Shown here: positions 1 to 64,000 of the stretch, one piece after another | Layout of the letters: every line of letters starts with the position of its first letter | Numbering within the stretch: the stretch's first letter is position 1 | Assembly (NCBI RefSeq): GCF_030389965.1 | Contig: NZ_CP128400.1 | Coordinates: 310,001 to 374,000, forward strand | Source of the DNA: Candidatus Chlorohelix allophototropha | GTDB lineage: Bacteria > Chloroflexota > Chloroflexia > Chloroheliales > Chloroheliaceae | Length of the DNA stretch: 64,000 bases | Reading direction: 5' to 3' | Program-made: the position numbers and the translations under genes | The notes under the pieces: generated by a model | What the model saw: the letters and a program-made list of their open reading frames with translations, nothing else | Database searches by the model: none | What the model was told of the DNA's origin: nothing

Positions 1-1377
1 GTGCTAACCGTGCTATTTTTTGGCGTTCTAATGGGCGCATTGGATATTGCTATTGTAGGACCTGCCTTATCCGCCATCGGTGAGTCGTTCAATGTTGATG
101 AACGCGGGCTGGCATGGGTCTTTACCATGTATGTGCTGTTCAGCCTGATTTGCAGCCTGATCATGGGCAAATTGAGTGATCGTTACGGTCGCCGTAATAT
201 CTTCTTGATGAACATCGCAATTTTTGGAGTAGGTTCGCTGGTTGTAGCACTCTCTCCTAATCTAGCAGTAATGCTGGTCGGACGCGCCCTACAAGGTGGC
301 GCAGCTGGTGGTATCTTCCCGGTTGCGAGCGCGATCATCGGCGATATTTTCCCGGCAGAACGGCGCGGGCGCGCCCTTGGTCTAATCGGCGCAGTTTTCG
401 GCATCGCCTTTATCATTGGTCCAATTATCGGTGGTGTGCTGCTACTAGCGGGCTGGCACTGGTTGTTCCTCATAAATATCCCCATATCAGCAATAGTTTT
501 CTGGTATGGCTTGAAAACTCTACCTGTGCTTAGCACCGGCGTTAAATCGGGGCGTTTCGATATATCCGGTACTATTTTTCTGGCAATCTGGATTACAGGC
601 TTAACGGTTGGGGTAAGCCAGATTGATGCCAAAGATTTGATCGGCAGCCTCGGTACACCATCAGTCTGGATATTCTTGCTAGTAGCATTGGTTGGTTTAC
701 CCTTCTTCTTCTTCGCAGAGAGAAGAGCGCTAGACCCGGTAATGCCTCCGCAATTAACCGCTTCGCGACAGCTAATTCTGGCAGGTATTCTAGGAGCAGG
801 TATTGGTTTAGGCGAGGTAGCCACCGTCTTCTTGCCACCATTAGCAGTAAAAGCCTTCGGCGTAACCGAGAGCGTTGCCAGTTTTCTGATGCTGCCGCTG
901 GTAATGGCAATGGCTTTTGCCTCCCCGCTAACCGGGCGCATGCTGGACAAATTCGGCTCAAAAGCGGTGCTGGTAGTCGGTAACTTGATTGCTACAGTTG
1001 GGTTCGCCTTGCTGATTGTAGCCGGACAAACCATGTGGGGTTATATCCTCGCCAACATTATCATCGGTTTGGGAATGGGCGCGGTACTGGGTTCACCTTT
1101 ACGCTATATAATGCTGGCGGAAGCGCCCCTAAAATTCAGAGCTTCGGCGCAAGGCTTGATAACGGTGTATACCGGAATCGGGCAAATGCTAGGCAGCGCC
1201 TTGGTGGGAGCAGTTGCTTCCAGCCATGGAGGGGTTGATGGCTATATGCTGGCTTTTCTAAGCGTGGGCGTACTCTCGGCAGTGATGGTTGTGATAGCGC
1301 TCGGTTTGAAAGGTCGTCATATTGAACATGGCACCACCGAGAAAGTCTCAGAAGAATCAGAATTGGTTAGAAGTTAA
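1..1377 (+). CDS. MFS drug exporter, 5' end probably cut by the window
   Basis: Multidrug or metabolite exporter of the major facilitator superfamily, probably proton-driven, in the cytoplasmic membrane. The sequence opens in the first membrane helix (LDIAIVGPALSAIGESF), and the loop between helices 2 and 3 carries the MFS motif A, GKLSDRYGRR, near residues 56-65. A GPIIGG segment near residue 140 fits motif C of antiporters. Hydrophobic segments run to a short charged cytosolic tail. At 458 residues it is near full length for a 12-14 helix exporter. The first in-frame codon, GTG at base 1, leaves no room for a normal cytosolic N-terminus, so a few residues probably lie upstream. A terminator follows. 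The substrate cannot be read from the sequence. Confidence 0.85.
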   Translation: MLTVLFFGVLMGALDIAIVGPALSAIGESFNVDERGLAWVFTMYVLFSLICSLIMGKLSDRYGRRNIFLMNIAIFGVGSLVVALSPNLAVMLVGRALQGGAAGGIFPVASAIIGDIFPAERRGRALGLIGAVFGIAFIIGPIIGGVLLLAGWHWLFLINIPISAIVFWYGLKTLPVLSTGVKSGRFDISGTIFLAIWITGLTVGVSQIDAKDLIGSLGTPSVWIFLLVALVGLPFFFFAERRALDPVMPPQLTASRQLILAGILGAGIGLGEVATVFLPPLAVKAFGVTESVASFLMLPLVMAMAFASPLTGRMLDKFGSKAVLVVGNLIATVGFALLIVAGQTMWGYILANIIIGLGMGAVLGSPLRYIMLAEAPLKFRASAQGLITVYTGIGQMLGSALVGAVASSHGGVDGYMLAFLSVGVLSAVMVVIALGLKGRHIEHGTTEKVSEESELVRS

Positions 1378-1406
1378 GCGTTACCTGAACTAGTTGGAAT
1401 ATAAGC

Positions 1407-1430
1407 AAGGGGCATAAAAGCCCCTTTTTT
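1407..1430 (+). terminator. Rho-independent terminator of the MFS gene
   Basis: A 7-bp perfect stem AAGGGGC / GCCCCTT with a 6-base loop (ATAAAA) runs directly into a T-tract. It lies 30 bases after the MFS stop codon and just before the convergent DUF2357 gene. Confidence 0.85.
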
Positions 1431-1436
1431 GATTCA

Positions 1437-3419
1437 TTATTCGATAGCGCCTGCCATAAAAAGCAAACGGCGTAGAATCGGGGTCAGTTGGCTGGCAGCG
1501 GTGGGACCGGGCAATAAAGGCAATTGCCCGAAACGGTATTCGTCATGCTCAAGCCGATTAGGGAAATCGGGGAAAATCGCCCAAGCGGCAATTACCGCAC
1601 GGGCGGGTGTGCTGGAAAGCACATCCGAGCGGGTGAAATCGCGGATACTATCGCGGTACTGGTACTTGGCATAAAGGGTGCGCGAGTCACGGCTATAGGT
1701 TGCATCAAAGATAACAATGCGGGGTACACGCTCCCCTTCGCTGAATATTTCGATAGCTATATCCGGGCGACGCTTAGTAGAGCCGAAACCTTGGGGCGAA
1801 TAGTAGCCGTAGTATAAAGGGCCATCACTCGGCAATTGATCTTCGCGCCCACGATATTCCCGATCATAATATACCACTACCCGCTTGCCTAGCGAGGATA
1901 ATAATTCCATCGAACCGCCGCTATTCAGGATATAGTTAAAGCGGGTATTCTTGCTCAAAATCGAATTTAGGTTAACAGGTCGCCCCTCTTTAGCTACAAC
2001 CGTAAAGCCCAAACGCTCTACCATCGTTTGCAAAATTATTACGGTAGTCCAATATTCATAAAGCTGGTTAACGCTGCTGAGACGCAAGCCCCTATCCAAA
2101 CGCTCTAACCCAACGGTGCTAGAAGAAAGATTCATATCCTTATCCAGCGCACTTTCAATGAGTCGAATTTGCCGATAATAGCGGTTTTCGCGCAACACCA
2201 CGCTAGAACGACGCTTGCCGGGTGGCGGCAAATCTTCCAGAAAAGTGCCGGTGAGCGAATCTTCCAACCGTTTGTGCATCCGATGCAAATCTTTGATATA
2301 GCCCTGATTGGTTAGGATTCGGGCAGCCAGCAACGCATTGCGGGTGCGACTACTGCGCTCCTGCTCGCGTTTCGCCGATATAATTTCTTCCAGAAGCTGC
2401 TTCTCAATCATTTTCATGAGTTCTACCAGCTTACGCACCACCATTTTTAGGAATCTATTCTCATAGGTATCAAAAGATTCTTCGAGACGTGGCACAGGTA
2501 GGCGATTTGGCAAAGCTCTGACGGGCGGTTCTTTACTTTTTTTGTGGGTAGCATTGTAGCGATCTTGCATCTTCTTGAGCTTTTCCTGCCATGCGGCTAC
2601 CGGAGAGGTAGGCGGAATATGCAATTTCCGAGCAGCATCCGATTTAGGCAAGGACAGCTCAGTTTCTGGCAAATCAATAGCCCGTTCGTCTGGAACTGCG
2701 ATTGGACTCCAACTTGCCCCACTGCGAGCAGCCAGTTGCAACGCGCTATAGCTCAGGGAACGCATAGTGCTGGCAGGCTCAATCGAGATATAACGGCGCA
2801 ATTCGCGGTGTGGGCAATCTAGGATTAACGGCAGCACCCCAATCAACCGATCGTAATGCGCTTTCACTACTTCATAGCGCACTGCGGCGGGGCTTTTCCC
2901 GCTGGTTAGCACCGCTATTTCATGGGTACGCCCACGCTCACTGTACAGCACCTTTTCATTCTGCTCTCGCAGTTCATCGCGCATATATTCATAGTGCTGT
3001 TCCGCCAAACGCGATACTTGAAACAAGATGTTGGCAGTGAAACCCGACACCGGAATACCGCGATAAAGCAAAGTTACGCTACAGTCTCCGGCGTACTGTT
3101 CCTCTTGCATACGCTGCTGCCACTCGCGGGTGCTGACCTTGTTATTGGCGCGGCGCGTATTCCAATGCACCGGAATACCCTGTGTAACATCATCCCGTTC
3201 CAGTTCAAGGGTAATGGCGTAAATATCAAGCGGCAGGTCGCCGGTATCTATTTCAAACTCAAGACGCTCTCGCTCGCTCAACACTACTTCGCTACGCCAG
3301 TGTAAGGTGCGGCGATTGACCGTCACCCTAATCCGCGAGAGCATCTCGATCTCAAAGTCACTCAAACCGCTGGCTATAAAAGGCTGGTTTGAAGAAGAGT
3401 TTAAACCTGAAGATGCCAT
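1437..3419 (-). CDS. DUF2357 / DUF524 nuclease-like protein, McrC-type partner
   Basis: Probable effector of a McrBC-like two-gene defence system; this family partners McrB-type AAA+ ATPases and ends in a PD-(D/E)xK nuclease fold. The N-terminal half (about 1-270) resembles DUF2357. The middle has the family signature SFDTYENRFLKMVVRKL. The C-terminal part shows RRPDIAIEI (Asp about 553, Glu about 557) and IVIFDATYS (Asp about 572), followed by YRDSIRDF. The nuclease lysine normally found just after the last Asp is not in its usual place (Thr or Ser there), so activity is uncertain, or the lysine has moved. The start lies 3 bases downstream of the stop of the ATPase gene, so the two genes form one operon. 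Length (660 aa) fits the family. Confidence 0.75.
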   Translation of the reverse strand: MASSGLNSSSNQPFIASGLSDFEIEMLSRIRVTVNRRTLHWRSEVVLSERERLEFEIDTGDLPLDIYAITLELERDDVTQGIPVHWNTRRANNKVSTREWQQRMQEEQYAGDCSVTLLYRGIPVSGFTANILFQVSRLAEQHYEYMRDELREQNEKVLYSERGRTHEIAVLTSGKSPAAVRYEVVKAHYDRLIGVLPLILDCPHRELRRYISIEPASTMRSLSYSALQLAARSGASWSPIAVPDERAIDLPETELSLPKSDAARKLHIPPTSPVAAWQEKLKKMQDRYNATHKKSKEPPVRALPNRLPVPRLEESFDTYENRFLKMVVRKLVELMKMIEKQLLEEIISAKREQERSSRTRNALLAARILTNQGYIKDLHRMHKRLEDSLTGTFLEDLPPPGKRRSSVVLRENRYYRQIRLIESALDKDMNLSSSTVGLERLDRGLRLSSVNQLYEYWTTVIILQTMVERLGFTVVAKEGRPVNLNSILSKNTRFNYILNSGGSMELLSSLGKRVVVYYDREYRGREDQLPSDGPLYYGYYSPQGFGSTKRRPDIAIEIFSEGERVPRIVIFDATYSRDSRTLYAKYQYRDSIRDFTRSDVLSSTPARAVIAAWAIFPDFPNRLEHDEYRFGQLPLLPGPTAASQLTPILRRLLFMAGAIE

Positions 3420-3422
3420 AAA

Positions 3423-5360
3423 CTACAACTGCCCTATGACTATTTCTTCTTCCTGTAACCGCGCGATTAGCTCATTCACCATTTCGCTGCTACGCTCGAA
3501 AAGCGGACGATCGGTTTCAGCGTTGCGCGTTTCCTGATCAAAATAGGTGTTGAGCTTTTCAAGCATAGAAGTTTGGCGGTTGTGGTCGCTGCTCACTTCC
3601 AATTTAACCAGAATCTTTTGTACTGCCTGAATATCAAGAGCGGCAGCCATCGAAAAATAGCCCGACTGATAGGCTTCATTTACCCAATCGAGTATCTCGT
3701 GTACGGTGCGATAGCCGAACTGCTGCCCGGCTTCGGCAAGACGCAAATTAATTTCCTTGAGGTGCGTACCGACAAAATCGAGCAGCACTTCGTCATAATC
3801 GCTGCGCAGTAAATCCAGCATATGCCCGATTTCGATGCGGTCAATTTTGATGATATTGGCGCGATCCAGCACTTTCCGGCTAAAAGTATGGGTTGTTTCA
3901 TCCAGATTTACCGTTCCGGTAATGCACAGGTTGGGCGGAATATATAAATCCTGCTCAATATCATCATCAGAGCCTTGCGGTTGGTCGTATAGGCGAATCT
4001 TGCGCAGATCGCCTTCCACTTCCAAACGGCTCAGGAAGTCGCTGAAGTAATACTCGGCGCGCGCTAGGTTCATTTCATCCAAACAGACGAAATATTTACG
4101 GGCGTTTTTACCGTTGCGCCGCCACTCGATGGCAGCGTTGGAGACATGGCGACAAAATTCGGTTGGGATAAACCGTTTGTTGAGGATGTCGTAGCTACCA
4201 AGCAAGCTCTCGTTGCTTTGCCAATCCGGGCGTATCGAAACCAAACAGTATTTGCCGTTCATCGCGTGCGCATAAACTTCGGTGAGGCGCGTTTTGCCGC
4301 CGCCCGATACACCGGTTAGGATTACAAAAGGCTTGGATATGAGGGATATGTGGTAGCGCCAGATAAGCTCGTCCGGGTAGTATAATTTTTCTTCGCGTAG
4401 GAATTTGATAACCCGTTCCACCTCAACTGCCACCGCTTTGTTAAGGCGTTGGGCGGGTGGGGGCGCAACCTGCAAAATAGGCTTGGAACTCCCGTTGCTT
4501 TGGCTGCTTTTGTGGCGATTGGTGTCGTTGCCTTCGCCCACCAAATCAATGATTTTTGTGAGCCGATCTACCGTAAGATCGCAATGCTCTGCATCAGAAA
4601 TACGCCCGGCGGTGCGCATTTCGCCCGATTTCAATTCATGCTGTTCCTGAATGCGTTGGAGAAAGGGAATTATAGCGCTGCGGTCAATTTTGCGGACATA
4701 TTTACTAAAGGTTTCGCTGCGAACGCTCCGATTCCAGATGGGGGTGCTATCAATAAGGCTGTCGGTGAAACGAACCGAAAGGTCTTGCCTACCGGTGATA
4801 AGGTAGTGGGGACGACCCATCAACATTCCGTCTCGGCTATCGCGCCTTTCCACTTTATCAACTACATAAACCCCTACCAAGTAATTGAAGATACCGCGAT
4901 TCGTCCAAAAGAGCATTATATTGCCGGGCGCTACAGTTGATAGAAATTCACTATATTCATCATCAGCGGGTTTCCATACTTTATATTCATCTTTACCAAA
5001 TAACCCTAAATCGTAGCAACGGGATTCACCTTTTTCACAATACATTTGGCGGAAATATTCAGGTGCGCCACACAATACTCTTACTGCATTAGGACAAATC
5101 GTTCCATCAAATCCGTTTATATGGCGATTTACTTTTAATAATAAACAATTATCTAGAGTAATATTATAATTCATTCGTGGGGGATGTTTAGTTTCAATCG
5201 GTAATTTAGTTATATCTACCGCGCTAAACACTTGGCGCATGGCTTCATTTACAGGTATTTCGGGGGGGCTTTCATCAATCATTTTATTTTCATTACTTTC
5301 CTCTATTTGGGTATCGCCTGTTAAAGGCTCATGGTCAGAGGCGGTAGTCTCAAATGACAT
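3423..5360 (-). CDS. McrB-like AAA+ NTPase
   Basis: Motor NTPase expected to assemble as a ring and drive the DUF2357 partner encoded next to it. From the ATG at 5360 (645 aa), the Walker A GVSGGGKT is near residues 350-357, the family motif RPDWQSNESLLGSYD follows, Walker B CLDEMNLARAEYYFSDFLSR is near 427, and NLDETTH near 485 sits where E. coli McrB has its GTP-related NTAD. Nucleotide preference is therefore unclear. The N-terminal 290 residues are not a domain I recognise and probably sense the target; they are rich in aromatic residues (GNIMLFWTNRGIFNYLVGVYVVDKV). The ATG at 5360 is preferred because AAGGAAG lies 8 bases upstream; an upstream TTG at 5378 would put that ribosome binding site inside the gene. 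Confidence 0.85.
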   Translation of the reverse strand: MSFETTASDHEPLTGDTQIEESNENKMIDESPPEIPVNEAMRQVFSAVDITKLPIETKHPPRMNYNITLDNCLLLKVNRHINGFDGTICPNAVRVLCGAPEYFRQMYCEKGESRCYDLGLFGKDEYKVWKPADDEYSEFLSTVAPGNIMLFWTNRGIFNYLVGVYVVDKVERRDSRDGMLMGRPHYLITGRQDLSVRFTDSLIDSTPIWNRSVRSETFSKYVRKIDRSAIIPFLQRIQEQHELKSGEMRTAGRISDAEHCDLTVDRLTKIIDLVGEGNDTNRHKSSQSNGSSKPILQVAPPPAQRLNKAVAVEVERVIKFLREEKLYYPDELIWRYHISLISKPFVILTGVSGGGKTRLTEVYAHAMNGKYCLVSIRPDWQSNESLLGSYDILNKRFIPTEFCRHVSNAAIEWRRNGKNARKYFVCLDEMNLARAEYYFSDFLSRLEVEGDLRKIRLYDQPQGSDDDIEQDLYIPPNLCITGTVNLDETTHTFSRKVLDRANIIKIDRIEIGHMLDLLRSDYDEVLLDFVGTHLKEINLRLAEAGQQFGYRTVHEILDWVNEAYQSGYFSMAAALDIQAVQKILVKLEVSSDHNRQTSMLEKLNTYFDQETRNAETDRPLFERSSEMVNELIARLQEEEIVIGQL

Positions 5361-5482
5361 CACGCTACTTCCTTTCAAACCTTTCCCGGTTTCCGGTTAC
5401 ACAAATTATTATTTAAAAGGCGCACAGGCGCGCGCCACAACAGTGAGATGTTTTAGTTCCGCAGGGGACGGTGCCGAAGTAT

Positions 5483-5540
5483 CGGTTATGCCCTAACCGG
5501 CAGAGTCATTACTAAAGTTTACCCTTTTAAAGGGGTAAAC
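5483..5540. promoter_or_regulatory. two inverted repeats upstream of the McrB-like gene
   Basis: The 266-base gap before the McrB-like gene contains two hairpins. The first is CGGTTA-TGCCC-TAACCG at 5483-5499. The second, at 5517-5540, pairs GTTTACCC with GGGTAAAC around an A/T-rich centre, with one extra base in the right arm. Neither has a clear T-tract, so they may be operators or leader structures of the defence operon. No certain promoter was found here. Confidence 0.35.
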
Positions 5541-5584
5541 GCAAGCCTAAAGGCGCGAACCATCTATGCAGCAGACATTTCCAT

Positions 5585-5621
5585 GAAATAAAAAACCCCA
5601 AGCCAAGAAGTGGATAGGGGT
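5585..5621 (-). terminator. terminator of the 5645-6070 gene
   Basis: Read on the minus strand, ACCCC and GGGGT arms enclose a loop that itself can pair CCA with TGG, and the hairpin is followed by TTTTTATT. It lies 24 bases after the stop of the minus-strand gene and separates it from the McrB-like operon. Confidence 0.6.
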
Positions 5622-5644
5622 AAATATTATTGGATTATTTCAAG

Positions 5645-6070
5645 TTAACGTGCCAGTATAAACGCCAGCACTATCAGCAATATTATCATCATAACAGTCA
5701 AGGCTGCTACGGTTATAATATCAGAGCGGATAAAAGTATATTCCTGCTGGCGCGAGGTGCTTTGCTGCTGCCGAGAAGCGTTTGCAGAAGCGATACGCCG
5801 CGAAACCGCGCGGTTTGTTGCAGCACTACGTGCCTCCGACTCAGCGCTAATATCGCTCTGTTGTACCGGACGTAGAGGTAAAGACTGACGTATCACTGTT
5901 TCAACTTTTTCTTCAGGTAAATTAATGTCGGGGGCAAGTGTATTGCTACTTACAAACTCTTGCTCTTCATTTTCATCATTATCCGCATAGGCGGTAGATA
6001 CCAGCGGGCGAGTTGCCGATTGTCGCTTGGTAGTTTGCTGGGCACGAGCCGAGCGGCTCTTTTTAGGCAT
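5645..6070 (-). CDS. hypothetical tail-anchored membrane protein
   Basis: Family not recognised. The 141-residue product begins with a basic stretch (MPKKSRSARAQQTTKRQ), continues as a low-complexity Ser/Ala/Gln/Arg-rich segment of about 90 residues, probably disordered, and ends with a single hydrophobic helix (about 118-139) with only Ala-Arg after it. That layout is a tail anchor: the soluble part stays in the cytosol and the C-terminus is in the membrane. GGAG lies 11 bases before the ATG. The next gene upstream on the same strand, 46 bases away, is a DUF1232-like membrane protein; the two are probably co-transcribed. Confidence 0.6.
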   Translation of the reverse strand: MPKKSRSARAQQTTKRQSATRPLVSTAYADNDENEEQEFVSSNTLAPDINLPEEKVETVIRQSLPLRPVQQSDISAESEARSAATNRAVSRRIASANASRQQQSTSRQQEYTFIRSDIITVAALTVMMIILLIVLAFILAR

Positions 6071-6115
6071 AAAAGTTACTATCTCCTCAATATATTATTT
6101 TCGGGGCATTCTGAC

Positions 6116-6448
6116 TCACCTAGGACGGGTTTCTTCGCTAACTACAGTAAACTCGCCCTCAATAGTGGTTTTCACGCTTTCGCCTTTATTACCATCCGGA
6201 TATTTCTTGCGTAAATAATTGTCGGAAAGCCAGGTGAACAGTGCCGCACTCAGCAGTATTATTGTAAAATCGTCTGCAAGACCCCATACAGCATAGGCAT
6301 TGAACAATCTGCCTACCGGAGTAAAATAAAACGGAATTACCAGAAATGGTATTAGCTTATAAAGGAATGGCACTCGCTTGTCTGACAAATTGCCTATAGT
6401 GCGAGGCAATAAAGTGAGGAACCACCTCATTCTAAAAAAATTCAACAT
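6116..6448 (-). CDS. DUF1232 (YkvA-like) small membrane protein
   Basis: A 110-residue membrane protein of the YkvA/DUF1232 group, whose function is not established. The family core is seen as SDKRVPFLYKLIPFLVIPFYFTPVGRLFNAYAVWGLADDFTIILLSAALFTWL: two hydrophobic segments with the conserved Asp-Asp pair between them. The usual SPIDLIPD turn is changed to TPVGRLFN. The hydrophilic C-terminal 35 residues are charged. AGGAG lies about 8 bases before the ATG. It heads the pair with the 5645-6070 gene. Confidence 0.65.
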   Translation of the reverse strand: MLNFFRMRWFLTLLPRTIGNLSDKRVPFLYKLIPFLVIPFYFTPVGRLFNAYAVWGLADDFTIILLSAALFTWLSDNYLRKKYPDGNKGESVKTTIEGEFTVVSEETRPR

Positions 6449-6755
6449 AGCCTTTGCTCCTATTTTGAGCGCCCGGCTATCTGTTTTATTACAGACCCGG
6501 TGTACAATTATATCCTTTTTGAGTTCTTATAGCAACCGCACCAATGGGTGCAAGGGGCATCCTTTCCTCAGGAGCTGGCTTAAAACACGCTTGGATGACA
6601 TCCCGAAGTGTATGTAAAATAGCTGGATTTACAAACCAACTTGTCCTCTACTCGTCCCCAACTGCCTCCAGCCTTTTTTACCTATGCCCCTTCCCACAAC
6701 TTGCCTGACGCTACCCAACTCCGCTCTCTGGTATAGAATAAATAGTCGAACAACA
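6449..6755. other. intergenic stretch without a recognised gene
   Basis: About 300 bases between divergent genes. Open frames here are short and lack ribosome binding sites. The left end must hold the promoter of the DUF1232-like gene, which I could not define. The right end leads into the promoter at 6756. Confidence 0.5.
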
Positions 6756-6784
6756 TTTACGGTTGGGGTACTACAGGCTATAAT
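6756..6784 (+). promoter_or_regulatory. sigma70-type promoter of the ferritin-like gene
   Basis: TTTACG (4 of 6 to the -35 consensus), a spacer of exactly 17 bases, then a perfect TATAAT. It lies 51 bases upstream of the ferritin-like start codon. Confidence 0.6.
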
Positions 6785-6835
6785 TAACCAGAATTTTGAA
6801 ACAGTCATAAAGAAAACATCGAAAGGATTGTGCGA

Positions 6836-7837
6836 ATGGCTTTTTCAAGTGAAGATGCACGGGCTAAAAAAGCAACCTCTAATGAAGAAATCGTAGCGTT
6901 GCTGCTGGAAGATATGAAAGGCGAACACGCCGCTATTATCCAATACTTGCAACACGCCTATAAAATCGGTGAAGCAGGGGGCGAAATCCCTTCCGAAATC
7001 GAGGGAATTGCCCGCGATGAGATGCGTCATTTCCGTTGGTTGGGTGAACTGGTAGCTGAGTTGGGGGGCGAACCTAACATGCAGCGCGACCCAATCTTCT
7101 TGGACAGTCCCTCCACCAACGACCTTTTGTCGCTCGATGTAGATGCCGAACAGCGAGCGATTGACCAGTACCGCGACCATATCGCCGCAATTGATCATCC
7201 TAAAGTAACCCTTTATCTCAACCGTATTCTGATGGATGAGTTATTTCATCAGGGTAAATTCAAAGATTTTGTTGAGGAAATGGGCGGCAATCAGGCTAAA
7301 GAGGCAGCCTCTAATGATACAGGTCCTTGGAATAAAAACCCCAACCCCCTATCCAAAGACCTAGAGCTTAATAGCGCAGGACAAGTGGTGGCAGCCGACC
7401 TAGAGCGCAAGAACCGTGATGACCATCCCCTAGTTAAAATGCTCAATTCCCGCGTTCAAATGGAATACGAAACTATCCTAATCTATTTGCATCAAGCCTT
7501 TATCAGTCGCAACCCAACCCAGCGTGACCATCTTATCAGCGACCGGGCGGTCTGGCATATGACTCACATGGGTACGCTAGGAGAAGCAGTTGCCGAATTA
7601 GAAACTCGCCCAGAAATGGAACTGGATTTCAGCAGCGCATTTCTTTCAAAAGTCCCTGTTGAACCTGAAGAATTTAATAATTGGGCTATCGGGCGCGAAA
7701 AAAGCCTGTTGGAAAATACCGAAAATCTGCTAGAAGAGACAGGAGACATCGATGAGGGTCTGACAAATGAACTGAAACGGCTAGAAGGACACAACCGCTT
7801 CCAGGTCGAGCAGTTTAAGATTGAAAAGAATAATTAA
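6836..7837 (+). CDS. double ferritin-like di-iron protein
   Basis: Soluble protein of 333 residues with two ferritin-like four-helix domains in tandem; such domains bind a di-iron centre and serve iron storage or oxidant defence. The first domain has a full ligand set: the GEHAAIIQYLQHAY helix, ARDEMRHFRWL (ExxH), DAEQRAIDQY and MDELFHQGKF (ExxH). The second (from about 200) keeps MEYETILIYLHQAF, but the first ExxH is replaced by HMTH and the last is imperfect (LEGHNRF), so this copy looks degenerate. A linker rich in Asn, Pro and Lys joins them. The ATG at 6836 is chosen because AAAGGA ends 8 bases before it; the GTG at 6830 is too close. Specific function unknown. Confidence 0.75.
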   Translation: MAFSSEDARAKKATSNEEIVALLLEDMKGEHAAIIQYLQHAYKIGEAGGEIPSEIEGIARDEMRHFRWLGELVAELGGEPNMQRDPIFLDSPSTNDLLSLDVDAEQRAIDQYRDHIAAIDHPKVTLYLNRILMDELFHQGKFKDFVEEMGGNQAKEAASNDTGPWNKNPNPLSKDLELNSAGQVVAADLERKNRDDHPLVKMLNSRVQMEYETILIYLHQAFISRNPTQRDHLISDRAVWHMTHMGTLGEAVAELETRPEMELDFSSAFLSKVPVEPEEFNNWAIGREKSLLENTENLLEETGDIDEGLTNELKRLEGHNRFQVEQFKIEKNN

Positions 7838-8071
7838 GAATTACTCCATAAAGTAAGTTGGCTTCAGCTATAACTGCCTGAAAATATAATTACCCAAGCT
7901 CAAAGGCTACTACCATCCCCTTGAATTTGGTATACAATAAGGCTGGTTTTATAACTATCCGATTTAGCAGGAGCCAATAGCGACCTGCTAAAACACCGGC
8001 ACCTCCTCGCCAACCGTTTCAAATAGGTCCGTAAATCAGCATTGACACCTTCGATGGTAAAGGTTTCTTCC

Positions 8072-8185
8072 TTTAATTCACTGACTCGCATTCCAGTGCT
8101 AGCTTCGGATGCCACAGCAATTAGCGCCTTATTTGCGCAACATGGTGAAATTGCCTACCAGATCGGCGTAATTGAAAAAAGATAA
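8072..8185 (+). pseudogene. possible remnant of purM (AIR synthetase) 3' end
   Basis: A plus-strand frame closed by TAA at 8183-8185 reads FNSLTRIPVLASDA followed by ATAISALFAQHGEIAYQIG and VIEKR. This resembles the C-terminus of phosphoribosylformylglycinamidine cyclo-ligase (typical forms FNMGxGMVLVV and GExAYxIGxI). The frame is closed by TAG at 8024 and the rest of the gene is absent, so only the last exchange of sequence survives. A plus-strand terminator follows 31 bases later, as expected for a real gene end. The resemblance is short, and chance cannot be excluded without a protein search. Confidence 0.4.
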
Positions 8186-8215
8186 CTTGCTGATTAGACA
8201 CTCCCAGAATTATGT

Positions 8216-8245
8216 AACCCTTCCCAATTTCGGGGAGGGTTTTTT
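8216..8245 (+). terminator. plus-strand terminator after the purM-like remnant
   Basis: AACCCTTCCC pairs with GGGGAGGGTT (one wobble) around AATTTC and runs into a T-tract. No intact plus-strand gene lies directly upstream, which supports a decayed gene there. Confidence 0.75.
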
Positions 8246-8305
8246 AATTTGGCACAAAGAAGGGGTCAATACAGGAAATAGGCGAGTAGGGGTATAAAAC
8301 GAAAA

Positions 8306-8421
8306 AGCCGCAGCGACCTATCTTGGCACTACCCTGCGGTAGGACTATTTTCGGTGCTGAGGCGTTTCACTTCTAGGTTCGGGATGGAGCTAGGTGGGTC
8401 CACCACGCTCTTGCCACGGCT
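8306..8421 (-). rRNA. rrf: 5S ribosomal RNA
   Basis: Read on the minus strand, the conserved 5S core GGACCCACCTAGCTCCATCC, then CCGAACCTAGAAGTGAAACG, is present. The ends, AGCCGTGGC and GCTGCGGCT, pair to form the closing helix. It is about 115 nt, the usual size. It is the last gene of the rRNA operon. A T-rich tail (CTTTTTCGTTTT) directly after the closing helix may act as terminator. Confidence 0.93.
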
Positions 8422-8606
8422 TTTTCGTTTTCTAAATTGGTAGAGAGGCACAACCCCTCTGTCGAATAGAGTTTCATCAATCCAAAGCTTTTCAAAGAAA
8501 ATTGTTTCATTCTATTGCGTTTTAACTTACTTCATTCAATACGAGCGAGTAACCCTTTACTGTAGTGTCTCCCATAATTAAGCGATAGACTTAACAGGGG
8601 AGTTAG
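8422..8606. other. 23S-5S spacer with the 3' arm of the 23S processing stem
   Basis: Spacer of about 185 bases between 23S and 5S. No tRNA-like cloverleaf is visible. Bases 8588-8606 form one arm of the 23S precursor stem; the partner is at 11475-11494. Confidence 0.6.
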
Positions 8607-11474
<2,868 letters not shown>

Positions 11475-11847
11475 CTTAACTCCCCCGTTAAGTCCCTCGC
11501 TTATTCCGAGACACTTTTACAGGTTACTCTTACAATTTTCTTTATTTCTTTGGACCTCAAATCCTCTATTCGCTTTTTAATGTGCTTGTTCGGTAGTTAT
11601 TTTAACAACCGAAGAGTGATAGAGAACCTTCTTTGCAGGTTCTGTTTTATGCCCTGTTACAACCCACCGCTCTTTTCATTGGTTCTTTTAGAACCGTACA
11701 GGTTTTCGTTTCCTCCAGTAAAGAAATCCGAGTTGAGGCTACTTTTCGGCTATGCCTACTTTCGCACTTACTCTGACAACCTCGTTACCTTCACCGGTTA
11801 CGATATTGACCTGGGATAACTGATCGTGAGATCAGCTCTAATCCCTA
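11475..11847. other. 16S-23S spacer, no tRNA genes
   Basis: About 370 bases. I see no tRNA-Ile or tRNA-Ala cloverleaf, which many bacteria carry here. It holds the 5' arm of the 23S processing stem (11475-11494), the 3' arm of the 16S processing stem (11602-11627), and a 13-base element ACCTCGTTACCTT (11779-11791, plus-strand reading) that recurs in the leader at 13335-13347. Confidence 0.7.
11602..11627 (-). other. 16S precursor processing stem, 3' arm
   Basis: In the transcript this arm reads GTTCTCTATCACTCTTCG followed by GTTGTTAA. It is perfectly complementary over 18 bases, and nearly so over 26, to the leader arm at 13405-13430. Together they enclose the 16S gene, as in RNase III processing stems. 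Confidence 0.85.
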
Positions 11848-13324
<1,477 letters not shown>

Positions 13325-13404
13325 TTTTCTTTTTACCTCGTTACCTTGCGGTCCCGAAGCTCAAAAGGCGAATTGACAGAGCTAAAAAAACCTTGCTTGA
13401 ATAT

Positions 13405-13430
13405 GTTCTCTATCACTCTTCGATTATTAA
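13405..13430 (-). other. 16S precursor processing stem, 5' arm
   Basis: In the transcript this arm reads TTAATAATCGAAGAGTGATA followed by GAGAAC. It pairs with 11602-11627 across the 16S gene with 18 perfect pairs, plus wobble-compatible extension. It lies about 80 bases before the mature 16S 5' end. Confidence 0.85.
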
Positions 13431-13624
13431 CGTACCACCTTCACGCCCGCTCTCCTCAAAGCCTTATCCAGCCTTTGTCTCCTGCGAGTTGCGTCCGACA
13501 TAAATACCAGCGTTTCTTTCAACGCTCCTCAACCTTATGTTTTTGGGTTGGGGCTTTGGGAAGTTATTTCCCTCTGGTGTATCTCTGTGAGCTTGTTTTG
13601 TACCCCTGTTCGGAGTGCTTGGAT

Positions 13625-13653
13625 AATATACCACCGCGCCCTCTCTTTGTCAA
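13625..13653 (-). promoter_or_regulatory. rRNA operon promoter
   Basis: On the minus strand TTGACA (perfect -35), a spacer of exactly 17 bases, then TATATT (5 of 6 to the -10). It lies about 300 bases upstream of the 16S 5' end, leaving a long leader with the processing arm. A GC-rich stretch within the spacer is typical of strongly regulated promoters. Confidence 0.8.
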
Positions 13654-14173
13654 GCCTTTTTAGGGTCAATTTCTAGGAAGGTTTTGATAGGTAAATTCAA
13701 GCCAATGGAAGGAAAGACTCCAAGCTGTTTGAGGTAGTCCAGCACTCTTTCAGCACTGGCTATTTCAGCTGATAAACTGATATCCCCTACACTACTTCTT
13801 GTCTTTCTTTTCCATGCTTCTAAAATCTGGCGCTCCACCCCTACGCAACATTCCCCTAAATAAGTCCTTCATTTCGCTACTGATACTCATTTGGCGGTAT
13901 TCCATAGGCGCTACCGTGCCTTAATTTATATTAGACTCGTGTAATTTTTTGGTAGGTAGGTGCAAGACTGTTGCTTGTAGCAAATTTTATATGGTATAAA
14001 GGTAGTGGATAATAGGCGGATGCTATTGATGAGTCCACTAACCGGAAATTGATCGAGAAATGGAGTTCTCCAAAGCACCTACGCCTAACATACTTGTGAT
14101 TTTAAAGAGTTTGAATTTAAATTTTCAATGGAATTAATATTGAGATATTGGTTCTATCCAAGTTAGCTTAATT
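13654..14173. other. region upstream of the rRNA promoter, no supported gene
   Basis: About 520 bases. A 62-codon GTG frame on the minus strand (13650-13838) has no ribosome binding site and overlaps the rRNA -35 box, so I do not call it. A loose promoter-like match, TTGCTT-18-TATAAA at 13971-14000, points right toward the small frame at 14174. Confidence 0.4.
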
Positions 14174-14425
14174 ATGCAATATGATAAGCAATTAATTCAT
14201 TGTGATGTGGATGACCGGGTGCTTGAGATTGAAAGCCTGATAGTTGATGATGGACTGGTTGTAAGTATGAAAACCTCCCGTTCTGGCAATTTTCAGCCCT
14301 TTGCCGAGCTTCGCCTAGAGCTTGAGAAGGAGGGTTGGGCTATAGAACTAGCGGGAGTAATACATCTGGGGAAAGCTCACCAACCTGCCAACAGTTACGC
14401 CGCCACCCGACCAATCCCTCAATAG
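14174..14425 (+). CDS. hypothetical 83-residue protein
   Basis: No recognised family. The product is acidic, with hydrophobic strand-like stretches in its first half (DDRVLEIESLIVDDGLVVSMK) and no membrane segment, so it would be cytosolic. No good ribosome binding site precedes the ATG. A weak promoter-like sequence lies about 175 bases upstream. It may be a real small gene or a remnant; the next 160 bases contain nothing I recognise. Confidence 0.3.
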   Translation: MQYDKQLIHCDVDDRVLEIESLIVDDGLVVSMKTSRSGNFQPFAELRLELEKEGWAIELAGVIHLGKAHQPANSYAATRPIPQ

Positions 14426-14586
14426 ATTATGCCAAAGCGTAGTAGCGCTACATTTGCCACCTTACACGAATGAAAGGAGACATTGTAGTTGCTCTTAATG
14501 TGGCATGCCTATGAAAAAGCGAACAACCGAATTGCCTCGCGATTGGTTTCATCTATCGTGGAAAGTGTACAGATGAAAATACTCTT

Positions 14587-16005
14587 ATGTCGGTAATATT
14601 TATGCAGTTCTATACTAAAATACCACGCAGGTTTAGTCTCCTGCGAGCCAATCGAAATCTCAGGAAAATGGATAAGCTACTATTGAACCTTGTTCTTTTA
14701 GCCGGACTTGTAGGTCTGGCTTTCTTTATTTTGAACCTGTTTATCCCCAACTTCCGCAGTTTTTTTATCAACCAACCCACTGTTACAAGTCTTGTACTGA
14801 CGCTTTCAAGCGTTACCTCTTTGATATTTGGCATCATAATCTTTACCGGGCAACCCTGGCCATTTGCTACAAATTATATTGAAAAGTCTCTGTGGTTTTT
14901 TACTTTTGCCTTCGGAGGAACGCTGGCTAATATTAGCTGGGTGATAATGCTCAGCAAAAACAAAGAGTGGGGCTGGTACGCCGGGGTGAGTGGCGGTAGC
15001 CTCTCTCTGGTAGCTACCATCCTAACCATGTTGCCCTTGTTGCAAATGCTGGCAAGCAACGAGCAATTCGAAGCAGATTTACGTAAAGCGTTGGGAGATG
15101 AGTACATAAGCCGCATTCCCAATAGTGTCAAAGCCGGGTTTCGCAATAGCTATTTCAACTTAACCGATTATATAGTCGGGTTAAACACCGGAAACTATTC
15201 CTTCAAGCAGGATTTGGTATTTCGGACTGTGGGTAATGAAAAACTACAATTGGATGTTTTCTACCCTACTTCAAGTAATAATACAGCGTCAAATCCAACT
15301 TTAGTAGTAATTCACGGGGGCGGTTTCGAACAAGGGGACAAGTCAGAATACCCAGAATTTAACGCTTACCTAGCAACCCGCGGCTGGACAGTATTTTCAA
15401 TAAACTACAGGCTTGCCCCAAAATATACCTATCCAGCCCCACAGGAAGATGTACAATGCGCACTTCTGTATATTGCCAAGAACGGCGCAACATATGGAGC
15501 AGATATAAACAAGTTAGTGCTAATGGGACGCAGCGCAGGGGGAAATCTTGCTCTTTCAGCCGCTTATAACCCTAATATTTTACCAACTGACTCTAGTTGT
15601 AGGCAACAACTACCTTCGGTAAAAGCGGTAGTAGCCTACTACCCGCCCACCGATTTAACCGACTGGTACAACAAAGATACGAGTGGGCGAATTCAACCAA
15701 TCGTAGCTAGATATATAGGTGGAACGCCATCCCAAAAACCGGAAGAATATAGCCTCGCTTCGCCTATCAACAACGTTAGGGGAAATATGCCACCTAGTCT
15801 ATTGATAGAAAGCGGGCGTGATCAGCTTGATTTAAGTAACCAATCCACTTTGCTGGCGGACAAGCTAAGAGCAAACGGTAATAAAGTTGCGCTTCTATTC
15901 CTACCTTGGGCAGGACATTCCTTCGACTCAACATTCGAGGGAATAAGCAACCAACCGATTTTATATTTTACCGAGCGGTTTTTGGCTTACGTAGTAGCAG
16001 GTTAA
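14587..16005 (+). CDS. membrane-anchored alpha/beta hydrolase (esterase, BD-FAE/HSL type)
   Basis: Serine esterase-like enzyme tethered to the membrane. The first 160 residues hold about four hydrophobic helices; the rest is an alpha/beta hydrolase. The oxyanion motif HGGG is at about residue 243, the nucleophile Ser316 is in GRSAGG, the acid is probably the Asp in ESGRDQLD, and the His is in WAGHSF. This HGGG-GxSAGG arrangement belongs to the hormone-sensitive lipase / carboxylesterase group. The substrate is unknown. The start is uncertain: none of the ATGs at 14587, 14602 or 14668 has a well-spaced ribosome binding site. The hydrolase domain would face outside if the helix count is four with an outside exit, but topology is not certain. 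It stands alone. Confidence 0.75.
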   Translation: MSVIFMQFYTKIPRRFSLLRANRNLRKMDKLLLNLVLLAGLVGLAFFILNLFIPNFRSFFINQPTVTSLVLTLSSVTSLIFGIIIFTGQPWPFATNYIEKSLWFFTFAFGGTLANISWVIMLSKNKEWGWYAGVSGGSLSLVATILTMLPLLQMLASNEQFEADLRKALGDEYISRIPNSVKAGFRNSYFNLTDYIVGLNTGNYSFKQDLVFRTVGNEKLQLDVFYPTSSNNTASNPTLVVIHGGGFEQGDKSEYPEFNAYLATRGWTVFSINYRLAPKYTYPAPQEDVQCALLYIAKNGATYGADINKLVLMGRSAGGNLALSAAYNPNILPTDSSCRQQLPSVKAVVAYYPPTDLTDWYNKDTSGRIQPIVARYIGGTPSQKPEEYSLASPINNVRGNMPPSLLIESGRDQLDLSNQSTLLADKLRANGNKVALLFLPWAGHSFDSTFEGISNQPILYFTERFLAYVVAG

Positions 16006-16188
16006 AGGACTTGAACTATCCTAAAAATCCGCGTCTACCCTAATCAGAGAGGGTTAACCCATCGAAAATAGTCACCAATCCAATAATACCTAACTCGCCA
16101 CTTACACAAAGTGGAGCAGGGCATTGCATTAATGTAAACTAATCTCAACCATTATAAGCCCTTTTCGCTGAGCATAGGGCTAATTTTA

Positions 16189-16545
16189 TTAACCTGTCTT
16201 TGAAAGATTTTCCGTTTGCCCGGTTTCAAAGCGTTTAAGCTCTTGAGCAAGCCGTTCTTTTAGCCTTGTACGGTGAGGAACAACACCTTGCGTAAATATA
16301 TTACCGTCGATCATAAGTACCGGAGCGTGCCAACCCCCTTTAGCCAGTGCCTCTATAGAAAATTCTATCCAAGGTTTGACTGTAAGTTTGACGCGCTGGT
16401 CATTTCTACCAACACCGAGTTCCTTCAGTACACTTTTAGTTAGCCCGACTGTCAATTCACATTCTTCGCACATTTCATCAGGAACATTGAAGAAAAGTTG
16501 CTTTCCGGTTATACGATAAATAGTAATCTGAATAGGTTTTGCCAT
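16189..16545 (-). CDS. thioredoxin-fold protein with CEEC motif
   Basis: Small soluble protein (118 aa) that probably adopts a thioredoxin/glutaredoxin fold. After a first strand (PIQITIYRI) comes an active-site-like CEEC (Cys26, Cys29) at the head of a helix, and later the cis-proline site HAPVLMIDG (Pro75) followed by a C-terminal helix. A redox role in the cytosol is likely; the partner is unknown. The segment between the two is longer than in simple glutaredoxins. The ribosome binding site is weak (GGAG 12 bases before the ATG). It lies downstream of a zinc-ribbon gene on the same strand, 83 bases apart. Confidence 0.6.
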   Translation of the reverse strand: MAKPIQITIYRITGKQLFFNVPDEMCEECELTVGLTKSVLKELGVGRNDQRVKLTVKPWIEFSIEALAKGGWHAPVLMIDGNIFTQGVVPHRTRLKERLAQELKRFETGQTENLSKTG

Positions 16546-16628
16546 ACTACCTGTACTACTCCAACACTAATCAATGAGTTTCGTGGTATTCGAAGCTCAT
16601 TACCTAGAAATGTACTTATTTATTACGA

Positions 16629-16820
16629 CTAATTTACGTTGCTGAGAGAGCGTGGACCAACTTTTCGGTCAAACTGTACAGTTTTGCGGCGATTTATCAA
16701 TGCGACGCAAGAGGTTTGCCCACAACTTTGGGACATGCTACCATCGCGAAGCACACGCGGTTGAAAAATTCTACCACAGCCGGGACATCTCGGACCGGTA
16801 GGTCTTTTGACAAAAGCCAT
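16629..16820 (-). CDS. small zinc-ribbon protein
   Basis: A 63-residue basic protein with two cysteine pairs, CPGC (near residues 12-15) and CGQTSC (near 33-38), spaced as in a zinc ribbon. No catalytic motif is visible. AAAGGA lies 7 bases before the ATG, which supports the call. A TATAAT-like -10 box is at 16852-16857 on the minus strand, without a clear -35. Such proteins usually bind nucleic acid or another protein, but nothing in the sequence fixes the role. Confidence 0.6.
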   Translation of the reverse strand: MAFVKRPTGPRCPGCGRIFQPRVLRDGSMSQSCGQTSCVALINRRKTVQFDRKVGPRSLSNVN

Positions 16821-17285
16821 TAAAATTTCCTTTCACATTAAGAATTAGAACATTATATCTAACGAGTCAATCGCTTGAAGGTTAACGGTTCAGAATCAGC
16901 GTATGCAACTACTAACCATAACCCATCGGAACTTCACACCGGCATGAGACAAACTTGGTTGGGGCAATAGTTTTATTAGCTGGCTAGAGGTAATTTCCAG
17001 TTTAGCGAAGAACCCATTGTTAGAAAATTAAGAACTGCGTTACCAAGCAGAAAGCTTTTTAGATTTCACTCACTGCTATTATAACAGAAGTAATACACTT
17101 ATGCGGTAACTTTCATAACAAATATACGTGAATTTTTTGTCAATGTTTCATAATTCGTAATTACCATTGCAATTTTCAATTATGTACATATAGTATTGAA
17201 CGCCAAGCAACCGCAAAAGTTTCTATGCTCGCCCATCGATTTTGCATAATCCCTGAATTCAAGGATTCTTTTGATTATAAATGAG
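16821..17285. other. intergenic stretch, A/T-rich
   Basis: About 465 bases between two minus-strand genes. It is unusually A/T-rich toward 17040-17280. No gene, tRNA or clear terminator was found. The end next to 16820 must carry the promoter of the zinc-ribbon gene. Confidence 0.5.
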
Positions 17286-19442
17286 TTAATTTCTCTCGTA
17301 TAAAGCTTGCATAGCTGCAATTTCAGCAATGGTAAGTGTGCGGGAGGCAAGTTCCACCTGCACTAAATTAGTGTGAAAGGTTGCGCCTTTTCCCATATCG
17401 GCTTCTGCATCACTGGTTAGTACATTGCAATTCCAACCTTTTGGACTCCGGCTGTTCCACCAGATGCTAAGATGGCAAGCAACCCCTTGAGTTACCGAAT
17501 CGCCTACTTCCGCCACGAAATAGGCTTGCCCCCGATCATTGAAAGCACGTAGCCAATCGCCATTTTGAATGCCACGCTCGGCTGCATCACTGCTGTTCAG
17601 TTCCAATGTAGGAAACCGCTGTTTCTTGAGCATGGTGGGCATATCGGCGAAACTGCTATTCAGGAAATGGTGAGCAGCAGGTGTTACCAGCCGAATTGGA
17701 TAACGACTGAACAACTCAGGCGAACCATCGGCACTTTCAGCCGAAGGGTTATGATTCGGGAGAGGGTCGAGACCATCTCTCAGCATCTTTTCACTGTAAA
17801 ACTCTATTTTCCCGCTGGGAGTCGGGTATTTACCGTCGGCAAACGGGACATAGGGACGCGGCAAATTGAGACGCGCAAACGATTCTTTCTCCAAACGCTC
17901 GTAGGTTATCCCCTCAAGGCGGGGGTCTTTGCTTGCAAGCGCCTGACGAATCATATCCTCCGCGCTATCATTAAAGCAAGGGTCTTCATAGTCCATACGC
18001 TCAGCCAGCAAACGGAATACTTCGATGTTGGGTTTGGACTCGCCTACCGGATTTATAGCAGGACGGTTTAGCTGCACATACAGATGTCCATAAGCGGCAA
18101 AAATATCGGTATCCTCAAAGGTGGTGGGCGCAGGCAAGACAATATCGGCGTAACGCGCGCTATCGGTCATAACCTGTTCGTGAACCACTGTAAACAGGTC
18201 TTCGCGTTCTAGACCTTTAATAACTTTTGTTAGGTTAGGCACAACCGAAGCCGGGTTGCAGTTATAGACATATAGCCCCATCACACGCGGATTGCTGTAT
18301 TCTAGCAACGCTTCGCCCAATTTAATCATATTGATGGTACGTGGTCTTTTAGGATGGCGGTTTAACAGGTCGGTGCGCTCTAAAGCTGCCAGATTTAGCG
18401 GGAAATCGCCCCCGGTACTAAGCAAAGCGCCGCCACCCGGCACACCCCAAGCCCCCACCAGAGCGGGTAAACAAGCAACGGTACGTACCATCATGCCACC
18501 ATTGGTATGGCGGTTCAGACCGTAGTTAAGCCGTATAAAGCTAGGCTTAATAGCAGCGTACATTCGTGCAAAGTCAATCATCTGAGTGGCGTTGACCCCG
18601 GTAATAGCTTCTACATGCTCAGGGGTAAATTGCTGAACATGCTGGCGCAAAAGCTCAAAACCAAAGGTATGTTGCTCTACAAAGGCTTTATCATACAAAT
18701 TCTCATTAATTATGACTCGCATCATACCAAGCGCCAGCGCCGCATCAGTACCGGGGTAAGGCTGGATAACCAAGTCGGCTTGCTCGGCGGTTTTGCTGCG
18801 ATGCGGGTCAACTACTACAAATTTCGCGCCGCGCTTTCTTGCCTCATTTATAAAAGGCATCAAGTGGACATTGCTGGAAACCGGGTTCGCGCCCCATGCA
18901 ATGATGAGCTTGCTCTCGCCAACCGTCTCAGGGTCGGTGCCGATTTTCGCGCCCATTGTATAGGTATAGCCCACCCCTCCGGCAGTTGAGCAGATTGTAC
19001 GATCAAGCAGACTCGCGCCCATATAGTGGAAGAAGCGTCTGTCCATACTCGCATACGCCAACTTGCCCATGTTTCCCGCATAGCTGAACGGCAAAATTGC
19101 TTCTGCGCTATGCTCGGCAATAATCGCCTTGAAACGTGCGGCAATTGTAGTCAAAGCCTCGTCCCAGCTAATCGGGGTAAATTCGCCTGCGCCTTTTGCG
19201 CCAACCCGTTTTAGAGGCGTAGTAATGCGAATGGGACTATAAATGCGCTCCTGATAATAGCGGGTTTTGACACATAAGAAACCGCCTGTAAAAGGCATTT
19301 CCTCGTCACCTTCAACCTTAATAACCCGCCCGTCTTGTACCGTTGCATTCATTAGACAGGTATCGGGACAATCGTGTGGACAAACCACCCGCTTTTTCTC
19401 AACCAATGGCAATTGCCGGGTTCTATCAGGCACAATCGTCAT
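17286..19442 (-). CDS. molybdopterin-dependent oxidoreductase with [4Fe-4S] cluster
   Basis: Catalytic subunit of the DMSO reductase superfamily (BisC/FdhA-like, 718 aa). The N-terminus holds the cluster motif CPHDCPDTC with Cys21, Cys25, Cys29 and the fourth at Cys57 (FLCVK). Bis-MGD domains follow, and Cys151 in TICSTAGG lies where the metal ligand is expected, so a cysteine-ligated molybdenum or tungsten is likely. The C-terminal MopB domain runs from about 600. There is no twin-arginine signal, so it acts in the cytosol. No iron-sulfur or membrane partner gene is adjacent. GAGAGG lies 5 bases before the ATG. The substrate cannot be read; it is neither a clear formate dehydrogenase nor a nitrate reductase. 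Confidence 0.85.
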   Translation of the reverse strand: MTIVPDRTRQLPLVEKKRVVCPHDCPDTCLMNATVQDGRVIKVEGDEEMPFTGGFLCVKTRYYQERIYSPIRITTPLKRVGAKGAGEFTPISWDEALTTIAARFKAIIAEHSAEAILPFSYAGNMGKLAYASMDRRFFHYMGASLLDRTICSTAGGVGYTYTMGAKIGTDPETVGESKLIIAWGANPVSSNVHLMPFINEARKRGAKFVVVDPHRSKTAEQADLVIQPYPGTDAALALGMMRVIINENLYDKAFVEQHTFGFELLRQHVQQFTPEHVEAITGVNATQMIDFARMYAAIKPSFIRLNYGLNRHTNGGMMVRTVACLPALVGAWGVPGGGALLSTGGDFPLNLAALERTDLLNRHPKRPRTINMIKLGEALLEYSNPRVMGLYVYNCNPASVVPNLTKVIKGLEREDLFTVVHEQVMTDSARYADIVLPAPTTFEDTDIFAAYGHLYVQLNRPAINPVGESKPNIEVFRLLAERMDYEDPCFNDSAEDMIRQALASKDPRLEGITYERLEKESFARLNLPRPYVPFADGKYPTPSGKIEFYSEKMLRDGLDPLPNHNPSAESADGSPELFSRYPIRLVTPAAHHFLNSSFADMPTMLKKQRFPTLELNSSDAAERGIQNGDWLRAFNDRGQAYFVAEVGDSVTQGVACHLSIWWNSRSPKGWNCNVLTSDAEADMGKGATFHTNLVQVELASRTLTIAEIAAMQALYERN

Positions 19443-19451
19443 ACAAACCTC

Positions 19452-19979
19452 TCATTTATTTAAGAGCAAAACCATATGAACCATATCATAATATTGATTG
19501 CCCACTTTGATAGCCAATTGCTCTACTCCGTAGGCTTCAAAACCGCAAGAACGGTACAAAGCAAGCGCGGGTTCATTGCCGTCTGTTACGCTTAAGGCAA
19601 CCTGAGCCATCCCCAACATTGCTTTAAGCTTATCTAGCAAGGCTTGCATCAAGGCTTTTCCCAGCCCCATACCACGCGCTTCAGGTGCAACATACATGCC
19701 CCAGATATAGCCCTTGTGATGCGCCTTTTCCGCCAAATCACACCGAAACCCCACTACTCCCGCCAGCCTATCATTAAACCCGCCTAAAATAAAGTTATCG
19801 GGTAAATCACGGTTAGGGCGTAAGCGTTGCTCTATTTCTCCCAACGGTGTAGCCAGCGCATGGGTGTAGCTTTCGCCAAAAGCTTCAGGGTGTTCCTGCA
19901 AACCGCGCAGTCGCAGCGCCCAAAAAGCAGCGGCATCCTTTTCATCCAATGGTCTAATTTGCATCATTTTATATGCCAT
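19452..19979 (-). CDS. GNAT N-acetyltransferase
   Basis: Soluble acetyl-CoA-dependent acetyltransferase of 175 residues. The acetyl-CoA pyrophosphate-binding loop is VAPEARGMGLGKAL (about 97-110), preceded by the beta-4 strand GYIWGMYV, and NEPALALYRSCGFEAYG (about 134-150) is the C-terminal motif. The acceptor is unknown. It may start at either of two nearby ATGs (MAYKMMQIR). It lies 9 bases upstream of the molybdopterin oxidoreductase on the same strand and is probably co-transcribed. Confidence 0.85.
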   Translation of the reverse strand: MAYKMMQIRPLDEKDAAAFWALRLRGLQEHPEAFGESYTHALATPLGEIEQRLRPNRDLPDNFILGGFNDRLAGVVGFRCDLAEKAHHKGYIWGMYVAPEARGMGLGKALMQALLDKLKAMLGMAQVALSVTDGNEPALALYRSCGFEAYGVEQLAIKVGNQYYDMVHMVLLLNK

Positions 19980-20174
19980 GTGGTAAATGCACTATAAGGT
20001 GAAGCTATTATACAAGTTGTCTGGTAACGCTGAAATAAGCAGTTAGACCTAATTGGTTAATAAATAGATAAAATAAGCCCAACTTTTTTAACTGATTAGG
20101 GTTGCTACTGCTCTTAATTGTTGGTTTTGAGCTCCTCAAAGTTGATTCCACCGCTTTCAATAGAGGTATATGGC
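19980..20174. other. divergent intergenic region
   Basis: About 195 bases between the GNAT gene (left) and the PGQ-rich protein gene (right). No gene-like frame. The right-facing promoter is annotated separately; the left-facing promoter could not be defined. Confidence 0.4.
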
Positions 20175-20202
20175 TTTACAGCCACATGTTTTGCGCTATA
20201 AT
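20175..20202 (+). promoter_or_regulatory. promoter of the PGQ-rich membrane protein gene
   Basis: TTTACA (5 of 6 to -35), a 16-base spacer and a perfect TATAAT, 85 bases before the start codon. Confidence 0.65.
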
Positions 20203-20287
20203 TATGTTAACAATGTTTTTCTGAAGCAGTAATTGTTGTTTCCCGAGTTAGTGTGAGTCGAATACTTAGGTACAGAAAGGAGATACC

Positions 20288-20998
20288 ATGGCTCAATATC
20301 CAAACCAGCCACCCACAGGGCAGCCGCCATACGGGCAACCGCCACAAGGGCAACCACCTTATGGGCAACCGGGACAACCACCTTACGGGCAACCTCCGCA
20401 AGGACAGCCGCCTTATGGGCAACCGGGACAACCACCTTACGGGCAACCTCCGCAAGGACAACCACCTTACCAACAGCCTCCCCAATATCAGCAACAAGCA
20501 GCTCAGGCAATGAAGAATCTGACTGCACCGGTTGCCAAGGTTGATGCCGCTGATGCATACGACCGGGTTTTAAGCTTGATTGCTTATTTGTGGATAATCT
20601 TTTTTGGCTTCACGCCACTTCTAGGAATCAGGATTGTGGATTTTGGAGTGAGTACCACTCAATTCTCCTTCGGCTGGGATTTCAAAGGGTTCTTCGGACT
20701 GATCGCCCCATTTGCAATTATGTTAGCTTCTCGGAATAACCCTTTGGCTGGCTTCCACTCCAAACAAGCCTTCTTCCTTGCAATTGGATATGTAGTAGTT
20801 AGAGCGATTTTGCAATTGTTCTACCTAATCCCCGCCCGTGGCTTCCAAGACGTATTATTGACCGGGCTGTTGGAACCTCTTATCCAAATTACCTTTGCTT
20901 TTGCTGCCGTTTTCGCCGGAGTACGAGCCTTCCTTAACAAGGAACTCTACACTATCCCGGTTATAGGCGGTTTCATTGGCAAACCCAAGCTCCCGTAA
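20288..20998 (+). CDS. PGQ-rich repeat protein with DUF4870/Tic20-like membrane domain
   Basis: The first 75 residues are a low-complexity cytosolic arm built from GQPPYGQP-type repeats. The remaining 160 residues hold about four hydrophobic segments resembling the DUF4870/Tic20-like fold (ending [30 protein letters not shown]). Proteins of this shape are common in bacteria and have no established role. The arm contains an 18-residue unit duplicated in tandem at DNA level (20357-20410 and 20411-20464). AGGAG lies 5 bases before the ATG; a promoter and a terminator bracket it, so it is a single-gene unit. Confidence 0.75.
20357..20464 (+). repeat. 54-nt tandem duplication in the PGQ-rich gene
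   Basis: Two adjacent 54-base units, nearly identical in sequence, each coding for [18 protein letters not shown]. The shorter PPYGQP units around them suggest growth by replication slippage. Confidence 0.85.
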
Positions 20999-21011
20999 AA
21001 TTTAGCCGCTT

Positions 21012-21046
21012 GCCCTTTCCCAATGTTTGGGAAGGGGCTTTTTTTT
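21012..21046 (+). terminator. terminator after the PGQ-rich protein gene
   Basis: A 12-bp stem GCCCTTTCCCAA / TTGGGAAGGGGC with one wobble and a 3-base loop, followed by eight T residues. Confidence 0.9.
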
Positions 21047-21125
21047 ATTTCATTTCTTAAGCAAATACTAGACAATATATCGACATTAATCAACAAATAT
21101 TTACACAAATATTATATTATTAGTC

Positions 21126-21154
21126 TTGTGACAGAATATTTGGAATGATATGAT
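21126..21154 (+). promoter_or_regulatory. promoter of the MarR-RND operon
   Basis: TTGTGA (4 of 6), a spacer of exactly 17 bases, and TATGAT (5 of 6). The inverted repeat at 21165-21181 covers the expected start of transcription. Confidence 0.6.
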
Positions 21155-21164
21155 TATTGGGCGA

Positions 21165-21181
21165 CACCGAACTATTCGGTG
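21165..21181 (+). promoter_or_regulatory. candidate MarR operator
   Basis: Perfect inverted repeat CACCGAA-CTA-TTCGGTG, 11 bases after the -10 box and 21 bases before the GTG start of the MarR gene. Position and symmetry fit an autoregulatory operator for the dimeric MarR protein encoded next; binding is inferred. Confidence 0.55.
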
Positions 21182-21201
21182 AAAACTGAAAGGATTAACC
21201 T

Positions 21202-21693
21202 GTGATACTTAAGCAAAATGATGAAAGGTCAAGCCTTGTTAATGCAATACTCGAAAAACAGAAAACTGTCTTTCAAGTTATGCAGGGAGGAGTCTCGCCC
21301 GACTGGTTGGAAGTAGACCTCACAATGCCCCAGTTGAAAATCATCTTTTTGCTTAATGCGCACACTCGCATGCGGATGAACGAGTTATCACGGGTACTCG
21401 GTAAAAACATGTCCACTACTACAGGGGTAGTTGAACATCTAGTAGAGCATGGCTTGGTAAACCGTGAGACTGAACCTGATGATCGCCGGGTGGTGATAGC
21501 CACTATTAGCGATAAAGGGCGCGAACTTTGCGACTCATTACTTAAAGTCGGTACAGAAGAAACCAACGAAGTGCTGGGTTCGCTTAATTTTGATGAACTG
21601 AAAATTGTACAACAAGGCATGGAGATTTATTTCAATGCTGCGCTGGAACACGCCAAAACTAAATTCCAAACTGATTGTAAAGTAAATAAATAG
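21202..21693 (+). CDS. MarR family transcriptional regulator
   Basis: Dimeric winged-helix DNA-binding protein of 163 residues. The recognition region is MRMNELSRVLGKNMSTTTGVVEHLVEHGLV (about 53-82), and the wing is RETEPDDRRVVIATISDKGREL. MarR proteins usually repress an adjacent exporter and release DNA on ligand binding. It starts with GTG, with AAAGGA 7 bases before. The RND permease gene begins 11 bases after its stop, so the two form one operon, probably controlled through the inverted repeat at 21165-21181. Confidence 0.85.
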   Translation: MILKQNDERSSLVNAILEKQKTVFQVMQGGVSPDWLEVDLTMPQLKIIFLLNAHTRMRMNELSRVLGKNMSTTTGVVEHLVEHGLVNRETEPDDRRVVIATISDKGRELCDSLLKVGTEETNEVLGSLNFDELKIVQQGMEIYFNAALEHAKTKFQTDCKVNK

Positions 21694-21704
21694 AGGAGGA
21701 GCCG

Positions 21705-24700
21705 TTGACTTCCTTAACAAAGTGGGTTCTGCAACGCAGAGCCGCCACTATATTAATAAGTCTTATTGTGATACTTTTCGGAGTATTTTCCGTCACGCAG
21801 CTTAAAAGCGAATTGCTGCCAAGCATAGATTTCCCCTATATAACCATTTCCACCATATATCCCGGCGCTAGTAGCGACGATGTAACCAATCAGGTTTCAC
21901 TTCCAGTTGAAAATGCGGTAGCGCAATTGCCCCGCCTCAAATCTATTCGCTCTACCTCTCAGGAAAGCTTCTCCCTCGTCTTTGCTGAATTTGAATTTGG
22001 CACAGACATGAAGAACGTAGAACAACAGCTTAATAGTAAGTTGCGCAATGTGAGCTTGCCCAACGGGCTTTCCGGTACTCCGGTACAGCCAACCGTCAGT
22101 AACTTTAGCTTCGGTAGCCAACCCATTATCTGGGTAACGGTAGAAGGCAAGCAGGGGCAGAGTAGCCTTGAACTGGGCAAGTGGGCGCGTGAAGTCGCCA
22201 AACCCGCCTTCTCCAAACTGCCCGATGTCGGCAATGTAGAAGTAGTAGGCGATTCGGTGCAAATGCTCACCATTAGCTTCCGCCCGCAGGATTTGGCAAC
22301 GCGCGGCTTGACCATCAATGACGTATCAAACGTACTAAAGGGCGCTAACCTGAGCTTCCCCGCCGGAACTACCGATATTGCCGGGCAATCTGTTCCGGTA
22401 CGCACCGCTTTCACCTTTTCAAGCCCCGATGATATTTCCAACTTGATTATTGTACCTACTTCAGGTGGCGGTTTTGGTGGGGCAGCCCAAACTCAACTTA
22501 CCCGCCTGAAAGATATTGCTGATGTTAAGGTGGTAGAATCCAACGTTAGCGGCATCAGCCGCGCTAACGGCAAGCCCGGTGTTCTGGTACAGGTTTTCAA
22601 AACCCAAACCGGTAATACTGTGACCGTGTCTGACGGCGTGCTGAAAAAGAATCAAGAGCTTAACAACCAATATTCCAACGACCTAAACGTTGATGTCATT
22701 TACGATCAAGCGTTGCAGGTTCGCAAATCGGTGGAAGGCTTGCTTAAAGAGGGTGGTTTAGGCGCACTCTTTGCTGTGTTGGTAATCTTCATCTTCCTAC
22801 GTAACGTCCGCAGCACCCTAGTAACCGCTATTTCTATCCCTACTTCGGTAGTGGTAGCCTTTATTCTGCTATGGACTCAGAATATTACCCTCAACATAAT
22901 GACCCTCGGCGGACTGGCTATAGCAGTGGGACGGGTGGTAGATGATGCAATCGTAGTTCTGGAAAATATTTATCGCCATGTGCAGAACGGCGAACCGGTA
23001 GTGATTGCAGTACGGAAAGGGACTCGCGAAGTGGCAGGCGCTATTACCAGCAGCACCATTACTACTGTAGCGGTATTCTTGCCACTTGGTTTCGTGGGAG
23101 GCATTACAGGACAATTCTTCTTGCCCTTCGCCCTAACCGTATCTTTTGCTTTGATGGCTTCTTTGCTAGTATCAATTACTATCGTTCCGGTATTCGCCAG
23201 TTTCTTCATTACTCATAAATCGGTTGGCAAAGAGCGTCACGATACCTTACTACAACGCACCTACACTCCCGGCTTGAAGTGGAGTTTGAAACATCGCTGG
23301 CTTACCTTACTATTATGCTTCATTCTGTTTGTAGGCAGTATCGCCAGCGTCGGTATTTTCAAAATACCTTTCGCCTTCTTACCGGAAAGCGGCGACAAAT
23401 TGCTAAATGTAGTAGTCAATACCGCCCCCGGCACCGATACCGCTACCGTAGTAGCTGTAACAGATAAGGTTGAGAAGGTGTTGGATGAGTACAAACAACA
23501 GGGTACTGTTACTCTATACCAAACAACTATAGCAGGTGATACCAGTTTCTCCCGTTCACAACGCGCTTTTGGGGGCAATGTGGGCAGCGCAAACATTCTG
23601 GTGCGCCTCGAATCTTCGGCAAAAACTAACGATGTTGCTACCGAAATGCGCGAGAAAATGAAACCAATTTTCCCGCCGGGTGGTAGCGTTTCAGTAGCGC
23701 CACAAGGCGGCTTCAGCAGCAACAGCCTTTCGCTGGTAGTGCAAGGACCGAACCCACAAGCAGTGCGGGATGCTACCCGCCAAATCGTCAATGAGTTGTC
23801 CACTGTAGATAAACTGGCTAATGTAAAGAGTGACGTTACCAACGGTACTCCACAAATAGTAGTAACACCCGACCCGACCAAAAGTCCGTTGGCTAATACT
23901 GCTCTAATCGGTTCGCAATTACGCAACCTCTTACAGGGGCAGAGCGCTGGTACTATCAAGTTCTCGAATGGGCAGCAACTTGATGCAATCCTGCTATTGC
24001 CGCCTCCCGGCGCAGGAAATCTAGATGAGTACATCAACTCGCTCAAGCAGATTTCTATTGCTGGTGCGGTAAAATTAGGCGATGTAGCAAAGGTTGAACG
24101 GGTGGATGGCGCAAATTCAACTACCCGAATTAATCAGTCTTTGGCTGGAACTGTTAGCGCCGATATTACAGTAGAAGATACCGGCGGAGTCACTCGTGTA
24201 GCTTTGGACAAAGTAAAGGCACTTGCGTTGCCCGCTGGGGTCACTTACAGTTTGTCAGGCGCAGGTCAGCAACAGCAAGAAGCCTTTATCGGTCTGGGCG
24301 TGGCAATGTTGGCAGCGATTGCGTTGGTGTACATCGTAATGGTAATTACCTTCGGTAGCTTGATTGCGCCGTTGGCAATTCTGTTCAGCCTTCCATTAGC
24401 CTTAATCGGTGCGCTTGGCGCATTGGTTATAACTCAACGCGCGTTGGGCTTGCCTGCGCTAATCGGTATGCTCATGCTGATTGGTATAGTTGTTACCAAT
24501 GCGATTGTACTTGTTGACCTCTACAATCAGCTTATTAAAGAGGGCTACAAACGCTACGATGCGCTGGTACAAGCGGGACGCACCCGCGTCAGACCGATTA
24601 TTATGACCGCTATCGCTACGATTTTTGCGCTAACACCATTGGCACTTGGTTTCAGCGAAGGAAGCATTATTGCGGCTGAACTGGGCACTGTGGTAATAGG

Positions 24701-24863
24701 CGGCTTGTTCTCCAGCACCTTCCTTACACTAGTAGTTGTACCGGTGGTTTTGAGCTTGTTCGAAGACTGGAAGGAATGGTTTGGTAACAAATTCAATCAA
24801 GGAAGCGGCAAGAATGTTCTCGATACTATTCCGGTTGAAAAACCCGAAGAAGTCGCTGCTTGA
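21705..24863 (+). CDS. RND family efflux permease (HAE1/AcrB-SwrC type)
   Basis: Proton-driven exporter of the resistance-nodulation-division family, 1052 residues, the normal length. It has the two-fold layout of 12 helices and two large extracytoplasmic loops. The proton-relay pair Asp413-Asp414 is in AVGRVVDDAIVVLENIYRHV in helix 4, and VTNAIVLVDLYN marks helix 10. The start is TTG at 21705 with GAGGAGG 5 bases upstream. No membrane fusion protein or outer-membrane channel gene is next to it; in cells with a single membrane such permeases (for example SwrC) can act alone. It is co-transcribed with the MarR gene and followed by a strong terminator. The substrate is unknown. Confidence 0.92.
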   Translation: MTSLTKWVLQRRAATILISLIVILFGVFSVTQLKSELLPSIDFPYITISTIYPGASSDDVTNQVSLPVENAVAQLPRLKSIRSTSQESFSLVFAEFEFGTDMKNVEQQLNSKLRNVSLPNGLSGTPVQPTVSNFSFGSQPIIWVTVEGKQGQSSLELGKWAREVAKPAFSKLPDVGNVEVVGDSVQMLTISFRPQDLATRGLTINDVSNVLKGANLSFPAGTTDIAGQSVPVRTAFTFSSPDDISNLIIVPTSGGGFGGAAQTQLTRLKDIADVKVVESNVSGISRANGKPGVLVQVFKTQTGNTVTVSDGVLKKNQELNNQYSNDLNVDVIYDQALQVRKSVEGLLKEGGLGALFAVLVIFIFLRNVRSTLVTAISIPTSVVVAFILLWTQNITLNIMTLGGLAIAVGRVVDDAIVVLENIYRHVQNGEPVVIAVRKGTREVAGAITSSTITTVAVFLPLGFVGGITGQFFLPFALTVSFALMASLLVSITIVPVFASFFITHKSVGKERHDTLLQRTYTPGLKWSLKHRWLTLLLCFILFVGSIASVGIFKIPFAFLPESGDKLLNVVVNTAPGTDTATVVAVTDKVEKVLDEYKQQGTVTLYQTTIAGDTSFSRSQRAFGGNVGSANILVRLESSAKTNDVATEMREKMKPIFPPGGSVSVAPQGGFSSNSLSLVVQGPNPQAVRDATRQIVNELSTVDKLANVKSDVTNGTPQIVVTPDPTKSPLANTALIGSQLRNLLQGQSAGTIKFSNGQQLDAILLLPPPGAGNLDEYINSLKQISIAGAVKLGDVAKVERVDGANSTTRINQSLAGTVSADITVEDTGGVTRVALDKVKALALPAGVTYSLSGAGQQQQEAFIGLGVAMLAAIALVYIVMVITFGSLIAPLAILFSLPLALIGALGALVITQRALGLPALIGMLMLIGIVVTNAIVLVDLYNQLIKEGYKRYDALVQAGRTRVRPIIMTAIATIFALTPLALGFSEGSIIAAELGTVVIGGLFSSTFLTLVVVPVVLSLFEDWKEWFGNKFNQGSGKNVLDTIPVEKPEEVAA

Positions 24864-24894
24864 TTATACACGGCAAAAAGACAATTATAAACGT

Positions 24895-24924
24895 ACGACC
24901 GGCTACCTTGCCGGTCGTTTTTTT
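24895..24924 (+). terminator. terminator of the MarR-RND operon
   Basis: Perfect 9-bp stem ACGACCGGC / GCCGGTCGT with a 6-base loop, running into seven T residues. Confidence 0.93.
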
Positions 24925-25232
24925 GCCATTGTATGACTGAATTATTAGGATTGATTTCAAAACTTTAATGATAGAGGCAAGAAATTGTATGGTATAATCT
25001 TAATACTTTTTAATATTAGCTCAAAGATTTGGTGTTTCCCGACTACAACTTTCCTTTGAGTATGATTTGCCGTTTGTTAATAATTTTCACTAAGGTTCAA
25101 GGATAATTTATCCGAACATTTCCAGAAAAGTAATAATGGGGATTCTATTTGCGTAGAATCTTGTTGGCATGAAAAATAAGTGTTTGTGCTTCAATTAGTT
25201 GAGTAAATTCACAGGTGATGAGGGTCAAAACT
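24925..25232. other. A/T-rich intergenic region before the DUF11 protein gene
   Basis: About 310 bases without a gene-like frame. It presumably holds the promoter of the surface protein gene; several A/T-rich -10-like motifs are present but none has a convincing -35 partner. Confidence 0.4.
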
Positions 25233-28200
25233 ATGGAATTATCGTCAGGTAATTTTTTGCCTGCAAACGGGTCAATAGGACTTGAAAGCATGACGGTTAA
25301 ACAAACTAACCGATTTCGTAAATGGTGGCTTCTGGCTAGCGTTGTTTTGGTATTGGGTTTTTGTACTTTACACCCAAGCACAGCCAAAGCAGAAGGAAGC
25401 AGGGATTTATATCCAACTGATCCGGCTGTCGATTGCGTCTCTGCTACCGGACCTCAATTTGGATTTGCAGATCCGACTAATTTCTGCCGCGCAAACCTAG
25501 AGTGGCGTACCAGTTTCTACGGACCTAGCGGCTCCCAAATCGCTCGACGCACATTACTGAAAGTATTTGCGCGTCCCGGTGAAGTAATTTTGACAGGTTC
25601 CAGTGCTATGGGTGTTGTAGGTAGTAACCCAGCTATATCTGGCGATATTGTTATTTACCCTCCAGGTGTGGTTACTGGAGCAATTGGACGGGAAAATGTA
25701 CCAAATCCAAGCCAACCCGGTCCGGTTTTTAAATGTAGTTCACAGTCCAGCAGGGGTATAATCGATACAAGAGCGCGTGAATTAGGTGGCCCTACCGCTG
25801 CTTCAGCAGTAACAGCAACAGGCACTAACTATTTGCCATGTTACTATCAAATTCCTGCCAATGCCCAGCCCAGCATTTATGATGTAGTTATTTATGGTCC
25901 TGACGGATTCAGCACTGATAATTTTCTTGGTTCTGTGCTTGGTCCTGTGAACACGTTCGTTAATGATGCAAATCAGGTGTCCAGTGTTTCTGCCTGGGAT
26001 GTAACCGTGCGGGCTGATGTTAATTCGGTAACGGACATCAAAGAACGTTTGTTTACTTACTCTCTAGCGTTATTTGCCGGTAGAAATCATCGTCCGATGA
26101 ACTCCAATTTGTATGTATACACCAAGGATGGCTACCGTTACCAAACTAACCTGAACTTTATGGATCCGAATGGTTTCTTGATTTATGCCAATAATCAAGG
26201 CTATTTTGATAGTGACGGAAAAAGCCCTCTGTATCATGATGTGCAAGGTAATAACGATACACTCTCAAGTGTTGTGGGTAATGTGTCCCTTGCTCCGCCA
26301 CTATTCCCTATGTTCTTCAGTAACTCAACGGACTTTCCAATAGACAGTACGCTACGAGCGCAACTAGGAATCAGTAACAACCCGATTACTCCTTCAATAA
26401 GTAATTTAAACTTTATCGGTACTGTTTCTGGAAATACCAGTAATTACAGTACTGGTGGTACTTTCACCTATAACACAAACGTAGCTGGTAGTTACCAATT
26501 GGTTATTAGCCGGGATGGAGTTAATTTTGATCCTGGTAAGCCTCAAAACCGGGTTTTACGCGGTATTCGTGGAGTTGGTAACCAGTCTGTAACTTGGGAT
26601 GGTCGGGATAACAGTGGTAACTTCTTCCCAATTGGAACCGGTTATCGGGTTAGAGCCTCAGTGAACGGTGGTGAATATCACTTTCCCATGTTAGACGTAG
26701 AAAATAGTATTCGAGGCGGCCCGAGTTTTTTATTAATGAACTCACCAACAGGCAATTGTAATACGCTTCCATTTGGCTGCGCTACTGCCTATTACGATGA
26801 TGAAGGTTATCGCACCCTAAATGGAACATTGGTAGGCGCTATTGCCACTGAACTATGCGGACAAGCTCCTCCTGCTGTATCTGACGGTAACAACGGTTTT
26901 AATAGTAGCATTAATACAAATCAGCGTGCTTTTGGTAACCCTGCCCTACAAAATGGCACAGACAATTGCAATGGCGCTTTTGGTGACCGTAAGGGGCTGG
27001 ATATCTGGATTAGCTTCCCCAGCCAAACCACACAAGCGTTACTAAATATCATAGATGATAGTGCTGATATAGAAGTTATTAAAACTGCCAATACCCTGAC
27101 CGCTAGCGGTAGCCAGACTCTAGTCTTCACTGTTAAAGTTTCCAATCGTGGTCCTAGCAACGCACCCGGCGTGCAGGTAACCGATGTATTGCCAGCCGGC
27201 TTGAACCTTGTCACCAGTTCTACATCACAAGGTACTTATAACCCGACCTCCGGAGTATGGGACATCGGACTTATGGGAGCAGGGCGGATAGTCACATTGC
27301 AAATTGCCGCAACTTTTGCAAACCAGCAATGTACTCCGGTTACTAACATAGCGACTAAAACTCATCAGGATAATCGCGACCCCAACACGAGTAATGATAG
27401 TAGTAGCGTGAACGTTACTTGCGTTGTTGCTCCACCACCAATACTTACCACCGATCCTACTATAGTTAAAACTGCGGACAAGCGAATTACTAAACCCGGT
27501 GAGACTGTTACATTCAATATTGTAATTTCTAACCCGGGTCCCGGTGTAGTCAACAATGCCCTGATTAGCGATGATGTGCCGTTACCGTTCCAAGTACAAA
27601 ACGCTACTTCTACGCTTGGAACTGTTTCGATTAGTGGGCAAGCAGTCAGGGTAAATATCGGTACATTTGAGGCAGGCGCTTCTGCTACTCTGACCATTAC
27701 TACCCTAGTATTAGAGGGTAGCGGTGGTAGCTTTAACAATACTGCCATTCTTACAGGTGATGTAAACGGAAACCCTATAGCTAAGAGTAGTACCGCTACT
27801 GTAGCAATACCGCCAACCGATCCGGTTATTGTCAAAACTGCCGATGTTAGTTCAGCAGTACCCGGTCAAACGGTTAGATTTACCATCAACTTTATAAATC
27901 CCGGTCCGTTGGATGTTACCAATGCGATAGTCAAGGATGATGTGCCGTTGCCCTTCAAGGTAACCGGCGCTACCACCACCCTTGGTACTGCTTCGGTTAA
28001 CGGACAATCGGTTCAAATCAGTATTGGTAATTTTGTGGCAGGCGCATCCGGCACACTGGTTATTACTACCGAAGTGCAACCAGGGAATAGTGGCAGTTTC
28101 GATAATACTGCGTTCCTGACTGGCAGCATTAACGGGCAACCCTTTAGTAAAAACAGCACCGCTACGGTTAAAGTGCCGACTACTGATCCGGTTATTGTCA

Positions 28201-29132
28201 AAACTGCCGATGTTAGTTCAGCAGTACCCGGTCAAACTGTCACATTTACCATCAAGTTTACCAATCCCGGTGCGGTTGCGGTTAATAATGCGGTAGTCAA
28301 GGATGATGTGCCGTTGCCCTTCAAGGTAACCGGCGCTACCACCACGCTCGGTACTGCTTCGGTTAACGGACAATCGGTTCAAATCAGTATTGGTAATTTT
28401 GCGGCGGGTGCGTCCGGCACACTGGTTATTACCACCGAAGTACAACCCGGAAGTTTTGGCAGTTTTGATAATACTGCCATCTTGACCGGAGATGTAAACG
28501 GGAAACCAGTTACGAAAACCAGTACTGCTACCGTTAGCGTGCCACCAACCGACCCTACCATCGTCAAAACTGCCGATGCAAGTTCAGCGACAGCAGGACA
28601 GATTGTCAAATTTAGCATCAATTTTGCCAATGCTGGTCAAAATGTCGTCAACAATGCGGTAGTCAAGGATAATGTGCCGTTGCCCTTCAAGGTAACCGGC
28701 GCTACTTCTTCGCTCGGTACTGTGTCGGTAAACGGGCAAGCGGTGGAGGTTAATATCGGTACTTTTGCCTCCGGCGCATCCGGCACACTAGTTATTACTA
28801 CCGAGGTGCAACCCGGTACAACCGGAAGTTTCGACAACACCGCAGTCATTACTGGTGACATCGGTGGAACGCCCTTCAGTAAGAGCAGTACCGCTACTGT
28901 AACGATTCCGCCCGATGGTGGTACAACACCGGGTGGCAATCCCCCGCCTCCCGGAAATCCAAATACACCCGGTCAACCCGGTGTACCGGGCTTCCCTAAT
29001 ACCGGAGCGGGACATCAACAAGGGGAATTGGCATCAGGCTATACGCCGGTGGCAATTCTAGGCTTGTTAATGTTATCAATACTAGCTGCACTTGGTTTGT
29101 TGGTACGGCGCAAAGCCGAAGGGCTAAAATAA
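25233..29132 (+). CDS. large secreted DUF11-repeat surface protein with FPNTG sorting-like tail
   Basis: Cell-surface protein of about 1300 residues. A basic segment and a hydrophobic core (RFRKWWLLASVVLVLGFCTL) ending STAKAEG form a signal peptide. An N-terminal region of about 560 residues, unrecognised but holding a FlgD-like stretch near DGVNFDPGKPQN...VTWDGRDNSGNFFP, is followed by one divergent DUF11 domain and four DUF11 domains of exactly 122 residues each. A Pro/Gly-rich linker leads to FPNTG (bases 28992-29006), a hydrophobic helix and RRKAEG, the layout of a sortase substrate. No sortase is in the window. The start could be GTG 25215, ATG 25233 (AGGG 8 bases before) or ATG 25290; the last gives the most usual signal peptide length. 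Confidence 0.8.
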   Translation: MELSSGNFLPANGSIGLESMTVKQTNRFRKWWLLASVVLVLGFCTLHPSTAKAEGSRDLYPTDPAVDCVSATGPQFGFADPTNFCRANLEWRTSFYGPSGSQIARRTLLKVFARPGEVILTGSSAMGVVGSNPAISGDIVIYPPGVVTGAIGRENVPNPSQPGPVFKCSSQSSRGIIDTRARELGGPTAASAVTATGTNYLPCYYQIPANAQPSIYDVVIYGPDGFSTDNFLGSVLGPVNTFVNDANQVSSVSAWDVTVRADVNSVTDIKERLFTYSLALFAGRNHRPMNSNLYVYTKDGYRYQTNLNFMDPNGFLIYANNQGYFDSDGKSPLYHDVQGNNDTLSSVVGNVSLAPPLFPMFFSNSTDFPIDSTLRAQLGISNNPITPSISNLNFIGTVSGNTSNYSTGGTFTYNTNVAGSYQLVISRDGVNFDPGKPQNRVLRGIRGVGNQSVTWDGRDNSGNFFPIGTGYRVRASVNGGEYHFPMLDVENSIRGGPSFLLMNSPTGNCNTLPFGCATAYYDDEGYRTLNGTLVGAIATELCGQAPPAVSDGNNGFNSSINTNQRAFGNPALQNGTDNCNGAFGDRKGLDIWISFPSQTTQALLNIIDDSADIEVIKTANTLTASGSQTLVFTVKVSNRGPSNAPGVQVTDVLPAGLNLVTSSTSQGTYNPTSGVWDIGLMGAGRIVTLQIAATFANQQCTPVTNIATKTHQDNRDPNTSNDSSSVNVTCVVAPPPILTTDPTIVKTADKRITKPGETVTFNIVISNPGPGVVNNALISDDVPLPFQVQNATSTLGTVSISGQAVRVNIGTFEAGASATLTITTLVLEGSGGSFNNTAILTGDVNGNPIAKSSTATVAIPPTDPVIVKTADVSSAVPGQTVRFTINFINPGPLDVTNAIVKDDVPLPFKVTGATTTLGTASVNGQSVQISIGNFVAGASGTLVITTEVQPGNSGSFDNTAFLTGSINGQPFSKNSTATVKVPTTDPVIVKTADVSSAVPGQTVTFTIKFTNPGAVAVNNAVVKDDVPLPFKVTGATTTLGTASVNGQSVQISIGNFAAGASGTLVITTEVQPGSFGSFDNTAILTGDVNGKPVTKTSTATVSVPPTDPTIVKTADASSATAGQIVKFSINFANAGQNVVNNAVVKDNVPLPFKVTGATSSLGTVSVNGQAVEVNIGTFASGASGTLVITTEVQPGTTGSFDNTAVITGDIGGTPFSKSSTATVTIPPDGGTTPGGNPPPPGNPNTPGQPGVPGFPNTGAGHQQGELASGYTPVAILGLLMLSILAALGLLVRRKAEGLK
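27453..28916 (+). repeat. four tandem 366-nt repeats coding DUF11 domains
   Basis: Units begin at 27453, 27819, 28185 and 28551, a period of exactly 366 bases (122 codons). Units 2 and 3 are nearly identical over long stretches at DNA level, for example from DPVIVKTADVSSAVPGQTV and DDVPLPFKVTGATTTLGTAS onward, which points to recent duplication or gene conversion. Confidence 0.9.
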
Positions 29133-29152
29133 GCTAAGGTTCTATTTGCGAT

Positions 29153-29177
29153 AGGCAAGGGGCGTAAACCCCTTGTC
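29153..29177. other. hairpin after the DUF11 protein gene
   Basis: GGCAAGGGG-CGTAAA-CCCCTTGTC, a strong stem 20 bases after the stop but without a T-tract. It may protect the mRNA end ahead of the true terminator at 29213. Confidence 0.5.
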
Positions 29178-29212
29178 TGAAAATCTACTGAAGCGAAAGT
29201 TTTAATCGTAAT

Positions 29213-29254
29213 AAAAAGCCTCCGCATAACAAGCAGGAGGCTTTTATTATTTTT
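29213..29254. terminator. bidirectional terminator between convergent genes
   Basis: AAAAGCCTCC pairs with GGAGGCTTTT around a 12-base loop. The A-tract on the left and T-tract on the right let it work for the DUF11 gene (plus strand) and the GT87 gene (minus strand). Confidence 0.85.
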
Positions 29255-29267
29255 GAGTAGGCTAAAG

Positions 29268-30566
29268 TTATTCGGATCGTTTTCGCAGAAGTGGTGGAAA
29301 CCCAGAAATACGGATAAAGCCGCGAACTGTAAGAATAAATAGTATTAGTAGTAGGACATTTCGGATAAGAATTACTAGCATAGCTTGCCAGTCCAACGCC
29401 ACTACCCCTAAAACCATGAAAGGAAAAGCGATAAAACTCAGGCTAAGTGCCGCAAAATAAACCAAGGCTTGCGAACCACGCCAGAACACCACAAATGGCA
29501 ACAACCAAATCAAATATTGAGGCGATAATACTTTATTCAAGATAATAAACCAGAACACTGCAATAGTGGAAGCTTGAAATACCCAATCGGAACGCAACTT
29601 GCGCCCTCCCGATCTGGTAATCCACCAGAGATACCCGTAAAAGGCTAAAAGCCCACCCACCGTTAGCAAAGTGGAAAGGCTGGCAAGGGTAGAACCCCAT
29701 GGAGAAGCAAAATTTACTGAGCCATGATCAACAGAAGAAACGGCATTAGTTAAACCAAATTCGCTTCCCAGCCAGATTATACTGGCAAAAAGACTCTCAA
29801 TTTGTACTCCCCGCTCGCTATGATATTTCAAAAATTCGAGGATACCGGGGAAACCGCTCAACACAAAAGGTAAGGTGGTTATACTGCCCGCCATGACGAA
29901 GCCTACGCAGGTTCTCAGTGCAAATTCCCGATCACCCTTGCCGCGCCAGAAATAGATAAGCATTACAGGTAGCAACACTGCCGGATATAGTTTAGCTGCT
30001 GCCGCCAAGCCTAAAATTGCCCCCCCCCAACCCGGTTTTTGCCATATATATAACATATATAAAGCAAGCGCCACCAGAAATGTAGCCGCTATATCAAATC
30101 GGCGGAAAATATAAAGGCAAATTAACAGGCTGGAAAAGCCAAAATAAAAAATGCGCCAGTTTATTTTTAGTGAAGGATACACTTTGCGAAGCAGATTCCA
30201 AACCAAATATAGAGTGCCAAGCGTTAGCAGGTAGCTTTGAGCTTGAAACAGCAAGATATAGCGGGTTGGTGAAAATGCGCCCACCGAATTACTGAAAATC
30301 GCCGGGAAAATAAAAAAGGGTAGCGCGAAGGGAGGGTACTCAAGATTGAAATTATGGTAAGGAACAGCACCGCCTAAAATCCTATTGGCGTATTGGTAAT
30401 ACAAATCCACATCATCAGGGGTAGGCATTATTCCATGCCCGATAGTGAAAACGAGAAAGGCAATTGTCAGTGCGCCCACTGAGGCAAGCACCATCCAATC
30501 GCGTCTAAAATTATAACCGGGAGATAGGGAACGAATTAGTCCCCTGACTTCAGAATATGTTTGCAT
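29268..30566 (-). CDS. GT87-like polytopic glycosyltransferase (DUF2029)
   Basis: Integral membrane protein of 432 residues, probably a polyprenyl-phosphate-sugar dependent mannosyltransferase-type enzyme. Family features: an early Asp in an outside loop followed by DLYYQYANRILGGAVPYHNFNLEYPP, then about 10 hydrophobic segments and LGLAAAAKLYPAVLLP, the motif near the middle of GT87 proteins. The ATG at 30566 is preferred because AAAGG lies 5 bases upstream; the same frame extends to a TTG at 30689 without a ribosome binding site. The acceptor glycan is unknown. It is convergent with the DUF11 protein gene, and surface glycosylation is a reasonable guess only. Confidence 0.75.
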   Translation of the reverse strand: MQTYSEVRGLIRSLSPGYNFRRDWMVLASVGALTIAFLVFTIGHGIMPTPDDVDLYYQYANRILGGAVPYHNFNLEYPPFALPFFIFPAIFSNSVGAFSPTRYILLFQAQSYLLTLGTLYLVWNLLRKVYPSLKINWRIFYFGFSSLLICLYIFRRFDIAATFLVALALYMLYIWQKPGWGGAILGLAAAAKLYPAVLLPVMLIYFWRGKGDREFALRTCVGFVMAGSITTLPFVLSGFPGILEFLKYHSERGVQIESLFASIIWLGSEFGLTNAVSSVDHGSVNFASPWGSTLASLSTLLTVGGLLAFYGYLWWITRSGGRKLRSDWVFQASTIAVFWFIILNKVLSPQYLIWLLPFVVFWRGSQALVYFAALSLSFIAFPFMVLGVVALDWQAMLVILIRNVLLLILFILTVRGFIRISGFPPLLRKRSE

Positions 30567-30863
30567 TCCTACCTTTGCTGTTACACTAAACCAACTCAGC
30601 AGTAACAGCCCCGGTGATGTACTGCCAAAGTGAAAAATCACTCTATTTTTCGCATGGTAAAATATAGCCAACCAAGTAAAGGTTGTCAATTCGACTTTTG
30701 GCTAAGTGGCGCTACTTTCAAGGGTTTTTTGCTTCAAATTGGTTGAGGTGATGCACCTTCTGACACAGGTTACGCATAATTGTCACCGTAAAATATGCTA
30801 AAATTATAACCCGTTGGATTATTCGCGGAGGACAAAATTTTATATTAGGAGGAGCGCCAGTTC

Positions 30864-31718
30864 ATGGCAATTCAAAAAGTGGGCGTTATCGGTTGTGGCT
30901 TAATGGGTAGTGGCATAGCCCAGATCAGCGCCCAAGCTGGTTTTCAGGTCGTAGTACATGAGATTAACGATGATTTGCTAGGAAGAGGCATTGGACGCAT
31001 TCAGGGCTTTATCGGTAAAGAACTTGAGAAAAATAAGATTTCTAAAGAAGAAGCCGATAGCTCTCTAAAACGCATCAAGGGTACTACTAACCTTGAAGAT
31101 TTGGCAGATTGCGACTTGATAATTGAAGCGATAATTGAAAACCTTGATGAAAAGCGCAAGCTGTATTCGGCGTTGGATAAAATAGTTAAGCCTGAAGCTA
31201 TTTTCACCAGCAATACTTCTTCAATTACCATTATAGAAATGGCTTCCGCCACCAAAAGGCAGGCACAATTTGCCGGATTGCATTTTTTTAACCCGGTGCC
31301 GTTGATGAAGCTGGTGGAAGTAGTCAAAACTATCGTTACCAACGAAGAAACCATTGCCAGTTTGCTGGAGTTCAGCCAGAAACTTGGCAAAAAACCTGTG
31401 CTGGCAAAAGACTCTCCTGGCTTTATCGTAAACCTGCTGCTGATTCCTTATTTACTGGACGCAATTCGCGCCTTTGAGTCGGGCGTTGCCAGCAAAGAAG
31501 ATATTGACGAGGGTATGAAGCTCGGCTGTGGGCATCCAATGGGACCGCTTACCTTGCTGGACTTTGTAGGGCTTGATACCACCTTCTACATTGCCAATAT
31601 CATGTTTGATGAATTTAAGGATACCCGCTACGCTGCGCCGCCTCTGTTAAAACGGATGGTGGCAGCCGGTATGTTGGGACGCAAGAGTGGCAAAGGCTTC
31701 TACGATTATAGTAAATAA
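30864..31718 (+). CDS. 3-hydroxyacyl-CoA (3-hydroxybutyryl-CoA) dehydrogenase
   Basis: Cytosolic NAD(P)-dependent enzyme interconverting (S)-3-hydroxybutyryl-CoA and acetoacetyl-CoA, used in beta-oxidation and butyrate-type pathways. The Rossmann motif GCGLMG is at residues 10-15. The catalytic set is complete: Ser119 in SNTSS, His140 in GLHFFNP, Glu152 and Asn190 in DSPGFIVN. The 284-residue length is that of single-function hbd/paaH enzymes. AGGAGG is 11 bases before the ATG. A promoter-like TTGTCA at 30780 with A/T-rich sequence downstream precedes it. A chorismate mutase gene follows 36 bases after the stop. Confidence 0.9.
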   Translation: MAIQKVGVIGCGLMGSGIAQISAQAGFQVVVHEINDDLLGRGIGRIQGFIGKELEKNKISKEEADSSLKRIKGTTNLEDLADCDLIIEAIIENLDEKRKLYSALDKIVKPEAIFTSNTSSITIIEMASATKRQAQFAGLHFFNPVPLMKLVEVVKTIVTNEETIASLLEFSQKLGKKPVLAKDSPGFIVNLLLIPYLLDAIRAFESGVASKEDIDEGMKLGCGHPMGPLTLLDFVGLDTTFYIANIMFDEFKDTRYAAPPLLKRMVAAGMLGRKSGKGFYDYSK

Positions 31719-31754
31719 CCACATTGTGGTTGCTTGATATTTAAGGGGGAAAGA

Positions 31755-32072
31755 TTGGCTTTGACCGAGGAGGAGCGCGGGCAAAGGCTCGCCGTTATTC
31801 GCAAGGAAATAGACCGCATTGATGCACAGGTGATTGCACTGCTTGGCGAGCGTGCCCGGTTTGTCGAAGAGGTTGGCAAGCTGAAACCGAGCGCCGATAA
31901 GGTGCGCGTGCCCGAACGCGAACGTCAGGTTCTTGAGCGAGCTTGCCAGCTTGCCGTTGAACATGGCATTGACCCCTCTTTTGTGGAGCAATTGTATCTG
32001 GTAATGTTCGATTATTTTGTAGATCACCAGCAAAAGCAATTGTCCCAAAGACCGGAAGAATCCGAATCCTGA
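31755..32072 (+). CDS. chorismate mutase, AroQ type
   Basis: Small all-helical enzyme (105 aa) that turns chorismate into prephenate for Phe and Tyr synthesis. The first helix has IRKEIDRIDAQVIALLGERARFVEEVGKLK, with the conserved Arg, Asp, Leu-Leu-xx-Arg and Lys; the middle has VRVPERERQVLER (the substrate-binding Arg and Glu-Arg), then an EQLYLVMFDYFVDHQQ helix. Start TTG at 31755 is chosen because AAGGGGGAAAG lies just before it; a further TTG at 31734 lacks one. Its stop overlaps the ATG of the double-GNAT gene (TGATG), so translation is coupled. Confidence 0.8.
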   Translation: MALTEEERGQRLAVIRKEIDRIDAQVIALLGERARFVEEVGKLKPSADKVRVPERERQVLERACQLAVEHGIDPSFVEQLYLVMFDYFVDHQQKQLSQRPEESES

Positions 32073-33004
32073 TGCAACCCGATTTAGCGTTACAATTCAG
32101 GGCAGGTAAATTGGAAGATTTGCCTGCCGTCAAAGAAGTTTGCAAAGATGTATGGGGCGGTAACGATTACATGCCTTTTGTATGGGAGGAAAGACTTTCC
32201 GAACCGAACATAAAGGTATTTGTAGCCGAGATTGAGCAACAGCTTGCCGGACTCTACTGCCTCAAAACAATGAATGAATCAGGCTTAAAAACCGGTTGGT
32301 GGTCGGGAGTGCGGGTTGCTACCCCATATAAAAAGCTTGGCTTAGCCTATCGATTGCTCGAACACGCGATAGATGTAGTAAACCAAGAGGAAATAAACGT
32401 GTTGCGCTACAGCACCGCGGAAGACAATATTCCAATGCACCGGGTAGCTGAACGTTTCGGTTTCCGTCTTGTAGCTTCCTACAGTTATGCTATAGGACAG
32501 AAGAATATTATCCCATTGCCTGAAAATACAAATATCACTTTTCGTTCCTTGCAGCCTGATGAGTTAAAGTTAGCTTGGGACTTTATTATTAACTCGAGAG
32601 AATGGCAGCTTGACGAGGGGTTTCATTGTGACTCATGGACATGGCGAAAGTTGGAACTGACCGACTTGCAAGGTAAGTTGGCGAGAAATGCTGTGACCGG
32701 AGGCTTTGAGGGTGATAAACTTAAAGCGTTGAGTGTATTTAACTACGATGAATGGGAAAATCAGCAGGAGATATTTGTCAGTTGGCTGGGTGGTGATGTG
32801 CAAACACAAGCTCAATTGGCACAACATCTTGTCCACAACGCAATAGCAAAGCCATTGGAATATTCGCTGGTTATGATGTTGCCGACAAACTCGGATTTGG
32901 ACAAAGTTCTAGAACAAACAGGATTCGTGCTCAGATCTGAAGATCGTATGCGACTTTACGAATTGTCTCTAGCGGTTGAAAAGGTTCGTAACAGAATGGT
33001 ATAA
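32072..33004 (+). CDS. GNAT acetyltransferase-like protein, two domains
   Basis: A 310-residue protein with an N-terminal GNAT domain (about 10-145: VRVATPYKKLGLAYRLLEHAI is the acetyl-CoA loop, with the usual glycine-rich part weakened; NIPMHRVAERFGFR is the later motif) and a more divergent C-terminal GNAT-like half. The acceptor is unknown. It overlaps the chorismate mutase stop codon and is translationally coupled to it. The promoter of the yebC operon lies inside its last codons. Confidence 0.7.
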   Translation: MQPDLALQFRAGKLEDLPAVKEVCKDVWGGNDYMPFVWEERLSEPNIKVFVAEIEQQLAGLYCLKTMNESGLKTGWWSGVRVATPYKKLGLAYRLLEHAIDVVNQEEINVLRYSTAEDNIPMHRVAERFGFRLVASYSYAIGQKNIIPLPENTNITFRSLQPDELKLAWDFIINSREWQLDEGFHCDSWTWRKLELTDLQGKLARNAVTGGFEGDKLKALSVFNYDEWENQQEIFVSWLGGDVQTQAQLAQHLVHNAIAKPLEYSLVMMLPTNSDLDKVLEQTGFVLRSEDRMRLYELSLAVEKVRNRMV

Positions 33005-33005
33005 T
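32976..33005 (+). promoter_or_regulatory. promoter of the yebC-ruvC-tlyA-nadK operon
   Basis: TTGAAA (4 of 6), an 18-base spacer and a perfect TATAAT, overlapping the end of the upstream GNAT gene and 80 bases before the yebC start. Confidence 0.6.
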
Positions 33006-33084
33006 TAATCGAGTCCGCTAAATATATCAGTTAACACGGATCAATACAGGTAAGCATATCCGATGTTGAGGAGAGAAATAAAGT

Positions 33085-33849
33085 ATGTCAGGGCACAGTA
33101 AATGGCATTCAATCCGACGATCGAAAGCCATCATTGATAACAAACGAGGCGCAGTTTTTACCAAGCTCGCTCGCGAAATTTCGATTGCGACTAGAGAGGG
33201 TGGCGGCGCTGATCCTGACACCAACTTTAAGTTACGTGTAGCAATCCAGAAAGCGCGCGCCGAAAACATGCCCGTTGACAATATCAAACGCGCCGTTGAA
33301 AAAGGCATGGGCAGCGGTGAAGGCGGTTTGCAGCTTGAAGAAATTTTCTACGAAGGCTACGGACCGGGCGGAACAGCAATTCTGGTACAGGCGCTGACCG
33401 ATAACCGCAACCGCACCTCTTCTGAGATTCGTAGCGCCTTTACTAAAGGCGGCGGCAATCACGGTGAACCCGGCTCGGTAAGTTGGATGTTTGAGCATGT
33501 AGGGTTAATTCGCATCGAACTTGGCAAGTATGATCCAGAAGAACTGATGCTCATCGCGATTGATGCGGGCGCAAACGATGTGCAAGAAGTCAGCGAAGAT
33601 GACGAGGTTATTGAACTGGAAGTTTATACCGGATTTGAAGAAATGCGCAAGGTACAAGAAGCGTTGGAAAATGGCGGTATCAAAATAATTTCCAGTGAAG
33701 CGATCTTCAATGCCAAAACTACTATGGATTTGGATGATGCCAAAGCGCTGCAAGTGCTACGGTTGATGGAACGTCTTGAAGACCTCGACGATGTACAAAA
33801 CGTCTATAGCAACCTGAATATTCGGGATGAGGTTGCGGCTCTCCAATAG
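33085..33849 (+). CDS. yebC: YebC/PmpR family regulator
   Basis: Conserved cytosolic protein of the TACO1/YebC family (254 aa); members act as DNA-binding regulators or help ribosomes through difficult stretches. The family N-terminus is unmistakable: MSGHSKWHSIRRSKAIIDNKRGAVFTKLAREI, then GGADPDTNFKLRVAIQKARAENMP and GYGPGGTAILVQALTDNRNRT. A GAGGAGAG ribosome binding site is present. ruvC follows with a 23-base overlap, the classic yebC-ruvC pairing. Confidence 0.95.
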   Translation: MSGHSKWHSIRRSKAIIDNKRGAVFTKLAREISIATREGGGADPDTNFKLRVAIQKARAENMPVDNIKRAVEKGMGSGEGGLQLEEIFYEGYGPGGTAILVQALTDNRNRTSSEIRSAFTKGGGNHGEPGSVSWMFEHVGLIRIELGKYDPEELMLIAIDAGANDVQEVSEDDEVIELEVYTGFEEMRKVQEALENGGIKIISSEAIFNAKTTMDLDDAKALQVLRLMERLEDLDDVQNVYSNLNIRDEVAALQ

Positions 33850-34387
33850 GTTAGCACTTTTGCCCACACCATACAAAGATGAGAATCTGGTACTTGGCAT
33901 AGACCCTGGCTCGGCTTTAATGGGCTGGGGTTTGGTGCATTTACGACCGGACGATTCGCTGGAAATGATAAATTATGGCGCGATCAGCACCTCGCCGCGC
34001 CTGCCAATGCCACAACGGTTGCAGCAAATTTATCGTCAGCTTACAGGTTTGCTTGAAACAGCCTTTCCCTCAGAGATAGCCATTGAAGAGCTTTTTTTCA
34101 ATAAAAATACCACTACTGTTATAGCAGTAAGTCAGGCGCGAGGAGTAGCCTTACTAGCTGCCGCCGATCATAATATTGACGTTTTCGAATACACCCCCTT
34201 ACAGGTTAAACAAGCGCTGGTAGGTTATGGTCGCGCCCAGAAAGACCAAGTACAAGAAATGGTGCGGATTCTGCTGAACCTCGACCAGATTCCGAAACCG
34301 GATGATGCCGCCGATGCGCTAGCGATTGCAATCTGCCACATACGTAGTCGCCGCTTTATGTCCCGGTTGGAGGCGCAAAATGGCTAA
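33827..34387 (+). CDS. ruvC: Holliday junction resolvase RuvC
   Basis: Dimeric nuclease that cuts Holliday junctions after RuvAB branch migration. Catalytic acids are visible: Asp26 in LGIDPGS, Glu87-Glu88 in AIEELFF, and the pair in KPDDAADALAIAICH (about 159-163). At 186 residues from ATG 33827 it is slightly long because of a 20-residue N-terminal lead; a start closer to LVLGIDPGS cannot be excluded. ruvA and ruvB are not in the window. It overlaps yebC and tlyA, so it is the middle of a tightly packed operon. Confidence 0.92.
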   Translation: MRLRLSNRLALLPTPYKDENLVLGIDPGSALMGWGLVHLRPDDSLEMINYGAISTSPRLPMPQRLQQIYRQLTGLLETAFPSEIAIEELFFNKNTTTVIAVSQARGVALLAAADHNIDVFEYTPLQVKQALVGYGRAQKDQVQEMVRILLNLDQIPKPDDAADALAIAICHIRSRRFMSRLEAQNG

Positions 34388-35264
34388 ACCGCGCCCTTCT
34401 ACCAAAAAACGACCAGAAGTTGTGATTGAATCCACTAAAAAGCGGGTTGACCAATGGCTGGTGGAACTGGGTATCGCCCCCACCCGCGAGAAAGCGCAAG
34501 CCTTGATAATGGCGGGGCAGGTGCTGGCTGGAACGCGCCGTATTGATAAAGCAGGGCAAAGCCTGAACCCTGTCGAAGCGCATACTCTTAACCTAAAAGA
34601 AGGCAGCGCTTTAAAATATGTCAGCCGCGGAGGTTTTAAACTTGAACACGCCCTCGATGTTTTCCAGATTGACCCAACCGGAAAATTGGCGCTGGATGTA
34701 GGAGCAAGTACGGGCGGTTTTAGCGATTGCTTTTTGCAGCATGGCGCACGTAAAGTGATTGCGCTGGATGTTGGCAATAGTCAATTAGCCTGGAGTTTGC
34801 GGCAAGACTCCCGCGTTTATATTTTGGATCACACCAACGTGCGCTATAGTGAAAGCCTGCCTGAAGTTGAACCCGGTAGGGGTGCAGCGCTAGCAGACGT
34901 AGCCGCCGTAGATGTGAGCTTTATTTCACTTAAATTGGTGCTACCGGCAGTACGAAACCTTATTATTCCCGATGCGCCCCTAGTGGTTCTGGTAAAACCG
35001 CAATTCGAAGCAGGCAAAGAACGGGTGGGAAAGGGTGGTATAATAAAGGACACCTTAGTGCATCGCGCCGTGCTTGAAGATTTGATAGAATGGTGGAATA
35101 CCAATCGGTTTACCCTACAAGGACTAATCCGCTCACCTATCTTGGGAACTGAGGGTAATCTCGAATTTTTGGCGCATCTGAAAGCTGTGGAGGAAGTAGT
35201 TGATAACTGGGTTACCCCGGCTGCACACGGACTTGAACAACTATTAGGGAGAATGGAACTGTGA
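34380..35264 (+). CDS. tlyA: TlyA family 2'-O-ribose rRNA methyltransferase
   Basis: S4-domain protein with a FtsJ-type methyltransferase fold (294 aa), related to TlyA that methylates cytidines in 16S and 23S rRNA. The S4 domain is at about 20-80 (KKRVDQWLVELGIAPTREKAQALIMAGQVL), the SAM site is LALDVGASTGGFSDCFLQHG, and VDVSFISLKL and LVVLVKPQFEAGKERVGKGGI complete the core. The ATG at 34380 has GGAGG 6 bases upstream and overlaps the ruvC stop. Its own stop overlaps the nadK start. Confidence 0.9.
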   Translation: MAKPRPSTKKRPEVVIESTKKRVDQWLVELGIAPTREKAQALIMAGQVLAGTRRIDKAGQSLNPVEAHTLNLKEGSALKYVSRGGFKLEHALDVFQIDPTGKLALDVGASTGGFSDCFLQHGARKVIALDVGNSQLAWSLRQDSRVYILDHTNVRYSESLPEVEPGRGAALADVAAVDVSFISLKLVLPAVRNLIIPDAPLVVLVKPQFEAGKERVGKGGIIKDTLVHRAVLEDLIEWWNTNRFTLQGLIRSPILGTEGNLEFLAHLKAVEEVVDNWVTPAAHGLEQLLGRMEL

Positions 35265-36094
35265 GACATATGGCAGTAGTTAGCCGCCCTGCACCTCCAC
35301 CCGAAGCACAAGGGTTGGCAGATGCAGTTGAAAGGCTATTGACACAAGAAGGCATCAAAGTCTGGCGCGGAATTGTACCAGACGGGGGTGAGTATGCCCG
35401 GCGTATGGCAGAATGTGAATTAGTTTTTGTGCTAGGCGGGGACGGTACAATTTTGCACGCTGCAAATCTTGCTGCTGCAAACGGTGTGCCAATCGTAGGG
35501 GTGGACTTCGGGCGTTTCGGCTTCTTAGCTGAATTGAGTCGTGAAGAAGCCCTCGATAAGATTCCGGCTTTTGTAAGAGGTGAGCACTGGGTAGAAGAGC
35601 GCGTCATGTTAAGAGCCGAGCATATCCGGAGCGGCGAAGTAATGGGGCAATATCAGGCTTTGAACGATATTGTATTGGGTCGCGCGTATCTCTCAGGTAT
35701 TATTGACGTGCAATTGGTCGTTGACGGTGAATACGTCACTACCTATTTCGGCGATGGCTTAATCGTAAGTACCGCCACCGGCTCAACCGCTTACAATATT
35801 GCAGCTGGTGGTCCGGTACTAGCTCCAAATATGGGTGCGATTGTGTTATCCGCGCTTGCACCGCATCTTACACACCTAAGCCATTTGGTAGTACCGCGTG
35901 ATTCTACCATCACGTTGCATGTGGGAACGCGCAAAGGCGCAGCCGTTACAGTGGATGGGCAACCTGACTTCCAAATTCAGGATAAGGATATGCTGCGAGT
36001 AACCCTCGCACCCTTTACCGCTCGGTTTGCACGCCTCCAAGATAAAACCTACTTCTACAAAAACCTTGCCAACCGCTTGCGACGCGGCGGGTGA
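35261..36094 (+). CDS. nadK: NAD kinase
   Basis: Cytosolic enzyme that phosphorylates NAD to NADP. The signature GGDGT (residues 59-63) and the NE/D-type motif ALNDIVLGRA, followed by STATGSTAYNIAAGGPVLAPN, are clear. Length 277 residues is typical. Start GTG overlaps the tlyA TGA (GTGA); an ATG nine bases later is possible. The tlyA-nadK pairing is common (often followed by recN, which is absent here). Confidence 0.93.
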   Translation: MRHMAVVSRPAPPPEAQGLADAVERLLTQEGIKVWRGIVPDGGEYARRMAECELVFVLGGDGTILHAANLAAANGVPIVGVDFGRFGFLAELSREEALDKIPAFVRGEHWVEERVMLRAEHIRSGEVMGQYQALNDIVLGRAYLSGIIDVQLVVDGEYVTTYFGDGLIVSTATGSTAYNIAAGGPVLAPNMGAIVLSALAPHLTHLSHLVVPRDSTITLHVGTRKGAAVTVDGQPDFQIQDKDMLRVTLAPFTARFARLQDKTYFYKNLANRLRRGG

Positions 36095-36117
36095 TTTGAG
36101 AGCGGAAAACGGGTAAG

Positions 36118-38262
36118 TTGAAAAATAGGTCGGGCTTCTGGTTTCGTCACGCCATACCTTTCGGGCTTTACTTACTGGGAGCCATCATTTTCACTTATCC
36201 GCTGGTTTTAAATTTGGGCAGCCGCATTATCAGTACGCCCGGTAGTGACGGTTGGCAAAACCTTTGGCATCTCTGGTGGGTAAGGCACAGTCTAATTGAC
36301 CTCAGAGCCTTGCCCTATTACACCGAGATGCTCTACTACCCGCAGCGCATTGATCTGCTGTTAGACCCGCTTAATGTTACTACCGGAACGCTTTCCATTC
36401 CCCTTCAATATCTTTTCGGTTTGGTTGCCACCTTTAATATTTGGGTTTTGCTGGCAATTACACTGGCAGGTTATTGCACCTACCTATTGGCAGGCTATCT
36501 GAGCGATAATTATCACGCTGCCATTGTTGCCGGAGTTATTTTTGCTTTCAGCCCCCTCATCTCGCTGTGGCTCAATCTTGGACAACTAGAACTTCTTACC
36601 GCCTTCTGGTTGCCGCTCTTTGCTTTGCTGTATCTCAAAACGCTGAAAGGGGAAGGACGCTGGCAATGGTACGCCGGGTTTGCCGCTTTCTCTTTTGTGC
36701 TGATGTCGCTGACAAGTTGGTATTTTGCCTATTATGGGCTGATTTTCGCCGGACTTTTACTGCTTTATCGTTTACTTAGCCATGAAGAAAAATTGCGTGG
36801 CTTACTATTGCGTGGGATTGGTACGCTGCTATTGGCAGGCGTTGCGCTGCTACCGATAGTTTTGCGTACAACTGGCGCGGTAGGGGGCGAACAAAATGTG
36901 GGCAGACAGAGTACCCTGAATTTCTGGCTCAATTCGGTAGCGCTCCTCGACCTGATAAAACCTGCACCCACCTTTATTTGGAAAGCCTTCGGCTTTAGCG
37001 ATAATACAGATCAACGCTGGCTTTTTCTGGGAAGCATTGCGTTGGCGCTGGTGCTATTGGGATTGGCGGTTAATTTCAAAAAGCAATGGTTCTGGGGATT
37101 AACAGGAGTAGTTTTTCTTGAACTAGCGCTTGGACCTACATTGCGCCTCGACTCCAGCAATAACCTATTCGCCACTGCCACCGACGCTGAAAACGGCATC
37201 CCCACTCCCAACCGCTTACTCTATGCCCTCCCTTTCGGGGATATTGCACGCCGCCCGTTGGTTAGCCTTATTCTGGTGATGCTGGTTTGCGGGATATTGG
37301 CAACTTACGGGTTGGATTTTTTGGTCAAACGGCTACAAAACTACAAGCTTAAAGCAGCACTTCCCGCGCTTGCTGTCTTGCTAATCTTTCTGGAGTTCAT
37401 GCCTATCCCCCGTCCAATGGCAGATGCTTCTATTAATAGCTTTTATCAAAAACTGGCAGATTCACCGGACAATTTTGCGGTTATTGATCTGCCGGATAAA
37501 AGCGATGTGCTGGCAATGTACTATCAAACCACGCACGAAAAGCCAATGGTAGGTGGGTATATTGCGCGCGCGCTGCCTTATCCCTTTGCGCAAACACCCG
37601 GCATCAAGGAATTGCGTAGCACCACCCCTGCTGCGCTCTCTCGCGATATATTTGACCCTAACACTCTCGAAAATACTTCGGCGGTTTTGCAATATTTCAA
37701 TATCCGTTACGTAATTTATCATTTGAACCTGACAGACACGGTCAGCGATTCGTATCGTAAAGCACACCTTGAATACATCAACGAAATCTTTCAGGCTGCG
37801 CCGCCCTATTATCGAGATTCGGAAATAGTGGTATGGCACGTCCCAGATTTACCGGGCGCGTCCAATCCTTGCGGTGCTAAAGCAATATTGCCGGGTAGGT
37901 TAGGAGGCTGGAACGAACGTCAGTTTACCGATTCGGGCGAGGTTTTCAGATGGATGGACGGTAACGCGGAAGTAAATTTCTTTAACCCTAGCAAACAGTC
38001 ATTACGGGTGGAATTCGATACTGCTGCGTATAGTTGGAATCAGGCGCGGCATTTACAACTCTGGCAAAATAAAAGTATTGCCTATGAAACCCAGATTGGA
38101 ACCGAACGCGCCCCCTTGCATTTTGAACTAACCTTGCAACCGGGCGATAACCGAGTGCAGTTCAAAACCCTCGAACCCGGTAACAAAGAGGGCAACCGCA
38201 CGCAGGCTATTGCATTTCTGCCGTTCGTAATCAGCGACTTTGCTAATCCAAGATGCGGTTAG
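36118..38262 (+). CDS. large polytopic membrane protein, glycosyltransferase-like
   Basis: A 714-residue membrane protein with about 11-12 hydrophobic segments, then an extracytoplasmic C-terminal domain of about 250 residues rich in beta-type sequence. Layout and the early acidic outside loop (GSDGWQNLWHLWWVRHSL, then MLYYPQRIDLLLDPLN) resemble GT-C glycosyltransferases or YfhO-like proteins, but no exact family can be named. It is a paralogue of the 59056-61329 gene: both share the D-x-WQN-x-W-x-WW motif and the helix that follows. Start TTG at 36118 is 23 bases after nadK and may be part of that operon; the ribosome binding site is poor. Confidence 0.6.
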   Translation: MKNRSGFWFRHAIPFGLYLLGAIIFTYPLVLNLGSRIISTPGSDGWQNLWHLWWVRHSLIDLRALPYYTEMLYYPQRIDLLLDPLNVTTGTLSIPLQYLFGLVATFNIWVLLAITLAGYCTYLLAGYLSDNYHAAIVAGVIFAFSPLISLWLNLGQLELLTAFWLPLFALLYLKTLKGEGRWQWYAGFAAFSFVLMSLTSWYFAYYGLIFAGLLLLYRLLSHEEKLRGLLLRGIGTLLLAGVALLPIVLRTTGAVGGEQNVGRQSTLNFWLNSVALLDLIKPAPTFIWKAFGFSDNTDQRWLFLGSIALALVLLGLAVNFKKQWFWGLTGVVFLELALGPTLRLDSSNNLFATATDAENGIPTPNRLLYALPFGDIARRPLVSLILVMLVCGILATYGLDFLVKRLQNYKLKAALPALAVLLIFLEFMPIPRPMADASINSFYQKLADSPDNFAVIDLPDKSDVLAMYYQTTHEKPMVGGYIARALPYPFAQTPGIKELRSTTPAALSRDIFDPNTLENTSAVLQYFNIRYVIYHLNLTDTVSDSYRKAHLEYINEIFQAAPPYYRDSEIVVWHVPDLPGASNPCGAKAILPGRLGGWNERQFTDSGEVFRWMDGNAEVNFFNPSKQSLRVEFDTAAYSWNQARHLQLWQNKSIAYETQIGTERAPLHFELTLQPGDNRVQFKTLEPGNKEGNRTQAIAFLPFVISDFANPRCG

Positions 38263-38264
38263 AC

Positions 38265-38576
38265 TTAGGAATCTTCATCGTCAGCCAAATCAAGTTGAGA
38301 GTGTAGCAAATTAATCTGGTCGTTTATCTCCTGATAGGTATCTAACCCTAAATCCTGCATTTCATCGCGAATTTCTTCCAGCAAAGACAGACGTTTTGCC
38401 AAGTCGCTGGTTTCTCCATTTTGCCCGCGCCCCGAAAGAGAAAGAACCGCTTCCACTTCCTGCAAAGTGCTAAAGCCTGCTTCATCCAAATCTTCCCGCA
38501 AGCTTTCCAACCTATCCAATGCAAGTAGTAGCGCGTATTCCTCTGGAGCCTGATCATCACCCGGTTTCTTTGTCAT
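38265..38576 (-). CDS. small acidic coiled-coil protein
   Basis: Unrecognised 103-residue, highly acidic protein with two leucine-rich helical stretches (LLALDRLESLREDLDEAGF and LAKRLSLLEEIRDEMQDLGL) that look like an internal repeat: both end with D-E/L-G-F/L-x-T-x-Q-E. Probably a cytosolic helical adaptor. Its ATG overlaps the stop of the DUF402 gene by 4 bases, so translation is coupled. It is convergent with the 36118 gene, with 2 bases between stops. Confidence 0.65.
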   Translation of the reverse strand: MTKKPGDDQAPEEYALLLALDRLESLREDLDEAGFSTLQEVEAVLSLSGRGQNGETSDLAKRLSLLEEIRDEMQDLGLDTYQEINDQINLLHSQLDLADDEDS

Positions 38577-39184
38577 ACATTACCTTCCTTTACCTTTGTT
38601 AACCACAACCCCTTATGATCCAACAGCCCTTTGAAATTAGGAATTGCTGCGGCAGGTCGCCAATTCAACAAAGAGTCGTCAAAAGGAAAAATCCTGTGCT
38701 TAATATTGTACAGAACTTCTTCCAGCGCTTTTTCGGCGCGTTCTATAATCTCGGTGGGATAAATTAATTCCTGTTTGCGCTCCTCAAATTCCTCACGATC
38801 AAGCACGAACATTCCCGCAGTACGATCACCTTTAAGAACTCGATCGCTATTAGCGGTTAATAGCATTACATCAAGGTCAAGATCAACATAGCGGCATAAA
38901 GAACCGTCTCTTTCAGGCGGCAGCGCAATATTGATATAGTAGTGGTGAAAATCCCAGTTGGCACGCCACGCGATAATGATGTTGAAATCTTTTTTGGGAA
39001 ATAGGAGCGTTAGATTATGATTTTCATAGTGCTCAAGCCGTTGTTTCTTACCATTCCAGAAAGGCGCACCTGAGGGGGTGTAAGACAACAATAAATCGGC
39101 GGTATCTTCCAACAGTTGTGCCGGATAAAAATAACGATCTATATCAGGATATATAAATGATTCGATTCGTAGCAAATTATTCAT
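38573..39184 (-). CDS. DUF402 domain protein
   Basis: Soluble protein of 203 residues with a DUF402 core: WRANWDFHHYYINIALPPERDGSLCRYVDLDLDVMLLTANSDRVLKG, then FVLDREEFEERKQ. The paired Asp residues in DLDLDV bind metal in the family. Characterised members are nucleoside di/triphosphate phosphatases, and others act on RNA, so a phosphohydrolase role is plausible here but not shown. It lies immediately after a membrane protein gene and is coupled to the acidic coiled-coil gene. Confidence 0.7.
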   Translation of the reverse strand: MNNLLRIESFIYPDIDRYFYPAQLLEDTADLLLSYTPSGAPFWNGKKQRLEHYENHNLTLLFPKKDFNIIIAWRANWDFHHYYINIALPPERDGSLCRYVDLDLDVMLLTANSDRVLKGDRTAGMFVLDREEFEERKQELIYPTEIIERAEKALEEVLYNIKHRIFPFDDSLLNWRPAAAIPNFKGLLDHKGLWLTKVKEGNV

Positions 39185-40039
39185 TTATGAACCGGAACCA
39201 AGTTTAATATTCGCCAATACCGCCCAGACCACCAACGCAATGCTGATTACTGATACCACCAGATATTCACGCAGCACCGCTTTATTCAAGTTGCCTGTAA
39301 GATGCGCTTGGAGTAATCCGACTAAGATATAGCATATCAAAAGTGGTACTATTCCCCCAACCAGCGCACTAACCGCCCAGTAATTGAGGGCTAATGCCAC
39401 CTCTCCAAGGGTAATACCAGCAATCAGGCAAGCTGTTAATACCTTACCACGTGGGGCGCGAGTCTGCCTCAAAAGTTCGTATGCCAGCAGCAATCCGGTT
39501 AACCCGATGAGCGGGGCGCTGATAAAAGCGCGCCATTTATTTACATACACCGAACTGAATATAAGAAACCCGGTAAGGTAGGTAGTGATATTCAGTCCGA
39601 TTACCGCCCACCCATAGTAGCGACTTTGCCGTCCAATACTATAATATTGGGCGATTACCACCAATAAAATGAGTAGAGAAAATAGAACCGTTCCGCTTAT
39701 CTGTACTACCGCATCGGCAAACAACCTGATAAACAGATATGAACCCACTACCAATAGACCCGGTACTATCCAAGCAAAGGGGGCAATTTCAAATTTATTC
39801 CTGCCAAAACGCAACGCCGGCAATTTGACCAGATAAATCTGCGGGTGACTGCGCACAACTGCGTCGGCGATTCCCATTGTAATAAGCACCAACGCTGACA
39901 GAATAATGACAGTCAGGGGGAAAATAAGATTTTGGTCAATATTAGTAGCAAAAAAACCGCCCGCCGGGTCAAAGACCAGCAAGAAGGCTTGGGTTATTGC
40001 TATCAGGAAAACAAGAGTTATAATCCGATCTATTCGCAT
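39185..40039 (-). CDS. polytopic membrane protein of unknown function
   Basis: A 284-residue protein with about eight hydrophobic segments spread over its whole length, short loops and no catalytic motif I recognise. The only charged cytosolic loops are near residues 66-82 and 175-195. It sits between sua5 (4 bases upstream) and the DUF402 gene (adjacent), all on the minus strand and surely co-transcribed. A transport or scaffold role cannot be read from the sequence. Confidence 0.7.
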   Translation of the reverse strand: MRIDRIITLVFLIAITQAFLLVFDPAGGFFATNIDQNLIFPLTVIILSALVLITMGIADAVVRSHPQIYLVKLPALRFGRNKFEIAPFAWIVPGLLVVGSYLFIRLFADAVVQISGTVLFSLLILLVVIAQYYSIGRQSRYYGWAVIGLNITTYLTGFLIFSSVYVNKWRAFISAPLIGLTGLLLAYELLRQTRAPRGKVLTACLIAGITLGEVALALNYWAVSALVGGIVPLLICYILVGLLQAHLTGNLNKAVLREYLVVSVISIALVVWAVLANIKLGSGS

Positions 40040-40042
40040 TTT

Positions 40043-40687
40043 CTATTTCAGAGCCTCTCGAATGACGCGAGCGGGGATAGCGGTTTCTCGCAATACCCTC
40101 AACACTCCCCCGGTGGTATCCACTACTGTTGAATCAATGCCCCCCGGACACATACCACCATCCAGCACTACCTCGATACGCCCTTTAAGGTTAATTAGCA
40201 CTCCCGGCACATCCAAAGGGCTATCCTTGCCGCTTTGGTTGGCGCTGGTAGTCGCTAGAGGCGAGCCAACCTCGCGAATAAGCGCCAATGTTAGTACATG
40301 CGCAGGCATCCGCACCGCTATGGTATCACCACCGGCGCAAATAACATCAGGCAAGTCCGGGTGGCGTGGTAGAATGAGGGTAAGCGCACCGGGCCAGAAT
40401 CTCTCAATCAAACGATTCGCTAGATCGTTTACCTCTCTGGCAACCAATAGCAACTGTTCGGCATCTTTTACCAGAATCGGAATTGGCTTTTGCATACGCC
40501 GCCCCTTTACATTGTACAGGCGTGTAACAGCCTCGGCATTGGAAGCGATAGCGCCAACCCCATACACAGTATCGGTCGGAAAAGCGGCTAAATTACCCCG
40601 GCGAATCTCATCAGCTACAATAGAGATTGCACGAGCATCATCGGCATTGATAATACGAGTTTTCAGATTTGCTGGGAAAGAATTCAT
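40043..40687 (-). CDS. L-threonylcarbamoyladenylate synthase (Sua5/YrdC/TsaC)
   Basis: Makes threonylcarbamoyl-AMP from Thr, bicarbonate and ATP, the first step of the universal t6A37 tRNA modification. The YrdC signature is complete: GNLAAFPTDTVYGVGAIASN, the KGRRMQKPIPILV motif, and PLATTSANQSG. At 214 residues it is the short YrdC/TsaC form without the Sua5 C-terminal domain. It heads a four-gene minus-strand cluster. The promoter must lie in the A/T-rich gap at 40688-40880. Confidence 0.92.
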   Translation of the reverse strand: MNSFPANLKTRIINADDARAISIVADEIRRGNLAAFPTDTVYGVGAIASNAEAVTRLYNVKGRRMQKPIPILVKDAEQLLLVAREVNDLANRLIERFWPGALTLILPRHPDLPDVICAGGDTIAVRMPAHVLTLALIREVGSPLATTSANQSGKDSPLDVPGVLINLKGRIEVVLDGGMCPGGIDSTVVDTTGGVLRVLRETAIPARVIREALK

Positions 40688-40884
40688 GCTTAATAATAAA
40701 ATGAATGTTTGGGATACATTTATGTTACATTTGGTAAGCTAGAATTATAACTATACATCCTAAAGTTAATAAGTCTAGGCTCATTATAGCATACCCATGC
40801 CTAGACAAAATCCTAATGTAAATTACATAACCTAATCTATATATAATTTAGCAACATTGTATAGTCTAACGTCAACCCAATAAG
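40688..40884. other. divergent A/T-rich intergenic region
   Basis: About 200 A/T-rich bases between sua5 and the sucCD promoter. No gene-like frame. The sua5 promoter is expected here but I could not fix its boxes. Confidence 0.4.
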
Positions 40885-40913
40885 TTGCGAAGGAATGGTG
40901 GCTAAGGTACAAT
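40885..40913 (+). promoter_or_regulatory. promoter of sucCD
   Basis: TTGCGA (4 of 6), a spacer of exactly 17 bases and TACAAT (5 of 6), 89 bases before the sucC ATG. Confidence 0.55.
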
Positions 40914-41001
40914 TTAGCCAGAGTTTGTGAAAAAATAATTTTCTCGGTAGGGGCGCAACTTGTTGCGTTAACCTCAATAATTAATTTAAAAAGGAGAGGC
41001 C

Positions 41002-42153
41002 ATGAAGATACATGAGTATCAGGCCAAAGAAATTCTGCGCCAATACGCTATACCGGTGCAGAAAGGCGAAGTTGCCACTACTCCTGCTGAAGCCAAAGCA
41101 ATTGCCGAGAAATTCGGTAAAGCAGTGGTCGTTAAAGCACAGGTACATGCCGGTGGGCGTGGCAAGGCAGGCGGCGTGAAGTTTAGCCCCACCGTCGATG
41201 CGGCTGAACAAAATGCTACCAAAATTCTGGGAATGGATATCAAAGGCAGTATCGTCAAGAAGGTATTGGTTACGGATGCCGCCGATATCGCTAAGGAATA
41301 CTATCTGGGTATGATTATAGACCGCGCTTCCAAAGGAATTACCATTATGGCTAGCGCCGAAGGTGGTATGGAAATTGAAGACGTTGCCAAAGAAAGCCCT
41401 GAAAAAATCATCAAAGTATTAGCCGATCCCTTCATGGGGTTGCTCGATTATCAGGCACGCGACATCGCCATCGGGTTGGGGTTGCCTGCCGATAAACAAC
41501 GCGGCTTTATGACTATTGCTAAAGAACTTTACAAAGCCTTCATAGCAAATGATTGCGAGATTCTCGAAATTAACCCGCTGGTTATTACCGAGCAGGGCGA
41601 GTGGTTGGCTTTAGATGCCAAGTTGGTATTCGATGATAATGCGGAGTTCCGCCACAAAAAACTATTTGAATCACTGCGCGATCTTGGTGAAGAAGAACCA
41701 GCTGAAATTGAAGCACGTAGTGCTGGTTTGAGTTATGTAAAGCTAGATGGCAACATCGGTTGTGTGGTCAACGGTGCTGGGTTGGCGATGGCAACTATGG
41801 ACTCGCTTAAGTTATACGGGGGCGAACCTGCCAACTTCCTCGATATTGGTGGTGGCGCGAAAGCCGAAAAAGTAACCGCTGCAATTCATATAATCCTGAG
41901 CGACCCCAATGTTAAGGCAATTTTGTTCAATATCTTTGGTGGTATCACTCGTGGCGATGATGTAGCAAGGGGTATTATTGCCGGATTGAACGCAATCAAA
42001 ACCAGTATCCCGATTGTCATTCGCCTTGTCGGTACTAACAGTATAGAAGGGCGCAAGATTTTAGAGGAAGCGAACCTGCGCAGCGCCGAGACTCTATCAG
42101 AAGCAGCGCAAAAAGTAGTGAGCATTGCCAAGGAAAGAGAGGCGGGCAAATGA
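41002..42153 (+). CDS. sucC: succinyl-CoA ligase, beta subunit
   Basis: Beta subunit of the TCA-cycle enzyme that makes succinate and ATP (or GTP) from succinyl-CoA. ATP-grasp domain from the N-terminus ([24 protein letters not shown], then [20 protein letters not shown]), metal-binding region [28 protein letters not shown], and a C-terminal CoA-ligase domain with [17 protein letters not shown]. 383 residues, the usual size. GGAGAGG precedes the ATG. The stop overlaps the sucD ATG (ATGA). Confidence 0.96.
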
Positions 42154-43004
42154 GCATACTGGTAGGTAAAAACACCCGGCTTCTGGTGCAGGGTATCACC
42201 GGAAAAGAGGGCGGATACCACACCACCCAGATGCTACAATATGGCACTCCGGTTGTGGCAGGCACTACTCCCGGCAAGGGTGGTACTAAATTTGAAACCG
42301 TGCCGGTTTTTGACACCGTGCAGCAAGCAGTTGACCAGACTCGCGCCAATACTTCGATCATTTATGTGCCTGCTCCATTCGCGCCAGACGCAATTTTGGA
42401 AGCGGCTGATGCCGGCATTGAACTGATTATCTGCATCACCGAAGGTATTGCAGTACAGGATATGATCAAGGTTTTCCACCATGTAAAACGCAAGGGTGCG
42501 CGCCTAATCGGTCCTAACTGCCCCGGTGTTATCACCCCCGGCGAAGCTAAAGTAGGTATCATGCCCGGTTACATTCATACTCCCGGCAATATCGGGGTGG
42601 TGAGCAAAAGCGGGACACTTACCTATGAAGTAGTAAATGCGCTCACTTTAAAAGGTTTCGGGCAGAGTACTGCGGTGGGCATCGGTGGCGATCCGATTAT
42701 CGGTACTAGCTTTATTGATGTACTGGAACTATTCGAGAAAGACCCCAACACCGAAAAAATAGTGATGCTCGGTGAAATCGGTGGTAATGCAGAGATACTA
42801 GCAGCCGAATACGTGGCACATCATGTCACCAAACCGGTGTTAGGCTTTATCGCAGGACAAACCGCTCCGGCAGGCAAACGTATGGGGCATGCAGGTGCAA
42901 TTATCAGCGGTGGTGAGGGAACTGCGGCTGAGAAAATTGCCGCTTTCAAGAAGTATGGTATTAAGGTTGCAGATAGCCCGGCGCAAATCGCCGACCTGAT
43001 TTAA
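42150..43004 (+). CDS. sucD: succinyl-CoA ligase, alpha subunit
   Basis: Alpha subunit, binding CoA and carrying the phosphohistidine. CoA-binding Rossmann domain: [20 protein letters not shown] and [20 protein letters not shown]; then [22 protein letters not shown]; the active-site His is in [14 protein letters not shown] near the C-terminus. 284 residues, full length. It is translationally coupled to sucC and followed by a strong terminator. Confidence 0.96.
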
Positions 43005-43015
43005 GATTGAGTAAT

Positions 43016-43074
43016 AGCCGCTAGGGGAAAACGCCGGGAAGAAGTATAACCCGGTAGCCTAGCGGTTATTTTTT
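43016..43074 (+). terminator. sucCD terminator
   Basis: Outer stem AGCCGCTAGG / CCTAGCGGTT with one wobble encloses an inner CCGGG / CCCGG hairpin and is followed by ATTTTTT. Its 3' arm abuts the stop of the convergent HAD gene, so the T-tract lies inside that gene's last codons. Confidence 0.85.
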
Positions 43075-43680
43075 GTCCGAAATAAGCGCCTTTAGCTGCA
43101 CAATTACCTGAGCTGTATTCTGATAATGAATCACGCTAAAACCTAGGTTCTTGGCATTTTCTAAATTCTTACTTTGATCGTCCACGAAAACGCATTCCTC
43201 CGGCGCAACTCCCAAACTATCGGCGACTAAGCGGTAAACCGCGGGGTCTGGTTTGGCAAGACCAACTATACTGGAATTTATCGCTTCATCAAACCACTCA
43301 TAAAATCCTAAAGCTTTCCAGTTTTCCGTAAAAGAAGGAATAGCGTTGCTCAGTATGGCAAGTTTGTAGCTACCTTTCAAAGATTTTAGATACTCGACAA
43401 ACTCGGTTTGAATCGGCACCGAATGATAAAAGCCTAGCCTTACCCACTCGATTTTATCCTTGCCAATTTGCAAGATTTTTTCGACCCCTGACCAATACTC
43501 TGCCTCTGAAATCAACCCAACTTTTGCCCGATTCCATAATGTATTATTCTCACCAAAAATACCCGCTTTAAATTGTACGGGGTCAATTCCCAACTTATCG
43601 GCATATTTAGCAAGGTTGGTACGACCAGAAGGGGCTTCAACCAGCACGCCACCGTAATCAACCACTATAGCTTTAATCAT
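43066..43680 (-). CDS. HAD superfamily hydrolase
   Basis: Cytosolic HAD subfamily IA protein of 204 residues. Motif I is VVDYGGVL with nucleophile Asp8; the usual second Asp is Gly10, as in the epoxide-hydrolase N-terminal group. Motif II is LAILSNA, motif III the Lys in VGLAKPDPAVYR, and motif IV ECVFVDDQSKNLENA. The loss of the second Asp may change it from a phosphatase to another activity. The substrate is unknown. It is the last gene of the fMet-tRNA - tilS - hpt group, 22 bases after hpt. Confidence 0.85.
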   Translation of the reverse strand: MIKAIVVDYGGVLVEAPSGRTNLAKYADKLGIDPVQFKAGIFGENNTLWNRAKVGLISEAEYWSGVEKILQIGKDKIEWVRLGFYHSVPIQTEFVEYLKSLKGSYKLAILSNAIPSFTENWKALGFYEWFDEAINSSIVGLAKPDPAVYRLVADSLGVAPEECVFVDDQSKNLENAKNLGFSVIHYQNTAQVIVQLKALISDKK

Positions 43681-43702
43681 AAATTCCTGTTATGAACTAA
43701 TT

Positions 43703-44281
43703 TTACTTCTTTTCTTCTTCAAGAGCGTCCGCAATAACATCAGGCTTGAGAATCCCGATATAAGGTAGGTTGCGATAGCGTTCGCCAAAATCAAGCCCAT
43801 ACCCAACTACAAACTCATCTGGAATATCAAAGCCGATATAATCAATTTCCACATCGCTAATACGGCGGGATGGCTTATTGAGCAAAGCACAGATACGCAA
43901 AGAGTTAGGGTTACGCGCCCACAGATTATCGGAAAGGTAATTGAGCGTCAACCCGCTATCCACAATATCTTCTACAATAAGCACATTGCGCCCTTCAATG
44001 GGCTTATCAAGGTCCTTCATTATACGCACAACCCCGCTTGACCGGGTGCTGGAGCCATAGCTGGATATTGCCATAAAATCCATTTCCAGAGGAAGATTGA
44101 TTTGCAAAGATAAATCAACCATAAACATTACCGCACCCTTAAGCGCCCCAACTAACAAAAGGTCTTGCCCACTATAATCGTTGGTAATCTTTAGCGCCAG
44201 TTCCGTTATTTTCGCCTGTAAAGTTTCCTCATCAATCAAAATCCGAGCTATGTTATCCTCAATATTGTTCTGCTGCTGCAT
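43703..44281 (-). CDS. hpt: hypoxanthine phosphoribosyltransferase
   Basis: Salvages hypoxanthine or guanine with PRPP to IMP or GMP. The PRPP loop [14 protein letters not shown] has the acidic pair Glu104-Asp105; [17 protein letters not shown] holds the Lys-Gly pyrophosphate loop, and [19 protein letters not shown] is the flexible active-site loop. 192 residues, typical. It lies 22 bases after tilS; the tilS-hpt order is widely conserved. Confidence 0.95.
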
Positions 44282-44303
44282 GCAATAGCCCTTCCCCCTG
44301 GAT

Positions 44304-45899
44304 TCATGTAAAACTAATTGAAAGCCTTAAAATTCGGCTGGTTTCATCTGTCACCTTGAATTCATCCCCGATAGCAAACCCTACCACCCATACAATTTTA
44401 TCACTATCTCCGGCAGATTGCGGTAGCCGCACTACCAAAGGGTAGCGCTCTCGCAACTGGCGTGGAATTGCTGCATCCACCATGTAATCTTGCAATTTCT
44501 TGCGACCGGGCGCACCTAAAGGCTTAAACCGTTCTCCCGCTTTTCTTCCTCTGATCGTGAGCTTTGTGCCTGTTTTATCAGCATCCAATAGTGCAACCCA
44601 ACGGTCTGTCATCCAATTAGTTTCTTCATCCACTTCAAACACATCACATTCAAGCAATGCCCCCTTGAAGTTAATGCTGGCGGGAGCCTCTATTTCAATT
44701 AATTGAGCTTCATCCAGCAGCAATCCAAAATCGGGAATAAGCTGCCCGCGAAAACCCAACACCAGTTTCTCACTATAAACCTGCGCTTGCACATTCCCCG
44801 GTAATATAATTTTCCAGCCCGCCTTATCGAGGTTGGTTAAAATACTTTCAATGTGCTTATGTTCTAAGTTCTCTAAACGCTCCTTGAGCCGGAAATAAAC
44901 CAGTCGAAGCGCCCGCCGCTGTAAAGCCAACGGAAAGCGTGAAAACCCGGCAAGGTCGATTACAATGTGGCGGTCATCCCAATCTCTGGATATCCTAGGG
45001 TCTATGAAAATACTACCGCTTTGGTTGCCCTCAACTATGTTCGCCCAATCCTCATACGAAGTAAGCCCCATAGAAGCCCGATTAATCCAGCCTTCTTGCT
45101 CAACTGCAACGCTGGAAATTGCCGCCCCGGTTAGCTCATCCAACCACTCTTCCTCGTCCGCTGCCAGCGTTGCGAAACGAGCAAGATTGGCAGCAGCCCC
45201 ATGCTGATATTTATCTTCCAGCAATGGCAAAAGCTCATGCCGAATACGGTTACGGGTATAGCGCATATCATGGTTAGTAGAATCATGGTGTGGTGTCAGC
45301 TTGTGAACAGCGCAATAATCTTCAATTTCATTACGCCATATCTCTAACAGAGGGCGACCTACCCATAAATTAGCGGCTTCGCTATAGGGCAAGCGCGAAA
45401 GCGGCAATATGCCCGCTAACCCCTGCAAGCCTGAACCGCGTAATAAACGCATCAACACCGTTTCAGCCTGATCATTGGCAGTATGCGCTACTAATAGTAA
45501 AGGAAAGTCAAAATTGGTCATTATTTCGCCGAAAAACTCATAGCGGGCGCGGCGGGCAGCTTCTTCCAAACTCACGCTCAGCAACTTTGCCAGAGCGGGG
45601 ACATCTTGATCTTTCAAGTGGCATTGCACCGATAGCAAGTTGCACAGTTCTATGACGTAATCGTAATCGTCTTTGGCTTCTTCGCCACGAATGCCATGAT
45701 TTAAGTGCGCTGCGTGAATTTCAAGATTCAAGGCTTCTTTCATGCCAACTAGCGCATGTAAAAGAGCTACCGAGTCTGGTCCACCCGAAACGCCAACCAA
45801 CACACGGATAGGACTAAGTATCCGCTCGGCATATTTATCAAAAAATTGATCTAAAGTGGTATTTAAGCTCATAATAGTGGTCAAATAAAAATCACACAT
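44304..45899 (-). CDS. tilS: tRNA(Ile)-lysidine synthetase TilS
   Basis: Adds lysine to C34 of tRNA-Ile(CAU) so that it reads AUA as Ile; essential in most bacteria. The N-terminal PP-loop ATPase has [17 protein letters not shown] (SGGPDS at about 38-43) and [20 protein letters not shown]. The middle domain follows, and the C-terminal substrate-binding domain ends [27 protein letters not shown] and [13 protein letters not shown]. 531 residues is on the long side, as in TilS with all domains. The start is uncertain: ATG 45899 or ATG 45872 ([11 protein letters not shown]), neither with a strong ribosome binding site. The gene starts 40 bases after a tRNA-fMet and is probably transcribed with it. 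Confidence 0.93.
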
Positions 45900-45938
45900 C
45901 GCAACTTGGCGTATGTGTGAGAATAGTAAAAAGATAAG

Positions 45939-46010
45939 TTGCGGGGGCAGGATTCGAACCTACGACCTTTGGGTTATGAGCCCAACGAGCTGCCACTGCT
46001 CCACCCCGCG
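45939..46010 (-). tRNA. tRNA-fMet (CAT), initiator
   Basis: Cloverleaf on the minus strand: acceptor CGCGGGG / CCCCGCA with a C1-A72 mismatch, anticodon arm TTGGG-CTCATAA-CCCAA with three consecutive G-C pairs, and T arm GTAGG-TTCGAAT-CCTGC. The mismatch and the three G-C pairs are the hallmarks of the initiator, which rules out tRNA-Ile2(CAT). The D loop is short (AGTGGCA). CCA is not encoded. Confidence 0.95.
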
Positions 46011-46026
46011 TCGTTATTACAAATGC

Positions 46027-46055
46027 ATCATACTCCTTTTAAGAGGTTGAGTCAA
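46027..46055 (-). promoter_or_regulatory. promoter of tRNA-fMet (and probably tilS-hpt)
   Basis: On the minus strand TTGACT (5 of 6), a spacer of exactly 17 bases and TATGAT (5 of 6), 16 bases before the tRNA 5' end. Confidence 0.8.
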
Positions 46056-46061
46056 ACATGC

Positions 46062-46439
46062 TCAAGCAGTAGGCTTTTTCCCTAACAATAACCGCATTTT
46101 ATCCAACAAGCGTGGTAATTCTATGGGCTTGGTATCGTAATCATCACAACCCGCTTCAAGAGCTTTCTCGCGATCGCCGGACATAGCATGGGCGGTAAGG
46201 GCAATAACCGGGATTTTTCTGGTTGCCGGGTTCGACTTCAAGCGGCGGGTAGCCTCCCAACCGTCCAAGACAGGTAGGCTCATATCCATCAGAATGAGGT
46301 CAGGCTGTTCAACACCGGCTACCGTTAGACCTTGCCCGCCATCAACCGCATGTATTACTTCATAGCCTTTACGTTCAAGACGGCGGGAAAGCATATCCCG
46401 GTTCATTTCATTGTCTTCTACAAGAAGAATTTTCACCAT
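46062..46439 (-). CDS. single-domain response regulator (CheY-like)
   Basis: Receiver-only protein of 125 residues without an output domain. Phosphorylation site Asp52 in DLILMDMSLP, acidic pocket Glu8-Asp9 in LLVEDNEMNRD, Thr82 in ALTAHAM and Lys104 in YDTKPIEL are all present, so it should be active. The EDNEMNRDML start is typical of receivers cut from hybrid kinases. AGAGGAGTG lies before the ATG and a TATAAT-like -10 is at 46472-46477 on this strand. No histidine kinase is nearby; the divergent neighbour is an adenylyl cyclase-like protein. Confidence 0.9.
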   Translation of the reverse strand: MVKILLVEDNEMNRDMLSRRLERKGYEVIHAVDGGQGLTVAGVEQPDLILMDMSLPVLDGWEATRRLKSNPATRKIPVIALTAHAMSGDREKALEAGCDDYDTKPIELPRLLDKMRLLLGKKPTA

Positions 46440-46523
46440 TTAGAGCACTCCTCTATTACTTCCTAAAGCATATTATATCGGATTCAGAACTCAAATTCAC
46501 CTGACATTAATACTATAAATCTT

Positions 46524-46536
46524 GTGATATTATCAC
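46524..46536. promoter_or_regulatory. palindrome between the response regulator and cyclase genes
   Basis: GTGATA-T-TATCAC, a perfect 6-bp inverted repeat with one central base, in the 212-base divergent region. It could be an operator shared by the two genes. No regulator can be assigned. Confidence 0.35.
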
Positions 46537-46651
46537 TTGAAAATTGTTAAATTTTAATGTTATCTTTGTTGGTGTACAATAAGAGTAGCTATTTCGTTAA
46601 TTGTTAAGTAGGCTTTAAGTTGTACTTCAATTCGGGTAACACGGAGTTAAA

Positions 46652-49600
46652 ATGACAACGCTACCGGAAGCGCTCGCCAGTTATGTTCCATTTCTGGTAG
46701 TGCAAAGAGGACTTGATCCCTTTGCCATTTATGATCAACCCCAAGTTGATCATTTCCCCGCCGCTACTCTGTTCGCCGATATTTCAGGTTTTACTACCCT
46801 CGCCGAGCAATTGGCGCAGCGCGGACCGGTTGGCGCTGAAATTCTCAGTGCCTTGCTTAACAATTACTTCGGACAACTAATCGAATGTGTGCTTTTAAAC
46901 GGCGGGGATGTAGTAAAATTTGCCGGAGACGGGGTGTTAGCGGTATGGAATGTGCGCAACACCAAAGATAACCTTGAAACTGCCATCTTACGTGCTACCC
47001 AATGTGCTATCGAGATTCAAGGCAGGCTGAACGATTACGCCCCCTCTGAAGTAGCCCGTCTGTTCATGCGAATCGGTATTGGGGCAGGAGAGCTATTCAC
47101 CATCCATTTGGGTGGGGTTAATTTTCAGGACAAAAATGGCAACCAACTACCGCCACGCTGGGAAGTACAACTCACTGGCACTCCTTTGACTCAAATGAAC
47201 AAGGCTACCGGAGTTGCTCGACCCGGTGAAGTGCTTCTATCACCCGAAGCATGGGAACTGGTAAGACAAAAATGCCGTGGAAAGCTTCGAGAAGGTGGGA
47301 ATGTTAACCTTTCAGCGGTGCTAGAACCACCTGAACCCGCGATTCTTTTCTTACCGGAAACCTCGCCTGAAGCTGAACTTAGAATTCGTTCTTATATACC
47401 GGAAACGGTGTTGGCACGCCTCAATACCGGACAAAGCGATTGGCTGGAAGAGTTAAGGCGCATTACAGTGCTATTCATTAATCTTCCCACCTTTAATTTT
47501 TCTGAAAAAGGAACGTTAGAAAAAGCGCAATCCCTATTACAAGAATTGCAAAAAATCATCTACCATTATGAAGGGAGCATCAATAAGCTAAGCGTAGATG
47601 ATAAAGGCGCTACATTGGTTGCCGGGTTTGGTATGCCACCGTTGGCGCATGAAGATGATCCGGTACGAGGCTTGAAAGCCGCTCTGACAATTCAAGCGAA
47701 GATGCAGGAATTGGGATACCGCAAGCCTATTGGAGTATCCACCGGGCGCGTCTTTTGCGGACTGGTAGGCAACGAAATGCGGCGCGAATACACCATAATA
47801 GGGGATGTGGTAAACCTTGCGGCGCGACTTATGCAAGCAAGCGAAGACGAAATCCTGTGTGACACCGCTACTTTTCACGCAAGCCAATCAAATTTTAATT
47901 TTGAATCTCTTTCGCCTATCACCTTGAAGGGTAAACGTGGACTGGTTGCAGTATTTCGTCCTACCGAAACGGTAAAACGCGACTCCCGTCAGTTTAATAC
48001 GCTGATAGGGCGCAAAAAAGAATTGCTACCGCTTGAAGAAAAGCTGGTAGTTTTGAAAACAGAGAAACAAGGAGGGGTTATCCTAATCGAGGGCGAGGCT
48101 GGCATCGGAAAATCGCGCCTCGTACAGGAATTGATACGCAAGGCTGGTGAAATGCGTGTCACGGTTTTCTCAGGGGCAGGTGACTCGATTGAGAAATCCA
48201 CGCCTTATTATGCTTGGCGCAGTATTTTCAGCCAACTTTTCGACCTTGAGGTTTTGGCTGAACCTGAAGACCGCCGCCGCCATATTCTCGACCTGCTAGA
48301 GCTTGAGCCTGACCTCCTGAAACTTGCGCCATTACTAAATACCGTTCTGATGCTTGATTTGCCTGAAAATGAGATAACCACCCAAATTACAGGGCAAGCA
48401 CGCGCCGACAATACTCTTTATATGCTGCTAAAAGCTTTACAAGTTTCAACGGCGCGTTCCCCTAAAGTAGCAGTATTGGAAGACGCGCATTGGCTAGATT
48501 CGCTTTCGTGGGACTTGGCAGTACAAGCCAGCCGTGAAGTACCGCACCTTTTGCTATTAATTGCTTTACGTCCGCTTGAAGAAACAAATGCCTCTGATTT
48601 GCGGCAATTAGCCCAAGCTAAAGAAGCTATAGCATTACAACTGGATACCTTGTCACCAAAAGACGTAGTTGAATTGGCATGTGAACGGTTGGGGGTAGAA
48701 GAATTACCCGAACCGGTGGCAAATTTAATACGCAACAAAGCGCAGGGTAATCCTTTCTTTGTAGAGGAACTGGCTTACGCTTTAAGAGATGCAGGGGTAA
48801 TCCAAATCATTGAAAACGAGTGCCGGATTGCGCCTTCCGCCGGAGACTTGAGCAATCTTAACTTGCCTGATACGGTTGAAGGAGTTATCACTAGCCGCAT
48901 AGATTTACTTAGCCCAGAACAGCAATTAACTCTTAAAACTGCCAGTGTAATCGGGCGCATTTTCGCCTACCGTATCCTGCGTGATATCTACCCGGTAGAA
49001 CAAGATAGGGCGCAGTTACCCGACCACCTTTCAATAATGGCGCAACTAGATTTAACACCGCTGGAATCGCCAGACCCCGATCTTACCTATATATTCAAGC
49101 ATGTAATTACACAGGAAGTTACTTATAATCTCATGCTTTTCTCGCAAAGGCGGCAATTGCATCGTGCAATCGGAGAGTGGTATGAGCAAACCTATACGGA
49201 TGACCTAACGCCGCTTTACTCGTTGCTGGCACACCATTGGAGTAAAGCCGAAGTCGGGCTGAAAGCACTCGAATATCTGGCTAAAGCTGGAGAAGAAGCG
49301 CTTCGAGGCGGTTCATACCAAGAGTCGGTGCGTTTTTTCAGTGAAGCGTTGGTAATTTCGGGTGAGCGATTTGGGGTTAACGCTGAGAATAACCTGAATC
49401 CGCAAGGCTCGTTACATGCACAATGGGAACGTCAACTTGGAGAGGCGCATTATGGGCTGGGTAATCTTGAGGAAAGCCGAGTGCATCTTGAAAAAGCACT
49501 GGCTATTCTGGGCGTACCCTTTCCTGAAACGCGCCGGAAATTGGCGTTAAGCCTAATAAAACAGGCGGGCTTACAAACTTTGCACCGCGTTAGGGGAAAA

Positions 49601-50821
49601 TCCGGGCTGGTAAGACGCTTATTGCCGCCAAAATCAGAACTCGACTCCGAAACCTTATTGCAAGCGGCGCAGGCTTATGAAGGATTAGGGCTGGTTCATT
49701 ATTTTGATAACGCTACATTGCCTACGGTTTATGCATCCTTTCAGGCAATAAATCTGGCGGAATATACTAAGCAAACTCCAGAACGCGCCCGACTTTACGC
49801 AAATATGTGTGTGGCGCTTAGTTTGATGGGACTAGGACAGTTTGCCGAAGCTTACGACCAGAAAGCCGGGAAAATGGTACTAAATATTGAACAATCTCCG
49901 GTTAAAGCATGGGTTTTTCAAGCCACCGGAACCTATCGTCTGGGCAAAGGAGATTGGAAAAGAGCCTGTGAATCCCTTGAAAATGCGGTACATATTAACG
50001 AGGAGTTTGGCAACCGCCGCAGTTGGGAGGAAAGTGTAGCCTTGTTGGGATATGTGGCACAATATCGAGGCGAGTATGCTGAAGCCTCAGAATACTATAA
50101 CGAGCTTTATAACAGGGCACGCAGCAACGGACATGCACAGGCACAGGCATGGGCGCTATTAGGACAAGCAGCTTGTACTTTACGCACCGGAAAAAGCAGT
50201 GAGGTAACCGGATACTTGGAAAGGGCTTCAAGCTTGTTGACTGAAGCGCTTGATAAAGTGGATGAAATCCGTTTTTATGGGTTGCTGGCTTCGGCTCGTT
50301 TGCGTTTGCAGGAATGGCAATATGCTGCTCGGCAAGCAGCGGCTACTGCCGCCCGGTTAATAGCACAATCTCACCCTTCGACCGTATATTCTTATGAAGG
50401 TTATAGCGGTGTGGCAGAAGTGTATCTGGGACTTTGGGAGAGTGAATCAAGCACCAGCGCAGCTAAAGGGTTTCGATTTTCACTTGGCGAAATACGTGAC
50501 TCGACTTTAAAAGCCTGTAAAGCTATGGATAAATACGCGCGCATTTTTCCGATTGGTTTACCACGCGCTACACTGTATCGTGGCTTGTACTACTGGCTTT
50601 CAGAAAACACAGTGAAAGCACATAAACTATGGAACAATAGCCTTAGCCATGCTATGCGATTGGATATGCCCTACGAGCAAGGGCTAGCACATTTTGAAAT
50701 CGGCAGACACAGTCATGGCGAAGAACGTAAAACCCATTTGAATTGTGCTATTGAAATATTCGACCACCTTAACACCCCCTTTGACCTCGAACGAGCCAGA
50801 ACCATTTTGTACGGGAAATAA
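46652..50821 (+). CDS. soluble adenylyl cyclase-like protein: two cyclase domains, AAA+ ATPase, TPR
   Basis: Very large signalling protein (1389 aa) with the architecture of soluble adenylyl cyclase (ADCY10 type). C1 (about 30-200) supplies the metal-binding Asp43 (LFADISGFTTL) and Asp93 plus Lys89 (VVKFAGDG). C2 (about 270-430) has lost the metal Asp (LFINLPTF) but supplies Asn388 and Arg392 (GDVVNLAARLM), with Thr381 seven residues before Asn388. So the pair should build one complete site, and Lys/Thr suggests ATP rather than GTP. Then comes a STAND-like ATPase (Walker A GEAGIGKS, about 481-488) and TPR-like helices from about 840. No membrane segment is seen, so it is cytosolic. The ATP-dependent part probably controls the cyclase. 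Confidence 0.85.
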   Translation: MTTLPEALASYVPFLVVQRGLDPFAIYDQPQVDHFPAATLFADISGFTTLAEQLAQRGPVGAEILSALLNNYFGQLIECVLLNGGDVVKFAGDGVLAVWNVRNTKDNLETAILRATQCAIEIQGRLNDYAPSEVARLFMRIGIGAGELFTIHLGGVNFQDKNGNQLPPRWEVQLTGTPLTQMNKATGVARPGEVLLSPEAWELVRQKCRGKLREGGNVNLSAVLEPPEPAILFLPETSPEAELRIRSYIPETVLARLNTGQSDWLEELRRITVLFINLPTFNFSEKGTLEKAQSLLQELQKIIYHYEGSINKLSVDDKGATLVAGFGMPPLAHEDDPVRGLKAALTIQAKMQELGYRKPIGVSTGRVFCGLVGNEMRREYTIIGDVVNLAARLMQASEDEILCDTATFHASQSNFNFESLSPITLKGKRGLVAVFRPTETVKRDSRQFNTLIGRKKELLPLEEKLVVLKTEKQGGVILIEGEAGIGKSRLVQELIRKAGEMRVTVFSGAGDSIEKSTPYYAWRSIFSQLFDLEVLAEPEDRRRHILDLLELEPDLLKLAPLLNTVLMLDLPENEITTQITGQARADNTLYMLLKALQVSTARSPKVAVLEDAHWLDSLSWDLAVQASREVPHLLLLIALRPLEETNASDLRQLAQAKEAIALQLDTLSPKDVVELACERLGVEELPEPVANLIRNKAQGNPFFVEELAYALRDAGVIQIIENECRIAPSAGDLSNLNLPDTVEGVITSRIDLLSPEQQLTLKTASVIGRIFAYRILRDIYPVEQDRAQLPDHLSIMAQLDLTPLESPDPDLTYIFKHVITQEVTYNLMLFSQRRQLHRAIGEWYEQTYTDDLTPLYSLLAHHWSKAEVGLKALEYLAKAGEEALRGGSYQESVRFFSEALVISGERFGVNAENNLNPQGSLHAQWERQLGEAHYGLGNLEESRVHLEKALAILGVPFPETRRKLALSLIKQAGLQTLHRVRGKSGLVRRLLPPKSELDSETLLQAAQAYEGLGLVHYFDNATLPTVYASFQAINLAEYTKQTPERARLYANMCVALSLMGLGQFAEAYDQKAGKMVLNIEQSPVKAWVFQATGTYRLGKGDWKRACESLENAVHINEEFGNRRSWEESVALLGYVAQYRGEYAEASEYYNELYNRARSNGHAQAQAWALLGQAACTLRTGKSSEVTGYLERASSLLTEALDKVDEIRFYGLLASARLRLQEWQYAARQAAATAARLIAQSHPSTVYSYEGYSGVAEVYLGLWESESSTSAAKGFRFSLGEIRDSTLKACKAMDKYARIFPIGLPRATLYRGLYYWLSENTVKAHKLWNNSLSHAMRLDMPYEQGLAHFEIGRHSHGEERKTHLNCAIEIFDHLNTPFDLERARTILYGK

Positions 50822-50912
50822 TTGTTTCAGAATCCTGTGATTTTTCAATTTCCAGCTACGTTATAAATAGTGTAGGGCAGGAACTGCAAAAATAGATGAA
50901 AGGATGATTTTT

Positions 50913-51677
50913 ATGAATCTGAAACGGGCAAGTTTATTTATCGGTGTGGTATTGGTTGCAGCAATAGCAGGCGTGTTGGGGGGATTGATTTTTACCAGCA
51001 AGCCTTCAAATAATGCTGTAGCACAAAGTGTCTCCGCCAATGGCTCACAGAATGGCGTAGCGGTCAGCGGCGAAGGTTGGGTATTGGTGAAGCCGGATTT
51101 GCTACGCTTCAATGTGGGTGTCACTCTAAAAGCGGCAACCGTAACGGACGCACAGAAACAAACCGCCGACAAGATGGATGTTATTACCGCTGCTCTAAAG
51201 GCACAAAACATTAAAGATGAGGACATTCAGACTTCGGGGTACAGCGTCAACCCTAACTATATCTATAATCAAGGGCAATCTCCAATCTTAGACGGCTACA
51301 ATGTCAACTCAACCATCGCAGTTACAGTGCGCGATTTGAACAAAGCAGGCGCAATTCTGGATGAAGTGGGCAAAGCAGGCGCAAACCAGATTTATGGTAT
51401 AGCCTTCGGGCGCGACAAAGAAATTGACCTGATTAAACAGGCTCGCGTTAGCGCAATGGCAGATGCCCGCACCAAAGCCGAGCAATTATCGCAAGCGGGC
51501 GGCTTTACGCTAGGTGGCGTGATTAATGTAACCGAAATTGGGGCAAGTCGTTCCAATGATTACGCCAAAGACCAAATGGTTGCCATGCCCTCCGGTGGCG
51601 GCGATACTTCTACAACCATTCAGGGTGGACAATTCAAAGTAGTGGTAAATGTGCAGGTAACTTACGCTATCAAGTAA
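50913..51677 (+). CDS. SIMPL domain (DUF541) exported protein
   Basis: Membrane-anchored or secreted protein of 254 residues: an N-terminal hydrophobic helix (about 8-28) ending before SKPSNNAVAQS, then the SIMPL/DUF541 domain (VAVSGEGWVLVKPDLLRFNVGV, then NVNSTIAVTVRDLNKAGAILDEV and ARVSAMADARTKAEQLSQAGG). Family members such as BP26 form ring-shaped oligomers; their role is not settled. The ATG at 50913 has AAAGGA 8 bases upstream; the ATG at 50904 overlaps that site. It has its own terminator. Confidence 0.85.
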   Translation: MNLKRASLFIGVVLVAAIAGVLGGLIFTSKPSNNAVAQSVSANGSQNGVAVSGEGWVLVKPDLLRFNVGVTLKAATVTDAQKQTADKMDVITAALKAQNIKDEDIQTSGYSVNPNYIYNQGQSPILDGYNVNSTIAVTVRDLNKAGAILDEVGKAGANQIYGIAFGRDKEIDLIKQARVSAMADARTKAEQLSQAGGFTLGGVINVTEIGASRSNDYAKDQMVAMPSGGGDTSTTIQGGQFKVVVNVQVTYAIK

Positions 51678-51692
51678 GCTGATATGCTAACG

Positions 51693-51730
51693 ATGCCTTT
51701 GTCCTGTAGCAGGATGGAGGCATTTTTATT
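51693..51730 (+). terminator. terminator after the SIMPL gene
   Basis: ATGCCT / AGGCAT outer stem, with inner GTCCTG / CAGGAT pairing and a T-rich tail (TTTTTATT). Confidence 0.75.
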
Positions 51731-51877
51731 TACCGCCCCACGCTTTGCAATGTTCCTGAAATACAACGTATAGCAATCTTTAAGGATTTTGTATGAAAGT
51801 TGTATTATACTAATCCTCAGCAAGAATTTTTGCCCAATGTATCCCAATAGCTTATGCAGATTCAGAGGAAATTGTTT

Positions 51878-52765
51878 ATGGTTTTACAGCCACTCTGGGA
51901 GCAACTGGCAGCAAATCAAGGTTTGGGAGCAAGCCTCGTAGCGCAAACCACTAGTGCACCGGATTACATAGCCACTTTTTTTGAAGGGCTACTCTCATTC
52001 CTTGCGCCATGTGTTTTACCGCTCGTACCGGGCTATCTTTCATACATAAGCGGGGTATCGGTAGCAAAAGCTGCCCGCACCGTCAAAAACCCGGCAATGG
52101 CGATTTCTACGAATGCAAACAATGGCGGAGCAGTGGCGTTGCAAACAAATCCACATGAAGCTGAAGAGGAAGTAGCTCAAATCAGTGGAGCGGATACCCG
52201 GCGTGTTCTCTTTTCCTCTCTGCTGTTTGTAGCCGGATTTACCACTATTTTTATTCTGTTTTTCGGCTTCTTCAACTTCATTACGGATACTTTCGGCGAC
52301 ATTCGGACTCCGGTGCGGTTAGCGGCAGGTTTGCTGGTAATATTCTTCGGTTTGCATTTTCTGGGCATCTTCCGAATCGGCTTCTTGGATATGGAGCGCC
52401 GCTTCAACCTGAATCGCATCAAGCGAGCCAGCTATATCGGCGCATACTTTTTGGGAGGCGCGTTTGCTTTCGGCTGGACACCTTGCGTGGGACCTTTTCT
52501 CACCGCCGCTATTTTCACGGCTGAACAAAGTAATGGCTGGGAAGGCGCAACCTTGATGCTAATTTATTCGGCAGGGTTAGGCATTCCTTTTATTTTGGCG
52601 GGTTTGTTTTTTAATCGCATGCTGGGCTTTATCGCTCGTTTGCGCCACCATTACCAGATTATTGAAATTGCGAGCGGGATTCTATTACTGCTGGTCGGAT
52701 TTCTATTGATTACCAACAACTTGAGCGCAATTACTCAAGAACTTTCCAAATTCAGATTTTTCTAA
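51878..52765 (+). CDS. ccdA: CcdA-type thiol-disulfide membrane transporter
   Basis: Carries reducing equivalents from cytosolic thioredoxin across the membrane to outside thiol proteins. Both signature cysteines are present in mirrored motifs: LSFLAPCVLPLVPGYLSYISGVSV near the N-terminus and FAFGWTPCVGPFLTAA in the middle. About six hydrophobic helices are seen. A 45-residue polar loop after helix 1 (about 70-115) is longer than usual. The ATG at 51878 has GAGGA 8 bases upstream and gives 295 aa; an upstream ATG at 51854 lacks one. The gene ends 23 bases before the TlpA/ResA-like lipoprotein with the in-frame TGA, its natural electron acceptor. Confidence 0.9.
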   Translation: MVLQPLWEQLAANQGLGASLVAQTTSAPDYIATFFEGLLSFLAPCVLPLVPGYLSYISGVSVAKAARTVKNPAMAISTNANNGGAVALQTNPHEAEEEVAQISGADTRRVLFSSLLFVAGFTTIFILFFGFFNFITDTFGDIRTPVRLAAGLLVIFFGLHFLGIFRIGFLDMERRFNLNRIKRASYIGAYFLGGAFAFGWTPCVGPFLTAAIFTAEQSNGWEGATLMLIYSAGLGIPFILAGLFFNRMLGFIARLRHHYQIIEIASGILLLLVGFLLITNNLSAITQELSKFRFF

Positions 52766-52788
52766 CACAGGAGGGTTTGCAAGATTAG

Positions 52789-53367
52789 ATGTATTTCAGA
52801 CACAAGAGCAGGGGGTGGGCGGCAACGCTTGTAAGCCTGTTAGTTGCGCTAGCGTTGGTTGCCTGTGGTGATACTGCCGCCACTATCGCGCCTGCTGCCA
52901 CTTCACAAGTAACAGCAAGCGCCAATTCAACAAAAGAAATGCCACCGGTAAAAGTTGCGATAGGCTTCACTGCCCCTGACTTTACCGCGCAAACAATTAG
53001 CGGCGAAACAGTACAATTAAGCCTGTTACGAGGCAAAGGGGTTATTGTCAATTTTTGGTCGGTTTATTGACCGAGTTGCCGTCAGGAGTTTCCTGACTTC
53101 GTGCAGACTTATAATGATAACAAAGCCAATCTGACAATAGTGGGCGTAGATTGGGGAGAAACCGAGCAAGAAGTGGAGAGCTTCAAAAGCGAGTTCAAAA
53201 TCCCGTTTCCGCTGACGATTGATAAAACGGGCGACCTTGTAACTTTATTTCGCGCCCCATATCATCCCTATAGCGTTTTCATCAACAAGGAAGGGGTTAT
53301 AACCGGAATTGTGCCGGGATTGGTAACGCCTGAAATGATGAAAAGCCAACTTTCCAAAATTCTTTAA
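52789..53367 (+). CDS. TlpA/ResA-like thioredoxin lipoprotein, candidate selenoprotein (UxxC)
   Basis: Outside-facing thiol-disulfide oxidoreductase. Read through one TGA (53068-53070) it is 192 residues: lipoprotein signal with lipobox LVAC (Cys26), linker, then a full thioredoxin domain: IGFTAPDFTAQTISGETVQL, VIVNFWSVY-[TGA]-PSCRQEF, IVGVDWGETEQEVESF, and a cis-Pro region PYHPYSVFINKEG. The family normally has WCPxCRxE, so TGA takes the place of the first active-site Cys and the motif becomes U94-P-S-C97. Both halves are in one frame with no other damage, and a SECIS-like hairpin follows. As a normal stop, the gene would make a useless 93-residue piece. It follows ccdA and is closed by a terminator. 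Alternative: a fresh nonsense mutation of TGC or TGT. The start ATG has GGAGGG 14 bases upstream, a little far. Confidence 0.75.
53081..53097 (+). promoter_or_regulatory. candidate bacterial SECIS element
   Basis: Perfect 7-bp hairpin GTCAGGA-GTT-TCCTGAC beginning 10 bases after the in-frame TGA. Its apical loop starts 18 bases after the TGA and its first base is G. These three traits (short spacing, stable upper stem, G at the start of the loop) match the published general form of bacterial SECIS elements. Function is inferred. Confidence 0.6.
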
Positions 53368-53382
53368 GCGTGGGTTCTGCCT

Positions 53383-53413
53383 CCCGTCTCCAATTATAGA
53401 GACGGGCTTTTTT
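53383..53413 (+). terminator. terminator of ccdA and the candidate selenoprotein gene
   Basis: Perfect 8-bp stem CCCGTCTC / GAGACGGG with an 8-base loop and a T-tract, 16 bases after the stop. It shows that transcription is meant to continue past the TGA to this point. Confidence 0.9.
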
Positions 53414-53490
53414 ATTGGGCTACCTTCCGCGCTTTGTGATAATATAAAGTCGGAAAATTAACCGGATTTTTTCAAACCTGAAAGGTTGGT

Positions 53491-54201
53491 ATGGCACAAT
53501 CGGACTCGGATTATAAATCGCTGATAGAGCAGGCTGAACGGGCGCTGATTAATGAGGAGTGGCAATACGCGCTAACATTGTTCGAACAGTTGCTACCGCT
53601 TGCACCTGACACCGCAGAACGCGCAGAAGTATTGAACGGGCGCGGGGTGGCATTGCTAAAACTGGAACGCTACGAAGAAGCAATCGCCGTGCTGGAAGAA
53701 GCGCAGAAACTAGAACCGGGAAAGGCTGAAGTTTATTTCAACCGCGCCTTAATCTGCGAGAGTATCGGCGATTTTGAGGGAGCGTTGGCTTTTTACAACC
53801 AGACGATTGAGCTTAAACCGGACGATGCTGAAGCCTATTTTCGGCGCGGTGGCATATATTTTCAGAGCCATCAGTTTGAAGAAACCGTTGCCGATAACAC
53901 GCGCGCTATCGAATTACACAGCGGCGAAGCGGTTACGGGTCCCTATATTGCGCGAGGGCTGGCTTATCATCAGTTAGAACAATACCCTGATGCCTTGAAG
54001 GATTATTCGCAGGCGCTTGAAATTGACCCGCGCGGAGCGGCTGATGCCTATTTCTACCGCGCGCTGATTCATATTGACATGGAAGAAGCTTTACCCGCGC
54101 GCGCCGACTTGCAGGCTTACCTGCTGATGACCGATGACTCGGATGGGTTGCTGGCTACGCAGGCGCGCGAAATAATTGAAGTGCTGGATAACGAGGCTTA
54201 A
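53491..54201 (+). CDS. TPR repeat protein
   Basis: Cytosolic protein of 236 residues made of about six tetratricopeptide repeats, for example AEVLNGRGVALLKLERYEEAIAVLEEAQKLEPG, AEVYFNRALICESIGDFEGALAFYNQTIELKPD and GPYIARGLAYHQLEQYPDALKDYSQALEIDP. TPR proteins bind partner proteins; no enzymatic domain is present. GAAAGG lies shortly before the ATG. The CoA transferase gene starts 19 bases after its stop and is probably in the same operon. Confidence 0.9.
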   Translation: MAQSDSDYKSLIEQAERALINEEWQYALTLFEQLLPLAPDTAERAEVLNGRGVALLKLERYEEAIAVLEEAQKLEPGKAEVYFNRALICESIGDFEGALAFYNQTIELKPDDAEAYFRRGGIYFQSHQFEETVADNTRAIELHSGEAVTGPYIARGLAYHQLEQYPDALKDYSQALEIDPRGAADAYFYRALIHIDMEEALPARADLQAYLLMTDDSDGLLATQAREIIEVLDNEA

Positions 54202-54220
54202 ATCGCAGGAGATTTTTAGA

Positions 54221-55447
54221 ATGGATACTTTTCCTTACGCCGAAAAATTGCTCAAAGAAAAACCAAATTTGCCGTTGGCGGGTATTAAAGTTATTGATAT
54301 GACTCGGCTTTTGCCCGGTCCCTACGCCACTATGTTGCTGGGCGACCTCGGCGCAGATGTGCTGAAAATTGAAGACCCGCAACTGGGGGATTATTTGCGC
54401 TGGCGCGGTCCTTATATCAACGGCGAAGGAGCAAGTTTTCTGGTGCTGAATCGCAACAAGCGCAGCATGACCCTGAATTTAAAGCACGCAGAGGCACGCG
54501 ATATTTTTCTGAAGGTGGTCGCCGATGCAGATATTTTGATGGAGAGCTTCCGTCCGGGCGTGTTGGACAAACTAGGAGTGGGTTATGCACAATTGAAAGA
54601 AATCAACCCGCGCTTGATTTATTGCGCCATCAGCGGATACGGTCAGGATGGGCCTTACGCCCAACGTGCCGGACACGACTTGAATTATATCGGTTACGCA
54701 GGGGCTTTGGGGCAAACCGGACGCGCCGGGGAAGCGCCAGCCTTGCCGGGGGTGCAGATTGCCGATTTGGGGGGAGGCGGCATGCTCTCGCTGGTTGGGA
54801 TTCTGGCAGCAGTGGAAGGGCGACACCGCACCGGCGAAGGGCGTTTCGTGGATATTTCCATGACCGAGGGTGTGGCAAGTTGGCTAACCTATATGGCGGG
54901 TGATTATTTTGCTAGCGGTGAGACTCAGAAACGCGGAAGCGGTAGGTTAAACGGGGGGTTGCCAGAATATGGCGTGTACGAAACCTCAGACGGTAAATGG
55001 CTCACGGTGGGCGCACTTGAGGAGAAATTCTTCGAGCGCATGTGCAATTTGATAGAATTGCCTCAATATAAAAATGATGTGCAAAGCGAAGGCGCACGCG
55101 CGGATGAGATAAGAGCCGCCTTCACTACCCGCTTCAAACAGAAAACGCGAGAAGAATGGCTGTCGCTGCTGGCAGGAGAAGAAACCTGTGTGGGACCTGT
55201 TTACGAGATTGACGAGGCGCTCAACGACCCGCAAATGCAGGCGCGGGGCTTCGTAACAGAGATAGAGCATCCCAAAGCCGGGCTTATCAAGCAATTGGGC
55301 TGCCCAATGAAAATGGACGAGTTGCCCGCTAACGATGTATTGCGCGTACCGCCGCCTAGTTTTGGCGAGCATACCGCCGAATTACTCCGTGGGTTGGGCT
55401 TTTCTGCTGCTGAAATCGAGCGGTTGAAGAAAGAAAAAGCCATTTAG
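54221..55447 (+). CDS. class III (CaiB/BaiF family) acyl-CoA transferase or racemase
   Basis: Cytosolic enzyme of 408 residues that moves CoA between acids, or racemises 2-methylacyl-CoA. Family features: LAGIKVIDMTRLLPGPYATMLLGDLGADVLKIE at the N-terminus, the NRNKRSMTLNLK motif, catalytic Asp153 in AGHDLNYIGYAGAL, and the C-terminal PPPSFGEHTAELLRGLGFS. GHDLNY with Gly-rich follow-up is closer to the alpha-methylacyl-CoA racemase branch, but the substrate cannot be fixed. The ATG at 54221 has AGGAG 9 bases upstream; the frame extends to 54176 without support. A terminator follows. Confidence 0.88.
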   Translation: MDTFPYAEKLLKEKPNLPLAGIKVIDMTRLLPGPYATMLLGDLGADVLKIEDPQLGDYLRWRGPYINGEGASFLVLNRNKRSMTLNLKHAEARDIFLKVVADADILMESFRPGVLDKLGVGYAQLKEINPRLIYCAISGYGQDGPYAQRAGHDLNYIGYAGALGQTGRAGEAPALPGVQIADLGGGGMLSLVGILAAVEGRHRTGEGRFVDISMTEGVASWLTYMAGDYFASGETQKRGSGRLNGGLPEYGVYETSDGKWLTVGALEEKFFERMCNLIELPQYKNDVQSEGARADEIRAAFTTRFKQKTREEWLSLLAGEETCVGPVYEIDEALNDPQMQARGFVTEIEHPKAGLIKQLGCPMKMDELPANDVLRVPPPSFGEHTAELLRGLGFSAAEIERLKKEKAI

Positions 55448-55466
55448 ATTGCAAACTCAGATTTTC

Positions 55467-55505
55467 AAAAATCCCCAAAAGCAAGTAATTGCAATGGGGA
55501 TTTTT
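55467..55505 (+). terminator. terminator after the CoA transferase gene
   Basis: ATCCCC / GGGGAT outer stem with an inner GCAA-GTAA-TTGC hairpin, then a run of five T residues. Confidence 0.8.
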
Positions 55506-55640
55506 AGCAGTTCAGGCAAGTAGGCTGGAAAGGGAGGGATGACCAGAAAAAGTGTTAATGAGCGCAACCAACAAGTTGTAACCCTGCTTTTTCATGGTCG
55601 AATAGAGTTTTTTATGAATGTTGGGGAAGAAGATGCCAAA

Positions 55641-56453
55641 ATGATTAAAAAACTTATTACTTATATTAGTCTGGTGTTAATGATACAGTTATTTCTCTTG
55701 TCCTGTTCAGATGCAACTACTACACCTCTAACGGCTGCTCAAGTTACTAGCCCCGTCAATAATCCTATTGCTAATTCTCCGACCGCTACCTTGACCACTC
55801 TGGATTTGCAGAAAAGGATATTGCAGGGCATTCCTTGTAAATTACCTTGCTGGGAAGGTATTACCCCCGGGATAACCGGATTTGATGAGGCGGTTAAAAT
55901 TTTACAAAGTATTCCCCAGGTATCCAATATAAAGTTTGAAACTTATTCCAACGATATATCTTCCCTAAATGAACCTCCAAAATATGAGGAAATAAAAGTA
56001 GTAACTTGGGATGGGAAAGATAATACCGGGGTTGGCGAGTTACTAGCTTATCCAACTGGTAATAAGTTAGTAAGATACATTACGCCAAACACTAACGGGG
56101 ATTTCCTTTTAAAAGATGTAATAAAAGCATATGGGGAACCTCAATATATAATTGCATCTACGCAAATGGAGCACCTTAGTGGAAATGGACAAAGTTACGG
56201 TATAAAACTAATTTACCCTGAAAAAGGCTTTATGTTAATAACTGGAGGACTAAACCCACTAATACTGGAGGATAAACTTGTTTTTGGAATGATAATTTAT
56301 GATGGTAAAAGTTTAGATAATTTAAGATTGATGATAACAATAAGGGATGAATGGTTACAGCCCTGGCAGGGTTTTAAAGATTATGACTATTCCTGTTTTC
56401 ACGTAGGATTTTTAATTAACGACTGTGGCAAGTTACCTGCAAAAGCTCCCTAG
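55641..56453 (+). CDS. secreted lipoprotein of unknown function
   Basis: A 270-residue lipoprotein: basic start (MIKKLITY), hydrophobic core and lipobox LFLLSC, then a Thr/Pro-rich linker. The mature part opens with GIPCKLPCWEGITPG, a motif I associate with Chloroflexota lipoproteins of unknown role; the paired Cys may form a disulfide. The remaining 200 residues look like mixed alpha/beta with no known catalytic motif. The start at ATG 55641 gives a normal signal peptide with a GGGGAAGAAG stretch upstream; the frame continues to 55539. The codon choice is more A/T-rich than in its neighbours. Confidence 0.7.
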   Translation: MIKKLITYISLVLMIQLFLLSCSDATTTPLTAAQVTSPVNNPIANSPTATLTTLDLQKRILQGIPCKLPCWEGITPGITGFDEAVKILQSIPQVSNIKFETYSNDISSLNEPPKYEEIKVVTWDGKDNTGVGELLAYPTGNKLVRYITPNTNGDFLLKDVIKAYGEPQYIIASTQMEHLSGNGQSYGIKLIYPEKGFMLITGGLNPLILEDKLVFGMIIYDGKSLDNLRLMITIRDEWLQPWQGFKDYDYSCFHVGFLINDCGKLPAKAP

Positions 56454-56804
56454 CAGTATGTTTTAATGCTTTGCTCTCAAGCTAAAATATAGGGTTATGA
56501 CGCGCCGACCGCATTACCGGGTAGGAACACTGCTTTGACAAAATGAGTCGGCAAGCCTTGTTTTAACTTCCCCTTTAGCTCAAATTGTCTTTTTAGATTC
56601 ATTTGGCTCTTACCGCTAATCCAGAAAAGCGATAATGAATAAGGCTCTGCAATAAGCCAATTCTCCGTAGCGACTCTTGTTTTTTGTTAATAGTAGAAAA
56701 TGAATAGCCGAATGTGGTATTCTCTAGCGGAAATATAGTTGCGTGTACCGGATAGAAACTATTGCGAAGTAATCCAAACAAGGGGTGCGGAGGCGGTTTG
56801 GCGG
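56454..56804. other. intergenic region before the GT87-like gene
   Basis: About 350 bases. No gene-like frame with a ribosome binding site and no clear terminator. TATTCT at about 56720 could be a -10 box, but no -35 partner is convincing. Confidence 0.4.
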
Positions 56805-59054
56805 ATGCTCTTTAAGCAACACAAGGCATTAATTATTCCTCTGCTTTTAAGTGTAATAATATTCATAATTGCGTGGATGGCGAATATTGCCACCAACACA
56901 TTCTTTATAGACATAGGCGCATCAAACCGCATTGATAAAATGTATATGCCGCCCGACAATAACGGGTTTTATATCCCCGAAACGCGCCAAGATGCAAAAC
57001 CCAATGAAGATAATTCCTTCCGCTGGACTAGCAAAGAAGCAATACTGGATTTGCCGGAGATATTGCTGCTTACTCCTTGGAAAGCCACCATCAAAGTAAG
57101 CGCACCACGCCCGGCGGAACAGCCTACCACCACCTTAATTATCAGCCTTGCCGATAACCGCAGCGTGTACGAGTTGGGGCAATTTCCCTTGCCCGCTTCC
57201 GCCGATGGCAAGGACATCACTTTCGCAATCCCGGCACGTTATTCGCTTCCCAATTCATCAGTAGATCTCTTGATAGAATCCAGCACAAGTTTCCAACCGG
57301 GCAACGGCGACAAACGCACGCTAGGTCTGGTTCTTTACAACCTCAAATTCGAGCCGGATTATACCGCTTACGGAATAAAGGACTGGGGGGCTACCCTACT
57401 ACTGCCTTTACTGGTCAGCCTGATTGCGCTGGCGATTGAGAGATGGATACGGCTTTTTGGGGCAGGTTTACGCTTGAGCAGCGGGATTCAGATTGTTGCC
57501 GCCATTATCATGATTTCCAGCCTGATAAGCTGGCAAGAGTTGGTGGAAACCGCTTACTTGCCGTGGGCAATAACGCTGTGGGTAACATGGCTGGCTTTCC
57601 GATTGGCGCAACTCTTTACCGAACGTGCGCCCAGTGTACCCGCACCTTTTATATATGCAGCGTGTTTCATGGGAGTGCTGCCAGTAGTCCAAGTCGTTTT
57701 TAATCGCCTCGATTTGAATAAATGGGGCGATACGGCAGTAGTTGCAGCACAAACCGGGGCATTACTGCTTGCCCTCGCCGCCTATCTCTTTGCCCGCAAA
57801 TATTTTGAACCGTTACTGGTATGGCTTTTTGTGATAGCGGCAGTGATTTCATTCGCTTGCCTCAACTGGATTGCGGTCTTTGACAGCTTTTATCACGGCT
57901 TCGACTTCCGGGTATATTATAACCCGCAAGTTTTGATGGAACAGAACGGCACACCGTTATTCGATCTCAATGATATTATAGCTTCGCCGGGATCATCGGT
58001 ACGCACCCCCCCCACCTTCGCTTTACTAAACTGGCTTTTGCTACGTTTTTACAGTGCAGATGTGCAGGGTGCTTTATACGTATGGCGTATTGTCAACGAA
58101 TTATTGCTAATCCCAATTATTTTCATCCTTTACAAGCTAACCGGAACGCTTAAATATCGCCTGCCGTTGGTACTGTTTTTGGTGCTGAACTTCCGCCAAC
58201 TGGCATTTAACATGGATTTGGCACAGCCCAACATTGTAATGCTACTGTTTTTGGCATTGACCGCGATACTCATAAAAAATAAACGCGATACCCTTTCCGG
58301 CGCAATACTGGCTTTTCCCATCTGGCTAAAGTTATTGCCGGGTATAACCGCTTTCTATTATCTGGTAGAGCGACGCTGGCGCGGCTTACTCGGACTGATA
58401 GCCGGATCGGTGGTGGTAAACGGTCTGGTGATAGCGGCGGTGGGTTGGGATAACGTCTGGTATTACTACTCAAAAGCTATGTGGGGGGTAAATCAGCCTG
58501 AAATCGGGCTGGTGGGGCAATCTTTCTGGGGCTTTCTAGGGCGAATGGGCGTTGACGAGGTGCAGAAGAGCTTCACCCAAGACTTCCCCACTGCATTGAT
58601 GCCAATTGGTTATGCCTTCAGCCTTTGTGCGCTAGGGCTTACTCTTTTCGCTCTCTGGCGCAACTCTTCCCACGATTGGCAAGCAAGTTTGCTCAAATTC
58701 AATGCGCTTTTAGTGACAAGCATGGTGATTTCGCCCTTTATATGGAAACACTATACGGTAATGCTTTTAGGTGCAATCGTGGTGATGGCGTTATATCTCA
58801 GTCGTATTCGCTCCGGTTGGTCGCTGATTGTCTTTAGCATGGCTTACGGGATAATGGCTTTCGATCAGGATTTTCTGTTCTTCCCCGATAGAGCCTACGG
58901 ATTAGGGCGAATTGCCAGTAGTACGTTCTTTTTCGCGCTCTTCGCGCTATGGGCGCTCCATATCAGCATAATTCTAAAATACCGCCCTGACACAAAAACA
59001 GACACAGCCCAACCCGCCTACGAAGCAAACAAAATGGTGGGTATTTCCAAGTGA
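56805..59054 (+). CDS. large GT87-like polytopic membrane protein
   Basis: Membrane protein of 749 residues. One N-terminal helix is followed by an outside domain of about 160 residues (about 45-200), then about 12 hydrophobic segments. The GT87/DUF2029 signature lies after the helix near 370: an Asp in AVFDSFYHGFDFRVYYNPQVLMEQNGTPLFD, followed by RTPPTFALLNWLLL and LAFPIWLKLLPGITAFYYL. It probably moves a sugar from a polyprenyl-phosphate carrier to an outside acceptor. The outside N-terminal domain is unusual for GT87. The ATG at 56805 has GGAGG 11 bases upstream; the frame extends to 56739. It is convergent with the next gene, with a single base between the two stops. Confidence 0.65.
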   Translation: MLFKQHKALIIPLLLSVIIFIIAWMANIATNTFFIDIGASNRIDKMYMPPDNNGFYIPETRQDAKPNEDNSFRWTSKEAILDLPEILLLTPWKATIKVSAPRPAEQPTTTLIISLADNRSVYELGQFPLPASADGKDITFAIPARYSLPNSSVDLLIESSTSFQPGNGDKRTLGLVLYNLKFEPDYTAYGIKDWGATLLLPLLVSLIALAIERWIRLFGAGLRLSSGIQIVAAIIMISSLISWQELVETAYLPWAITLWVTWLAFRLAQLFTERAPSVPAPFIYAACFMGVLPVVQVVFNRLDLNKWGDTAVVAAQTGALLLALAAYLFARKYFEPLLVWLFVIAAVISFACLNWIAVFDSFYHGFDFRVYYNPQVLMEQNGTPLFDLNDIIASPGSSVRTPPTFALLNWLLLRFYSADVQGALYVWRIVNELLLIPIIFILYKLTGTLKYRLPLVLFLVLNFRQLAFNMDLAQPNIVMLLFLALTAILIKNKRDTLSGAILAFPIWLKLLPGITAFYYLVERRWRGLLGLIAGSVVVNGLVIAAVGWDNVWYYYSKAMWGVNQPEIGLVGQSFWGFLGRMGVDEVQKSFTQDFPTALMPIGYAFSLCALGLTLFALWRNSSHDWQASLLKFNALLVTSMVISPFIWKHYTVMLLGAIVVMALYLSRIRSGWSLIVFSMAYGIMAFDQDFLFFPDRAYGLGRIASSTFFFALFALWALHISIILKYRPDTKTDTAQPAYEANKMVGISK

Positions 59055-59055
59055 G

Positions 59056-61329
59056 CTAATTCTGATTTGCCGTTTTAAGCGTTAAATTGGTAACAGCCAT
59101 TGAGAGCTTGCGCTTATCATTGCCTAGTCCAAGATCGGCAGGGCTTTGTGAATCTTCAAGCGGTGAGCGAAACTCAAGTTGGTGTCGCCCGGCGCTCAGA
59201 GTGAGTGGGATACTCAGCTTCTTCTTCTCGTTTATCTGCCAGCTTCCAATATCAACGTTGTCAACCCTGATAGTGAGAGTGCGGGGACGGTTAAAACTCC
59301 AGATTTCAAATTCAAGATTCGCAGATTGGGTTCTATCGCTGAGGTTCCAGACATAGGAACCGCCTCTTTTATCAAACCAACGCACCTTGCCGGAAGGCTG
59401 CAAGTCGGGGGCGTTCTCAGCTTCATGCCAACCACCCTTGAGATCAAAAACAAACAGGGGTTTGCTCATATCCTGCACTTGAGTAGGGCGATAAACCGCC
59501 ATCTTGTCGTCCTGATACAAGGGGGTCGGAACAGCAAACAGTTTTACAAAATTCTCCATCCATGGAGTGGTAAGGGTAGGGTCATCCAGCAGGAAAGAAA
59601 GCCAATGCACCCCCGCAAATGCCAACGCTCGTGAGCCGATTTCCTGCTCAGAGGGCGGGTTTAAGATGATGTCGTTGCTAGAACCCGTAGGCATTTTCCC
59701 AAGCGGCGGCAAATCCACTATCGGGTATTCTATATTTCGAGAAAGATAGCCGCCGATTATCGGATGCTGGTGAATAGTCTGGTTGTAAAGCGATTGGGCG
59801 CGAGTGCGCGTGTAGGGCAATTCCAGCACTGCCCCTTTTTCGGTAGAACTCCCGATTTGCTGGTAATAGGGCTGTGACAAAGCAGCATTTATCGGGTAAG
59901 GCGCGGGTAAATGTTCGCCTAGCAACAATACAGCGATTAGCCCCGCCAGCCCTACTTGCCATTTAATATTCTTGATTTTGGGTAAAAGCGTGGCTATAGC
60001 ATAGCCTGCTAATATCGAAAAACTCAAAACCGTGATAAGCACAAAGCGCACCGGAACTCTGGCGAAATTTATACCGGGTATATTTTGCAGAATCGAGAAG
60101 GGCAGCGAAATATCTTCGTGCAGCGTGCCGCCCGTCTGCAACAATGGACCAAGCGCCAAAATCGCAAAGAGCAATGCCAGGAAAACCCAAAAAAGGCTGC
60201 GCTTGAACTGGTAACGGATACCGATTAGCGAAAGCAACACCGGAAGTAGCCCGATAAAAATCGCTTTATTATGCTCAAGGTCGGTTGCGCCGGAGTTGAT
60301 CCCTTTTGACCAATCACCCCAGATAAAATGGCGGGGGCTTGGCAAAACAAAAGAAAAAAGGTCAGCCGAGTAGGAAACAGAAAAAGCGTAATAAGGCGTA
60401 TCTACAATTTTTGAATTGATAATATCGAAGGTTTTAAAAATGAGCGGAGCAGCTAAAGCCAACCATACCAACCCAATTGAAGCAGCAATAACAAAGGGCA
60501 CAAACGAACGCCGCCCTATAGCAATATAAAAAGTATAGAATAGCGTAAATAATCCGGCGAAAATGACATACTGCCAATCGGTCAACATTATCAACACCAA
60601 CGATGCCAAACCAAGCAAAGTATAGAGCGTGCGCTGCCTCCCTTTGGTGTTGTTCGCCGCGATAAGGCTATAAAAATAGGCGGGAAGCCAGCCGGAAGCG
60701 TAAAGGTTCGCCTGCCCCAAATAATATTGGGTTAGTTGGTACGAACTGAAAGCGTAAATGATGCCACCCACAAAACCCGCCAAACGGTTTCCGCTCACAT
60801 AGCTAACCAGCAGATAAGTCCAGTAACCCGCAAGACTGAACGCCACCAATGCAATAAAGTTGTAGGCTGCCACCGCCCCAAATAAAATCATTATCGGCAA
60901 GCCGATCAGCCCATTGGAAATATTCAGCGTGTCGAGATATAGCGGCACTCCATACGGGGCGTACAGCATATCGGTAGTAAAGGGCAGTCTGAACTCACCT
61001 AGCGATTTACCCAACCACCAGTAATTCCAGATATTCTGCCACGCATCTGAGTTATCGCCCTGTACCTGAGAGTTAAAATTCAGGATTAGAGGGAAAGTGA
61101 TTACTATAGTAATCGCCAGATATATACCAAAAGGCAGCAAGTGGCGGAGCGCAAGCAGTTTAAAACGTTCGGTACGTTGCATAGGAACAGGTGATTCAGA
61201 ACCAGCCCAGAGCGCATGCCGGGTCGAGACAAGCAGTTCTGAAAATGATTTTTTTCGAGCAATAGTAGCAACAGGTGTATTTTTATCAGAATTTTCAATT
61301 CGGGAAAAAACGAGGCGAGAAAGGCTCAT
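59056..61329 (-). CDS. large polytopic membrane protein, paralogue of the 36118-38262 gene
   Basis: A 757-residue membrane protein: cytosolic basic N-terminus of about 65 residues, about 11-12 hydrophobic segments, then an outside C-terminal domain of about 270 residues. It shares with the 36118 gene the loop NSDAWQNIWNYWWLGKSL, then DMLYAPYGVPLYLDTLN, and the beta-rich C-terminus that ends in a jelly-roll-like stretch (RTLTIRVDNVDIGSWQINEKKKL). GT-C glycosyltransferase-like by layout; no activity can be assigned. The ATG at 61329 is preferred over a TTG one codon earlier. Confidence 0.6.
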   Translation of the reverse strand: MSLSRLVFSRIENSDKNTPVATIARKKSFSELLVSTRHALWAGSESPVPMQRTERFKLLALRHLLPFGIYLAITIVITFPLILNFNSQVQGDNSDAWQNIWNYWWLGKSLGEFRLPFTTDMLYAPYGVPLYLDTLNISNGLIGLPIMILFGAVAAYNFIALVAFSLAGYWTYLLVSYVSGNRLAGFVGGIIYAFSSYQLTQYYLGQANLYASGWLPAYFYSLIAANNTKGRQRTLYTLLGLASLVLIMLTDWQYVIFAGLFTLFYTFYIAIGRRSFVPFVIAASIGLVWLALAAPLIFKTFDIINSKIVDTPYYAFSVSYSADLFSFVLPSPRHFIWGDWSKGINSGATDLEHNKAIFIGLLPVLLSLIGIRYQFKRSLFWVFLALLFAILALGPLLQTGGTLHEDISLPFSILQNIPGINFARVPVRFVLITVLSFSILAGYAIATLLPKIKNIKWQVGLAGLIAVLLLGEHLPAPYPINAALSQPYYQQIGSSTEKGAVLELPYTRTRAQSLYNQTIHQHPIIGGYLSRNIEYPIVDLPPLGKMPTGSSNDIILNPPSEQEIGSRALAFAGVHWLSFLLDDPTLTTPWMENFVKLFAVPTPLYQDDKMAVYRPTQVQDMSKPLFVFDLKGGWHEAENAPDLQPSGKVRWFDKRGGSYVWNLSDRTQSANLEFEIWSFNRPRTLTIRVDNVDIGSWQINEKKKLSIPLTLSAGRHQLEFRSPLEDSQSPADLGLGNDKRKLSMAVTNLTLKTANQN

Positions 61330-61465
61330 CAATAGTTACTGACCTTAACAGGATTATTTTTAGAAGTTTATTTATTATTGCAAAGCTAACTTCAAAATAC
61401 TGAGCAACATTATAGCATATGCAAAAGGAGATTTATGGAGAGAAGAAATAACTCGGTCGTTTTAT

Positions 61466-61494
61466 TTGCAATGAGTGGGGTTAAGTGCTATACT
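61466..61494 (+). promoter_or_regulatory. promoter of tRNA-Pro
   Basis: TTGCAA (5 of 6), a spacer of exactly 17 bases and TATACT (5 of 6), 17 bases before the tRNA 5' end. Confidence 0.75.
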
Positions 61495-61511
61495 TCGTGC
61501 GTTAAAAACGT

Positions 61512-61585
61512 CGGGGCGTAGCGCAGCCCGGTAGCGCGCATCGTTCGGGACGATGAGGCCGGAGGTTCAAATCCTCTCGCCCCGA
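61512..61585 (+). tRNA. tRNA-Pro (CGG)
   Basis: Cloverleaf with acceptor CGGGGCG / CGCCCCG, discriminator A, D arm GCGCAGCCCGGTAGCGC, anticodon arm CATCG-TTCGGGA-CGATG with anticodon CGG, and T arm GGAGG-TTCAAAT-CCTCT. It reads CCG codons. CCA is not encoded. It is convergent with the J-domain gene. Confidence 0.96.
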
Positions 61586-61598
61586 CTTAAATTAACAA

Positions 61599-62624
61599 CT
61601 ATCGCTCTATTCTGAAATCATCCACAAAGAACCCGGCATAACCGTTTCCTACATTTCCCGCCCCGCTCACAAAACGTAGTCGTACCTGTATTACTTTCCC
61701 GCTCCACTTGCTCAAATCTACTCGCATTGTTTCCCAATTGCTGATTAATCCACTAATCGTTTCCACCGTAGTAAAAGCTTGACCAGCTTGGGCTATCTCT
61801 ACCAGCAACGTATCCTGATCGCTTGCTCGTTGTGGGCTATCGGTTTGCCCGGTTATCTGGAAAGAGAGCGCAGGATGCTCGATACCGCCCAAATCAAGCG
61901 GACGCAAGAGGGTAGCGGAAGTGTTCAAACCGATGCGATACCGCCCATAGTTCTCTTCGCCAAACCAAAGTGCATAAGACCCACTGGCAGACATCCGAGT
62001 AGTGAGATGCCACGGTTCATCCAACGTCCAGTTGGCAGTACCGACTTCCTCAAAATTGTCAGAAAAAAGCGTATTAGCCGTCTGCATCTGCATAGGTCTG
62101 GGTGTAGGGGTACCTGCTGAGCTACTTTGCGCGAACACACTAATAGCGGTTATGAGCAGAATCGTCAGGATAAAGCCCACCATCAGATATAACAGATTGC
62201 GCTTCCAAAGGGGGATAAATTCCGACCTTTCACATGAGAGGCTTTCCCAATCATAATCGGATTCGACATACTCTTCCGGTGTTTCCGATGGTACTGGTTC
62301 GGTTGCTACTGCCGCAGACTCTACCGGAGCGCTATCATAACGAGAAAAAGGCTCAGGTGCGATTTGGGTGCGCAATGAGTCGTATTGAGTACGCTGCAAG
62401 GGGTCTTTAAGCACCGCAAAAGCGCGGTTAATTTCCTGCATTCGTTCGGTAGATGGCGAAGTAGGGTTGCGATCGGGATGGTATTTTAACGCCAAGCGAC
62501 GGAAAGCGGCTTCGATCACCTCGAATTCAGCCCTAGGGCTGACCTGTAAGATTTCGTAAAGGTCGTGAGCAAGCCATTCATCAGTATTAGGTATATACCG
62601 GGATTGTTCCGCAGTAGATTGCAT
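61599..62624 (-). CDS. J-domain membrane protein with outside jelly-roll-like domain
   Basis: A 341-residue protein with an unusual layout. The J domain (about 17-85) has the HPD motif at 49-51 (FRRLALKYHPDRN) and should stimulate a DnaK-type Hsp70 in the cytosol. After an acidic linker a single helix crosses the membrane (about 143-165, NLLYLMVGFILTILLITAI). The C-terminal 170 residues lie outside and resemble MAM/immune-inhibitor-A-type beta domains (NWTLDEPWHLTTRMSASGSY at the start, GYAGFFVDDFRIER at the end). It is not DnaJ itself: no G/F region or zinc fingers. A consensus promoter stands upstream. Confidence 0.8.
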   Translation of the reverse strand: MQSTAEQSRYIPNTDEWLAHDLYEILQVSPRAEFEVIEAAFRRLALKYHPDRNPTSPSTERMQEINRAFAVLKDPLQRTQYDSLRTQIAPEPFSRYDSAPVESAAVATEPVPSETPEEYVESDYDWESLSCERSEFIPLWKRNLLYLMVGFILTILLITAISVFAQSSSAGTPTPRPMQMQTANTLFSDNFEEVGTANWTLDEPWHLTTRMSASGSYALWFGEENYGRYRIGLNTSATLLRPLDLGGIEHPALSFQITGQTDSPQRASDQDTLLVEIAQAGQAFTTVETISGLISNWETMRVDLSKWSGKVIQVRLRFVSGAGNVGNGYAGFFVDDFRIER

Positions 62625-62692
62625 TTAAGCTTATCCTGACTATTGGTTTTGAATTTTAACCTGAGACACAGCAGAGAATAAATGTTCTAGTA

Positions 62693-62721
62693 ATTATACG
62701 AACATCCTTTCTATATGTCAA
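62693..62721 (-). promoter_or_regulatory. consensus promoter of the J-domain gene
   Basis: On the minus strand TTGACA, a spacer of exactly 17 bases and TATAAT: full consensus at both boxes, 69 bases before the ATG. It is divergent from the rpsP promoter at 62758. Confidence 0.85.
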
Positions 62722-62757
62722 GTAGTCAGAGCAAATTTGAACGGGGTTGGAACGAAA

Positions 62758-62786
62758 TTGACTTCAGCCAAACCATCTAGTATAAT
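62758..62786 (+). promoter_or_regulatory. promoter of rpsP-khpA-rimM
   Basis: TTGACT (5 of 6), a spacer of exactly 17 bases and a perfect TATAAT, 68 bases before the rpsP start. Confidence 0.85.
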
Positions 62787-62853
62787 TAACGTTCGCAAGT
62801 TTGCGTGGTTTTTTTATGTATAGGCATAAAGATTATCCGGAGGAAAGAATCTC

Positions 62854-63138
62854 GTGGTAAAAATCAGGTTGATGCGGTTGGGTCGGAAGAAGATGCCGGT
62901 GTACCGCTTAGTGGTCACTGAAAGCGCTTCGGCTCGTAACGGTCGCTTCATCGAAACAATCGGAACTTATAACCCTATCGGCGCTACTGAAACTGTTCAA
63001 TTGAATAGCGAGCGTGCGAAATATTGGATTAGCGTTGGCGCACAGCCTACCGCCGCCGCTGCCGGTATTCTCCGTCGGAATGGTGTCGAATTCAAAGGAC
63101 ATCCCAAAGGCGAATACGTAGCCGCAGATTCCAAGTAA
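62854..63138 (+). CDS. rpsP: 30S ribosomal protein S16
   Basis: Small-subunit ribosomal protein of 94 residues. The N-terminus VKIRLMRLGRKKMPVYRLVVTESASARNGRFIETIGTYNP is the S16 signature. Start GTG with GGAGGAAAG upstream. First gene of the conserved rpsP-khpA-rimM order. Confidence 0.96.
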   Translation: MVKIRLMRLGRKKMPVYRLVVTESASARNGRFIETIGTYNPIGATETVQLNSERAKYWISVGAQPTAAAAGILRRNGVEFKGHPKGEYVAADSK

Positions 63139-63170
63139 TTAAATTTGCCTTAGCGGCAAGGAGATATCTG

Positions 63171-63401
63171 GTGAAAGATCTCATCCTGTATGTGGCACAA
63201 TCACTGGTGGATAACCCGCAAGAAGTGCATGTCCGTCAGATTGATAGCAGCCGTTCTATAATTATAAAACTTTCAGTCGCGCCGGAAGATATGGGCAAGG
63301 TAATCGGAAAGCAAGGGAAAATTGCCAAGTCTTTGCGTACCTTACTATCAGTAGCGGCTGCTCGTGAAGGCAAGCGCGCCACACTGGAAATCCAGTCTTA
63401 A
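63171..63401 (+). CDS. khpA: KH-domain RNA-binding protein KhpA
   Basis: Small RNA-binding protein of 76 residues with one KH domain; the loop is MGKVIGKQGKIAKSLRTLL (GKQG). In other bacteria it pairs with KhpB and affects cell division and mRNA. Start GTG with AAGGAG upstream. It lies between rpsP and rimM as in many genomes. Confidence 0.93.
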   Translation: MKDLILYVAQSLVDNPQEVHVRQIDSSRSIIIKLSVAPEDMGKVIGKQGKIAKSLRTLLSVAAAREGKRATLEIQS

Positions 63402-63419
63402 TCTCAAACCGGAGTTCTG

Positions 63420-64000
63420 ATGCCACAAAAAAAAGGTTCGCGCCCCTATTTCCATTCCAAAACGAAACAGGGCGCGCCTCGTCCAAAACATGTTTCTCGT
63501 CCTAGCAACCGCCCGGTTAGGGCTGAAGAAACAATCCCCCCTAAACCTGCTAAAATTGTACCTACCGAACCAGAGATCGAGACTTTTAGTACCGATTTTA
63601 TAACGATAGCAGAGATCGTTTCGACTTTTGGCTTGCGTGGGGCAGTAAAAGCCAGCATACGAACCGATTTTCCGGAGCGTTTCGAACATTTGCAGGAAGC
63701 GTGGTTATTACCCCCCGGCGCACTGCCGGATGCGCCACGTACCGCTTATAAAGTTCTTTCCGCGCGAGCACAAAATGAAAAACAAGTGGTTATTCGCTTT
63801 GAAGGGCTAACCAAAATCGAACAAGCGGAAAAATTGCGGGGTTATATTGTATCTGTACCGCGTGGGGAAGTAGTGCCGCTGCCCGAAGGCGAATATTACA
63901 TTTTTCAGCTAATCGGCTTGAAAGTTTACTCTGAAAAAGGCGATTATGTGGGCGAGGTGATTAATGTATTGGAGTATCCTGCCAACGATGTTTACGAGGT
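63420..64000 (+). CDS. rimM: 16S rRNA processing protein RimM, 3' end cut by the window
   Basis: Helps mature the head of the 30S subunit and binds S19. The visible 193 codons contain the RimM N-domain (ITIAEIVSTFGLRGAVKASI, then TDFPERFEHL and EQAEKLRGYIVSVPR) and the start of the PRC-barrel domain (GEYYIFQLIGLKVYSEKGDYVGEV). A Lys/Arg/Pro-rich lead of about 60 residues before the core is longer than usual. CGGAG lies 5 bases before the ATG. The frame is open at base 64000. Confidence 0.93.
   Translation, partial: MPQKKGSRPYFHSKTKQGAPRPKHVSRPSNRPVRAEETIPPKPAKIVPTEPEIETFSTDFITIAEIVSTFGLRGAVKASIRTDFPERFEHLQEAWLLPPGALPDAPRTAYKVLSARAQNEKQVVIRFEGLTKIEQAEKLRGYIVSVPRGEVVPLPEGEYYIFQLIGLKVYSEKGDYVGEVINVLEYPANDVYE

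Follow-up and report, generated by a model that had tools for sequence, protein, structure and literature searches.

Positions 52789-53367 of the window (the whole 64,000-nucleotide stretch analysed here, C2:310001-374000 of the five-contig, 6.09 Mb Candidatus Chlorohelix allophototropha genome, G000) hold a reading frame for a thioredoxin-like lipoprotein that is interrupted by a TGA in its active site. Is this codon a stop, or is it read as selenocysteine (Sec)? The gene runs on the plus strand from an ATG at 52789 through the TGA at 53068-53070 to a TAA at 53365-53367. Translation showed a single frame with no further in-frame stop codon, and with the TGA read as Sec the product has 192 residues. 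The open-frame list made with table 11 splits the gene into two short frames of 93 and 88 aa. The first-pass annotation had described one frame passing through the TGA to a thioredoxin C-terminal half; our translation gave the same frame, and the half is complete. The active-site stretch FWSVY-U-PSCRQE occupies residues 89-100, with Sec94 at the first active-site position of a UxxC motif (UPSC). The features of the locus are listed below.

51854..52765, plus strand: ccdA-like membrane protein gene, 303 aa, presumed electron donor (Pfam)
52789..53367, plus strand: very probable selenoprotein gene, ResA/TlpA-like lipoprotein with Sec94 (translation, Pfam, AlphaFold, Foldseek)
52789..52866, plus strand: predicted lipoprotein signal peptide and lipobox LVAC with Cys26 (by-eye reading of the translation)
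53068..53070, plus strand: UGA codon, very probably Sec94, aligned with the first active-site Cys of relatives
53077..53079, plus strand: Cys97, resolving cysteine of UxxC, in a column invariant in alignments A1, A2, A4 and A6
53081..53097, plus strand: predicted bacterial SECIS (bSECIS) hairpin, stem 53081-53087 with 53091-53097 (7 bp), loop GUU 53088-53090
53383..53406, plus strand: intrinsic-terminator-like hairpin, 8 pairs then CTTTTTTATT

The terminator-like hairpin is weak on its own, as there are five such sites in the region against 2.7 expected, and a promoter scan gave two sites against 3.0 expected by chance.

The product consists of a signal peptide, a low-confidence linker and a thioredoxin-fold domain covering about residues 56-192. 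The lipobox LVAC was read by eye at residues 23-26; lipidation is predicted, and the Cys26 column is invariant in five family sequences (alignment A1). With U entered as C, the read-through protein matches Pfam AhpC-TSA over residues 58-172 with 78.2 bits (cut-off 26), a match that spans the TGA position, and the Redoxin match (50.3 bits) likewise extends across it. An AlphaFold model built from 22 sequences, also with U as C, has pLDDT block means of 94-98 over residues 61-192 and places Sec94 immediately before a helix at 95-111. In a Foldseek search with this model the nearest solved structures were those of ResA, 1st9 and 4nmu (rmsd 1.1-1.3, 31-32% identity; for 1st9, rmsd 1.2 over 132 columns and 31% identity), with pneumococcal Etrx2 ranking lower. 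Judged from the model, the domain is a thioredoxin fold of the ResA/TlpA type, and it carries the W-x-x-x-C/U-x-x-C motif. The score against the NCBIfam ResA model, 103.9 bits, lies under the cut-off of 170, and the protein is therefore kin of ResA rather than ResA proper.

To look for relatives we searched 61 genomes, in which the top matches after the window itself were in G002, G001, G003 and G004. The G002 match (locus L061, Candidatus Chloroheliaceae L227-5C, a separate assembly from another genus) contains one TGA; those in G001, G003 and G004 contain none. At about 47% identity, the L227-5C orthologue carries its UGA in the corresponding codon and reads FWAVT-U-DFCRQE, while the active sites are YCDYC in G001 and G003 and WCAPC in G004. 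Past the TGA, the Chlorohelix and L227-5C genes share 48 of 98 aligned residues, and the differences fall at codon positions 1, 2 and 3 in the numbers 44, 19 and 54. This identity and this codon-position pattern, together with the AhpC-TSA match across the TGA, place the frame beyond chance. The possibility, raised in the first-pass annotation, that TGA occurs in this strain alone is thus removed, and the homologues that it proposed comparing at this position carry either TGA (L227-5C) or Cys (G001 and G003). This contrast is the usual pattern of Sec/Cys exchange.

Only the L227-5C locus had TGA at the residue-94 position among 80 loci, drawn from at least 502 that were confirmed. Wider searches covered the class (158 genomes) and the phylum (400 genomes drawn), with only some candidates scored in each genome. 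Further genes with one TGA each were found in G017 (one gene), G054 (three in tandem), G122 (one), G034 and G030, and in every case the TGA sits at the first active-site position of UxxC. This brings the total to at least nine Sec genes in at least seven genomes, belonging to families f1, f3, f7 and f12, all in the same class. These totals are minimum counts: the matches listed by the class search, for example, did not include the G034 and G030 genes. A set of 119 aligned rows was limited to those with a match in each of the two active-site columns, spaced three residues apart, and excludes duplicates and rows truncated at the end of a locus; in it the Sec94 column contains Cys in 112, TGA in seven and no other residue.

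In G054 the three tandem TlpA-like UGA genes lie on the minus strand of locus L178 (G054:C214), with TGA starts at 5975, 6577 and 7524. Their 7-bp hairpins are nearly identical, and a ccdA gene follows them.

Reading UGA as Sec requires a dedicated machinery, and the genes that the first-pass annotation had singled out for a search, selA, selB, selC (tRNA-Sec) and selD, are all present in the Chlorohelix genome. All four exceed their curated cut-offs: tRNA-Sec with 72.2 bits against 47 (anticodon tca by ARAGORN), selB with 367.6 bits over nearly the full model length, selA with 565.8 bits, and selD with 360.6 bits and an in-frame TGA of its own. Among 14 control genomes, tRNA-Sec exceeded the cut-off in five, selB in two, selA in one and selD in two, weaker matches being more widespread. 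Each of the seven genomes with TGA genes has tRNA-Sec, with scores of 67.8-78.0 bits (cut-off 47), and selA was found in all five of them that were tested. In ten genomes of the class, tRNA-Sec was above the cut-off in eight (two of these barely, at 47.5 and 53.8 bits) and selA was found in nine; several of the ten had no TGA gene among the matches listed. As the machinery is common in the class, its presence is a necessary rather than a specific sign. Strain L227-S17 is reported to have two chromosomes and a chromid, of 2.96 Mb, 2.45 Mb and 375 kb, and to have been grown in medium that included a selenite-tungstate solution (PMC10972752).

The selD genes are themselves of note. In all five family genomes (G000-G004; loci L045-L049) selD has one TGA followed by a predicted hairpin, and it is a predicted selenoprotein gene (LAACAG-U-A). 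The Chlorohelix copy (L047, C1:719866-720813) and the tRNA-Sec gene are some 2.2 kb apart.

The hairpin GTCAGGA-GTT-TCCTGAC begins ten bases past the TGA of the window gene. It has a loop of 3 nt with G as its first base, a stem of 7 bp, a UGA-to-loop distance of 17 nt and an energy of -10.0 kcal/mol. Published rules for bSECIS elements allow a loop of 3-9 nt, a stem of 4-16 bp and a UGA-to-loop distance of 16-37 nt (PMC13188914, Fig. 2 legend), and further ask for G in the first two loop bases and a minimum free energy of -7.5 or below (PMC13188914). The window hairpin lies within all of these constraints. The L227-5C orthologue has a matching hairpin, and the Cys orthologues of G001 and G003 lack one.

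To compare Sec genes with Cys relatives we used a set of 142 rows that kept a C/U-x-x-C/U motif after F, W, Y or L, from which segments shorter than 100 residues and duplicates were dropped. In a fixed register the nine Sec genes form 7, 7, 7, 7, 7, 7, 7, 6 and 4 of the seven pairs. At least six of seven pairs are thus formed in eight of nine Sec genes, as against two of 133 Cys relatives (both with six pairs, none with seven). Synonymous recoding of 13 codons was then applied to seven Sec genes. For the window hairpin it gave P=0.007 for energy and P=0.013 for the seven pairs; across the genes, P for energy was 0.0007 to 0.012 in six of seven and 0.084 in G017, and P for the number of pairs was 0.0035 to 0.013 in five, with G002 (0.069) and G017 (0.54) not striking. 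The G017 hairpin is weak: it forms four of the seven pairs, and its -7.0 kcal/mol falls short of the published limit of -7.5. Hairpin energies of the seven Sec rows and 112 Cys rows differed with a Mann-Whitney p=1.2e-5, these rows being related, and four of the 112 Cys relatives fold equally strongly (E <= -8.8) through other pairings in the same stretch.

In alignment A5, which contains the nine Sec rows, 93.7% of the cells pair and three stem pairs have changed on both sides. The covariation score of 0.405 was reached by none of 500 shuffles, and the number of doubly changed pairs by 57 of 500. When the partner was slid by 1-3 columns, at most 63.5% paired and the score did not exceed 0.115, compared with 0.405. 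Kinship among the rows inflates both the covariation and the energy tests, six of the nine Sec rows forming one clade. The contrast with Cys relatives and the covariation nonetheless support the predicted hairpin. SelB would bind this hairpin just past the UGA, and Sec-tRNA would decode the UGA as Sec94.

The two short frames of the table 11 list are what would be expected of a recent pseudogene, in which translation would end at the TGA and no longer reach the second half of the frame. Another genus has the same TGA, however, with 48 of 98 downstream residues conserved; there is no second stop in frame; and nine genes have TGA at the site, eight of them with a hairpin of six or seven pairs. 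We consider a pseudogene highly improbable. The TGA is also one base away from a Cys codon, as an error of sequencing or assembly at a single base would have it. Such an error is scarcely credible when TGA occurs there in seven genomes from four families, each with a tRNA-Sec, and is accompanied by hairpins that are mostly missing in Cys relatives.

The codon could instead be read by another route, either through a general change of the code to Trp or through SECIS-independent read-through, and UGA read-through does occur in other bacteria. The first-pass annotation had argued that TGA is an ordinary stop elsewhere, and this holds: of the 37 stop-to-stop open frames of at least 200 codons on both strands of the window, which are open frames and not shown to be genes, seven end in TGA, 19 in TAA and 11 in TAG. 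With a complete Sec system in the genome, and with Cys in 112 of 119 rows, TGA in seven and no third residue, such a route is very unlikely. UGA at position 94 is very probably read as Sec, and the gene is very probably a true selenoprotein gene. The claim that TGA encodes Sec94, made from the window alone, is thereby upheld by the Sec genes, the L227-5C TGA, the hairpin and its covariation. We infer Sec insertion from computed evidence: the frame, the Sec machinery, the hairpin with its covariation, conservation across genera and the predicted fold.

To trace the exchange of Sec and Cys, a tree was made by a quick method from 79 of the 142 rows, comprising the nine Sec rows and the best-scoring 70 of the 133 Cys rows, with the Sec/Cys position masked. 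Sec requires three Sec/Cys changes on this tree, and the well-supported branches force three. The Chlorohelix and L227-5C genes (SH-aLRT 91) are sister to the Cys pair of G001 and G003, the joint clade having a support of 99. The G017 gene is nested in a clade with four Cys rows (100). G054, G122, G034 and G030 contribute six genes, which group together in a single clade (100); the branch leading to it is long and its position uncertain. From the sequences, the three changes may represent three gains, or one gain with losses. On balance we lean slightly towards the view that at least three separate lines in the class gained Sec in extracytoplasmic TlpA/ResA-type lipoproteins, with the same type of hairpin in the same register within a C-R-x-E-x-P motif, one genome having three tandem copies beside ccdA. 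A repeated Cys/Sec exchange with the same hairpin would provide a ready set of cases for studying why certain codons can be converted to Sec.

The ccdA-like gene upstream ends 23 nt before the selenoprotein gene and matches DsbD_TM (PF02683, 43.7 bits) and DsbD_2 (PF13386, 34.9 bits), both above cut-off. CcdA adjoins the gene on its upstream side in the Chlorohelix and L227-5C genomes, as it does at the Cys orthologues of G001 and G003; in G054 and G122 it is the downstream neighbour. None was found in the 10 kb around the G004 relative; at G017 a neighbouring membrane protein resembles CcdA on inspection by eye, with a best tblastn E of 0.016; there was no match in 6.2 kb of flank at G034; and there was none in 3.9 kb on the one side available at G030, where the gene lies at a contig end. 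The other neighbours in the window, at 46652-50821 and 53491-54201, which we take to be an adenylate cyclase/ATPase-TPR protein and a TPR protein, have no evident redox link.

The gene order and the predicted fold suggest how the protein may work. The product would be exported and held at the outer side of the membrane by a lipid on Cys26, and its thioredoxin fold would bear the Sec94-x-x-Cys97 redox pair there. Outside the membrane, disulfides or other oxidised thiols would be the targets of the Sec94 selenolate, and CcdA would most likely re-reduce the oxidised pair with electrons from cytoplasmic thioredoxin. We consider a role as a CcdA-fed disulfide reductase probable; the partnership with CcdA and the direction of electron flow are those predicted from this arrangement.

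ResA acts in cytochrome c maturation together with ResB. ResB (PF05140) was found in neither of the two genomes searched, G000 and G002, by a search that gave matches above cut-off in five of 14 controls. This gives no support to a role like that of ResA in System II cytochrome c maturation, and the missing ResB in both genomes argues against haem attachment by this system. A cytochrome b6f-like cluster has been reported for L227-S17 (PMC10972752).

The protein could be a true selenoprotein that uses Sec for peroxide reduction, metal (copper) handling or oxidative folding, and not as a CcdA-fed reductase. The absence of detectable ResB from G000 and G002 fits such a role, as does the lack of a CcdA match in the flanks of the G034 and G030 genes. 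The Pfam AhpC-TSA family, moreover, includes peroxiredoxins, and TlpA is said to reduce the copper chaperone ScoI and CoxB (a reference title in PMC7539508). On the other side, the resolving Cys is retained in UxxC within a ResA/TlpA-type fold, and ccdA adjoins the gene in G000, G002, G054 and G122. We hold these other roles to be unlikely and prefer that of a CcdA-fed disulfide reductase.

DsbA-like and DsbG-like proteins are extracytoplasmic, as are ResA and StoA, which are CcdA-dependent. The active site of the pneumococcal proteins Etrx1 and Etrx2 contains Cys. Bacillus subtilis ResA (1st9) and StoA share the ResA fold with the Chlorohelix protein, with Cys where the latter has Sec. The NCBIfam model NF041054, ResA-like WAxxUGC, would, judging from its name, have Sec as many residues after the Trp as here, within a ResA-like domain; its motif is UGC and not UxxC, and the model is longer (354 positions). 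The Chlorohelix protein, with UPSC, scored 40.0 bits against its cut-off of 300. Eight of the nine Sec proteins were scanned, some of them as incomplete segments, and none passed any of the NCBIfam cut-offs listed.

Related selenoproteins have been listed before. The table of a 2026 review includes a thiol-disulfide isomerase-like protein (cd02966, UxxC; accession MGB1650493.1), a UGC-containing TlpA disulfide reductase family protein (cd02966), and DsbA-like and DsbG-like UxxC selenoproteins (PMC13188914). Marine surveys recorded a Trx-like 1 family (COG0526, UxxC) with 321 sequences (PMC2398784), and a 2006 survey counted three selenoproteins in Chloroflexi (PMC1794560). The cd02966 UxxC proteins (Sargasso Sea, PMC1088965; PMC13188914) and Trx-like 1 (PMC2398784) have the same TlpA-like/thioredoxin fold with Sec first in CxxC; compared by description, the accessible parts of these sources mention no lipoprotein or link to CcdA. 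The Chlorohelix UxxC lipoprotein may belong to the listed cd02966 UxxC family. An algal survey names a TlpA selenoprotein, likewise a Sec-containing, TlpA-named member of the thioredoxin-like proteins (PMC7539508); that protein is eukaryotic and is reported with a hemerythrin metal-binding domain, whereas none was among the Pfam matches here. In its gene arrangement the locus resembles the pneumococcal ccdA/etrx operons, in which CcdA1 and CcdA2 feed the surface thioredoxin lipoproteins Etrx1 and Etrx2, serving MsrAB2 (PMC3914529). There, as here, a thioredoxin-fold surface lipoprotein is encoded with ccdA, and by analogy the route from cytoplasmic Trx through CcdA to the lipoprotein (PMC3914529) would be the one proposed for Chlorohelix. 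No MsrAB2-type gene was recognised beside the Chlorohelix gene.

The first-pass annotation had called a surface lipoprotein with Sec unusual. Given the TlpA-like UxxC selenoproteins already listed, proteins of this kind are less out of the ordinary than that. The literature searched, mostly outside subscription journals, gave no report of the Chlorohelix protein or of a lipoprotein-anchored TlpA selenoprotein. What appears to be new is a UxxC lipoprotein of the ResA/TlpA type with a likely CcdA partner, outside the NCBIfam models; TlpA-named selenoproteins were already known. Gene-finding software that has no fitting selenoprotein model would probably split or truncate the gene. The finding points to selenium use in the Chloroflexota phototroph that has been cultivated and has a type I reaction centre; a predicted catalytic Sec on the exterior of the membrane would allow substrates to be sought with simple assays.

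Two further genes were observed in passing. Near the UxxC gene of G017 (contig C49; L192:3331-4581, minus strand) lies what we take to be a DUF3179 protein, a family that is listed with Sec forms (PMC13188914). On Chlorohelix contig C1, a Cys-type TlpA-like protein of 227 aa with the active site FWASWCIPC, which may have some connection with selenium metabolism, is encoded divergently beside selA (L141:6963-7646, plus strand).
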